NCBI GenBank assembly: GCA_017622875.1
Contig: JAGAQG010000031.1
Span: 1 to 41,241 of the forward strand
Source: Lachnospiraceae bacterium
GTDB taxonomy: Bacteria > Bacillota > Clostridia > Lachnospirales > Lachnospiraceae
DNA: 41,241 nucleotides
Reading direction: 5' to 3'
Position 1 is the stretch's first letter, and each line of letters opens with the position of its first letter. A program made the position numbers and the translations under genes. The notes beneath the pieces were generated by a model, which did no database searches, was not told the origin of the DNA, and worked only from the letters and a program-made list of their open reading frames with translations. Positions 1 through 41,241 of the stretch are shown here, in pieces.

Positions 1-126
1 TATAAATATTTTGACGAAATAAATGAGGATCCTGTCATTTATCACTGGAAATACAAGTTGGAAGAGATTGACTCAAGCGAAGCATTAGTCGTTGATACAT
101 TACCCTTGAAAAGTCCAGTTAATTAA
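1..126 (+). CDS. C-terminal fragment of an unknown protein (5' end outside window)
   Basis: Frame 1 is open from the first base to a TAA at 124-126 and gives 41 residues beginning YKYFDEINEDPVIYHW. The DPVIYHW stretch followed by an acidic tail faintly recalls the C-terminus of SMI1/KNR4 (SUKH) immunity-type proteins, but it is too short to assign. It runs tail to tail into the truncated histidine kinase on the other strand and overlaps its stop by a few bases, so it probably belongs to DNA inserted into, or joined to, the kinase gene. Confidence 0.45.
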   Translation, partial: YKYFDEINEDPVIYHWKYKLEEIDSSEALVVDTLPLKSPVN

Positions 127-382
127 TAACGGTTATACTATTCTGTATCATCACATTGGCTGTTTTTTCTATATTTTCTTTTGTAATCTTAGAGTCCTGA
201 ACCGTCGTATTCCAGTATGCCACAAAGGAATACTGAAACATCTGATTTTCTTCCACCGCATTTTCAATCTCACGCTCGTAAGTAGACTGAAACAAGGCGG
301 ATATTAACACATATCCGCCAATGCTGAATGTAACCAGACTGATCAAAATCGTTGCAAAACATAGTTTCCATGAAAATTTCAA
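119..382 (-). pseudogene. Sensor histidine kinase, N-terminal remnant
   Basis: The 87 residues carry one hydrophobic segment (about residues 7-29) followed by the start of an extracytoplasmic region. HAMP, HisKA and HATPase domains are all missing, so the product cannot phosphorylate its partner. The start is a TTG at 382 preceded by GGAGG, just after the stop of the upstream response regulator, which is the normal operon order for an OmpR-type two-component system. Coding stops at 119, where the 3' end of an unrelated plus-strand gene begins. The rest of the kinase has been replaced or lies elsewhere. It is called a kinase from its membrane topology and position, not from catalytic motifs. 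Confidence 0.7.
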
Positions 383-384
383 GA

Positions 385-1038
385 TTAATCCTCCAAACGA
401 TACCCCACTTTATAAACAGCTACAATTTTTTCTTCCAGATCAACCTTTTTCCTAAGACGCTGTACATGCAGATCTACGGTTCTGCTGTCACCTAAATATT
501 CACCGCCCCAGATACGCTCATAAATTGTCTCACGATAGAGTGCAATGTTTTTATTCCGCACAAATAACAGCAAAAGTTCATATTCTTTCTTTGTCAGATT
601 GATCGGTTTCTGGTCTTTCCAGACGATTCTGGATGCTGTATCGATCACAAGCTCGCCAATCTTCAATATATTTTCTGTTTTATGGTAACGTCTAAGGACC
701 GCTTCCACTCTTGCTAGCAGTTCCACAATCTCAAAAGGCTTTGTCAGATAATCATCTGCTCCCAATTTTAACCCCTTTACACGATCTTCTACTGATGCCT
801 TTGCTGTAAGAAAAATCACCGGCACATCCATTGATTTTATATAAGTCATTAATTCATAGCCATCGATTTTCGGAAGCATCACATCCAGTAAGATCAGGTC
901 AAAATATTGTTTTTCCAGAATATCTGCCGCTTCTGCTCCATCAAAGGCACATTTGCAGGCGTATCCTGCTTTCTTTAAATTCACTGCAATCAGATTTGAA
1001 ATTGATTTCTCATCTTCTACTATTAAAATTCGTATCAT
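385..1038 (-). CDS. OmpR/PhoB-family response regulator
   Basis: A DNA-binding two-component response regulator of 217 residues. The receiver domain (about 1-115) has the acidic pair Glu8-Asp9, the phospho-acceptor Asp52 in LLDVMLP, Thr78 and Lys100 in the LTKPF motif. A winged-helix trans_reg_C domain follows (about 125-216), ending in the typical RTVDLHVQRLRKK and GYRLE motifs. I prefer the ATG at 1038: GGAG sits 8 bases upstream of it, whereas the GTG at 1044 is only 2 bases from that GGAG. The cognate kinase gene directly downstream is truncated, so this regulator is now either an orphan or driven by another kinase. Its target genes cannot be told from the window. Confidence 0.93.
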   Translation of the reverse strand: MIRILIVEDEKSISNLIAVNLKKAGYACKCAFDGAEAADILEKQYFDLILLDVMLPKIDGYELMTYIKSMDVPVIFLTAKASVEDRVKGLKLGADDYLTKPFEIVELLARVEAVLRRYHKTENILKIGELVIDTASRIVWKDQKPINLTKKEYELLLLFVRNKNIALYRETIYERIWGGEYLGDSRTVDLHVQRLRKKVDLEEKIVAVYKVGYRLED

Positions 1039-1143
1039 TTTCACTGCTCCTTCTCTTTCGCAGTTTCTATTCTATTTTTCAGTTGTATCATAGTTGCATC
1101 ATCTATGCACGCAAAAATTTTACATCTCTCTGAAAAAAAGTTG

Positions 1144-1172
1144 TTGACAACACAAAAAGACGGGTGTATTAT
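1144..1172 (+). promoter_or_regulatory. Sigma-A promoter of glnN
   Basis: TTGACA at 1144-1149 and TATTAT at 1167-1172 are separated by exactly 17 bases. The predicted start of transcription is at about 1179. The -10 region and the bases around it (GGGTGTATTATCAC) are repeated almost exactly in the ammonium transporter promoter at 16685-16713 on the minus strand. Confidence 0.85.
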
Positions 1173-1187
1173 CACGACATGAAAGCA

Positions 1188-1220
1188 AAGGCGCTTTGGA
1201 GAAATCCAAGGCGCCTTTTT
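1188..1220 (+). terminator. Start-proximal terminator-like hairpin (attenuator) in the glnN leader
   Basis: A 12-pair stem (1188-1199 with 1206-1217, one G-U pair, loop AGAAAT) is followed by T residues, only about ten bases after the predicted transcription start. It would end transcription after about 40 nt unless bypassed. The same stem sequence (GGCGCTTT...) is found in the amt leader. A regulatory attenuator is inferred; the factor is unknown. Confidence 0.7.
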
Positions 1221-1262
1221 CTGTATCTTACATTTGTGTAGGAATGAAAGGAGAATGAAATT

Positions 1263-3359
1263 ATGACAAAACGAATTCCAGAACTCTATGGAAGCCTTGT
1301 ATTTAACGACAAGATCATGAGAGAAAAACTTCCGAAGGACATTTATAAAGCACTTCGTAAAACCATTGAAAATAGTACCCATCTGGAACTTGACGTTGCA
1401 AATGCTGTAGCAATCGCTATGAAAGAATGGGCTGTAGAAAACGGTGCCACCCATTTCACTCACTGGTTCCAGCCAATGACCGGATTCACAGCAGAAAAAC
1501 ATGACAGCTTTATCACACCGGTCGGTGATGGTCAGGTAATCATGGACTTCTCCGGAAAAGAACTTGTCAAAGGAGAACCGGATGCATCCAGCTTCCCATC
1601 AGGCGGTCTTCGTGCAACTTTCGAAGCAAGAGGCTATACAGCATGGGACCCAACTTCACCAGCATTTATCAAAGACGGAACATTGTACATTCCTACAGCT
1701 TTCTGCTCTTACAGCGGAGAAGCATTAGATAAGAAAACTCCACTGCTTCGTTCTATGGAAGCATTAAATAAAGAAGCAGTTAAAATGCTTCATTTACTCG
1801 GAAAAACAGATGTTACAAACGTATCTACAACTGTTGGACCAGAACAGGAATATTTCCTTGTAGACAAAGAGCTCTACAAACAGCGTAAAGATTTAATCTT
1901 CACAGGAAGAACCTTACTTGGTGCCAAACCACCAAAAGGACAGGAAATGGAAGATCATTACTTCGGTTCCTTAAAACCACGTGTAGCTGCTTACATGCAT
2001 GATCTGGATGAAGAACTTTGGAAACTTGGCATTCCTGCAAAAACAAAACATAATGAAGTAGCTCCTGCTCAGCACGAGTTAGCTCCAATCTTTGATACAA
2101 CAAACGTAGCTGTTGACCACAACCAGTTAACAATGGAAATCATGAAAAAAGTCGCTGACAAACATGATCTTGTCTGCCTCCTTCATGAAAAACCATTTGA
2201 TGGCATCAACGGTTCCGGTAAACATAACAACTGGTCAATGAGCACAAACACTGGAAAGAACCTTTTAGATCCAGGACGTACACCTGCTGAAAATACACAG
2301 TTCTTAGTATTCTTAATGGCTGTGATCAAAGCAGTGGATGATTACGCAGACTTAATGAGACTTTCCGTAGCAAGTGCAGGAAATGACCACCGCCTCGGCG
2401 CAAACGAAGCCCCTCCAGCAATCGTTTCTATCTTCCTCGGTGACGAACTGACAGAAGTTTTAGATTCTATTGAAAATGATACATTCTTTGGAAAACACCA
2501 GAAAGTGGCTATGGACATTGGTGCAACTGTACTGCCTCATTTCTTCAAAGATAATACAGACAGAAACCGTACATCACCATTTGCATTTACAGGAAACAAA
2601 TTTGAATTCCGTATGCTTGGCTCTTCAATCTCCGTTGCAGGACCAAACGTAGTCTTAAATACAGCTGTCGCAGAAGCTTTAAGCCAGTTCTACGATGAAT
2701 TAAAGGATACTCCGGCTGATCAGATGGATGATGCAGTACATGAACTTGTAAAACGTGCAATCCTGAAACATAAAAAAGTTATCTTCAATGGTAACGGTTA
2801 TACAGACGAATGGGTTGTGGAAGCTGAAAAACGTGGACTTCCAAACTTAAAATCCACACCAGAAGTTCTTCCATGCTTTATTGCTGAGAAAAACATTGAA
2901 TTATTTACCAAACATCATATCTTTACAGAAACTGAAATTCATTCAAGATATGAAATTTTATTAGAAAACTACTGTAAGACACTCCATATCGAAGCAAAGA
3001 CACTCGCAGATATGGTAAAACGTGATTTCCTTCCAGCACTGATGTCTTACTCAGACACAGTAACATCTGCAATCCTGAAAAAGAAAGAAGCTGCAGGTTT
3101 TGCCTGTGCATCAGAAACAAAGCTTCTTACAAAACTTTCCGGATACTATGATGCGATTACAGATGCAGAAGAAAAACTGGAAGAATACACAGAAGCTGCA
3201 GAAGGTATCGAAGATTTCCAGGCACAGGCTGACTACTATCATGAAACAGTCATTCCTGCAATGGAAGAAATCAGAAGCTACGCAGATGCAGCAGAAAGTT
3301 ACTTACCGGATGAAGTACTTCCTTATCCAAGCTATCAGAAGTTACTTTTCTCCGTATAA
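1263..3359 (+). CDS. glnN: Glutamine synthetase type III
   Basis: Condenses ammonium and glutamate to glutamine using ATP. The 698-residue length is that of the GSIII family and much longer than GSI. It shows the N-terminal GSIII region ([13 protein letters not shown], about 60-75), a glutamate/metal-binding part with [10 protein letters not shown], the [13 protein letters not shown] segment, the [12 protein letters not shown] motif, the [21 protein letters not shown] active-site stretch near 440 and the GSIII-specific helical C-terminus. The start has AAAGGAG just upstream. The gene is monocistronic: it has its own promoter and leader hairpin, and a strong hairpin follows it. The leader shared with the ammonium transporter suggests joint control by nitrogen supply. 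Confidence 0.97.
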
Positions 3360-3397
3360 AAATGCTTTTATCTTATTTACCCTTTATTCCTAAACAC

Positions 3398-3424
3398 GGG
3401 GGACCTGAAATTATCAGGTCCCCC
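3398..3424. terminator. Hairpin between convergent glnN and Rpn gene
   Basis: GGGGGACCTGA (3398-3408) pairs perfectly with TCAGGTCCCCC (3414-3424) around a 5-base loop. It lies between two converging genes and could serve both, although the T tract on the plus strand is weak (ATTCTCATTT). Confidence 0.7.
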
Positions 3425-3444
3425 ATTCTCATTTCGCACTCTAT

Positions 3445-4311
3445 TTACTTTTTCAATTCATCCACAATTTTTTGAATCGTCTCCACATTTTCTTCGAGCA
3501 TGTCTGCTATTTCTTCCACAGAACAGCCTTTTTTCAACTTCTTCTCTACCTGTTCAAGCAATTTCTGTTGAATTCCAATTTGAGTTCCCTTTTCAATACC
3601 AATTTCTAATATATTCATCTTTACAGCCTCCCATTCTTCTGAAGCTTTAACCTCCTGTACAATACAGTCCAATTTCCAAATACGAGAATCCAATCTGGTT
3701 ATGTTCGGATTATCAATTCGAGTATCTTTCATATATTGTAACAAACTAACCAGCTCTTGGGAACCGTTTTTACTTGTCATATTCAAAAAGATTTTTGTAG
3801 TTCCGTCTTCCAGCTCTAAATCTTCTACTTCCTTGCACCGCTCTGTAAATGTATATTTCGCTAAATCCCTTCCAAAAATATCTTCCTGCGTGATAAAAAT
3901 AATAACTGTTGATGGCAAGTGTTTATATCTTGTCTCTTTTCCCGATTTTAGAATTGGCGTGTCTAACATACTTTGATAATATCTTGAACGTTTGCGAAGA
4001 TCATCGCCTTTAGAATCATTTTGCATCTCCATGTTAAATTGCCTATTATCCGTAGATTTTGCCCATGCATCCAAACGAATAGCACGTTTACCTACTTTAT
4101 TTAAAACAACCTGTTCTACCTTTACTTCTGCCAGTTCTATCCCTGGCTCCTCCATAAAAATACTCAGCACACACTGATATGCTTTTGGATTTTTCATTAC
4201 CGATAAAAACAAAGCAAAATCACTCAAATTAAACTCATGGTCACTTAAAATCATTCCATTTTCTTTCCATATTTTATCCTCCAAAAATTTAGTTAATAGT
4301 AATGGGTACAC
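3445..4311 (-). CDS. Rpn family PD-(D/E)XK nuclease / putative transposase (PF12784 type)
   Basis: Matches the recombination-promoting nuclease family once annotated as transposase: an N-terminal region with MKNPKAYQCVLSIF, then the PD-(D/E)XK core with Asp in RLDAWAKS and the E-x-Q pair in FNMEMQ, then a C-terminal coiled segment ending in a helix-turn-helix-like CSVEEIADMLEENVETI. The family cuts DNA and can promote RecA-independent recombination. The 288-residue form starts at a GTG (4311) without a visible ribosome binding site; an internal ATG at 4254 behind GGAAAG gives 269 residues and fits the family N-terminus better. The gene stands alone between terminators. Confidence 0.85.
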   Translation of the reverse strand: MYPLLLTKFLEDKIWKENGMILSDHEFNLSDFALFLSVMKNPKAYQCVLSIFMEEPGIELAEVKVEQVVLNKVGKRAIRLDAWAKSTDNRQFNMEMQNDSKGDDLRKRSRYYQSMLDTPILKSGKETRYKHLPSTVIIFITQEDIFGRDLAKYTFTERCKEVEDLELEDGTTKIFLNMTSKNGSQELVSLLQYMKDTRIDNPNITRLDSRIWKLDCIVQEVKASEEWEAVKMNILEIGIEKGTQIGIQQKLLEQVEKKLKKGCSVEEIADMLEENVETIQKIVDELKK

Positions 4312-4331
4312 CGGCAGAATAGCCCATAAAG

Positions 4332-4376
4332 AAAGACGAATATCTCTCAGATAAACTGATTATAACATTCGTCTTT
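4332..4376 (-). terminator. Terminator after the DMT exporter gene
   Basis: AAAGACGAAT (4332-4341) pairs with ATTCGTCTTT (4367-4376), with a small inner stem in the loop. On the minus strand it is followed by TTTCTTTA, so it ends the transcript of the gene stopping at 4395. Confidence 0.65.
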
Positions 4377-4394
4377 TTTCGATTCAATAAAAAT

Positions 4395-5269
4395 TTACTC
4401 TGATTTTCGATTAAATAAATTCTGGAGCAGGATTCCTCCTACAATGAAAACAAGGGCAATGACTGCTCTTGCCTCAATCTTTTCTTTTAAAAAGATTGCT
4501 GATATGATCAATGATAAAAATGGCGTCAGATAAGCCATGTTCGCAATGACCGCAGTATTTTCACTGCCCTTTAATGCCAGCGCCCACAGCAGATATGCCA
4601 CTGCATCAATCACTACGCCAAGCCAGATCATTCCAATCCACTGTACTCCTCTAATCGGTACCCATGTTTCCGTCAAAAGTCCCATCACTAATGCACAGAC
4701 ACCTACCACCAGCCAGATGACCATCATGGAAAGCCGCTGGTCATAATCTGCTTTCTTATTTAATACGGAAAATAATCCATAACACGCTGCAGCCACAATA
4801 CAGCTGATAATCCCCATGATTTTATTACCATCCGCAAGATTTCCACCGCCAGACGATAAAATGATGATTCCCACAAAGGAACACAGCATTGCGAGCAATT
4901 TTACAGGCGTCATTTTTCTTTTAAGATAATACAGGAGAAAATGACAAGCATGATTGGCCACAAATAATTCAAGATGCAGGCTTCCTGAGAGCTTAACTGC
5001 GCAAGTCCATAGTAATACAGGGCAGAATATAAAAATAAGCCAATGAATCCTAAGCCGCTAATGATTCCATAGTCTTTCATGCTATAGCTTTTGATTTCCT
5101 TAATCATTCCGGTTTTGATATTCCATATCAATAGGAATAAAAATCCCAAAAAACTGCTGATGGAAAGGGCTTCCAGATTCGGGATATCAAATAACATTTT
5201 TTTCACGGATGCTGCCATGGTCGCCCAAATCAGTATCGTGCTGATCGCGTACAGATAATTTTTCTTCAT
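4395..5269 (-). pseudogene. EamA/DMT superfamily transporter, frameshifted
   Basis: Together two overlapping frames encode a usual ten-helix drug/metabolite exporter of about 290 residues with two EamA domains. The first part starts at ATG 5269 (MKKNYLYAISTILIW) behind AGGAAGATAC and runs to LKEK followed by TGA. The second frame continues with MTPVKLLAMLCSFVGIIIL to the stop at 4395. The break is in an A5 run on the minus strand (T5 at 4913-4917); one extra A would restore LKEKMTPVKLL. This may be a real inactivating or slippage-prone mutation, or a base-calling error. The substrate is unknown. Confidence 0.82.
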
Positions 5270-5372
5270 AAGTATCTTCCTCCTAAAACCGTTTACGGCT
5301 CCACCCACTGATTCGGTAAAAATTATATCTATTCTATCACTTTTTATCTCAAAATACAGCAATTTCTGCATC

Positions 5373-5401
5373 AAAAAAGGAAATTGCCTATCACAATTTC
5401 C
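5373..5401 (-). terminator. Terminator of the SDR gene
   Basis: GGAAATTG (5379-5386) pairs with CAATTTCC (5394-5401); on the minus strand six T residues follow. It lies 14 bases after the stop of the gene ending at 5415. Confidence 0.85.
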
Positions 5402-5414
5402 TTTTCCCTCCCTG

Positions 5415-6248
5415 TTAGTTTAAAAGATTTTCTGTATACCGATTCAATTTTTCCGCATTTGACAATTCAAAAGTATCCATGCTCAAATCTACTTGCTGAT
5501 CTAATTTATAAGCTGATAATCCGGTTTTCACAGTCTTTTCAATATCTGAATTTATGATATCCACAATCTCATCGACATCTTTTCCCATGAATTTGTAATA
5601 GAAATTCATCATCACTTTCATAAATCCACTTTCCCCCGCCATCTTCTTTGCCCCTGAAGTACGAGCTGCCATAGGATTAAACAATATGTATTTTATCTTT
5701 TTCGATAAATCCTTTTCGCAAAACCACACGCCAAGCAGATCATTTAAGCGGCTGCCATGGAACTGAGCTTTCTGTCCATCATAATTTTCCTTCATCTGCA
5801 AGTCATCCCAATAAACAGGCCCTTTCATTCCCGGAGCAGCCACATTAATGATGATTGGATTTTCAGCCTTTTCCAACATTTCTTTTAATTCATAGCACAG
5901 AATATACCTGCTTAAATAGTACAATGCAAATGTAAACTCAATTTCCTCTTTTGTTTCTATATAAGAAGGCTGCGCTTTTAATGATGCAGCGCACAATACC
6001 AGTGCATCCAATGTTTCCACCTGCTCTGATACTATTTTAGCAACCCTTCTATTTTCTTCTACGAGACTTAAATTTGCCTTAAGAAAAGTTACTTTCCCAC
6101 TTCCCAGCTTTTCTGCTTCTTCAATCAATGCATTTCCCTTATTTTCAGAAGTTCCTACTGCAAATACATGATACCCTTTTGCAAGGTACGAAAGAACCAT
6201 TCCCTTTCCGATACCGTCTGTTCCACCTGTAACCAATACTGTTTTCAT
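5415..6248 (-). CDS. Short-chain dehydrogenase/reductase-like protein with altered active site
   Basis: A Rossmann-fold SDR of 277 residues, with the cofactor motif TGGTDGIG at residues 7-14 and a retinol-dehydrogenase-like middle part (YWDDLQMKENYDGQKA). Aligned by eye to that group, the catalytic Ser-Tyr-Lys set is lost: INVSS reads INVAA, and the YxxxK of YxQSKL reads FHGSR. It may therefore bind NAD(P) without normal oxidoreductase chemistry. The ATG at 6248 is preferred because GGAG lies 7 bases upstream; the ATG at 6254 is 1 base from it. It is divergent from an HxlR regulator, the common arrangement for such a gene and its controller. Confidence 0.85.
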   Translation of the reverse strand: MKTVLVTGGTDGIGKGMVLSYLAKGYHVFAVGTSENKGNALIEEAEKLGSGKVTFLKANLSLVEENRRVAKIVSEQVETLDALVLCAASLKAQPSYIETKEEIEFTFALYYLSRYILCYELKEMLEKAENPIIINVAAPGMKGPVYWDDLQMKENYDGQKAQFHGSRLNDLLGVWFCEKDLSKKIKYILFNPMAARTSGAKKMAGESGFMKVMMNFYYKFMGKDVDEIVDIINSDIEKTVKTGLSAYKLDQQVDLSMDTFELSNAEKLNRYTENLLN

Positions 6249-6384
6249 TTTCATACTCCATTTCTATGTGATATATGGTATTATAAAGGCATCACTTTTT
6301 ATAATAAAGTACGCAAAATAATTAAAGCTGCTTTATAAAAGTAAAGTTACCATCTAACAATTATTCATATACAAAGAGGTATTT

Positions 6385-6699
6385 ATGAATCCAACAGACG
6401 ACAAAATATGTGTAGAAGCCATCCGCAGAACCATGCAGATTTTCAGTGGAAAATGGACTTTTTTAGTAATGGGCGAATTATACGAATGTCCGAAACGTTT
6501 TAATCAATTGAACAGAAGTATTGGATGCAGTACAAAATCCCTGTCTGATACATTGAAACTGCTGGAAGAAAATGGAGTCATCGAACGAACTGTACTGCCT
6601 ACCACACCCGTTACGATTGAATATTCTTTAACAGAAAAAGGACTGGACTTTCAAAATGTATTTATTGAAATGCGCAAATGGGGCACAAAATGGCTGTAG
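6385..6699 (+). CDS. HxlR-family winged-helix transcriptional regulator
   Basis: A 104-residue single-domain HxlR regulator: the FSGKWTFLVMGELYECPKRFNQL signature near residues 20-42, the recognition helix region SIGCSTKSLSDTLKLLEENGVIER, and the wing ending in YSLTEKG. Family members often sense reactive or electrophilic compounds and control a divergent oxidoreductase. Here the divergent neighbour is the SDR-like gene 130 bases away, so control of that gene from the shared intergenic region (6255-6384) is inferred. No Cys-based sensing site can be assigned; one Cys lies at residue 9 and another at 35. Confidence 0.9.
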   Translation: MNPTDDKICVEAIRRTMQIFSGKWTFLVMGELYECPKRFNQLNRSIGCSTKSLSDTLKLLEENGVIERTVLPTTPVTIEYSLTEKGLDFQNVFIEMRKWGTKWL

Positions 6700-6735
6700 T
6701 CGAAAAATCAATTAACTGGCTTTATTTTTCAATAG

Positions 6736-6760
6736 AACTGGCACAATTTTTGTGCCAGTT
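6736..6760. terminator. Hairpin between convergent hxlR-type and anti-sigma genes
   Basis: AACTGGCACAA (6736-6746) pairs perfectly with TTGTGCCAGTT (6750-6760). T tracts are weak on both sides, so it is a probable but not ideal bidirectional terminator. Confidence 0.6.
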
Positions 6761-6772
6761 CCTTGAATATTA

Positions 6773-7942
6773 CTACATCGCAAATACCCTCAGCATCACA
6801 TTTCCATTTTCCAGAAGCTCAAATGTCTCAACATTCGTCTGAGTGCCGCCTTCCCCATCACTGCTGTAAATACCGCTGATGCGGAAGCTTCCCGGCTGGT
6901 CATCTGTAAATAGTCCTTCCACTAAAACAGTTGCATCACTACCGTTGCCTCTTTCTGTTCGGTAACTGTAATGAATCTCCCCTTTTGCATCCACAGCAAG
7001 CTCCTTTTCATAAACACATTCAGCACCAGCCTTAAAATCGGTCAGAGTCCATGTGCTTACTTCTTCTGCCTTCGTCTGTAAATTTTTCTCAATTTCATCC
7101 ACTATCTCCTGCGCATCTTCCGGCATCTCTTCTGTTTCCATCTCATTTAAGTATTCTGTTACCGCAGCTTCATCCCCCTTAAATGCTGGAATTGGCAATT
7201 CAAATAATGCATTTAATCCTGTATAAGCTTCATTTCGTCTAATTTCGCCAGTTTTATCATCCATCAAGTAAGCTTCTGCATTATAAAACGACCCGTCACT
7301 TACTCCCAGATAAATACCTCTGGCTGCAAACATTTCAATATTGTCACATTCCATAATTCGATACTGGATTCCATCCACCACATCCTCTGAATATCCGCCG
7401 CCAAGGGTATGTGCATTATAATCACCCATGCTAAGTCCCTTAATATACGGAGAAACATAGAATGAATCCTGCCCAAACGCATCATCAGATACCTCTGGTC
7501 TTGGTGTCCCATCTGCATTTTCAATGGCTGTTACCACATAAGTCCGATCCTCCACAATATTTCCCTGCTCATCCCAGTTTGTATATTCACTTAGACCTTT
7601 CCCTGAAACAATCCCCAGTAACGTGATCTTATAGCCTGCATATTCCTGCGTTTCATTGATCTGAATCGCATCTGCAGTCTCAAACGCTTTTGCCAGCAAC
7701 TCATCTGCAAACTCTTCTGCTACCTTCTGCGGGGCCAGATACTTCCATCCGGCAAATACCCCAAGGGAAGCTGCCATTAATGTCAGTACAGCAACTGCAA
7801 TTCCTGTAGGGATTCTGTTTCTTCCTTTTTTCATATGCTCTGTCTCCTTTGCTATTTGCATAATCTTCTCATTGAGCCAAGGGGCTGGCTCCTCACTCGG
7901 AGAAAGAGCCTGTTGTAATAGCGCATCTACATCATGTTTCAT
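6773..7942 (-). CDS. Membrane anti-sigma factor, DUF4179-like, partner of the ECF sigma
   Basis: 389 residues: a cytoplasmic N-terminus (1-43), one transmembrane segment (about 46-66, GIAVAVLTLMAASLGVFAGW) and a large extracytoplasmic domain rich in acidic residues. This is the topology of RsiV/DUF4179-type anti-sigma factors, which hold an ECF sigma at the membrane and release it on an outside signal. It overlaps the sigma gene by 11 bases, so the two are translationally coupled. I see no zinc-binding ZAS motif (HxxxCxxC). The signal sensed is not evident, and the extracytoplasmic domain has no family that I recognise. Confidence 0.8.
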   Translation of the reverse strand: MKHDVDALLQQALSPSEEPAPWLNEKIMQIAKETEHMKKGRNRIPTGIAVAVLTLMAASLGVFAGWKYLAPQKVAEEFADELLAKAFETADAIQINETQEYAGYKITLLGIVSGKGLSEYTNWDEQGNIVEDRTYVVTAIENADGTPRPEVSDDAFGQDSFYVSPYIKGLSMGDYNAHTLGGGYSEDVVDGIQYRIMECDNIEMFAARGIYLGVSDGSFYNAEAYLMDDKTGEIRRNEAYTGLNALFELPIPAFKGDEAAVTEYLNEMETEEMPEDAQEIVDEIEKNLQTKAEEVSTWTLTDFKAGAECVYEKELAVDAKGEIHYSYRTERGNGSDATVLVEGLFTDDQPGSFRISGIYSSDGEGGTQTNVETFELLENGNVMLRVFAM

Positions 7943-8456
7943 CTAATACAACCTCCAATTTTTCTTTCAAAAGCTTTCTCGCCTTATATAACCTTGTTTT
8001 TACAGTTCCTTCAGGAATTTTCAATGTTTTGCTGATTTCTGCCACCGACATCTGTACTGTGTAAAATAAATACACAGGAATACGATACTTTTCTTCCAGT
8101 CCGGCAACCGCCTTTCTGACCTGACGTTGAATCTCTTTCTGAATCATTTCCTCTTCCGGGCAATTTTCAGCCTCAAGATTCTCTACCGTCTCTTCAATCA
8201 GACTTTCAGTTCCTGCAATCCGCATTCTCCACGCATATTTTCTCTTTTTATTTTTCCACAGACGCAATGCAATGGAAATCAGAAAGCTTTTCGGATTATT
8301 TTCGTAATCAATATTTTTCATAAGCTCTACAGCCTTCAAAAAAGTATCCTGATAAAGCTCCTCCGCTTCCTGCACATTGCCAGTCAGATGGCAGCAAAAG
8401 GAATAGATTTCCCTGCCATACTCCCTGATGCACTGTTCTAATTGTAATCTGTTCAT
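7932..8456 (-). CDS. ECF-type RNA polymerase sigma factor
   Basis: 174 residues with the two sigma-70 regions kept by ECF sigmas: region 2 (about 10-80, including AEELYQDTFLKAVELMKNI) and region 4 (about 115-168, ending VAEISKTLKIPEGTVKTRLYKARKLLKEKL). It should direct RNA polymerase to stress-type promoters when released by the overlapping anti-sigma gene downstream. The start ATG at 8456 has GGAG a few bases upstream. The upstream region (8457-8520) has TACAAT on the minus strand without a clear -35 box, so autoregulation through an ECF promoter is possible but not shown. Confidence 0.93.
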   Translation of the reverse strand: MNRLQLEQCIREYGREIYSFCCHLTGNVQEAEELYQDTFLKAVELMKNIDYENNPKSFLISIALRLWKNKKRKYAWRMRIAGTESLIEETVENLEAENCPEEEMIQKEIQRQVRKAVAGLEEKYRIPVYLFYTVQMSVAEISKTLKIPEGTVKTRLYKARKLLKEKLEVVLDET

Positions 8457-8569
8457 AATGTTTCTCCACCAAATTCGGACGTCCTGTTTTGATTTGGCCC
8501 TTCACTTATATATTGTAACAACTTTTCACCAGGTTTTTGGTAAATTCTGTTTTTTATAAAAATGAAAAA

Positions 8570-8598
8570 ATAGAAAAAGAAGCCACCAAAGTGACTTC
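8570..8598 (-). terminator. Terminator of the large helicase gene
   Basis: GAAGCCAC (8579-8586) and GTGACTTC (8591-8598) form a stem with a CAAA loop. On the minus strand it reads into TTTTTCTATTTTTTC. It lies 26 bases after the stop at 8624. Confidence 0.85.
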
Positions 8599-8623
8599 TT
8601 TCCCTATTTAGCAACTCAAAATA

Positions 8624-11600
8624 CTATCCATTCAATTTAAACAGCTTTTTGTCGTCGATAGCAATCTCTCCAGTCTTTCGACCAAATTTAATCCCTCTTT
8701 CCACAGCTTCAGCAATTGCTTTTCCGCTCCGTCCATATCCCATTGTTCGAATAGTTTCCTTAATCAACTCTTCTTTAGATAAAGTACCTTTATGCATCAA
8801 TGTTGCACAAGCTGCATTTTTAAGCTCCTGCTGACAGATTTCATCTGGATTTCTCCTATCTTCTACATTTATATCAATTCGATATTCACTATAAAGGTCT
8901 GGCACATCTGTTTCTTTCCAGTAAAATTTCATACCGTTTTGCCTGTTTACTTTATATGGCATTTTCTTTAGAACTTTTTCAGTTGCCTCTAACGTCTGCG
9001 CACTTGATCTGTTAATCCCAAATCCTCTAAGCGTTTTTCTCATCAAACGTTCCAAAGAAATCGGTGCTTCAGCTTCAAGAATGAGTTTTAGCTTTTCCTC
9101 TATCAGCTTTACTGATTTTTTGTCAATATACTCACTCGTTGTTAAAGCTGTTACCGGAACATTCACAGACCGATACTGTGTGCAGCTGTAATTTCTATCT
9201 GGCAGATCTGTTTCTACAGAAACCATCTCATCCTGTGATTTAGATGCAATTTTTATTGTATTCAGTTCACTATTCTCATCCACTTTCACAGCTAAAATTT
9301 CAATTTCTGGCATTTCTAACTCTGTTACCGCTTGTCCCTCTTGAACACATTCTGTATCCTCTGTCTGTATCGGCGCTTCTATAACCCCTGCTAAATTATC
9401 ATCTAGGAGTCGCTCATCATCCATCCAATCTGCGTCTTCGAATGCAATGTTTTTCTGTTCTTCAACGAGTCGCATTATTTTTTGAATCTCACGTTCACGA
9501 TTATCCCACCAGTCTAAGGTCCAAACACGGTGTAGTTTCCACCCAAGTCCCTGAAGAACATTTATCTGCGCAACTTCACGATCCTTAGTATTTTCTGATC
9601 TTCGGTAAGAATCTCCATCCAGCATAATACCAAGCAAATATTCATCCTGATTATATGGATTAATCACAGCAATATCTACTTTAAAATCCGAATGTCCCAC
9701 TGCCTTTTGATATTTATATCCCGCATCTGTCAGCTCTTTACAAATGCTTTCCAAAATACCTTCTTTTTTCTGTGTTGAACGCTCTGTATGATTACTTCTT
9801 AAACTGCCCTTTTCTGCAAATTCAAGAAAATTCTTTAAAGCTTCGACACCTTTAGATTTTGTTCTCTTTAAGTCGATCATATCCCCCGTCATGCTAGAGA
9901 ACACAACCATCTCACTTCTGGCTCTGGAAACCGCAACATTTAATCGTTTCCATCCTCCTTCTTTATTCAGAGGTCCAAAATTCAATGACAGTTTACCTTC
10001 CGCATCAGGTCCAAAAGCAATAGAAAATAGAATTACATCTCTTTCATCACCCTGTACATTTTCAAGATTCTTGACAAACAACGCCTCTTCTCTATTATTT
10101 GCCCAGTTATCAAATTCTGCATCCTTTCTGAGTTCTTCCTGCAGTAAATCTTCAATTAATACCTGTTGGCTTATATTGAAAGTAACAACACCTATTGTCT
10201 GCTGCTGTAACTCCGTATCATGATAGCGTCTTAAGATCTCTGCAATAATTGCTTTTGCTTCGCCTTCGTTCACACGCCCTTTTCCGCGGTCAAAAAAACC
10301 TTCCGGATTTACAAACTTGACTCTCTTTTCGCGGTCATTTACAGATGGAAATGTCAGCATCGAGTTTTCATAAAATTCATGGTTACTAAATGCAATCAAA
10401 CTTTCGTGCCGGCTGCGGTAATGCCATTGCAAATGAGCCTGCGGCATACCAAGAGCAAGGCAATCATCTAAAATGCTATCCAAATCCTCAATATCCAAGT
10501 TTTCTTCATCTACTGTATTTCCTGCGAAAAAGCTTGTTGGAGGCATCTGATTCGGATCACCTACAATGACTGCATTTTTTCCTCTCGCCAATACACCCAC
10601 AGCTTTACATGTTGGCAACTGAGAAGCCTCATCAAAAATAACAATGTCAAATAAATCATTGTCCGCTGACAAAAATTGAGCTACAGAAATTGGGCTCATC
10701 AGCATACAAGGACAAAGCTTTGTCAATACGTGTGGAATCTGATCAAATAAAGTTCTGATTGACATTCCGCGTCCATTACTACTAATTGCACGTCTCAAGA
10801 TGTTAAGTTCTTTGTTAATCGTTACCGACTCGTATCCGGTCGGCAGATTATGAGTCAATTTATAAAACATTTCTTCTTTTGTCAGTTCCATAAATTCCTG
10901 ATCCAGTTTTTTAAATTGCAGAATCCGTTCATTGAATCCTGTTCCTGTGAAACTGTTCAGCACAGGTTCCTGTTCAATTACTGATAAAATGATTGCTTTA
11001 TAAATTGATTTATAATAAACATCCATCACATATTCGTGAGGCATTCCTTTTTCATAGGCATCACATACAACACCAAGTCCTGCTTCCGTGCATTCCTTAG
11101 CAAACTGTCTATACACAATCCAGTCTTTAATAACTGCTCTATGTTCTAAAATCCTGTCACATGTTTTCTTGCGTCCTTTCAGCCAATTAGCGTCTGCATC
11201 ATCAAAAGAAATTCCTAATAAATTTCTTACTGCTGTTTCTTTGTTCCGCATAGACTCATGGCTGCTAATAAGTGTTTTGGCTTTAGAAATACACTCGCGG
11301 AATACACCTTCCGCTTTCATCTGATGGATTTTTTCATTAAACTTCGCAATTACCGACAACTGTTTTTTGATCTGTGATTCATATGCTCTAAGAGCCTGCA
11401 CACTATCATATTTATCCAAAAGTTGCTTCCATTGAATAGAAAAACTATTTTTCAATTCTTCCAGTTCTGCCAAATCTTTCTGATAAAAATCCACTTCTGT
11501 CAAATATACCGTTATCTGATCAGTTTCAACTTTAAATGCCGCATATGCCTGTAGTTCTGTCACAATTGCCTGCAATGCTTTGCCTTTTCCGAAGAACTTC

Positions 11601-14530
11601 TTTGCAGCCTCTTCATACTTCTTACGGAGTACATCCATATCCATACGCAGAAAGTTCTCATTCCATCGCTCTAAAAGCATTGTTTTCTTTTCAGAAAGCT
11701 TCTCCTTTTTCAACAGGTAATCATATGGTGTTCTAAACTCTCCGTCTATTGTTTCCGATTCCATCAAAAATTCAGGAATATTTTCTGCCTCAATAATGCA
11801 AGCTGCATAGTTTTCGGTCTTCTTCCACTCTTCCTCTGTCACCGGTATATCGGAACCTATAAGAATCGTGAAAGCTTCTGTATTTTCCTGCAATACTTCT
11901 AAAGACTTTTTATATGAACTGACAGTATCCTCTACATCAAGCTTTAAGCTTTGCGTATATATTGTCTGCTTTATTTCATATAAAGGATGTTCATAAGGAT
12001 GCCCTATTGCTTTTCCCGCAGCAATCAAACGCTCCAGCAAATGCCTATGATTGGCCAAATCACTTTGAGATAAATCAGAAGCATATCCTCTGTCAAAACG
12101 CAGTTCCTGATCATATTGTGGAACAATCTCATACAAATCTATCATTTCACGAAGACTTTTTCCAAATCTTCTTTTTTCGTGAAGCTTTTGTACATAACCA
12201 TCCAGATTTTTTCTCATTTTCCGGATATCTGCTATCTTCTCATCATATTCTGTTGAAAATCCCCAAACATTAATTTCGAGGCCACGCTTTAACTGATTCA
12301 AAACATTCTTTTTTACTGCTTTGTTCGAGTGTAGTTCCAGACAGAAATCTCCAATTCCAAGTGCTGCTAATCGTTTCTGTACAACCTCCAATGCTGCCAT
12401 TTTTTCTGCTACAAAAAGAATTGTCTTTCCTTTTGTCAGTGCATTGGCAATCATCGCTGTAATTGTCTGCGATTTTCCCGTTCCAGGCGGGCCATGAAGA
12501 ACAAAGCTCACATCATTGGCCGCCATATTAATGGCACGAAGCTGTGAAGAATCGGCTGTAATCGGAAGATATGCCTCATCTGTATTAACACTTTCCGGAA
12601 TTGTGCAGTCCCAATCGACAGCGCCTTCCATAAGGCTTCGAACAATTTTATTTCTTTTTAGTATTTCCGGTCTGCTGTGAATATCATTCCACATAACAAA
12701 CTGCGAGAAAGAAAAGTTACCAATAAAACCTGATTCTATAATATCCCACATTGCCTCGTCCATTATTCCATGACGAATTGTAGCAAAAATTTTCTTTATA
12801 TCCAGACCGTGTTCATCTAATGGCAACGGATTTAATCCACTGATTCTAATATCAAAATTCTGTTTCAAAAATTCCAACAATGTAATGTTAATCTGAGGAT
12901 CTTCATCCCGCATTCTAAGCACATAGCCTTTGCTGGCTGATTTTCTGACAATATCAATTGGAATCAAAACAAGCGGTGCATAACGAGGCACATTACTGTT
13001 TCTTGACTCAAACCACCTGAGTAATCCAAGCGCCAGATATAATGTACTGGCACCGTTTTCTTCCATTGAGGTCTTTGCCGAACGATACATTTTAGTCAAT
13101 GTACTATTCAACTCTTTTTCTGTATATATTGTATGAAGCTTACGATGTTTGCACTCTAATGCAATCAGTTCACCATAAGCACCTAAATCATTCGTAGTCT
13201 CCAAAGAAAATGTGTTGACACCTGCCATCTCCCATTCCAACGGTCTTGGCAATACCTGAAATTCTTCCCCTTCTGCCAATGCATCTTCCAAATCTCCTAC
13301 AAACGAAGCCAGCAATGGTACAACTGCTTTTGTAAGTCGCATATTAATGAGCATATTTCGCATACTTAAGTCTAAAAGCTTGCGTTCCCATTGTATTGCT
13401 TTTGTTACCTGTTCTTTTTCTCTTCCGTTTTCGAAGGTAAATGTATCCTCTAACAAATCTGGTGCATTAGTAATTTCTTCTTCTTTTCGCTCTTCATGCT
13501 CTACCTTATAGCCATTATCTGTTTTTATTCTAATCGGAAGCGGACGAACTCCACTTTTTCTTGCTCGAAGAACATCAATTGCGAACACAAAATTGGAATA
13601 ATTTCCGACAGAATAAACTGCTGCTTTCACTGCATTTTCAAAATCATTCTTTTTTCCTGCACACATCATGGTGCATTCCACTACAAGTACTTCATTAATT
13701 CCTGCTGACATTCTTTTTTCAAGCTGGGACGGATCATCAACAATTGGATCAGCAAACGACTCATCAATTAGCCATACACCTGCAAATATATGTCCTTTCA
13801 TCATAACCATGAAAGAATTTAATCCCATTGCCTCAAGACATGCCACATAAAGCAATGTCAAATCCAAACATGTCCCCATATGCTGATCCATTACCGCATC
13901 TGCAAGTCGAACTCTTTGTCCCACAGTTCCAAAACTAGATGGCGGCACAGCATAGGTAATATTTTTCTCCTGAATTGCTGCATACGCAGCAGCTGCCATT
14001 CTCTTTACCCTGTTTGGATCATATCCTTGATAACCTTCCAAAGATGGATCACCTGTCCATTTATTCAGCCATTTTGAAGCAGACTGTAACAATTCATTTA
14101 CTACAGGATGATTCGGCATTACAAAAGAAGCTAGCAAATCTGGAAAATACTTTAAACCTGGCCACTCATCATAAGCTAATACAGTGATTTCTTTCGTTTC
14201 TGATATCAGTTCTGTTTCATCTTTACAAACGCAAACGTGCATGTTACAGGATATTCTTTCTGTCAAAGAGGCTAAGTAATCGCCTTTTATAACAGGTTTT
14301 AAATTTCGCAAGTGAATTTCCTCTCCTGTATGTAAAATCTGAATTCCCTGTACAAACGGCTGCATCAAGTCAATATTTGTTGAAATTTTTATGTACAGAT
14401 TTTCAATATCGGCCTCTGTTTCATTTTTCAGACAAAAATCTCTAACTATCGGTAAACCATTTTGCTGTAAAACATAATTTACAATATCATTAATTTCTAT
14501 TGTAAGTGTTAGTTTATTTTCCTTTTCCAT
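8624..14530 (-). CDS. Giant DUF4011 / SF1 helicase / Vsr-like nuclease protein with N-terminal transglutaminase-like domain (probable defence)
   Basis: 1968 residues in one frame. In order: an N-terminal beta-rich region (1-125); a transglutaminase-like domain with GTCLDLTLLYVACLEAMG (Cys near 219) and GHIFAGVW (His near 246); DUF4011 (about 375-660, KLLDLSMRNMLINMRL); an SF1 helicase with Walker A GPPGTGKSQT near 680, Walker B FDEASQ near 1297 and GDPNQMPP near 1330, and C-terminal motifs NVQGDERDVILFS and NVAVSRAR; a Vsr/MTES_1575-type nuclease near 1605-1680 (VDIAVINP, GWKLHRVWTLDWW); and two winged-helix DUF3320-like units. In the nuclease, the usual GIECDG reads GIMLDG, losing a Glu thought to be catalytic. 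DUF4011-helicase-Vsr proteins are linked to antiphage defence; a role here is inferred. It is monocistronic. Confidence 0.88.
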   Translation of the reverse strand: MEKENKLTLTIEINDIVNYVLQQNGLPIVRDFCLKNETEADIENLYIKISTNIDLMQPFVQGIQILHTGEEIHLRNLKPVIKGDYLASLTERISCNMHVCVCKDETELISETKEITVLAYDEWPGLKYFPDLLASFVMPNHPVVNELLQSASKWLNKWTGDPSLEGYQGYDPNRVKRMAAAAYAAIQEKNITYAVPPSSFGTVGQRVRLADAVMDQHMGTCLDLTLLYVACLEAMGLNSFMVMMKGHIFAGVWLIDESFADPIVDDPSQLEKRMSAGINEVLVVECTMMCAGKKNDFENAVKAAVYSVGNYSNFVFAIDVLRARKSGVRPLPIRIKTDNGYKVEHEERKEEEITNAPDLLEDTFTFENGREKEQVTKAIQWERKLLDLSMRNMLINMRLTKAVVPLLASFVGDLEDALAEGEEFQVLPRPLEWEMAGVNTFSLETTNDLGAYGELIALECKHRKLHTIYTEKELNSTLTKMYRSAKTSMEENGASTLYLALGLLRWFESRNSNVPRYAPLVLIPIDIVRKSASKGYVLRMRDEDPQINITLLEFLKQNFDIRISGLNPLPLDEHGLDIKKIFATIRHGIMDEAMWDIIESGFIGNFSFSQFVMWNDIHSRPEILKRNKIVRSLMEGAVDWDCTIPESVNTDEAYLPITADSSQLRAINMAANDVSFVLHGPPGTGKSQTITAMIANALTKGKTILFVAEKMAALEVVQKRLAALGIGDFCLELHSNKAVKKNVLNQLKRGLEINVWGFSTEYDEKIADIRKMRKNLDGYVQKLHEKRRFGKSLREMIDLYEIVPQYDQELRFDRGYASDLSQSDLANHRHLLERLIAAGKAIGHPYEHPLYEIKQTIYTQSLKLDVEDTVSSYKKSLEVLQENTEAFTILIGSDIPVTEEEWKKTENYAACIIEAENIPEFLMESETIDGEFRTPYDYLLKKEKLSEKKTMLLERWNENFLRMDMDVLRKKYEEAAKKFFGKGKALQAIVTELQAYAAFKVETDQITVYLTEVDFYQKDLAELEELKNSFSIQWKQLLDKYDSVQALRAYESQIKKQLSVIAKFNEKIHQMKAEGVFRECISKAKTLISSHESMRNKETAVRNLLGISFDDADANWLKGRKKTCDRILEHRAVIKDWIVYRQFAKECTEAGLGVVCDAYEKGMPHEYVMDVYYKSIYKAIILSVIEQEPVLNSFTGTGFNERILQFKKLDQEFMELTKEEMFYKLTHNLPTGYESVTINKELNILRRAISSNGRGMSIRTLFDQIPHVLTKLCPCMLMSPISVAQFLSADNDLFDIVIFDEASQLPTCKAVGVLARGKNAVIVGDPNQMPPTSFFAGNTVDEENLDIEDLDSILDDCLALGMPQAHLQWHYRSRHESLIAFSNHEFYENSMLTFPSVNDREKRVKFVNPEGFFDRGKGRVNEGEAKAIIAEILRRYHDTELQQQTIGVVTFNISQQVLIEDLLQEELRKDAEFDNWANNREEALFVKNLENVQGDERDVILFSIAFGPDAEGKLSLNFGPLNKEGGWKRLNVAVSRARSEMVVFSSMTGDMIDLKRTKSKGVEALKNFLEFAEKGSLRSNHTERSTQKKEGILESICKELTDAGYKYQKAVGHSDFKVDIAVINPYNQDEYLLGIMLDGDSYRRSENTKDREVAQINVLQGLGWKLHRVWTLDWWDNREREIQKIMRLVEEQKNIAFEDADWMDDERLLDDNLAGVIEAPIQTEDTECVQEGQAVTELEMPEIEILAVKVDENSELNTIKIASKSQDEMVSVETDLPDRNYSCTQYRSVNVPVTALTTSEYIDKKSVKLIEEKLKLILEAEAPISLERLMRKTLRGFGINRSSAQTLEATEKVLKKMPYKVNRQNGMKFYWKETDVPDLYSEYRIDINVEDRRNPDEICQQELKNAACATLMHKGTLSKEELIKETIRTMGYGRSGKAIAEAVERGIKFGRKTGEIAIDDKKLFKLNG

Positions 14531-14642
14531 CTTTTTCGCTCCGCTTTTGTATAGACATTTTAATTGTTAAAATAATTCATATATCTTTTATAAATAGCTT
14601 AACATTTCCGTTCTTATTCCACAATAAATATTTTTGCATGAA

Positions 14643-14672
14643 AAATGCCCCTCCTTTTCAGGAAGGGCATTT
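14643..14672 (-). terminator. Terminator downstream of amt
   Basis: AAATGCCCCTCC (14643-14654) pairs with GGAAGGGCATTT (14661-14672), one mismatch. On the minus strand it is followed by a short T run. It lies 74 bases past the amt stop. A weaker hairpin (AATCCTC/GAGGATT) lies between the two. Confidence 0.75.
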
Positions 14673-14745
14673 CCGATGTTAAAAACACCTGCAAATTTGT
14701 TATGTGATAAGAGGTTATGGTTAATCCTCTTTTGAGGATTCTTAT

Positions 14746-16503
14746 TTATTCAACGTCCTGTAAAGCTGCAAATCCTTCTTCGCCTGTACGAACCTTTACA
14801 ACCTGCTGTACGTTGTAAACAAAAATCTTTCCATCTCCGATATGTCCTGTGTAAAGAGCTCTCTTAGCAGCTTCAATTACTTTCTCTACCGGAATCTTAC
14901 TTACGATAACTTCCACTTTAATCTTAGGAAGTAATGTGGCATCCATTTCAACACCACGATATTTTTCTCCTGCACCTTTCTGTACACCACAGCCCATAAC
15001 CTGAGTTGCTGTCATACCTGTAACACCAAGGTCGTTGAGTGCTTTACGGAGTTTGTCATATCTGGAAAGTCTTGCAATGATAGATACTTTGTAAATACCT
15101 GTGTCTGCGTCTACCGGCATTGCAGATACTTTCACTGCTGCATCTTTCTGTACGTTGGATGCTTTATCATATTCGCCTTCACCAAGGTCAGTGTTTTCAT
15201 TGACTTCCATCACACCGCCTGTAACATCCATAATGCTGAATCCAGCATAAGCGGATGCAAGACCATGTTCTTTAGAGTCAAGACCAACGATTTCTTCTTC
15301 CTCAGAAACACGAAGACCAACTGTTTTATCAATGATCTTAAATGCGATAAACATTGTCACTGCTGTCCATGCAAGAACAGCCACAATACCAATTAACTGA
15401 GTTCCAAGAAGTTCAAATCCGCCGCCATAGAACAGACCTGATAATGTACATTCCGGAGCTGTTGTTGTCGCAAATAATCCAACTGCTACAGATCCCCAGA
15501 TACCATTGAAGAAATGAACTGCAACTGCACCTACCGGGTCATCTACATGGATCACATTGTCACAGAACCAAACACCGAATACTACTAAAACACCAGCTAC
15601 TGCTCCAATGATGATTGCACCTGCACCATCTACCACGTCACAAGGAGCTGTAATCGCTACCAAACCTGCCAATGAAGCATTGAGACACATGGAAACATCT
15701 GGTTTTCCATATTTTACCCATGTAAAGATCATACATACAACAGTTGCAACTGCCGGTGCTATGGTTGTTGCTGCGAAAATAGAAGCAAGCTGTGGGCCTG
15801 TTGTTGCAGCAGCACCGTTAAATCCATACCAGCCAAACCAGAGAATAAATACACCAAGGGCACCGATTACAATGTTATGTCCAGGGAATGCATGAACTTT
15901 CTCTACTTTTCCATCTTTTCTTTTGGTAAATTTACCGATACGAGGACCTTCCATTGCTGCACCGATAAGAGCTGTTAAACCGCCAACCATGTGAATTGCT
16001 GTAGAACCTGCAAAATCATGGAAGCCCATCTGTGCTAACCAGCCGCCGCCCCAGATCCAGTGAGCTTCAATTGGATATACAACTGCTGAAATCACAGCTG
16101 AATAAATACAGTAAGATAAGAATTTTGTTCTTTCTGCCATTGCACCAGATACGATTGTAGCTGTTGTTGCACAGAACACCAGGTTGAATACAAATCCTGA
16201 CCAGTCAAAATTTGCATAATCTGTGAAGATTCCAAGGGTTGGCATTCCAATGAATCCTCCAAGAGTATCTGTACCAAGTAACAGGCCATAGCCTAATGGA
16301 ATGAATACACAAGTACCAATACAAAAATCCATAAGGTTTTTCATGATGATGTTACCTGCGTTTTTCGCTCTTGTAAAACCGGTTTCTACCATTGCGAAAC
16401 CTGCCTGCATAAAGAATACGAGTGCTGCTCCGATTAAGAACCAGATACCGAAAACTTCTGTTCCGACTGCTTCACTAATCATTGTTGTAAGTTCCTGAGT
16501 CAT
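14746..16503 (-). CDS. amt: Ammonium transporter fused to a PII signalling domain
   Basis: 585 residues. The first 405 or so form an Amt channel of about eleven membrane segments, with the pore histidines in GSTAIHMVGG and VAVHFFNGIWGS. A linker of about 50 residues leads to a complete GlnB/GlnK domain (about 465-575) with the T-loop YRGVE (usual modifiable Tyr), LPKIKVEVIV, TGHIGDGKIFVYNV and RTGEEG. In most bacteria GlnK is a separate protein that plugs Amt when nitrogen is plentiful; here the gate is covalently tethered. The start has GAGGAGG upstream. Transcription begins about 170 bases upstream at a promoter and attenuator shared with glnN, so both should respond to nitrogen state. Confidence 0.96.
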   Translation of the reverse strand: MTQELTTMISEAVGTEVFGIWFLIGAALVFFMQAGFAMVETGFTRAKNAGNIIMKNLMDFCIGTCVFIPLGYGLLLGTDTLGGFIGMPTLGIFTDYANFDWSGFVFNLVFCATTATIVSGAMAERTKFLSYCIYSAVISAVVYPIEAHWIWGGGWLAQMGFHDFAGSTAIHMVGGLTALIGAAMEGPRIGKFTKRKDGKVEKVHAFPGHNIVIGALGVFILWFGWYGFNGAAATTGPQLASIFAATTIAPAVATVVCMIFTWVKYGKPDVSMCLNASLAGLVAITAPCDVVDGAGAIIIGAVAGVLVVFGVWFCDNVIHVDDPVGAVAVHFFNGIWGSVAVGLFATTTAPECTLSGLFYGGGFELLGTQLIGIVAVLAWTAVTMFIAFKIIDKTVGLRVSEEEEIVGLDSKEHGLASAYAGFSIMDVTGGVMEVNENTDLGEGEYDKASNVQKDAAVKVSAMPVDADTGIYKVSIIARLSRYDKLRKALNDLGVTGMTATQVMGCGVQKGAGEKYRGVEMDATLLPKIKVEVIVSKIPVEKVIEAAKRALYTGHIGDGKIFVYNVQQVVKVRTGEEGFAALQDVE

Positions 16504-16640
16504 AATCTCTTCCTCCTCTTTTACGGAAACTTCAAATAGAAAAAGATGTGTATTCAGATTCTCTTTCTCTGCCTCTGATCACACACCCTTGTGTTCTTTG
16601 ATTTCCCGTATTATTTTTCTGCTTTCACAGAATAGAAAAA

Positions 16641-16665
16641 GCGCCTTAGGTAATTCCTAAAGCGC
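16641..16665 (-). terminator. Start-proximal terminator-like hairpin (attenuator) in the amt leader
   Basis: On the minus strand GCGCTTTAGG (16656-16665) pairs with CCTAAGGCGC (16641-16650), one G-U pair and a 5-base loop, followed by TTTTTC. It begins about ten bases after the predicted start of transcription. Its 5' arm and the preceding bases match the glnN leader hairpin almost base for base. Confidence 0.7.
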
Positions 16666-16684
16666 CTTTGCTTTTCATGTTGTG

Positions 16685-16713
16685 ATAATACACCCATCTT
16701 TTTCCATTGTCAA
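16685..16713 (-). promoter_or_regulatory. Sigma-A promoter of amt
   Basis: Read on the minus strand: TTGACA at 16713-16708, a 17-base spacer, TATTAT at 16690-16685. The GGGTGTATTATCAC segment is shared with the glnN promoter. It is back to back with the plus-strand purF promoter, whose -35 box is 16 bases away. Confidence 0.85.
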
Positions 16714-16728
16714 CACCTTTTTTTTCTC

Positions 16729-16757
16729 TTGACGTAATTTTTTTCCAGTGCTACAAT
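16729..16757 (+). promoter_or_regulatory. Sigma-A promoter of purF
   Basis: TTGACG (16729-16734), a 17-base spacer and TACAAT (16752-16757). Transcription is predicted to begin near 16764, about 200 bases before the purF start codon. Confidence 0.8.
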
Positions 16758-16770
16758 ACACACGAACAAG

Positions 16771-16806
16771 GGTGTTCAGGACTTCGGTCTTGGACACTCT
16801 TTTTTT
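16771..16806 (+). terminator. Terminator in the purF leader (attenuator)
   Basis: GTGTTCAGGAC (16772-16782), a TTCG tetraloop and GTCTTGGACAC (16787-16797) form a fully paired 11-bp stem with G-U pairs, followed by TCTTTTTTT. It stands directly after the promoter, well before the gene, so it must be bypassed for purF expression. Confidence 0.8.
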
Positions 16807-16960
16807 GCGTGGGCGGTATAAGGCAGCGGAAATGCTTACATTCGCATTTGCCGATGCCCGCGAATGTGAGAAACTTGCAGACCATGTTTCTCATCACTGA
16901 TTAAAATGATTGATATATGAAAAAACTGAGATTTATTGATTAAAGAAATGAGGAAAAGCA
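16807..16960 (+). promoter_or_regulatory. Structured 5' leader of purF of unknown class
   Basis: The leader between the early terminator and the start codon holds two further hairpins: ACATTCGC/GCGAATGT and TGAGAAAC/GTTTCTCA (starting near 16838 and 16868). I cannot match it to a purine, PRPP or other riboswitch consensus. It may contain an antiterminator or a sensor; this is inference from the structure alone. Confidence 0.45.
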
Positions 16961-18343
16961 ATGGTTGAATATGAATGGGATAAATTAAAAGAAGAATGTG
17001 GCGTTTTCGGTATCTTAGATCACACCGGTGCCAATGTAGCAAATTCAATTTATTATGGTCTTTGTGCGCTGCAGCACCGCGGACAGGAATCGGCTGGAAT
17101 CGCAGTCTGCAATACAGGCGGACCACTGGGAAATCTCACCTGTCATAAGGACATGGGACTGGTAAATGATATTTTTACCCCTGAAATACTCTCCGAATTA
17201 TCAGGAAATATCGGTATCGGTCATGTACGTTATTCTACAACCGGAGAAAGCAATGTAAAGAATGCCCAACCTATTGCCATCAACTATTTCAAAGGCACGC
17301 TTGCCCTTGTACATAATGGAAATCTTACAAATATTGACGAATTAAAAGGAACGCTTCAGGAAAATGGAGCAATTTTTCATTCTACCACTGACTCAGAAAT
17401 CATCACTTACCAGATTGCTTTAGAACGCACAAAAACTCCTAATATTGAAACAGCGGTATACAACACTGCTGAAAAATTAAAGGGCGGCTTTGCATTGATC
17501 ATTATGAGCCCACAAAAGCTCATTGGCGTGCGTGATCCATGGGGACTTAAACCTCTGTGCCTTGGTATTAGGGACGGAAGTTATTGTCTTGCTTCTGAGA
17601 CCTGCGCTTTAAATGCCATCGGTGCAGAATTTATTCGCGACATCGAACCGGGTGAAATTATTACAATTTCTGAAGACCAGATTACTCATATTGAAAAGCT
17701 TCCATCTGTAAAGCATGCACATTGTATTTTTGAATACATTTACTTTGCAAGACTGGATTCTTCCATAGATGGTATTAATATCTACGATTCCCGTATCCGC
17801 GCAGGCAAAGCTCTTGCAGAGGCTTACCCTATAGATGCTGATCTGGTATCTGGTGTACCTGATTCGGGACTTACAGCTGCCATGGGATATGCCAAACAAT
17901 CTGGTATTCCATATGAACCTGTATTTTATAAAAACAGTTATGTGGGACGTACCTTCATAAAACCGACTCAGAAAGAAAGAGAATCTGCGGTTCACATTAA
18001 GTTAAACGTAATTCCAGGCATTGTAAAAGGCAAAAAAATTGTCCTTGTAGATGATTCGATTGTACGTGGTACGACTATCGCGAATTTGATTACCATGCTA
18101 AAAAAGGCTGGTGCAAAAGAGGTTCATGTTCGCATCAGTTCCCCTCCATTTTTACATCCATGCTTTTATGGCACAGATGTACCGAGCAACCATCAGCTCA
18201 TTGCATCTTCTAATACCACCGAAGAAATCCGCAAACACATTGGGGCAGATTCCCTTGGGTATCTGAAGATTGAAGATTTCAAAAAGATGGTCGGTGATCT
18301 GCCAATTTGTAAAGCTTGTTTCGACGGGAAATATCCCGTATAA
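16961..18343 (+). CDS. purF: Amidophosphoribosyltransferase (canonical)
   Basis: First step of purine synthesis: PRPP plus glutamine to phosphoribosylamine. 460 residues. A short propeptide (MVEYEWDKLKEE) precedes the mature N-terminal catalytic Cys13 in CGVFGI, followed by LQHRGQESAGI of the class II glutaminase. The PRTase part has the PRPP loop VLVDDSIVRGTT near 363-374. The four Cys positions that bind the 4Fe-4S cluster in the Bacillus subtilis enzyme are present (HCIFEYIYFARLDS, HPCFYG, ICKACFDG), so this is the iron-sulfur, oxygen-sensitive type. It has its own promoter with an attenuator-like leader and ends in a strong terminator. It is separated from the purE and second purF genes on the other strand. 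Confidence 0.97.
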   Translation: MVEYEWDKLKEECGVFGILDHTGANVANSIYYGLCALQHRGQESAGIAVCNTGGPLGNLTCHKDMGLVNDIFTPEILSELSGNIGIGHVRYSTTGESNVKNAQPIAINYFKGTLALVHNGNLTNIDELKGTLQENGAIFHSTTDSEIITYQIALERTKTPNIETAVYNTAEKLKGGFALIIMSPQKLIGVRDPWGLKPLCLGIRDGSYCLASETCALNAIGAEFIRDIEPGEIITISEDQITHIEKLPSVKHAHCIFEYIYFARLDSSIDGINIYDSRIRAGKALAEAYPIDADLVSGVPDSGLTAAMGYAKQSGIPYEPVFYKNSYVGRTFIKPTQKERESAVHIKLNVIPGIVKGKKIVLVDDSIVRGTTIANLITMLKKAGAKEVHVRISSPPFLHPCFYGTDVPSNHQLIASSNTTEEIRKHIGADSLGYLKIEDFKKMVGDLPICKACFDGKYPV

Positions 18344-18364
18344 TTTGATAAATGTCCATTTAAA

Positions 18365-18391
18365 AAGGCGCTGCTTCCCCAGCAGCGCCTT
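18365..18391. terminator. Terminator between purF and the HAD gene
   Basis: AAGGCGCTGCT (18365-18375) pairs perfectly with AGCAGCGCCTT (18381-18391) around TCCCC. The converging genes on both sides can use it; the minus strand reads into TTTTTAAATG. Confidence 0.85.
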
Positions 18392-18410
18392 CTCCCTGTT
18401 CTAAAACAGT

Positions 18411-19067
18411 CTATAGTTCTGTAAAATTTTTAATGATTGCTCTTACGCCATTACTTCCAGCATGTTTTTCTGCCACACCCATACTGTCTACCACAATAAT
18501 ATTTCGACATCCGGCCGTACAAGCATCCCTGATTCCGCTGTCTGAATCTTCAAAAATCAGACATTCTTCAATCGGCACACCAATGACCTCTGCCGCATAC
18601 TGGAACATTTTCACTTTATTTGCAAATCTTCCATCATCATAAACGATTTTTTCCGGATCAAACCATTTTGCCAGATCAAAGGACTCCACAAAGAAATCAA
18701 TGTTTGGTTTAATGGATGCACTGGCGATGGTAAATGGGATTTTTTCTTCCACTAATTTTTCAAAAAATTCATGTACTCCATCCACCAAATGAAAATTTTC
18801 TTTATCTTTCCTGCAAAAATCTCTGTAATAAGCTTCTTTTAATTCCGAAAATTTTGTCAGTTCTTTTTCATCACATTCCTTCTGTAACAAGTATTCAATT
18901 GCACGGTTGTTCGGCACTCCGTAAAAATGTGTCTGCATCTCTTCAAGACCAATTTTAAATTCTCGAAGTTCCTCTGCCATTTTTCCCCAAGCCAATACGT
19001 GCTTTTCGCTGTCAAAAAATAATGTACCATTAAAGTCAAAAATCACACCTTTGCAATTGTAAAGCAT
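18411..19067 (-). CDS. HAD-superfamily hydrolase, subfamily IA
   Basis: 218 residues with the phosphoglucomutase/phosphatase-like HAD layout: motif I IFDFNGTLF with nucleophile Asp11, a helical cap (about 20-85), motif II SAS near 118, and motif IV FEDSDSGI near 180 for metal binding. Motif I has Asn where most phosphatases have the second Asp (DxN instead of DxD), so the general acid is changed; small-sugar phosphatase or mutase function cannot be assigned. I chose the ATG at 19067 because AAAGGAG lies 9 bases upstream; the ATG at 19100 has no such site. The gene stands alone. Confidence 0.88.
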   Translation of the reverse strand: MLYNCKGVIFDFNGTLFFDSEKHVLAWGKMAEELREFKIGLEEMQTHFYGVPNNRAIEYLLQKECDEKELTKFSELKEAYYRDFCRKDKENFHLVDGVHEFFEKLVEEKIPFTIASASIKPNIDFFVESFDLAKWFDPEKIVYDDGRFANKVKMFQYAAEVIGVPIEECLIFEDSDSGIRDACTAGCRNIIVVDSMGVAEKHAGSNGVRAIIKNFTEL

Positions 19068-19131
19068 CCTCGAATTCTCCTTTGTATGTTTGTTCATCAT
19101 ATAGTTTTATTCTATCACCTTTAAAGCAGAA

Positions 19132-19164
19132 AAAATACCCTCTGCTTTCGCAAAAGGGTATTTT
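19132..19164 (-). terminator. Terminator after the 127-residue hypothetical gene
   Basis: AAAATACCCT (19132-19141) pairs with AGGGTATTTT (19155-19164); the minus strand continues into TTTTTCTGC. Confidence 0.8.
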
Positions 19165-19194
19165 CGGGGTAAGATTAAATTTATGTAAGGGGTC

Positions 19195-19578
19195 TTATAC
19201 ACATATTTTCCAAAATTCATTATCCGCATTATCTTTTAACACTTTGTATAACTCTCTGATAATGCAATTTCCTTCTCTGGAATCCGCTGTCACACAAACT
19301 CCTGTGGCATCCGCCCAGGACAATGCAATTTTCCGTTCATCTACATTAACATTGCATAAAAACGGCGTTTCCTGTACTCTTCCATCGCGGCCCGCCGAAA
19401 CACTCATCACAATGCTATAGATTAATGAGGTCGGTTTCTTAATGTTATCAGCAAATCGATCCTTGAAGTAGTTTTTCATAAATATTTTCATGCGATAATA
19501 ATTCTTTTCATCCAGCTCCGAATTTCTAATCGAGCTGATTCCTTCGTGTGTAGTATATAATCTCCAGTCATTTTTCAT
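19195..19578 (-). CDS. Hypothetical protein, 127 residues
   Basis: I do not recognise the family. The product is soluble-looking with no signal peptide or membrane segment, mixed in charge, with a basic stretch (YYRMKIFMKNYFKDRF, about 27-42) and a C-terminal half rich in strands. GAGGG sits a few bases before the ATG, and a clear terminator follows. It lies 122 bases downstream of truA, past truA's terminator, so it is probably expressed on its own. The clean ribosome site, terminator and lack of a longer antisense frame support it as a real gene. Confidence 0.7.
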   Translation of the reverse strand: MKNDWRLYTTHEGISSIRNSELDEKNYYRMKIFMKNYFKDRFADNIKKPTSLIYSIVMSVSAGRDGRVQETPFLCNVNVDERKIALSWADATGVCVTADSREGNCIIRELYKVLKDNADNEFWKICV

Positions 19579-19667
19579 GGCACACCCTCACTTTTTTATC
19601 CCAAACATCTCTTTTGCCATCTACACTATCTATGATACTTATGTTAATAAAAAAGTTTGAAAAAAAT

Positions 19668-19708
19668 ACACCTAAAATCATTAAGATTTTCTTAATAATT
19701 CTAGGTGT
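19668..19708 (-). terminator. Terminator overlapping the truA stop codon
   Basis: ACACCTAAAATCATTAAGA (19668-19686) pairs with TCTTAATAATTCTAGGTGT (19690-19708) with two mismatches; the minus strand then reads ATTTTTTTC. The last codons and TAG of truA form one arm of the stem. Confidence 0.8.
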
Positions 19709-20438
19709 ACATAACCTCTACCAAAAACAATCCCTGTGCCGGCGCTGTAAAGCCTGCCGCACCGCGGGCCTGTGCTTCTATCATGCCTGGGATTTCATCC
19801 GCCGTGCGTTTTCCTCTTCCCACTTCTATCAGTGTTCCCGTCAGGATTCTGACCATATTGTAAAGGAAACCATTGCCTGTATAGCGAATGACCACAATTC
19901 CATCTTTTTCTTCAATCACAATTGAATAAATAGTTCTCACTGTGGATTTTTTCATTTTTTTATTGGCACAAAATGTCTTAAAGTCATGAGTTCCAATCAA
20001 ATATGCCGCTGCTTCTCGCATGGCATCCAGGTCCAGAGGGATTTCCTCTCTCATGGTATACTTTCTCTGAAACACATTGGCAATTTTCCCGTTATCGATG
20101 CGATACTCATAGTTCTTGCCCTTCGCTGTCAGTCTTGCATGAAACCGCTCACTAACGGTTTCTACGCTTAAAACACGAATATCCTTTGAAAGATACTCAT
20201 TCAGCGTGGAATGAATTTCTGCAACAGAAAACGTCGCCGGGGCATGGAAATTAGCTGCCTGCCCCAGCGCATGAACTCCTGCATCGGTTCTTCCTGAACC
20301 GTGAATTTCAATATACTCTCCATACATTTTTTCCAGAATTGCTTCCAGCTTTCCCTGTATGGTATTGTCCGTATTCCCCTGTTTCTGCCAACCATTTAAC
20401 TTTGTGCCGTCATATTGCAATAACAGTTTATAATTCAT
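19701..20438 (-). CDS. truA: tRNA pseudouridine(38-40) synthase
   Basis: Converts uridines 38-40 of the tRNA anticodon arm to pseudouridine. 245 residues, the normal length. The catalytic Asp52 lies in GSGRTDAGVHALGQ, preceded by the LQYDGTKLNGWQKQ N-terminus; FKTFCA, RYTGNGFLYNMVRI and the C-terminal PAQGLFLVEVMY are all typical. Its ATG overlaps the stop of the preceding Mrp gene (TAATG), showing translational coupling. It appears to be the last gene of the long minus-strand set that starts at purE. Confidence 0.97.
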   Translation of the reverse strand: MNYKLLLQYDGTKLNGWQKQGNTDNTIQGKLEAILEKMYGEYIEIHGSGRTDAGVHALGQAANFHAPATFSVAEIHSTLNEYLSKDIRVLSVETVSERFHARLTAKGKNYEYRIDNGKIANVFQRKYTMREEIPLDLDAMREAAAYLIGTHDFKTFCANKKMKKSTVRTIYSIVIEEKDGIVVIRYTGNGFLYNMVRILTGTLIEVGRGKRTADEIPGMIEAQARGAAGFTAPAQGLFLVEVMYT

Positions 20439-21283
20439 TATTTTTCGAATTTGATCACGGCGTCTCTTGCTGCTGTTAAATATTCCACATTTTCCTGTGC
20501 AAAGTCACCTGCATCTGCAAGTTCTGCCAGATGCAAATCAATTGGAAGCTTTCCAAGAACCGGTAAATTAACACCTGCTGCAACTTCATCAATATTGCTT
20601 GTTCCAAATACAGCAAACTCCTTACCACAGTCAGGACATTTGATAAAGCTGTAGTTTTCTACAAGACCAAGCACTGGAATGTTCATCATGTTTGCCATGT
20701 TAAGCGCTTTCTTAACGATCATCTTTACAAGGTCCTGTGGAGATGTTACAACAACGATTCCATCTACCGGAAGTGACTGGAATACAGTTAATGGTACATC
20801 ACCTGTTCCTGGAGGCATATCTACGAGAAGGTAATCAACTTCTCCCCACATAACTTCGCTCCAGAACTGTTTTACCATGTTCGCAAGAACCGGACCTCTC
20901 CATACAACCGGGCTTTCTTCGTCTGGAAGTAAAAGGTTGATGGACATTAAACGGATACCGTTTGCTGTAAGTAATGGTTCGATTCCATCATCTGATGCCA
21001 TCGCTGGGCCATGAACACCATACATTTTCGGAATAGATGGTCCTGTGATATCGGCATCTAAAATACCTACTGTATATCCTTCTCTTGCAAGAAGATTTGC
21101 TAAAGATGCTGTCACGAGAGATTTACCAACCCCGCCTTTGCCGCTGACAACACCGATTACGTGTTTTACATTGGAATAAATGTTCTGTTCTACCAGTAAG
21201 CTCTGTGGACCTCCCTTACTTGGACATCCTTCACAGCTTTCTCTTGAACAAGTGCTTTTGCTTGCGCATTCTTTTTCTGCCAT
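20438..21283 (-). CDS. mrp: Mrp/NBP35-family iron-sulfur carrier ATPase
   Basis: 281 residues. A deviant Walker A SGKGGVGKS lies at 47-55, followed by DADITGPSIPKM and DMPPGTGD, the signature of ApbC/Mrp ATPases that carry Fe-S clusters to apoproteins. The C-terminal CxxC (KCPDCGKE, near 213) is the usual cluster-bridging motif of the dimer. The N-terminus has five extra Cys (ECASKSTCSRESCEGCP, residues 6-20), as in the NBP35-like group. It starts 46 bases after pyk and overlaps truA by one base. The canonical purF here is an Fe-S enzyme and a possible client, but that is only a guess. Confidence 0.94.
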   Translation of the reverse strand: MAEKECASKSTCSRESCEGCPSKGGPQSLLVEQNIYSNVKHVIGVVSGKGGVGKSLVTASLANLLAREGYTVGILDADITGPSIPKMYGVHGPAMASDDGIEPLLTANGIRLMSINLLLPDEESPVVWRGPVLANMVKQFWSEVMWGEVDYLLVDMPPGTGDVPLTVFQSLPVDGIVVVTSPQDLVKMIVKKALNMANMMNIPVLGLVENYSFIKCPDCGKEFAVFGTSNIDEVAAGVNLPVLGKLPIDLHLAELADAGDFAQENVEYLTAARDAVIKFEK

Positions 21284-21329
21284 GTTACTTTCCCCACTTT
21301 CGTATTTTTCAGAGTTCCCCTCTGTAATT

Positions 21330-22763
21330 TTATTCTTCGTGTGCTTCGATACAATGTACCTTCAGCAGATTTGTAGTACCCGAGGTTCCAATAGGAACAC
21401 CTGCGGTCAGCACGATTACATCACCCGCGCTTGCCTGTGAAGCCTTCTCCACGGCCTTGATTGCCTCTGCAAAGAGCTCGTCCAACCCTTCCTTTTCTTC
21501 AATAAGAAGCGGAATGATGCCCCAGCTTAATGAAAGCTGGCGATAGGTCTGCTCCTTCGAGGTGCATGCAATGACAGGGCAAAATGGTCGATATCTGGAA
21601 ATCATATAGGCGGTTCTGCCAGACTCTGTCACAGTAACGATTGCTTTTGCATCCAGCTCCATCGCTGCATTTACCGTGGCCTTGGAAATAGCATTGGTAA
21701 TACTTCCTTCTGTCGGCAGCTCATTTTTCAGGAAACGCTTCCTGTAATCAATATCCTGCTCTGTACGACCTGCAATACGCACCATAGTACGCACACATTC
21801 CAGCGGATATTTTCCTGAAGCAGTCTCGCCGGACAGCATAATCGCACTGGTACCATCGTACACCGCATTGGCCACATCATTTGCTTCTGCTCTGGTAGGT
21901 CTTGGATACTGCATCATGGAATCCAGCATCTGTGTCGCTGTAATGACCTGCTTTCCTACACCATAAACCTTTTTAATGATTTCTTTCTGAATGACCGGAA
22001 CTTCCTCTAATGGAATTTCCACGCCCATATCCCCTCTGGCAACCATCACGCCGTCCGCCAGATTCAATATCTCATCCAGATTTTCTACACCCTGACTATT
22101 TTCAATTTTTGCAATGATCTTAATCTTTTCGCCGCCAAGCTCCTTTAAAATATGTTTCAGTTCTTTTACATCTTCCGCAGTTCGTGTAAAAGACGCTGCC
22201 ACAAAATCAAACTCCTGCTCCACAGCGAATCTTAAATCATTATAATCCTTTTCATTAATAAATGGAAGACTTAAAGCGACTCCAGGCACGTTTACGCCCT
22301 TTCTGGCTGAAATCACTCCTGTATTTTTCACCAGACAGCGTATTTCTTCGCCAACGACACTCTCGACTTCCATTTCGACCAGTCCGTCATCAATGAGAAT
22401 CCGATTTCCCGGAGTCACATCAAAAGGCAGACCGGCATAGGTAATGTAAGCACTCTCCTTATTGCCCAGAATCTCATTGGTGGTCAGGGTAAATAACTGT
22501 CCCTGCTTTAGTACGATCTGTTTTTGTTCAAAATCGCCCAGGCGGATTTCCGGTCCCTTAGTATCCAACAGCGTGGCTACAGGAAGATTCAGATCCTCTC
22601 TTAAGCGTTTTAACATTGAAAGACGTATCCCATGCTCCTCATGGCTTCCATGGGACATATTAAATCTTGCAATGTTCATGCCCTCCAGTATCATCTGACG
22701 TAAAATATTTTCATCATCCACTGCAGGGCCGAGGGTGCATACAATTTTTGTTTTTCTGATCAT
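21330..22763 (-). CDS. pyk: Pyruvate kinase
   Basis: Last step of glycolysis: phosphoenolpyruvate plus ADP to pyruvate plus ATP. 477 residues, the short form without the extra C-terminal PEP-utilising domain. The sequence has MIRKTKIVCTLGPA, NMSHGSHEEH, LDTKGPEIRLG, the signature IAKIENSQGV, GVMVARGDMGVEIP and ITATQMLDSM, then an allosteric C-terminal domain ending GTSGTTNLLKVH. It starts 13 bases after the DUF1653 gene ends, so it sits in the purE-to-truA gene set. Combining pyk with purine genes in one unit is unusual, and the transcript structure is inferred from spacing alone. Confidence 0.97.
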   Translation of the reverse strand: MIRKTKIVCTLGPAVDDENILRQMILEGMNIARFNMSHGSHEEHGIRLSMLKRLREDLNLPVATLLDTKGPEIRLGDFEQKQIVLKQGQLFTLTTNEILGNKESAYITYAGLPFDVTPGNRILIDDGLVEMEVESVVGEEIRCLVKNTGVISARKGVNVPGVALSLPFINEKDYNDLRFAVEQEFDFVAASFTRTAEDVKELKHILKELGGEKIKIIAKIENSQGVENLDEILNLADGVMVARGDMGVEIPLEEVPVIQKEIIKKVYGVGKQVITATQMLDSMMQYPRPTRAEANDVANAVYDGTSAIMLSGETASGKYPLECVRTMVRIAGRTEQDIDYRKRFLKNELPTEGSITNAISKATVNAAMELDAKAIVTVTESGRTAYMISRYRPFCPVIACTSKEQTYRQLSLSWGIIPLLIEEKEGLDELFAEAIKAVEKASQASAGDVIVLTAGVPIGTSGTTNLLKVHCIEAHEE

Positions 22764-22776
22764 TTCGAAGCTCCTT

Positions 22777-23334
22777 CTACCGGAAGCGACTGCATTCGAA
22801 ATGCTCCATCGTTTCCAGACAGTTTAATACTTCCTGATATCTTTGCTGCAGAGGTCCATCCTCCACTACAATATCCAGAGAAGCAGCAATGCTGTCCAGA
22901 AGACGGTCATCTATTCTCCCTCTTAGATCCCGTAACATCTCCAGCTTTTCAGCCAATGTATCAAGCTCTAAAAATGCCAGAAGATCCGGATTGACTCCGA
23001 CAAGTTCTGGGTCAGGCTCATTTTCAGCAACACTTTCTTTGATTTCTTTTACCTCTGCTGCCTCTTCTTTTTCAGGTTTAACATCAGTATTTCCAAAGTT
23101 TTCCGATTTTATGAGCTCAAATCTGTATTTTTGTGTTACATGCGGGTATTTTTCTCTGTCCACTTCACTGACAAACATGTCATAAGGTCTTACATAGGTG
23201 CGAAAGTCCCCATATAATGCCTGATAAACTACCATCTTTTCCCCTGTTTCAGAATGCTCTGCCACAGTAATGATCTGATAAAGCTTATCTTTAAAGTGTC
23301 TGTAAAATTGTCCCGGCTTCACCAATCTTTCCAT
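22777..23334 (-). CDS. DUF1653 domain protein
   Basis: 185 residues from the ATG at 23334, whose A is shared with the stop of the preceding purF-like gene (TAATG) and which has GAGG 5 bases upstream; an earlier in-frame start at 23367 lies inside that gene. Residues 5-70 match DUF1653 (VKPGQFYRHFKDKLYQIITVAEHSETGEKMVVYQALYGD, FVSEVDREKYPHVTQKYRFE), a small beta-barrel-like domain of unknown function. An acidic linker (VKPEKEEAAEVKEIKESVAE) follows, then a helical C-terminal part. Translational coupling to the purF-like gene is clear. The function is not known. Confidence 0.85.
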   Translation of the reverse strand: MERLVKPGQFYRHFKDKLYQIITVAEHSETGEKMVVYQALYGDFRTYVRPYDMFVSEVDREKYPHVTQKYRFELIKSENFGNTDVKPEKEEAAEVKEIKESVAENEPDPELVGVNPDLLAFLELDTLAEKLEMLRDLRGRIDDRLLDSIAASLDIVVEDGPLQQRYQEVLNCLETMEHFECSRFR

Positions 23335-24755
23335 TAATCCTCTTTTCCATTCCAGCAATATGTACAAAGCTTACATGGCTCAATTCCAATGGCTTCGATC
23401 ATATCATCCAGTCTTAAGAATTCCAGAGTTGTAAAGTTCAACTGTCTGCGGATTTCTTCCACCATTCTCTGGTATTTTGGATTGTCAGGATCTGCATATT
23501 CCTGTAATAATTCTTCCGATACATCCTCTGTTCCTTCGAAATCACGGATGATTCTTCTTGTAATCAAGTCCATAACAGATTTAGAACGTGAAAAGTTCAG
23601 ATATTTACATCCAAATAATAATGGCGGACATGCAGGTCTTACATGTACTTCTTTTGCACCGTTTCTGTAAAGGAATTCTGTTGTCTCACGAAGCTGTGTA
23701 CCACGTACGATAGAGTCATCAATTAACAGAATCTTCTTATCTGTAATCAGTTTATGCACTGGAATCAGTTTCATACGTGCAACCAGATTTCTCTGTTTCT
23801 GATTTGTCGGCATAAAAGAACGTGACCAGGTCGGTGTATATTTAATAAATGGTCTTGCATATTCGATATCTGTAGAATTTGAATATCCAATGGCATGGGC
23901 AAGTCCGGAATCAGGAACACCTGCCGCATAGTCTGGGAATACCTTTCCTGCATCACGTTTTGCAAGCATTTCACCGCAGCGGTAACGCATTTCCTCTACA
24001 TTGACACCTTCGTAGGAAGCTGTTGGATAACCATAGTATACCCAAAGGAATGTACAAATCTTCATCTCATCCCCGCGTTCACCAATGGTCTTTCCACCTT
24101 CTGCATCGAAGAAATAAACCTCTGCCGGTCCTAATTCATAATAATCTTCATAGTCAAGATTCATGTATGCAAAGCTTTCAAAGGATGCACACATAGCGCC
24201 TTCCTTACGACCAATCACAACCGGAGTTCTTCCCAGACGGTCTCTTGCTACATAAATTCCTTCTTTTGTCAAAAGCATGATTGACAGAGAACCTTGTACC
24301 AGTCCCTGTACATAACGGATACCTGCTAAAATACTGTGTTTTGTACACATTAATGCTGCTACCAGCTCTGTTGCATTGATCATACCTCCGCTCATTTCCT
24401 GGAAATGGCAGGTTCCTTCTTCATATACCTTTTTCACTAATTCGTCATGATTGTTGATCTTACCAACAGTTGCGATTGCAAAGCTTCCTAAATGGGACTG
24501 GATAAGGAGTGGCTGCGGTTCATAGTCTGAAATACAGCCGATACCCATGTTTCCATGCATTTCATTTGCATCTTTGTCAAATTTTGTACGGAACGGTGCA
24601 TTTTCAATGTTATGGATAGCGCGGCTGAAACCACTTTCCTCGTTATAAACAGCCATACCGCCACGTCTTGTTCCCAGATGAGAATGATAATCTACACCGT
24701 AAAATAATTCTGTTACACAATCTTCTTTGGATGCTACACCAAAAAATCCACTCAT
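23334..24755 (-). CDS. Second PurF-like protein with Ser in place of the catalytic Cys
   Basis: 473 residues aligned end to end with PurF but divergent. The N-terminus MSGFFGVA matches CGVFGI with Ser2 at the nucleophile position, without propeptide, and RGQESAG reads RRGGMAV. The PRTase half is intact: ILLIDDSIVRGTQ near 341-353. The four Fe-S cysteines of the Bacillus-type enzyme are kept (KICTFLWVYYG, LLFGCKYL, PCKLCTYCWNG). So cluster and PRPP site are preserved while glutaminase chemistry is altered; it may use free ammonia, rely on Ser as nucleophile, or act in regulation or another pathway. It lies 32 bases after purE and overlaps the DUF1653 gene. The canonical purF is at 16961. Confidence 0.88.
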   Translation of the reverse strand: MSGFFGVASKEDCVTELFYGVDYHSHLGTRRGGMAVYNEESGFSRAIHNIENAPFRTKFDKDANEMHGNMGIGCISDYEPQPLLIQSHLGSFAIATVGKINNHDELVKKVYEEGTCHFQEMSGGMINATELVAALMCTKHSILAGIRYVQGLVQGSLSIMLLTKEGIYVARDRLGRTPVVIGRKEGAMCASFESFAYMNLDYEDYYELGPAEVYFFDAEGGKTIGERGDEMKICTFLWVYYGYPTASYEGVNVEEMRYRCGEMLAKRDAGKVFPDYAAGVPDSGLAHAIGYSNSTDIEYARPFIKYTPTWSRSFMPTNQKQRNLVARMKLIPVHKLITDKKILLIDDSIVRGTQLRETTEFLYRNGAKEVHVRPACPPLLFGCKYLNFSRSKSVMDLITRRIIRDFEGTEDVSEELLQEYADPDNPKYQRMVEEIRRQLNFTTLEFLRLDDMIEAIGIEPCKLCTYCWNGKED

Positions 24756-24787
24756 TTTTTTCCTCCTCTTATCACTGCTTCCTGTGA

Positions 24788-25276
24788 TTATGCGAATCTG
24801 GCGCTTACCTCTTCATTCGCTTTCATAGCTGCTTCTTCCATTTCCACTCTGTGAGCAAGAAGTTTTTCCCTAATTTCAGGGTGTTTTACTGCAATGATCT
24901 GTAATGCAAGATATGCTGCATTCTTTCCACCATTGATTGCTACAGTTGCTACAGGGATTCCTGGCGGCATCTGTACGATTGACATCAGTGCATCCATACC
25001 ATCAAGAACAGAACCAGATAAAGGCACACCAATCACTGGCGTTACTGTCTGGGAAGCTACAACACCTGGAAGTGCTGCTGCCATACCTGCTGCTGTGATG
25101 AATACTTCTGTACCATTTTCATTTGCTTCTTCGATAAATGCAGAGAGACCTGCATGTGCACGGTGTGCAGATAAACATCTTACATCCACTGCTACCCCGT
25201 AGGATTTTAAAATTTCCACTGCCGGCTCCATCTTTGGAAGATCACTTGTGGAACCCATGATAATCGCTACTCTCAT
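24788..25276 (-). CDS. purE: PurE-type N5-CAIR mutase / AIR carboxylase, divergent
   Basis: 162 residues from the ATG at 25276 behind AAGGAG; a longer frame to 25423 has no ribosome site and runs through the leader repeats. Class I PurE features: IIMGSTSDLPKM, LSAHRAH (His of the SAHRT motif kept), VIGVPLSG, DALMSIVQMPPGIPVATVAI and KNAAYLALQI. The normally conserved AAHLPG reads AAALPG, losing a His near the substrate. The standard role is conversion of N5-CAIR to CAIR in purine synthesis; with that change and the altered PurF just downstream, the exact reaction is uncertain. It follows guaB, separated by a terminator. Confidence 0.88.
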   Translation of the reverse strand: MRVAIIMGSTSDLPKMEPAVEILKSYGVAVDVRCLSAHRAHAGLSAFIEEANENGTEVFITAAGMAAALPGVVASQTVTPVIGVPLSGSVLDGMDALMSIVQMPPGIPVATVAINGGKNAAYLALQIIAVKHPEIREKLLAHRVEMEEAAMKANEEVSARFA

Positions 25277-25382
25277 GTATTTCTCCTTCATTATAAACAC
25301 AGCTCGCAGCAAGCTACTCACTGATGTATATTCGTCAGATGGCAGTTTGTGCAAGCACACTCCCACCTTCCTCATTATAAAC
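25277..25382 (-). promoter_or_regulatory. purE leader with a duplicated TATAAT-containing block
   Basis: On the minus strand GTGTTTATAATGA occurs twice, at about 25377 and 25298, each followed by a purine-rich stretch. Each contains TATAAT, but neither has a good -35 box. The segment probably holds the purE promoter. No purine riboswitch consensus is seen. Confidence 0.4.
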
Positions 25383-25430
25383 ACAAAAAGCGACCGGGTT
25401 TGTGCTTCAAAGCCCAAACCCAAGTCCGCT
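25383..25430 (-). terminator. Terminator of guaB
   Basis: GGGTTTG (25396-25402) pairs with CAAACCC (25415-25421), extended by AGCG/CGCT at the base. On the minus strand TTTTTGTGTTT follows. It starts about 10 bases beyond the guaB stop. Confidence 0.75.
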
Positions 25431-25439
25431 TAATACTTT

Positions 25440-26951
25440 TTACTGATTACGTGACGCTGTAGAGTCTTTTAATACAACATCGTGAGCACCGCCTTCTACG
25501 ATACTTACGGAAGATACTAATGTAATCTTAGCTTTTTCCTGTAATTCAGGAATTGTAAGCGCACCACAGTTACACATTGTAGATTTAATTTTTGCTAATG
25601 ATAAACCAACATTGTCTTTTAAAGAACCTGCATATGGTACGTAAGAGTCAACGCCTTCTTCAAAGCTTAACTTCTTATCTCCGCCAAGGTCGTAACGCTG
25701 CCAGTTTCTAGCACGTGCAGAACCTTCTCCCCAGTATTCTTTCATATACTGACCATTAATCATGACTTTATTTGTTGGAGATTCATCAAAACGTGAGAAA
25801 TATCTTCCTAACATGATGAAATCGCTTCCCATTGCAAGTGCAAGGGTCATGTGATAGTCATGAACGATACCACCGTCACTGCAGATAGGTACGTAAATAC
25901 CTGTTTCTTTGTAATATTCATCTCTTGCTTTCGCAACCTCGATTGTTGCAGTAGCCTGTCCACGTCCGATACCCTTTGTTTCACGAGTAATACAGATAGA
26001 ACCGCCGCCGATACCAACTTTTACGAAGTCTGCGCCGCATTCTGCAAGGAATCTGAAGCCGTCTGCATCAACAACATTACCTGCACCAACTTTTACTGTG
26101 TCACCGTAATGTTCTCTGATCCATGCGATTGTAATTTTCTGCCATTCACTGAAACCTTCACTGGAGTCGATACATAAGATATCTACACCTGCGTCAACTA
26201 ATGCAGGTACACGTTCTGCAAAGTCTCTTGTGTTGATACCAGCACCAACTACATATCTTTTCTTAGAATCCAGAAGTTCATTTAAGTTTGCTTTCTTAGA
26301 TTCATAATCTTTTCTAAATACGATAGAATCTAAGCACTGGTTTTCATCGATGACTGGAAGAGAGTTTAATTTGTGATCCCAGATTAAGTTATTTGCATCT
26401 TTTAATGTCATACCAACTTTCGCTGTGATAAGCTTTTCGAATGGTGTCATAAATTCTGCAACCTTTGTGTCCATAGACATACGGGATACACGGTAATCTC
26501 TGCTTGTAACGATACCTAATAATTTGCCGTGAGCTGTTCCATCTTCAGTAACAGCCATTGTAGAATGACCAGTCTTTTCTTTTAATGCAAGAACTTCTGC
26601 CAATGTATTGTCAGGTACAAGGTTAGAATCACTTACTACAAAACCTGCTTTGTAAGCTTTTACCTTTCTTACCATTTCAGCCTGGGATTCAATGCTCTGA
26701 GAGCCATAAATAAAAGAAACGCCGCCTTCTCTTGCTAATGCTACCGCCATTGTATCATTAGATACAGACTGCATAACTGCAGAAACTAATGGGATATTTA
26801 AAGATAAAGCAGGTTCCTCTTCGCCTTTTCTAAATTTAACTAATGGAGTTTTCAAACTAACGTTTGCCGGAATGCACTGACTGCTTGAGTAGCCCGGCAC
26901 TAACAGATATTCACTAAATGTGTGGGATGGTTCACTATAATAGTACGCCAT
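25440..26951 (-). CDS. guaB: Inosine-5'-monophosphate dehydrogenase
   Basis: Oxidises IMP to XMP with NAD+, the committed step to GMP. 503 residues with a TIM barrel interrupted by paired CBS domains (about 110-230, [11 protein letters not shown] and [20 protein letters not shown]). The PROSITE-type signature is [13 protein letters not shown], with the catalytic Cys near 321, followed by a divergent flap loop ([13 protein letters not shown] rather than the usual AGVGVPQ). [26 protein letters not shown] binds the phosphate. The C-terminus lacks the usual short MGY loop form and is somewhat unusual. It has its own promoter and terminator, upstream of purE. Confidence 0.93.
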
Positions 26952-26999
26952 GATACAAATCTCCTTTCTAACCTAAAACACTTTTCTACTATTCAGACC

Positions 27000-27028
27000 A
27001 TGATAATGATTTCTTCTGGGAAAGTCAA
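27000..27028 (-). promoter_or_regulatory. Promoter of guaB
   Basis: Minus strand TTGACT (27028-27023), a 17-base spacer and TATCAT (27005-27000). The start ATG at 26951 follows AAAGGAG. Confidence 0.7.
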
Positions 27029-27042
27029 TCAATTTTTATTAA

Positions 27043-27936
27043 TTAATTTTTATAATATTTTTGAATATAATTAATAAACACACTAATAAATTGCTTTAGC
27101 AGATAGTCCTTTTTATATATTATATAAAATTTTCTTCCGCTTGTATATCGGGAAAATTCAAAAGACAGCAATCTTTTTTCACGAATCATGTTCTCTGCTG
27201 CTTTTTTTGAAACAATGGAAATCCCAAGGCCCGCCGCCACCGAATTTTTGATTGCCTCCGGGTCATTCATATAAGCCACAACTTTCAGAGAATCTTTCGA
27301 AATCCCCTCTTTTTCTAAAAACAGTTCTGCTGCCTTTTTGGTTCCGCTTCCTTTTTCCCTCAAAATGACCGGCTCCTGAAACAGCTCTGTAATCCAGGAT
27401 TCCTTTCGATGAAGCTCCTGAAAATGTTCTGTCACAGGAGTGATCACCACCAGCTCATCCTCATAGAAAGGAATACACTCCAGATGTTCATCTTCACATT
27501 CCATTCCCACCAGGCCAACATCCATCCGGTCGTCCATGACCCCTTCAATGATTCCTCTGCTGTCACTCTGTATCGAATGAAAAAAGATTTCCGGGTATTC
27601 TCTGCAAAATTCCGGCAGAAATTCCGGCAATATGTACGCGGATGGAATTGTGGATACGCCAAGGCGAATGATCTTTTCGTCAGCACTTTTCCACTTTTGT
27701 AAAAGGTTGTCCCTAAGATCCAGCATTTTTACCGCACAGTCATAGAGTTCTGATCCCCTTTTTGTCAGTTCAATGCTCTTTGTTGTACGGATGATCAGCT
27801 TTGACTCCAGTTCCTTTTCCAATGCCTGAATATGGGTACTGATGGTCGGCTGGGAAATATATAACTGCTTTGCCGCTTCGGTAAAACTTTTATAGACCAC
27901 CACCGCCACAAAGGATTCTAACTGTTTTAGTTCCAT
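27043..27936 (-). CDS. LysR-family regulator of the selenium-metabolism type
   Basis: 297 residues: an N-terminal winged HTH (about 1-62, [35 protein letters not shown]) and a C-terminal substrate-binding domain (about 90-290, [33 protein letters not shown]). It overlaps the upstream class V desulfurase gene by 10 bases, so both are co-translated, and it lies opposite the YedE-TusA-DUF3343-SelD genes. A CysB-like LysR protein in this setting matches the group annotated as selenium-metabolism-associated LysR regulators. Control of the divergent yedE promoter (29185-29214) is inferred. The ligand is not known. Confidence 0.87.
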
Positions 27937-29090
27937 AAGATTTCCTCCAATGCCTTTACTGCCAGAAGCACTTCCTCCTCTGTATTAAAATATCCAAAGG
28001 AAAAACGAATTGTTCCCATCGGATAGGTACCTAACGTTTTATGAGCAGACGGCGCGCAGTGAAGACCTACTCTTGTCATAATTCCATAATTCTTGTCCAA
28101 AAGATATGCCACCTCTGAAACATCTCTGCCCGGTGTCTGGATAGAAACCACTGCTGTACGCCCGTCAGCATTCTCTTTCCCGATCAGCCTGATCTTTTTC
28201 CCTTCTGAATCTAATTCTTTCATTTTCTCAAGGAAAAGCTTTGTCAGTAGGACTTCCCTCTGATGAATGTTCTGAATCCCCGTATCTAAAATCCAGTTCA
28301 GCGCCGCGTGCAGTCCAAAGATTCCCGGCAGGTTCATGGTTCCCGGCTCAAAACGGTCCGGCATAAACTCTGGGATTTCTTCAGTATGACTGATGCTTCC
28401 TGTTCCTCCTGATAATAACGGTGTGATTTTCCCGATCATCTCTTCCTGTAAGATAAATCCTCCAATACCTTGCGGACCATATAATCCTTTATGCCCTGTA
28501 AAACACAACACGTCAATATTCATTTCCTTCATGGAAATCGGCATTACTCCCGCTGTCTGGGCACAGTCTGCGATAAATTTCAGCCCATGTGCTTTACAGA
28601 ACTCCCCGACTTCTTTCAATGGCAAAATTGTGCCGCATACATTACTGGCGTGCATCATCACCATCGCTTTTGTATTTGGTCTTAAAAGCCCTTCCATGGC
28701 TTCCAAAATCAGCTCTCCTTGCGCATTGCATGGGATCCTGTCAAATTCAACGCCTGTTTCCTCTAACTGTCTGACAGGGCGCATCACCGCATTATGCTCC
28801 ATTGACGATACCAGGATATGGTCGCCTGGGTTTAAAAAGCCCTTCAGTACCACATTCAGGCTCTCTGTAACATTTTTCGTAAACACTACATTTTTACAGT
28901 CCGGCCCGTCAAACAATTCGCAGAGAAGCTCTCTTGTTTCTAAAATGACCTCCTCTGTATCATAAGCATTTTCATAACAGCCGCGGTTAATATTGCAGCC
29001 ATTGTCTGTCATATATTCGAAAACGGCCTGTGCCACACACTCTGGCTTTGGATAGGTGGTGCTGGCCTGATCCAGATATATTTTTTTCAT
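27927..29090 (-). CDS. Class V aminotransferase-fold cysteine desulfurase/selenocysteine lyase-like enzyme
   Basis: 387 residues of a PLP enzyme of the NifS/CsdB group. It begins [16 protein letters not shown]; the PLP lysine is in [16 protein letters not shown] near 199, and the catalytic cysteine is Cys345 in [16 protein letters not shown]. In this family the enzyme frees sulfur or selenium from cysteine or selenocysteine. Between a LysR regulator and the selenium transporter/SelD genes, a role in supplying reduced selenium to SelD is likely; supply of sulfur cannot be excluded. It is divergent from yedE with 183 bases between. Confidence 0.92.
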
Positions 29091-29184
29091 CTTCTGTTAC
29101 CTTCTGTCTCTTCATTCATTTCTTCCATCATACCACATTCATTTGCATTTTCAATAAATTCATTAAAAGTATCAATAATTCAAA

Positions 29185-29247
29185 TTGGATTAATCATTCT
29201 TAGAATGTTATAATCTTAACAATCCATGTGTGCCTGCGGTGCACATG
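29185..29247 (+). promoter_or_regulatory. Promoter and leader hairpin of the yedE selenium operon
   Basis: TTGGAT (29185-29190), an 18-base spacer and TATAAT (29209-29214). Directly after the predicted start, CATGTGTGCC (29225-29234) pairs with GGTGCACATG (29238-29247) over a TGC loop with two G-U pairs. The hairpin has no T tract, so it is a stabilising or regulatory leader rather than a terminator. Confidence 0.65.
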
Positions 29248-29273
29248 ATTACAGTAAGAGAAAGGGAAATATT

Positions 29274-30359
29274 ATGAACCAGAAAAAAGAAGTAAGAAAC
29301 ATCCTGATTGCCGGTCTGGTAACAGGAATCCTCGGGGCTGCTTTAGTTCTTTTTGGCAACCCGAAAAACATGGGCTTTTGTATCGCCTGCTTCCTGCGTG
29401 ACACAGCAGGAGCCCTCGGCCTTCACAGAGCCGAAGCGGTACAGTATATCCGTCCGGAAATCATCGGACTGGTACTTGGAAGCTTTATCGCAGCAATGAT
29501 GAGCAAGGAATTTCGTCCAAAGGGCGGTTCTGCTCCACTGACACGTTTTATCTTAGGCTTTTTCGCAATGATCGGCTGCTTAATGTTCTTAGGCTGTCCA
29601 TTCCGTATGGTGCTTCGTCTTGCAGGCGGTGACTTAAATGCGGTATTCGGTCTTGTAGGATTTGTGTTAGGTATCTTATGCGGTATCTTCTTCCTGAACA
29701 AAGGCTACTCTTTAAAACGTACCTATGTAATGCCTAAATGCGAAGGATTTTTATTCCCGGCAATTCAGGCTGCTTTCCTTATTTTATTAGTAGCTGCTCC
29801 GGCATTTATTTTATTCTCGCCGGAAGGTGCAGGTCCTGGCGCACTTCATGCTCCGATCATCATCAGCCTGATCGCAGGTCTTTTAGTTGGTGCCATGGCA
29901 CAGAAAACAAGACTCTGTATGGTTGGCGGTATCCGTGATTTCGTACTTTTTAAGGATGTCAAATTACTCTCCGGATTCGTAGCAGTATTCGCAGCTGCAC
30001 TCGTTGTAAATCTCATCTTAACAGGTGCAACAGAAGGTACATACTTTACATTATCCATGACAGACCAGCCAGTCGCTCACGTTGACGGCCTCTGGAATGC
30101 ACTCGGTATGTTACTTGCAGGTTTTGCTTGTACCCTCTTAGGCGGCTGTCCGCTCCGTCAGCTGGTACTTGCAGGAGAAGGAAACACAGACAGTGCCGTG
30201 ACAGTTCTTGGCCTTATGGTCGGTGCTGCATTTGCACACAACTTCGGTCTTGCTTCCAGCGGTGCAGGCCCAACAGACAATGGTAAAATCGCAGTTATCA
30301 TCGGTATCGTCGTAGTTGCAGCCATCGGCGCACTCAATACCTTCAAAAAGGAGAATTAA
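29274..30359 (+). CDS. yedE: YedE-family putative selenium transporter
   Basis: 361 residues and about ten membrane segments, of the YeeE/YedE (TsuA-like) transporter family. Conserved cysteine motifs typical of thio/seleno-compound uptake are visible: GFCIACFLRD near 31-40, GCPFRM near 108, KTRLCMVGG near 213 and GGCPLRQ near 290. The ATG at 29274 behind AAAGGG is preferred over the upstream in-frame ATG at 29226, which lies within the leader hairpin. The stop is followed two bases later by the TusA-like gene, so they form one operon with DUF3343. Uptake of selenium rather than sulfur is inferred from this neighbourhood. Confidence 0.93.
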   Translation: MNQKKEVRNILIAGLVTGILGAALVLFGNPKNMGFCIACFLRDTAGALGLHRAEAVQYIRPEIIGLVLGSFIAAMMSKEFRPKGGSAPLTRFILGFFAMIGCLMFLGCPFRMVLRLAGGDLNAVFGLVGFVLGILCGIFFLNKGYSLKRTYVMPKCEGFLFPAIQAAFLILLVAAPAFILFSPEGAGPGALHAPIIISLIAGLLVGAMAQKTRLCMVGGIRDFVLFKDVKLLSGFVAVFAAALVVNLILTGATEGTYFTLSMTDQPVAHVDGLWNALGMLLAGFACTLLGGCPLRQLVLAGEGNTDSAVTVLGLMVGAAFAHNFGLASSGAGPTDNGKIAVIIGIVVVAAIGALNTFKKEN

Positions 30360-30361
30360 TT

Positions 30362-30568
30362 ATGACAACATTAGATGCAAGAGGACTTTCCTGTCCGGAA
30401 CCAGTCATCATGATTCAAAAAGCAATGAAGACAAAAGAAGCTTCTTATGTTATGATGGTAGATAACCACGCTTCCAAAGAAAACGTAACCCGCTTTGCTG
30501 AAAAAGCAGGATATACCGTTACAATCAAGGAAAATGGCGGCGAATATACTTTAGAAATGAGAAAATAA
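30362..30568 (+). CDS. yedF: TusA/YedF-like sulfur (selenium) carrier protein
   Basis: 68 residues forming a single TusA domain: LDARGLSCPEPVIMIQKAM with the conserved Cys11 in the CPxP motif, then a second strand-helix unit. TusA-family proteins carry persulfide, and in selenium operons probably perselenide. Full-length YedF proteins have an extra C-terminal DsrE-like domain, which is absent here. AAGGAG lies 7 bases before the ATG. It sits between the transporter and DUF3343 with almost no spacing. Confidence 0.92.
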   Translation: MTTLDARGLSCPEPVIMIQKAMKTKEASYVMMVDNHASKENVTRFAEKAGYTVTIKENGGEYTLEMRK

Positions 30569-30569
30569 G

Positions 30570-30821
30570 ATGATTTATATTGCAACCTTCTACTCCCACT
30601 TTGGGGCGGTACGCTTCAAAAAAGAATGTAAAAAAGAAAACATCACTGCAGAGGCAATGCCGGTTCCAAGAGACCTCAGCAGCAGCTGTGGCACCTGTGT
30701 AAAATTCGAAACTGATAAGGATATCGCTTCATTCACATGGAGTCAGGAAGTAGAACAGGTCGTAGAAATCACAGAATCAGGCTATGTTACACACTATCAT
30801 GTAGAACTTTCTAATAGTTAA
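30570..30821 (+). CDS. DUF3343 putative Se/S carrier-like protein
   Basis: 83 residues matching DUF3343, with MIYIATFYSHFGAVRFKKECK at the start, a CGTC motif (Cys40-Cys43) and acidic strands at the end. The family occurs beside yedE, yedF and selD and is thought to handle bound sulfur or selenium; the activity is not proven. It begins one base after the TusA gene stops and is followed by a strong terminator that closes the operon. Confidence 0.9.
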   Translation: MIYIATFYSHFGAVRFKKECKKENITAEAMPVPRDLSSSCGTCVKFETDKDIASFTWSQEVEQVVEITESGYVTHYHVELSNS

Positions 30822-30825
30822 AAAT

Positions 30826-30851
30826 AAAACGCGGGATTTCTCCCGCGTTTT
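30826..30851 (+). terminator. Terminator after the yedE operon
   Basis: AAAACGCGGGA (30826-30836) pairs perfectly with TCCCGCGTTTT (30841-30851) around TTTC. A TATAAT at 30856-30861 preceded by TG follows immediately and may start selD transcription. Confidence 0.85.
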
Positions 30852-30892
30852 ACTGTATAATGATAACAAACATATCAGAATAGGATTTTATT

Positions 30893-31930
30893 ATGGAAAC
30901 AAATATAAAATTAACGAAATTAGCTTCCTGCGCAGGCTGCGGAGCCAAGGTAGGTGCAGGAACACTCAGCCAGATGCTGGAAGGCTTTCAGACACATTTT
31001 GATGAAAGACTGCTGGTTGGATATGACAAAAGTGATGACGCCAGTGTTTTTAAATTAGATGAAGAAACCGCACTTGTTCAGACACTGGATTTCTTTCCAC
31101 CAATCGTGGATGACCCATTTCTCTTCGGACAGATTGCCGCTACGAATGCACTGAGTGATGTCTATGCTATGGGCGGGGAGCCAAGACTGGCTTTAAATAT
31201 TCTCTGTTTAAAAGACAGTATGGGTTCAGAAACTGTACAGGAAATCCTTCGCGGTGGTTATTCAAAAGCCTATGAAGCCGATACCATCATCACTGGCGGG
31301 CATACCATTCATGGAGCTGAGCCACTGTATGGACTCTCTGTTTCCGGATTCGTTCATCCGGACAAAGTACTGACCAACAGCGGTGCAAAACCTGGGGATG
31401 TTTTAATCTTAACAAAACCTTTGGGAATCGGAATCCTCACCACTGCTGCCAAGGCTGATCTGGTGGATGAAATGCTTTTAAACCGCATTTATACACAGAT
31501 GACATTCTTAAACAAGACTGCTGCCCACATTATGAAGAAGTATGAAGTGCACAGCTGTACAGATGTTACAGGATTTTCGTTACTGGGACATTCTTTTGAA
31601 ATGGCACAGGGAAGTGATTGTACAATTCATATTGATGTGGCAAATGTACCATATCATAAAGAAGCATATGAATTTGCCGAAATGGGCTTTATTCCGGCAG
31701 GAGCTTACAGAAACCGCGAATATGCAGAAAATGGTGTCCATGTGGCAGGGGATATCTCCCGCGCAATGCAGGATATCCTGTATGATCCACAGACCAGCGG
31801 AGGACTGATGATCGCAGTCACAGAAAAAGATGCTGATTTTTTGCTTCATGAATTGACGGAATCCGGCGTACCTGCAGCTATGATTGGCTATGTCACCGAA
31901 ACACAGGAACACTCTATTATCTTGAAATAA
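30893..31930 (+). CDS. selD: Selenide, water dikinase (selenophosphate synthetase)
   Basis: Makes selenophosphate from selenide and ATP. 345 residues: the catalytic N-terminus SCAGCGAKVGAG with Cys16 and Lys19, the DDASVFKLD and ATNALSDVYAMGGEP motifs of the ATP-binding core, ITGGHTIHG, DVTGFSLLGH and the C-terminal DPQTSGGLM. The active site uses Cys; many clostridial SelDs carry selenocysteine there, so this form does not itself need the Sec machinery. It follows the yedE operon after a terminator with its own likely -10 box. selA, selB and selC are not in the window, so the end use of selenophosphate is open. Confidence 0.97.
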   Translation: METNIKLTKLASCAGCGAKVGAGTLSQMLEGFQTHFDERLLVGYDKSDDASVFKLDEETALVQTLDFFPPIVDDPFLFGQIAATNALSDVYAMGGEPRLALNILCLKDSMGSETVQEILRGGYSKAYEADTIITGGHTIHGAEPLYGLSVSGFVHPDKVLTNSGAKPGDVLILTKPLGIGILTTAAKADLVDEMLLNRIYTQMTFLNKTAAHIMKKYEVHSCTDVTGFSLLGHSFEMAQGSDCTIHIDVANVPYHKEAYEFAEMGFIPAGAYRNREYAENGVHVAGDISRAMQDILYDPQTSGGLMIAVTEKDADFLLHELTESGVPAAMIGYVTETQEHSIILK

Positions 31931-31944
31931 TTTCATTCAGACAT

Positions 31945-31981
31945 AAAAAAATTCCGGGACAACACACCCCGGAATTTTTTT
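31945..31981. terminator. Terminator between selD and the nucleotidyltransferase gene
   Basis: AAAAAAATTCCGGG (31945-31958) pairs with CCCGGAATTTTTTT (31968-31981): a perfect 14-bp stem usable from both sides. Confidence 0.92.
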
Positions 31982-32012
31982 ATCTAAATTATTTTTTCTT
32001 ATCGCGGATATC

Positions 32013-32594
32013 TTATCCTATACTTTCCGGCGTATCAATGTCCAGTAAACTTTTCGCACAGTCTGCCTCATATAGCAGTATCTCCTGTGGATGCTCCTTT
32101 ATCACTTCCTTGCCATCCACATCTCCATTCAGTGCAAGAAGCTCCGGCACGAATTTTCCCTGAAAGATGACCGGATTTCCCATAATACCTTCATAACTCA
32201 AACAGCCGATTCCTTTATAGGAGCGTTTATACATATGAATGAATCCGAACAGTTCATCCTCCTGCACATAAGGCTGATCTGCTACCGCAAGCATTACGTG
32301 ATCATGCATTCCAATCTCACCGCAGGCTTCAATGCCAAGTCTAATGGAATGAGAAATCCCAAGCTCCTGATTTTTGTTTCTGACTACTTTCAAAAGAAGT
32401 CCCTCTGCTGCTTTTTCGATCTCATCGTAAGCAGTGACCACCACGAGCTCGTATCGATGTGGTTCCTCTTCTTTCATAACTGTCAGAATATCCAGCAGAT
32501 GACGATACATTGGCTTGCCATCTATATTTTCCAGCAATTTGTTTCTGCCATAGCGGCTGGATGGACCAGCTGCCAGATAAATCATATAGACCAT
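32013..32594 (-). CDS. MocA/YgfJ-like nucleotidyltransferase
   Basis: 193 residues from the ATG at 32594. It has the NTP_transf_3 fold: MIYLAAGPSSRYGRNKLLENIDGKPM (nucleotide-binding LAAG and the NKLL motif), VMLAVADQPYVQ (metal-binding Asp), and GIMGNPVIFQGKFV. Such enzymes attach CMP or GMP to molybdopterin; the YgfJ group accompanies selenium-dependent molybdenum hydroxylases. Being convergent with selD suggests that the selenium supplied here may serve a Mo-hydroxylase cofactor, but no hydroxylase gene is in view. An in-frame extension to 32642 has no ribosome site. Confidence 0.85.
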   Translation of the reverse strand: MVYMIYLAAGPSSRYGRNKLLENIDGKPMYRHLLDILTVMKEEEPHRYELVVVTAYDEIEKAAEGLLLKVVRNKNQELGISHSIRLGIEACGEIGMHDHVMLAVADQPYVQEDELFGFIHMYKRSYKGIGCLSYEGIMGNPVIFQGKFVPELLALNGDVDGKEVIKEHPQEILLYEADCAKSLLDIDTPESIG

Positions 32595-32652
32595 TTCATA
32601 TCTCCGATTCTTTGTCGTTATAGATATTTTCTCAAATATCATAACATTAAAA

Positions 32653-32689
32653 CAGAAAATAGAAAAGCCACAATCTTGCGATTGTGGCT
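32653..32689 (-). terminator. Terminator of tRNA-Trp
   Basis: AGCCACAATC (32666-32675) pairs perfectly with GATTGTGGCT (32680-32689) over a TTGC loop; the minus strand continues TTTTCTATTTTC. Confidence 0.9.
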
Positions 32690-32700
32690 CTCATATTTAG

Positions 32701-32773
32701 CAGGGACAGAAGGACTCGAACCCTCGACATTTGGTTTTGGAGACCAACGTTCTACCAACTGAACTATATCCCT
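32701..32773 (-). tRNA. tRNA-Trp (CCA anticodon)
   Basis: A full 73-base cloverleaf on the minus strand: acceptor AGGGATA/TGTCCCT (one G-U pair), D-arm GTTCAGTTGGTAGAAC, anticodon stem TTGGT/ACCAA with loop CTCCAAA (anticodon CCA), T-arm GAGGGTTCGAGTCCTTC. The CCA end is not encoded (CTA follows). The promoter is TTGACA (32820-32815), an 18-base spacer and TATAAA (32796-32791). The anticodon is not UCA, so this is not a selenocysteine tRNA. Confidence 0.96.
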
Positions 32774-32781
32774 TTGACTGC

Positions 32782-32820
32782 TACCCCAAATTTATATCAT
32801 ATTTCGGGGTATAATGTCAA
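32782..32820 (-). promoter_or_regulatory. Promoter of tRNA-Trp with flanking inverted repeat
   Basis: TTGACA-N18-TATAAA on the minus strand. TACCCC (32782-32787) and GGGGTA (32806-32811) form an inverted repeat that encloses the -10 box, leaving space for a bound dimer. Confidence 0.7.
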
Positions 32821-32834
32821 CTATTATTTTAAAA

Positions 32835-33437
32835 TTATTTTTTTTCTGTCGGTCTTGGCAATGTATCAACGATTTTTTCGATGATCTGCTTTCTGATATA
32901 AATATCGTAGCTTAACATGCAAATAAACGAAAACAGCTGCAGAAACTCCTTATTCTCCTCTGACTCATCTGCAAAAGTATCTCCTGCACGTTCATAGTCT
33001 TTTGTCAGACTTACCTTCAGCTGCTCAATCTGGTCTTTTTCCAGACTGAATACCTCTTCATAGATTTTCTCCAGATTCAGTTCTTTTCCATTAGCAAAAT
33101 AACGTTCTGTCAGTGGATTTAAAATGCTCTGGATATCCCCGATGGAGAGAATGTTTTTAAAATAGTAAATGAACATCAGCACCATAATGTGCTCTTTGGT
33201 ATATTTTTTCTTTTCCGGTGCCGGAAGCAGATGATTTTTCGCATAATTATTGATCATGGTCTTTGTCATGACCTTATCAGTTTCATAACGCTTCGCATTT
33301 TCCAGATGGCCATTCATAAAGGTCAGCACCTGGTCCATATATAAATCAATATTCGGAATCTCCGAAGCTTTGACATATTCCATTTTGGATAAGCTTTCCA
33401 AAATACTTTCTAACATTCTATCAGATTCAATTTTCAC
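32835..33437 (-). CDS. DUF1836 domain regulator
   Basis: 200 residues. The middle part (about 25-130) has the DUF1836 pattern: IPNIDLYMDQVLTFMN, VMTKTMINNYAKNHLLPAPEKKKYTKEHIMVLMFIYYFKNILSIGDIQSIL, which resembles a MerR-like HTH with a long helical tail. The family is common in Firmicutes and thought to be regulatory; targets are unknown. I place the start at the GTG at 33437 because AGGAGAGG is 8 bases upstream; the in-frame ATG at 33467 has no ribosome site. The stop is only 62 bases from tRNA-Trp. Confidence 0.85.
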   Translation of the reverse strand: MKIESDRMLESILESLSKMEYVKASEIPNIDLYMDQVLTFMNGHLENAKRYETDKVMTKTMINNYAKNHLLPAPEKKKYTKEHIMVLMFIYYFKNILSIGDIQSILNPLTERYFANGKELNLEKIYEEVFSLEKDQIEQLKVSLTKDYERAGDTFADESEENKEFLQLFSFICMLSYDIYIRKQIIEKIVDTLPRPTEKK

Positions 33438-33529
33438 AACGCTCACCTCTCCTGTCCGGCAGGCCATCTAAGCACACCCATGCTCTCTGCCTTCCTCACA
33501 TTATATAGTATTAAAAACTACATGTAAAG

Positions 33530-33568
33530 ATTTTTCTTTTGGTAAAATACTTAATTTTTCTTTTGGTA
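33530..33568. repeat. 15-bp direct repeat, 24-bp period, upstream of the small antitoxin-like gene
   Basis: ATTTTTCTTTTGGTA occurs at 33530-33544 and 33554-33568. The spacing is just over two helical turns, so a protein could bind both copies on one face. It lies 70 bases before the start codon at 33638. Confidence 0.7.
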
Positions 33569-33637
33569 TAAGATTTTATTTTACATCACTAGCAGGTATA
33601 CTATTTACATAATATTTCACAGAAAGGAGATTTGCTT

Positions 33638-33796
33638 ATGTTATCCACTATTCAACTTGAAAACAAGGCAATTACAAATACTGGCTCTTCCATTATGGAT
33701 TTACTTTTCGAAAAACTTGACGAAGCCATCGATGACATGGAACAAGGTCGCGTTCAGACTCTTGATGAAGCATGGCAAGACATAGACTCAATTTAG
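33638..33796 (+). CDS. Small acidic protein, antitoxin-like (52 residues)
   Basis: An AAAGGAG site lies 8 bases before the ATG. The product, MLSTIQLENKAITNTGSSI... ending EQGRVQTLDEAWQDIDSI, is acidic and helical with a C-terminal tail like the toxin-binding ends of RelB/Phd-type antitoxins. No N-terminal DNA-binding domain can be assigned, and no toxin follows. A 26-codon frame with its own AGGAGA site begins at 33803 (MFHRIKRPGYYSLF...), but it is too short for a toxin and could be a remnant. It is proposed as an orphan antitoxin. It is shorter than usual automatic gene-calling cutoffs. Confidence 0.55.
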   Translation: MLSTIQLENKAITNTGSSIMDLLFEKLDEAIDDMEQGRVQTLDEAWQDIDSI

Positions 33797-34038
33797 GAGA
33801 TAATGTTTCATCGCATAAAAAGACCGGGATACTACAGTCTTTTTCCGGCTGTGGTACCTTCGTACAAATAATTTTGTTTTGAAGCATTTTGAAGCAACCC
33901 CTTTCTGTTAACATTCGTACTTAAAATGTGACAATTGTCTTTTTTCCGGAAAACAATTTATGTACTTCGCCCCCAAAAATGTTATTTATTGTTATATTCT
34001 GTGTCTTTATGTTGTTTTTGTAATCTGTTTTATTACAA

Positions 34039-34090
34039 AAGCCTTCATGAAAAATCTTACAATTCCAGATTTTTCATGAAGGCTTTTTTT
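34039..34090. terminator. Long perfect hairpin, bidirectional terminator
   Basis: AAGCCTTCATGAAAAATC (34039-34056) pairs perfectly with GATTTTTCATGAAGGCTT (34068-34085). T runs follow on the plus strand and near the stem on the minus strand, so it closes the DeoR remnant (minus). The 18 bp of perfect pairing is longer than needed for termination. Nothing else is evident in 33884-34038. Confidence 0.85.
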
Positions 34091-34402
34091 AAACTCTGAT
34101 AAGCTCTACTTTATTTTTATATTTTTCAGCTTTCATCTCACTTAACGCAGTGTCCGTTACCAGCACATTAATAGAATCCCAGTCACTGATATTATAATAA
34201 AATGTTTTGTCAACTTTTGTACTGTCTGCCATGCAGCAAACCCATTTGGAACGATTGATCAAAAATCCTTTTGTTACTCCATCTTGTACATTCTGAACAG
34301 ACACCCCTGTTCCTTCATCTATCCCCTCTACAACAAGAAACAATTTGTCGAAGTGAAATGCAGATACTTCATAATTGACAACTTTCGTTCTGTTCCTCTC
34401 AT
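34089..34402 (-). pseudogene. DeoR-family regulator with out-of-frame internal deletion
   Basis: From ATG 34402, behind AAAGGAAG, one frame begins MRGTERKLSIMKYL, the usual DeoR N-terminus just before the winged helix, but soon reaches a stop. In another frame, open from 34403 to 34089, lies the DeoR C-terminal sensor half: FDKLFLVVEGIDEGTGVSV, ADSTKVDKTFYYNISDWDSINVLVTDTAL, ending ELIRV. The HTH helices and the first part of the sugar-phosphate-sensing domain (about 150 residues) are missing. An internal deletion that also changed frame explains both pieces. The former regulon cannot be told. Confidence 0.75.
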
Positions 34403-34480
34403 GTCAGCTTCCTTTCAAAAATAATGTGCACAGAAATTATAACACAAATTAACACAAAAAAACAGATTTTATCTTATTTT

Positions 34481-34870
34481 TCAAAGCCAGTTACTTTCTA
34501 AACTCTGTTTCAATTCACAGAACATTTCATAATATTTCTCTTTTGTTGCATAAATAATATCTAAGGCCACATCCTTATTATAAGCATGTGCCACATTATT
34601 TCTTGAAACCAACGCTTCCAGCCATGTGTCTTCATCATTGATCATGGATGCCTGATATGCTGTTTTTATTATATGACGAGGAGAACCTGTCTGTGCACTA
34701 TCATATCCACTCTTCTCCAACAGTTCTTTCATTGCTTTCCATGATTGTTCAAAGCAAACTTCAAACAGCCCCACCATTCCTGTTAACTCTACGTTTCCAA
34801 ATGGTTCCGTATAATTAAAGATGTCTTTTAAATTCCGAAGCGCATTACAAAAATTATCATATTTTTTCAT
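34481..34870 (-). CDS. HEPN-domain toxin (HepT / HI0074-like)
   Basis: 129 residues, all helical, of the nucleotidyltransferase substrate-binding / HEPN group. The catalytic RNase motif Rx4HxY is complete: Arg90-NNVA-His95-Ala-Tyr97 in SRNNVAHAYN. In HepT-MntA pairs the HEPN protein is the toxin, and the Tyr of this motif is the site where the partner adds AMP. It overlaps the MNT gene by 14 bases, so the two are coupled. It sits among broken genes in a variable region, as expected for a mobile toxin-antitoxin module. Confidence 0.88.
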   Translation of the reverse strand: MKKYDNFCNALRNLKDIFNYTEPFGNVELTGMVGLFEVCFEQSWKAMKELLEKSGYDSAQTGSPRHIIKTAYQASMINDEDTWLEALVSRNNVAHAYNKDVALDIIYATKEKYYEMFCELKQSLESNWL

Positions 34871-35162
34871 AAATAATAATCCCTTCTTTTTCTATGGATT
34901 CCAACAATTCTTTTTGTACAGAACCATCCAAATTTACAATATCAAATTTCAGCAATGTAGAAGTCTCTTCGTCTACTGCAATCGAAAACAAGTTTACGTT
35001 TCCTCCTGTTATCGCAAGATCAATATCGCTTCTTTCTCTATAATCCCCTCTGGCCCTTGAACCAAACAAAATCACTTTTCCAATACTATATTTCTCTGCT
35101 AACTGCTTTATCTCCAGAATCACCTGTTCTTTTATTCCATACATCATCTGCTCATTCTCCAT
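34857..35162 (-). CDS. MNT-type nucleotidyltransferase antitoxin (MntA-like)
   Basis: 101 residues with the minimal nucleotidyltransferase motif GSRARGDYRERSDIDLAI (residues 34-51): the Gly-Ser of the fold and two metal-binding Asp (46 and 48). A third Asp may be that of FDIVNLD. Such proteins neutralise HEPN toxins by AMPylation of the Tyr in the Rx4HxY motif, which is present in the overlapping partner. It is the first gene of the pair. Confidence 0.9.
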   Translation of the reverse strand: MENEQMMYGIKEQVILEIKQLAEKYSIGKVILFGSRARGDYRERSDIDLAITGGNVNLFSIAVDEETSTLLKFDIVNLDGSVQKELLESIEKEGIIIYEKI

Positions 35163-35297
35163 TTACGCCTATAAACGCATTATAATCGTTTTCCATACTT
35201 TTATCTACAAAAACCTTGCAGAATGTTACCATTTCCTTCTGCACATCATCCGGCACCTTCGCATATACTGTCTAATGATAAATGGGAGGATTTTTCA

Positions 35298-35747
35298 ATG
35301 AAAAAATTTTTATCTCTTGCACTGGCTGCAGTCTTAACGCTTTCTCTGTTCACAGGCTGCGGTTCAGGTGAAAACTCTAATCTTACAAAAGTTACTTTAA
35401 GCGAAGTTGCTCATTCTATTTTCTATGCTCCAATGTATGTGGCAATTGAAGAAGGATATTTTGAAGAGGAGGGCATCGATTTAGAGCTGGTAACTGCCTT
35501 TGGTGCCGATAAGGTTACGACAGCTGTTATTTCTGGTGAAGCCGATATTGCTTTCATGGGTTCCGAAAGTACGATTTACGTCTATAATCAAAGCGCTGAT
35601 GATTATCTTGTAAACTTTGCACAACTGACCCAGCGTGCCGGAAACTTTATGGTTGCCAGAGAGCCAATGGATAACTTTAGTTGGAAAGATTTGAAAGGAA
35701 GCTATGTTCTCGGAGGACGTAAAGGTGTCGTACATATATCAATGTAA
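35298..35747 (+). pseudogene. ABC transporter substrate-binding lipoprotein (NMT1/SsuA-like), truncated
   Basis: The start ATG follows GGGAGG. A lipoprotein signal peptide (MKKFLSLALAAVLTLSLFTGC, lipid-bearing Cys21) leads into an NMT1/THI5-like periplasmic fold: FYAPMYVAIEEGYFEEEGIDLELVTAFGADKVTTAVISGEADIAF, then LKGSYVLGGRKG. Full-length family members are about 320 residues; this one ends at 149, just after GGRKG, by sequence that does not belong. The break point near 35735 probably marks the left edge of the inserted mobile element. Permease and ATPase genes are absent. Thiamine-precursor or sulfonate uptake was the likely original role. Confidence 0.82.
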
Positions 35748-35897
35748 ATCTTGAATCTATCATTATTATATGTAACTGGATTGATGGTCTGACAAAGGCA
35801 AAAGCCTTACATTCAGCCATTATTTAACAAATTTATAAAGTTTTTCGAAAGGCGTTCCTTACTTGGGGCGTCTTTTCTACATTAGGAGGGATTTACA

Positions 35898-37688
35898 TTG
35901 AATAAAAACTTTTTAGAACACTATATGAAAACAAAACCAGAAACCACAGAACAGAAATATTTGTTTCTTGTTGATAATCAGGAAATCGCATATGCACTTC
36001 TCTATGCTGGATATCCTGCCATTTACCTTACAACGAGACAAGAGGCTTACCATTCCACAGACAGTTTCATCGAATATATGGATGAAATTGCTTGTACTGG
36101 AACCTATCAGATGGATTACGTTTATGTTCCTGCCTGTTCCAGTAAAAAGATAAATGATTCTTTGGAGTTATATCTCCAAAATAATTATCTAACCTATCGC
36201 ATGGGATGGATATTATTTAAAGAGAGAGAATACCTTGCAAAACCAGAGTATTTACTCGAGTTGAAAGCGGTTATATTGGATTTTATCAACCGCTTTGAAG
36301 GCCGGTCATCAGACCAACCGGACTTAAATAAATTTCATAGGTTCAATGACCAGGGAAAAAGAATCGGTGTATTTGATATGGAGATTGTTGATTATCTAAT
36401 ACAGACGGTTCCTTTTTTTATGCTCGGAAGTACACCTTACATCTATGAAAATGGTTATTACCACGAAGATCGTCATGGAATACAGCTAAAATCTCATATT
36501 CAGAAGCTGATATTTCGTGACTGCATCAAAGCCACTACTATCCAGAGTATTTATAATCTTTTGGTATCACAACCACAGGTGCAGAAGCGTTTTTCTGACC
36601 TTAATAATCAGCCTTCCCATTGGGTAAATTTCCAAAACGGATATTTTGATGTAATGGAATGGAAACTCATTGAACATGACATAAAATATCTGATGATCAA
36701 TCAAATACCTTTTTCCTACAATCCGGAACAATCGAAAACTGCTCTTTCAAATGGAGCACAGATCCGCAAGTATCTGGATTTTTCTATTCCTGATGAGACT
36801 GACCAAAAGATGTTTTGGCAGTATCTTGGCTATTGCATGACCACAGATACTCGTTTTCAGAAGTTTCTGATGATAAAGGGAAAAGGCGGAACAGGAAAAT
36901 CCATTGCGATTTCATTTATTCAGCACATTGTTGGAATCGGCAATTATTCAAGCATGTCGCTACAGAATCTAAATCAACGATTTTATCCGACTGGATTATT
37001 CGGCAAGTTCTTAAATGCCTGTGCGGATATTCCAAGTACAGCCATGGAAAGCGTAGATATCATCAAGAAAGCAGTTGGGGAAGATACACTTCTTTATGAA
37101 AAGAAAGGACAAGATCCAACACAATTTAACAGTTATGCAAAGCTCCTCTTTTCAGCAAACGAAATGCCTTTGAATCTGGATGATAAAACAAACGCCTACT
37201 ATCGACGTCTGCTGGTTCTGGATATCAACCGCACGATTCCGGAAGAACAAAAAGATTCTCAGCTAAAAGAAAAGATGTGCCAGGAATCTGATTATGCCAT
37301 TCACATGGCAATGCTGGCATTGAAACAATTATATGCCGATAATCATTTTGAAGAAAGTAATCACAGCAAAGAATGTATCGCAAATCTGTATCGTTCTGCT
37401 GACAGCGTAAAAGCTTTTACCGATGATATGCTCTGCCATAAAGTCGGAGAAAAAATGAAACGCAGTGATGTGTATAAAATGTATGAAGATTACTGTGAAG
37501 ACAATGGACGAACACCTCACGGGAAGTCACGATTCTGGGAGTATATGGCTGACAAAGGGTTTATAATCAAACGATTCTCTGATGGAGCTTATTATTTTAA
37601 AGATACTTCTGTGAAAGAATCAGACTTTGAAACGATAGACGATACGATAGCGAATCCGTTTGAACAGATAGATTTACCTTTATCGTAA
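35898..37688 (+). CDS. Phage/plasmid primase-helicase, P4/D5 type
   Basis: 596 residues starting at TTG 35898, behind AGGAGGG. The N-terminal half (1-300) is a D5_N-like region with primase-type context; then an SF3 helicase has Walker A MIKGKGGTGKSIAIS near 325-339, Walker B-like FLNACADIP, and FSANEMPLNLDDKTNAYYRRLLVLDINRTIPEEQKD, followed by a poxvirus D5-type C-terminal winged helix (VYKMYEDYCEDNGRTPHGKSRFWEYMADKGF). Such proteins replicate phage satellites, integrative elements and plasmids. With a mobilisation gene downstream it marks a mobile element, but no integrase lies in the window. Confidence 0.92.
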   Translation: MNKNFLEHYMKTKPETTEQKYLFLVDNQEIAYALLYAGYPAIYLTTRQEAYHSTDSFIEYMDEIACTGTYQMDYVYVPACSSKKINDSLELYLQNNYLTYRMGWILFKEREYLAKPEYLLELKAVILDFINRFEGRSSDQPDLNKFHRFNDQGKRIGVFDMEIVDYLIQTVPFFMLGSTPYIYENGYYHEDRHGIQLKSHIQKLIFRDCIKATTIQSIYNLLVSQPQVQKRFSDLNNQPSHWVNFQNGYFDVMEWKLIEHDIKYLMINQIPFSYNPEQSKTALSNGAQIRKYLDFSIPDETDQKMFWQYLGYCMTTDTRFQKFLMIKGKGGTGKSIAISFIQHIVGIGNYSSMSLQNLNQRFYPTGLFGKFLNACADIPSTAMESVDIIKKAVGEDTLLYEKKGQDPTQFNSYAKLLFSANEMPLNLDDKTNAYYRRLLVLDINRTIPEEQKDSQLKEKMCQESDYAIHMAMLALKQLYADNHFEESNHSKECIANLYRSADSVKAFTDDMLCHKVGEKMKRSDVYKMYEDYCEDNGRTPHGKSRFWEYMADKGFIIKRFSDGAYYFKDTSVKESDFETIDDTIANPFEQIDLPLS

Positions 37689-37707
37689 GATGACAGAAAT
37701 GATAAAA

Positions 37708-37796
37708 ATGACAAAATGCAAATGAATATTCTTGGATATGGTGATTGATGAAAAGTTTGTTGATATAGCAGGATATCATTTTTGCCATTTTGTCAT
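37708..37796. repeat. 11-bp inverted repeat between primase and regulator
   Basis: ATGACAAAATG (37708-37718) and CATTTTGTCAT (37786-37796) are perfectly complementary, 67 bases apart, in the gap after the primase gene. They may be a regulator operator or part of a replication origin. Confidence 0.5.
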
Positions 37797-37864
37797 TCAG
37801 CATTTGCTGCGTTGAATATTGGTTAAATTTATTTCTTGTTAATTAACATCTGCTCAATTGTTGA

Positions 37865-37894
37865 TTGCCTTCCATTTTGTTATGATTGTACTAT
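37865..37894 (+). promoter_or_regulatory. Promoter of the XRE-TPR regulator
   Basis: TTGCCT (37865-37870), an 18-base spacer and TACTAT (37889-37894), followed by GAGGAG and the ATG at 37936. Confidence 0.5.
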
Positions 37895-37935
37895 AAACAA
37901 CGGCCGATGTTAATGAATCAGAGGAGACTTAAATA

Positions 37936-38970
37936 ATGCAGATAGGAAAAACAATTCGAAAATATAGAAAAGAAAAAGGTATGACACAAGAGGAAATGGC
38001 AAATCGTTTAGGCGTGACAACGCCTGCTGTGAATAAATGGGAGAATGAGAATTCATATCCAGACATCACATTGCTTGCACCAATTGCACGACTTCTTGGA
38101 ATATCCCTTGATACTCTACTTTCGTTTCAAGAAGATCTGACAAAAGAAGAAATCACTTCGATTGTTATGGAAGCAAACCAAAAACTAAAAACTGAAACTT
38201 ATGATGAAGTTTTCTGTTGGGCGAAATCCGTCATCGAATCTTATCCAAATTGCTTGATGTTGGTATGGCAGCTTGCAACCATTCTTGACGCTCAGCGTCT
38301 GATAAAAGATATTCCAAATGCCATGGATTATGATGACTATATTCTAAAATGTTACAAGCGAGCATTAGAAAGTGATGAAGAAAATCTTCGCACCAGTGCT
38401 GCCGATTCTCTCTTTGGTTATTATTCTCGAAACGAACAATACGAATTTGCAGAACAATATTTACAGTATTATTCTACGCAAAATCCACAGCGCAAATTGA
38501 GGCAGGGAATCATTTATAGTAAAACAAACCGAACAGATGAAGCTTACAAACTTTATGAGGAAATCTTATTCTCCGAATATCAGATTCTCAGTATGACTTT
38601 GAACAGTTTATATCTGCTCAGTATAGATGAACAGAATTTTGACAAAGCACATTTGTTTACAGACAAGCAAGAGGAACTGGCAAAGTTATTTGAAATGGGC
38701 AAATATCATGAAGTTGCATGCAAACTAGAATTGGCAACTGCCGAACAAGATGTTGATACCATATTAAACACAATGGAAACAATGATTGCTTCATTAGATG
38801 ATATCACCAGTTTTTCAAACTCCCCATTATATGAACACATGGATTTCAAAAAATCAAATAGCACATTTTCAGAACAACTCAAGGAAGAGTTATTGAATTG
38901 CTTCCAAGACAAAGAAACCTATGGATTTCTTGAAAGCAATGAACGATGGCATAAAATAATACAGAAATAA
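37936..38970 (+). CDS. XRE-family HTH regulator with TPR-like C-terminus
   Basis: 344 residues. Residues 1-60 form an XRE helix-turn-helix (IGKTIRKYRKEKGMTQEEMANRLGVTTPAVNKWENENSYPDITLL). The remaining 280 residues are helical pairs resembling tetratricopeptide repeats, with alternating amphipathic helices such as AEQYLQYYSTQNPQRKLRQGI and EAYKLYEEILF. This is the layout of peptide-sensing or self-contained regulators in Firmicutes (Rgg/PlcR-like in broad shape). It stands between the replication and mobilisation genes, so it may control the element. A strong terminator follows. Confidence 0.9.
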   Translation: MQIGKTIRKYRKEKGMTQEEMANRLGVTTPAVNKWENENSYPDITLLAPIARLLGISLDTLLSFQEDLTKEEITSIVMEANQKLKTETYDEVFCWAKSVIESYPNCLMLVWQLATILDAQRLIKDIPNAMDYDDYILKCYKRALESDEENLRTSAADSLFGYYSRNEQYEFAEQYLQYYSTQNPQRKLRQGIIYSKTNRTDEAYKLYEEILFSEYQILSMTLNSLYLLSIDEQNFDKAHLFTDKQEELAKLFEMGKYHEVACKLELATAEQDVDTILNTMETMIASLDDITSFSNSPLYEHMDFKKSNSTFSEQLKEELLNCFQDKETYGFLESNERWHKIIQK

Positions 38971-39016
38971 TCACAAAAAATTACAATTGAATATGACCTA
39001 TCAGGTCAGATGAAGC

Positions 39017-39060
39017 AGCCGATGCATTTTAGACAAAGATTCAATGCATCGGCTTTTCTT
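39017..39060 (+). terminator. Terminator after the XRE-TPR regulator
   Basis: AGCCGATGCATT (39017-39028) pairs perfectly with AATGCATCGGCT (39043-39054), followed by TTTCTT. Confidence 0.85.
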
Positions 39061-39093
39061 ATGCCTAATTATTCGGCGAATGATTTAGTATAA

Positions 39094-39233
39094 ACCGAAG
39101 GAACGGAATGAAATCACATCTGTGATGAATTCGGTTCTTTCGGTGCAGGTGTACAGAGGAATGCAATTCCTTTGTGCGGGTCAAGGGCAGCCGCCTTGCC
39201 CAGTTCAGTGGCGTTTCGCCACTTAATACTGGG
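39094..39233. other. Hairpin-rich region, candidate origin of transfer
   Basis: The 260-base gap before the relaxase gene holds three dense hairpins: a long one (ACCGAAGGAAC 39094-39104 with GTTCTTTCGGT 39134-39144, inner ATCACA/TGTGAT); AGGAAT/ATTCCT at 39157-39171; and a nested stem CCCAGT-AGTGGCG-TTT-CGCCACT-ACTGGG at 39199-39233. MobV-type oriT sites lie just upstream of the mob gene and contain such inverted repeats, so oriT is the likely role. The nick site is not identified. Confidence 0.5.
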
Positions 39234-39321
39234 TATTACTTGACGCTAAAAGCAGCAAGGAATCAGCTTCGCTGTCTAAATCCCTTTCAGGGAAATTTTT
39301 AAAGAATGGAGGAACATCTTA

Positions 39322-40550
39322 ATGAAATTAACAAGACACAATGGCCGTGCTGGGAAGAATGGTGCTTACAATCCCAAACACAATGACCGCAGTTTTAATA
39401 TTAATAATAGTGAGCACATCGATGAAGAACGAGCAAAAGGAAATATTTATTGGGATTGCTTCAACGGATATCGTACTTTTTATGACAAAGACAATGAATG
39501 TGACTTGGCAAACACATTTGAGGAAGTGGAAGAACTTTACTACTCTGTTCATTACAAAGAATTTATTGAAGGACAAAATGAACGTAATATTAAGAATCGT
39601 CATCCGGAACGTAATCGTACCACATCAGATATCTTAAAACATAAGAAAACCTGCCCTGAAGAAACCATCTATCAGATTGGTACTTTAGATAATCATGTTG
39701 AACCCGATATCCTATTACAGATAGTCACTGACTTTGTGATTGAAATTACAAAGCGCTTTGGTGCTCATGTTCATAACTGGACTGGGCACTTCATCTGGAC
39801 GAAAGTACACCTCATATCCATGAACGTCATGTATTTGATTGTGAAAATCAATATGGGGAATTATTCCCACAACAGGAAAAAGCATTAGAAAAGCTTGGTT
39901 TTGATTTACCAAATCCTGAAAAGCCGGCCGGAAGGAATAATAACCGAAAGATGGTATTTGATTCTGCCTGTCGTGCATTGCTCTTTGATATTGCAAAAAG
40001 TTATGGGTTACAGTTAGAAGAAGAACCGGAATATGGTGGACGTAAATACTTAGAAAAGCAGGATTACATTCTTGCCAAACAGAAAGAACAGTTGGCTTTA
40101 CAGGAAGAAAAGCTCGAAGAATTGGTTATGAAAATCGAAGACGTGGAAACTTTGATTGATGAAGTTTCCGATATTGCCTATGACAAAGCAGTTGAAATTG
40201 TTACTGCTGCTGTCAAAAAAGAAACCCATTTAGAAGATATTCGATTGGTAGAAGAATCAAAAAACTGGGTTCTCTCTCCAGAACGAAAAGCATCCAAAAA
40301 GGAGCGTGAGTATGCCGCCAAACGATTAGACGGAATCATTGCAAAAATCAAAAATGCTATGCAGAGTGCTATTCAGAAAATCCAGACAAAACTTTTACAG
40401 CCAGAAGTCAAAAAAGCTGGAACCGAACAGATTAAAACAAAAGCAAGGGCTTCAGTTCTGGATAAGTTGAATCGTAAGAAAATCGAAATAAACGAAAGAA
40501 CAAATACAAAATCAGTGAATCGAAGTAGTTATCATTCACATGATATATAA
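39322..40550 (+). pseudogene. MobV/Pre plasmid mobilisation relaxase, frameshifted
   Basis: Homologous to plasmid recombination/mobilisation proteins of about 410 residues. The first part (39322-39774) reads SEHIDEERAKGNIYWDCFNGYR, GQNERNIKNRHPERNRT and KTCPEETIYQIG; after CAT at 39772-39774 one base is missing, so the frame is lost just before the catalytic HLDESTPHIHERH motif, which continues from 39777 in the frame ending at 40550. The rest holds GRNNNRKMVFDSACRALLFDIAK, GGRKYLEKQDYI, and a long helical tail of MIEDV-like coiled coil and basic residues. The single-base deletion is probably inactivating; a sequencing error would leave it intact. Confidence 0.9.
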
Positions 40551-40557
40551 AAACATC

Positions 40558-40607
40558 ATCAAATAAGCAAGCATTTTGAGACATTTCAATCTGCTTGCTT
40601 ATTTGAT
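40558..40607. terminator. Terminator between mob and the glycosyltransferase remnant
   Basis: ATCAAATAAGCAAGCA (40558-40573) pairs perfectly with TGCTTGCTTATTTGAT (40592-40607) over an 18-base loop, between two converging genes. Confidence 0.85.
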
Positions 40608-40610
40608 TAC

Positions 40611-41102
40611 TTATTTACACATTTGTTCAATTTTATCTGCAGCACCTTTTGCACCAGTGCATTTATGGAATCCCAGAGAAATTTTTGTTGCCTGCTCATA
40701 ATACGATTTTGTATTTAGGACATTTTCAATTGTTTTTTTAATAGATTTTGCATTTATATGCTTCAATCGGACACCTGCACCAAGTTGCTCTACTCTGATG
40801 GCTACGCCCTCTTGTTCCGAGGTTTGAGGAAACATTACAAGTGGAACTTTATAGTATAAGCTTTCATTCACACTATTCATGCCACAATGGGTAAGAAAAA
40901 CATCTGCCTGATTTAATACGGCTATCTGGTCCACAAATCTTGAAATTGTAATATTGTCTGGTATAGTACCTAACTCTTCAATATTTATCACATTACCAAC
41001 CGATATAATTACCTGATATTCCGTATCAGCCAACGCTTTTATACATTTTTTATAGAAATCAACGGAATCATTAATGACCGTTCCCATCGATATATAAATT
41101 AC
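40611..41102 (-). pseudogene. MGT-family glycosyltransferase, C-terminal remnant
   Basis: The C-terminal half of a GT1/UGT-like glycosyltransferase: VIYISMGTV (the first residues precede the ATG at 41087), then FLTHCGMNSVNESLYYKVPLVMFPQTSEQEGVAIRVEQLGAGVRL, the nucleotide-sugar-binding signature, ending KIEQMCK. Full-length proteins have about 390 residues with an N-terminal acceptor domain; here the frame ends upstream at a TGA (41105-41103) where unrelated sequence begins. An insertion of a mobile element explains the break. Resistance-type enzymes for macrolides belong to this family, but specificity cannot be read from the fragment. Confidence 0.82.
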
Positions 41103-41241
41103 TCAAACTTCCCACATTAAAAAGTGGGTTCGCACCTTGAAAAATCAATACTTTAGCTCACAAAACAGCAACTACGCAGCACATTCTCCGTATAACATGG
41201 CATTTTGCATATATTTTGGAAGTCTCTGAATAAAGTTGGCA
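41103..41241 (-). mobile_element. 3' end of an IS200/IS605-type element (putative), continuing past the window
   Basis: At 41103 the glycosyltransferase frame stops and new sequence starts. Reading the minus strand, a coding end is followed by about 70 non-coding bases with the hairpin CCCAC(TTTTTAAT)GTGGG (41128-41111), ending AAGTTTGAG at the junction. This matches the form of right ends of IS605/TnpB elements, where the hairpin is the 3' part of the guide RNA scaffold and flanking DNA is the guide. The family is a suggestion; too little is visible for certainty. Confidence 0.5.
41172..41240 (-). CDS. C-terminal end of a probable transposase or TnpB-like protein (partial)
   Basis: The minus strand is open from the window edge and ends at a TAG (41174-41172), giving 22 residues, ANFIQRLPKYMQNAMLYGECAA. 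Its position next to a hairpin that abuts the glycosyltransferase break suggests that it is the last gene of the inserted element. The family cannot be told from so few residues. Confidence 0.5.
   Translation of the reverse strand, partial: ANFIQRLPKYMQNAMLYGECAA

Follow-up and report, generated by a model that had tools for sequence, protein, structure and literature searches.

The block upstream of the glnN gene in a Lachnospiraceae genome is a sigma-70-type promoter, and a small hairpin lies almost at the very start of its predicted transcript. Formation of this hairpin excludes that of an intrinsic terminator, and vice versa. The hairpin carries the signature of an ANTAR target, that is, a six-base loop with A at position 1 and G at position 4 (A1 and G4), closed by a C-G pair. 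The explanation that we favour, with a probability of about 0.8, is that a glutamine regulon is controlled by NitR-like ANTAR antitermination acting on one hexaloop at the 5' end of the RNA. The element looks like a known nitrogen switch pared down from two hairpins to one. The mechanism, which is well supported by sequence, would be as follows. RNA polymerase would start a few bases before the stem, and the 16-base hexaloop hairpin would fold first. If this hairpin were left unheld, the terminator would take its loop and 3' half, and transcription would stop at about 40 nt. Under shortage of nitrogen (glutamine), which is the presumed signal, an ANTAR protein of the NitR kind, probably the one encoded beside glnA, would bind the A1/G4 hexaloop and block the terminator, and glnN, amt-PII, purF and the rest of the glutamine regulon would be transcribed. 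A single hexaloop would be sufficient for this.

The stretch of DNA that was analysed (the window, 41,241 nt) covers positions 1 to 41,241 of the forward strand of contig JAGAQG010000031.1 from Lachnospiraceae bacterium, assembly GCA_017622875.1 (Table 1). A preliminary description had reported near-identical blocks at glnN (1144-1220, plus strand) and amt (16713-16635, minus strand), and both were re-located at these sites and on these strands. Alignment from the TTGACA box to past the T run gave 72 identical columns, 9 mismatches and 6 gap columns, in line with the reported near-identity. With up to three mismatches allowed, two copies of GTGTATTATCACNACATGAAA, both exact, were found in the window against 0.02 expected, and the pattern of promoter plus ACATGAAA occurred only at the glnN and amt sites across the 2.74 Mb genome. 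No match to the glnN leader was found in the plasmid collection. The hairpins at glnN and amt were far more stable than those of shuffled sequences (z -5.91 and -6.17). The ATG within ACATGAAA does not mark where either gene begins: the glnN frame runs from 1263 and the amt frame from 16503.

Table 1. Features of the glnN, amt and purF leader regions in the window (hexaloops in square brackets)
Feature	Position	Strand	Remarks
glnN promoter	1144..1172	+	TTGACA 1144-1149, 17-nt spacer, TATTAT 1167-1172
glnN predicted +1	about 1179	+	placed from the position of the -10 box
glnN putative antiterminator	1182..1197	+	stem AAAGC/GCTTT; hexaloop AAAGGC 1187-1192 with A1 and G4
glnN intrinsic terminator and T run	1187..1220	+	excludes the hexaloop hairpin and vice versa
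glnN, type III glutamine synthetase, 698 aa	1263..3359	+	PF12437 GSIII_N, 271.4 bits
amt-PII, ammonium transporter fused to P-II domain, 585 aa	14746..16503	-	
amt intrinsic terminator	16635..16669	-	
amt putative antiterminator	16659..16674	-	AAAGC[AAAGGC]GCTTT
amt promoter	16685..16713	-	TTGACA-17-TATTAT
purF promoter	16729..16757	+	TTGACG-17-TACAAT
purF putative antiterminator	16764..16777	+	GAAC[AAGGGT]GTTC, hexaloop with A1 and G4
purF intrinsic terminator and T run	16768..16806	+	
purF, glutamine-dependent amidophosphoribosyltransferase	16961..18343	+	TIGR01134, 497.9 bits against a cut-off of 350

The copies at glnN and amt are accompanied by a third element, overlooked earlier, on the plus strand before purF, within the intergenic region that also contains the amt element. 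Its stem differs from the glnN stem by paired changes, and its loop bases A1 and U6 are also paired in the predicted fold. It scored 30.8 bits with the covariance model R1 (see below), yet it is among R1's own 68 sequences and is unlisted in the genome searches. A fourth copy in the same genome (C10:67523) precedes a gene for an ABC transporter ATPase, of amino-acid type by reading, and is directly followed by a second, weaker unit. Another match in this genome (C27:15069) was rejected, as it resembles an ordinary terminator with no promoter seen. Elsewhere in the window, a second PurF-like protein is encoded at 23334-24755 on the minus strand (175 bits, below the purF cut-off of 350), and the open reading frames at 27927-32642 read like what we take to be a cluster for selenium use (cysteine desulfurase-like, YedE-like transporter and SelD-like products).

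The terminator of the preliminary description was confirmed; what had been missed is that its 5' part can alternatively fold as the hairpin AAAGC[AAAGGC]GCUUU. The predicted glnN RNA starts with ACAUGAAAGCAAAGGCGCUUUGG..., and at nascent lengths of 20-34 nt its lowest-energy fold includes the hexaloop hairpin. From about 36-40 nt the terminator AAAGGCGCUUUGGA/UCCAAGGCGCCUUU captures the same bases in the predicted folds, the energies being about -23 kcal/mol for the terminator and about -4 kcal/mol for the hexaloop hairpin. The same fold switch was predicted for the amt leader, and the purF leader, transcribed from its own divergent promoter, has GAAC[AAGGGU]GUUC. The two structures exclude each other, as they share bases and paired changes were seen in both folds. 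A decoy function of the short transcript towards the ANTAR protein was considered and is unlikely, because the product of about 40 nt takes the terminator fold.

Conservation of the element was assessed in a scan of named genomes, in which the best 80 of at least 583 confirmed relatives yielded 80 glnN loci. The block was present in 77 of these 80; it was absent from L081 and L082, and L009 had no upstream DNA. Among the leaders is that of glnN in a cultured relative, Blautia schinkii DSM 10518 (L033). The loop had A1 and G4 in 74 of the 77 block-bearing loci, A1 and A4 in two (L018 and L025) and G1 and G4 in one (L065). The L018 and L025 leaders have promoter and terminator with the loop AAGAGC, and may mark an altered recognition rule. 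Alignment A1 was assembled from 68 elements, consisting of 65 of the 80 glnN loci and the three window copies. The 15 loci outside it comprise, besides the three named above, L030 (the same as L028), L008 and L075 with an insert between promoter and hairpin, seven in which the block is present and the promoter was unmatched by the rule used (L007, L047, L062, L064, L066, L069 and L072), and L046 and L080, in which the block is present with an irregular or long terminator.

In this alignment loop position 1 was A in 67 and position 4 was G in 66 of the 68 elements, and the closing C-G pair was invariant (68/68). The hexaloop stem was 95.0% paired, with two-sided changes in four of its five pairs, and exceeded nearly all of 500 shuffles by five measures. 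For the terminator the corresponding values were 97.4% paired and two-sided changes in 10 of 14 pairs. From these two-sided changes it follows that both folds have been kept. The preliminary description had named lack of conservation of the hairpin upstream of nitrogen genes in relatives as the observation that would speak against it; the hairpin proved to be kept there.

The covariance model R1, which encodes the terminator pairing only, was run on 100 genomes of the family and matched at E≤0.01 in 70 of them. These and the following survey counts are model matches, part of which were read individually. Ninety-two loci were read, namely the glnN, amt and glnQ-type sites of the genome itself and 89 more sites at E≤3.5e-4; overlaps among them include L104/L207, L108/L154 and L115/L192. 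Sites with E between 3.5e-4 and 0.01 were left out, as were two opposite-strand partial matches at G075:C50. Exceptions taken in above 3.5e-4 were four glnA-ANTAR or ANTAR-lacking sites (G088, G027 and G070 being listed) and the sites in G038 and G096. Downstream genes were named by tblastn with the proteins of this genome and by Pfam, a few by reading alone. They were glnN (30 loci), amt-PII or PII (21), purF (8), gltB (7), asnB (6), pyrG (5), transporters (3), carA (1), glnA (1) and other or none (10). Eighty-two of the 92 loci were thus followed by nitrogen or glutamine-using genes or by amino-acid-type transporters. The products of asnB, purF, pyrG, gltB and carA use glutamine as nitrogen donor. 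No clear nitrogen role was seen downstream of L113, L164, L166, L168, L170, L180, L187, L193, L199 and L205; L193 and L199 have genes for circularly permuted ATP-grasp proteins there (by Pfam for L193, by sequence likeness for L199). At L094 (1501-2135) a gene for an IS200-type transposase (PF01797) sits between the element and purF.

In a second set of 97 distinct elements, found with R1, whose species partly overlap those of the first, G4 was present in 97 and A1 in 95, bases that R1 partly favours. In the upstream stem 96.3% of the cells were paired, and two-sided cells numbered 45, where shuffles gave 12.0 +/- 2.7. Two of the five covariation measures did not exceed the shuffles (two-sided pairs 3 against 2.9, pair types 6 against 6.0). 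The pair adjoining the closing pair was G-C in 62, A-U in 20 and G-U in 14 elements. The upstream stem is stronger evidence than the loop bases, because R1 favours A1 and G4 yet leaves that stem unpaired.

The genome of the window contains one ANTAR gene above the cut-off (PF03861, 60.7-62.8 bits against 27.3) and a second match of 21.4 bits below it. The former is the last gene of a pyrG-gltB-gltD-glnA-ANTAR operon, which is the gene neighbourhood of a NitR-type protein. ANTAR genes above the cut-off were found in 89 of the 100 family genomes, as a single copy in 87. At E≤1e-3, R1 matched in 57 of the 89 genomes with ANTAR and in none of the 11 without (p = 4e-5; this and the following p values overstate and are guides only, because the genomes are related and not independent), leaving 32 ANTAR-positive genomes with no match at this threshold. 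At E≤0.01 the numbers were 68/89 and 2/11; the two matches in ANTAR-lacking genomes (G038 and G096) look like ordinary terminators. In a class-level sample of 137 genomes matches occurred in 32 of 74 with ANTAR and in 4 of 63 without (p = 5e-7). Six of the class matches (L213, L214, L220, L221, L225 and L237) have A at loop position 4 and were set aside as ordinary terminators by their look, no promoter being seen; four of them are in ANTAR-positive genomes (G112, G143, G191 and G216). Without these six the comparison was 28/74 against 2/63 (p = 3e-7). The four ANTAR-lacking class genomes with a match were G157 and G179 (A4, no promoter seen), G109 (partial, no promoter) and G132. The last is a genuine exception: it has two good elements and gave no ANTAR match even at E≤10 in its 200 contigs, although an ANTAR gene is present in G204, a member of its genus.

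In 19 of 57 genomes the ANTAR gene had an element no more than 25 kb away, where about 1.7 such genomes would be expected at a genome size of 3.0 Mb, an excess to be read with the fact that nitrogen genes cluster anyway. In G002, G088, G027 and G070 the element directly precedes glnA-ANTAR (E 1.7e-4 to 7.5e-3). Because the element heads glnA-ANTAR in these four relatives, autoregulation of the ANTAR gene is suggested.

Thirty ANTAR proteins were read, the one encoded in this genome and the 29 best-scoring others, which is a non-random draw. The residues mapped to K149, E160 and M172 of EutV were invariant in all 30. The column of EutV Tyr164 was occupied by His in 24, Phe in 5 and Tyr in 1, and the contacts corresponding to Arg142, Lys143, Lys147, Arg175 and Arg177 were variable. 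No Pfam receiver match was obtained at E≤0.001 for the N-terminal half of the protein of this genome, and the column of the putative phospho-acceptor, placed by eye, held Cys in 22, Ser in 3 and Ile in 3 of the 30 proteins, not the receiver Asp of a EutV-like two-component regulator. As there is no receiver match and the acceptor column is mostly Cys, control of the protein by a ligand or partner, not by phosphorylation, is suggested. It is fairly probable that Lachnospiraceae and other Clostridia control their glutamine regulon in this way, through one hexaloop at the 5' end and an ANTAR protein whose receiver domain is degenerate.

The same attenuator could be worked by a non-ANTAR factor, such as a different RNA-binding protein or glutamine binding directly to the leader RNA. 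Binding of the ANTAR protein to the element is a prediction, several of the EutV contact residues differ, and G132 has elements with no ANTAR gene detected, all of which would suit such a factor. We nevertheless regard it as unlikely, since A1, G4, the six-base loop and the closing pair are the determinants of ANTAR targets given in PMC3369931, and the element co-occurs and shares an operon with the ANTAR gene. Moreover, none of the matches read in the other ANTAR-lacking genomes (G038, G096, G109, G157 and G179) has a promoter by eye, and four of these five, that in G109 being the exception, have A instead of G at loop position 4. For an aptamer 16 nt would be very small, and no Rfam family reached its cut-off for glnN: a search of the whole window at the gathering threshold found only a tRNA, and none of six matches in the stretch 1100-1300 at E≤1 came near its cut-off.

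A strong sigma-70-type promoter was found at 74 of the 97 elements, against 1.4 expected from mononucleotide shuffles. In 58 of these 74 the stem starts 8-12 nt past the -10 box, and because of this tight spacing the hairpin would start only a few bases into the predicted transcript. A second, upstream A1/G4 hexaloop with a stem of at least four pairs was not enriched (2/97 against 2.7 by chance). With a stem of at least three pairs there was a slight excess (11/97 against 6.7 +/- 2.1), made up mostly of A-T stems over or beside the promoter. A second A1/G4 hexaloop inside the terminator was seen in 4 of the 97 elements, which is 4 of the 85 hairpins with six-base loops there, a count made with no shuffle control.

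The characterised ANTAR targets are dual hexaloops. Ramesh et al. (2012) found that deletion of the first hairpin (P1) abolishes induction, and reported ANTAR motifs before genes for ammonium transporters, P-II and glutamate and glutamine synthases (PMC3369931). Antitermination by EutV depends on the presence of both hexaloops as well as on their spacing (PMC3369931, PMC8934654). Walshe et al. (2022) showed that EutV contacts one hexaloop and binds isolated single ones, and redefined the minimal binding motif; antitermination still took two, for which they gave a model, and they asked what natural role single hexaloops might have (PMC8934654). A survey of 2021 also required dual stem-loops (PMC8164766).

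The element might accordingly be a canonical dual-hexaloop target whose partner is supplied by a longer transcript, a neighbouring tandem unit or a second RNA. Besides the published requirement, units in tandem (L089, L110, L115/L192 and L206; three units in L210) could provide one, and a few leaders have candidate pairs. Among 11 glnA leaders of class genomes with no R1 match, two (L259 and L264) carry a pair of A1/G4 hexaloops, where about 0.05 such leaders would be expected, and the glnN leader of L260 has a possible A-T-only hexaloop 14 nt upstream. Because of these three leaders, two-hexaloop relatives may exist. L259 and L264 were not accepted as canonical dual hexaloops, the second loop of L264 being A-T only and that of L259 being the apical loop of the terminator. 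Since the spacing between promoter and hairpin is tight and upstream hexaloops with stems of at least four pairs are at chance level, while the scan does flag a dual motif at the L271 leader, we think it improbable that a partner hexaloop is involved. The element was not assigned to the dual-hexaloop ANTAR targets (P1 and P2 with a short linker), because no P1-like hexaloop was enriched and the stem lies in the first predicted transcribed bases.

It is also possible to imagine an unregulated promoter-proximal terminator, or a 5' hairpin that stabilises the RNA, kept merely because it is common to these genes. The great stability of the terminator next to a weak hexaloop hairpin would agree with this, but the hexaloop stem, whose 5' strand is idle in termination, keeps its pairing through two-sided changes and the block precedes functionally linked genes of different families, which makes such a structure very unlikely. 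That a repressor or activator binds a DNA operator which overlaps the promoter is hardly credible in spite of the identity of GGGTGTATTATCAC at glnN and amt, because in the profile of 74 promoters of relatives aligned at the -10 box nothing stood out except both hexamers, an upstream A-tract and the beginning of the hairpin, and the hairpin varies by paired substitutions. The preliminary description had left the choice between nitrogen control at the RNA and at the DNA level; the hairpin kept before nitrogen genes argues for the former, and for the latter only promoter features were seen.

ANTAR antitermination through a single hexaloop has clear relatives among known systems. The preliminary description knew of no described element of this form. 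This held for a lone hexaloop at the transcript's 5' end, of which no description was found in the available parts of the literature, and did not hold for the loop and the exclusive terminator, which are those of ANTAR antitermination (PMC3369931, PMC8934654). The search for a single-hexaloop or Lachnospiraceae version, which was negative, covered open-access papers. With the dual-hexaloop targets of EutV at eutP, NasR at nasF and AmiR at amiE the element has in common the A1/G4 six-base loop, the closing pair, the overlap with the 5' arm of the terminator and the presence of an ANTAR gene in the genome. It differs from them in having one hexaloop instead of P1 plus P2, placed at the predicted 5' end with no room for P1. 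NitR (Stutz et al. 2007) induces the GS/GOGAT genes of Clostridium saccharobutylicum on nitrogen limitation, according to a review (PMC6316151), and a similar role was proposed for Clo1313_2030 of C. thermocellum, an ANTAR protein in a GS/GOGAT cluster (PMC4676874). Compared with NitR as that review describes it, the protein considered here is likewise an ANTAR protein tied to the genes of glutamine synthetase and glutamate synthase, and the gene set here also takes in type III glutamine synthetase, amt-PII, purF, pyrG, asnB and carA. The RAT elements of BglG, LicT and SacY are also single protein-held hairpins exclusive with a terminator; they are, however, 29-30 nt long and bound by CAT domains (PMC3369931, PMC3369936), whereas the hexaloop hairpin has 16 nt.

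The element resembles the pyrG attenuator of Bacillus subtilis in lying right after the start site and in including pyrG among its genes. In B. subtilis extra G residues are added at the GGG start under low CTP; unlike there, the start region here is ACAU-like and the loop is conserved.

If the proposed mechanism is correct, antitermination would proceed without the P1 'recruitment' hairpin, which would be dispensable perhaps because the protein has time to bind while the polymerase is still close to the promoter. The roughly one hundred natural leaders with a single hexaloop and a terminator, lying before the main genes of ammonium and glutamine use, make it possible to test directly if one hexaloop is enough, a question tied to the work of Walshe et al. 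(2022). The elements would also yield a sequence-based prediction of the nitrogen regulon in a large clade.

Several arrangements of the attenuators were observed in addition. The divergent amt and purF genes of the window, each with its own attenuator, have a common intergenic region (16637-16806); pyrG and glnN form a divergent pair of the same kind in another genome (L104/L207), and L054 and L075 have a similar arrangement by eye. The tandem attenuators mentioned above (L089, at 1501-1604, and those of L110, L115/L192 and L206) stand in series before one gene with their units 9-68 nt apart, and the three units of L210 are hexaloop-terminator units in series. In the glnA leader of L259 (around 2336) one A1/G4 hexaloop lies at the base of the terminator. 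The dual motif of L271 (6540-6620), from another genome of the class sample, is canonical-looking and lies between a histidine kinase gene and an EutA-like gene (eut-like by reading), with a 7-bp AATGAA hexaloop 6 nt before the one that overlaps the terminator.
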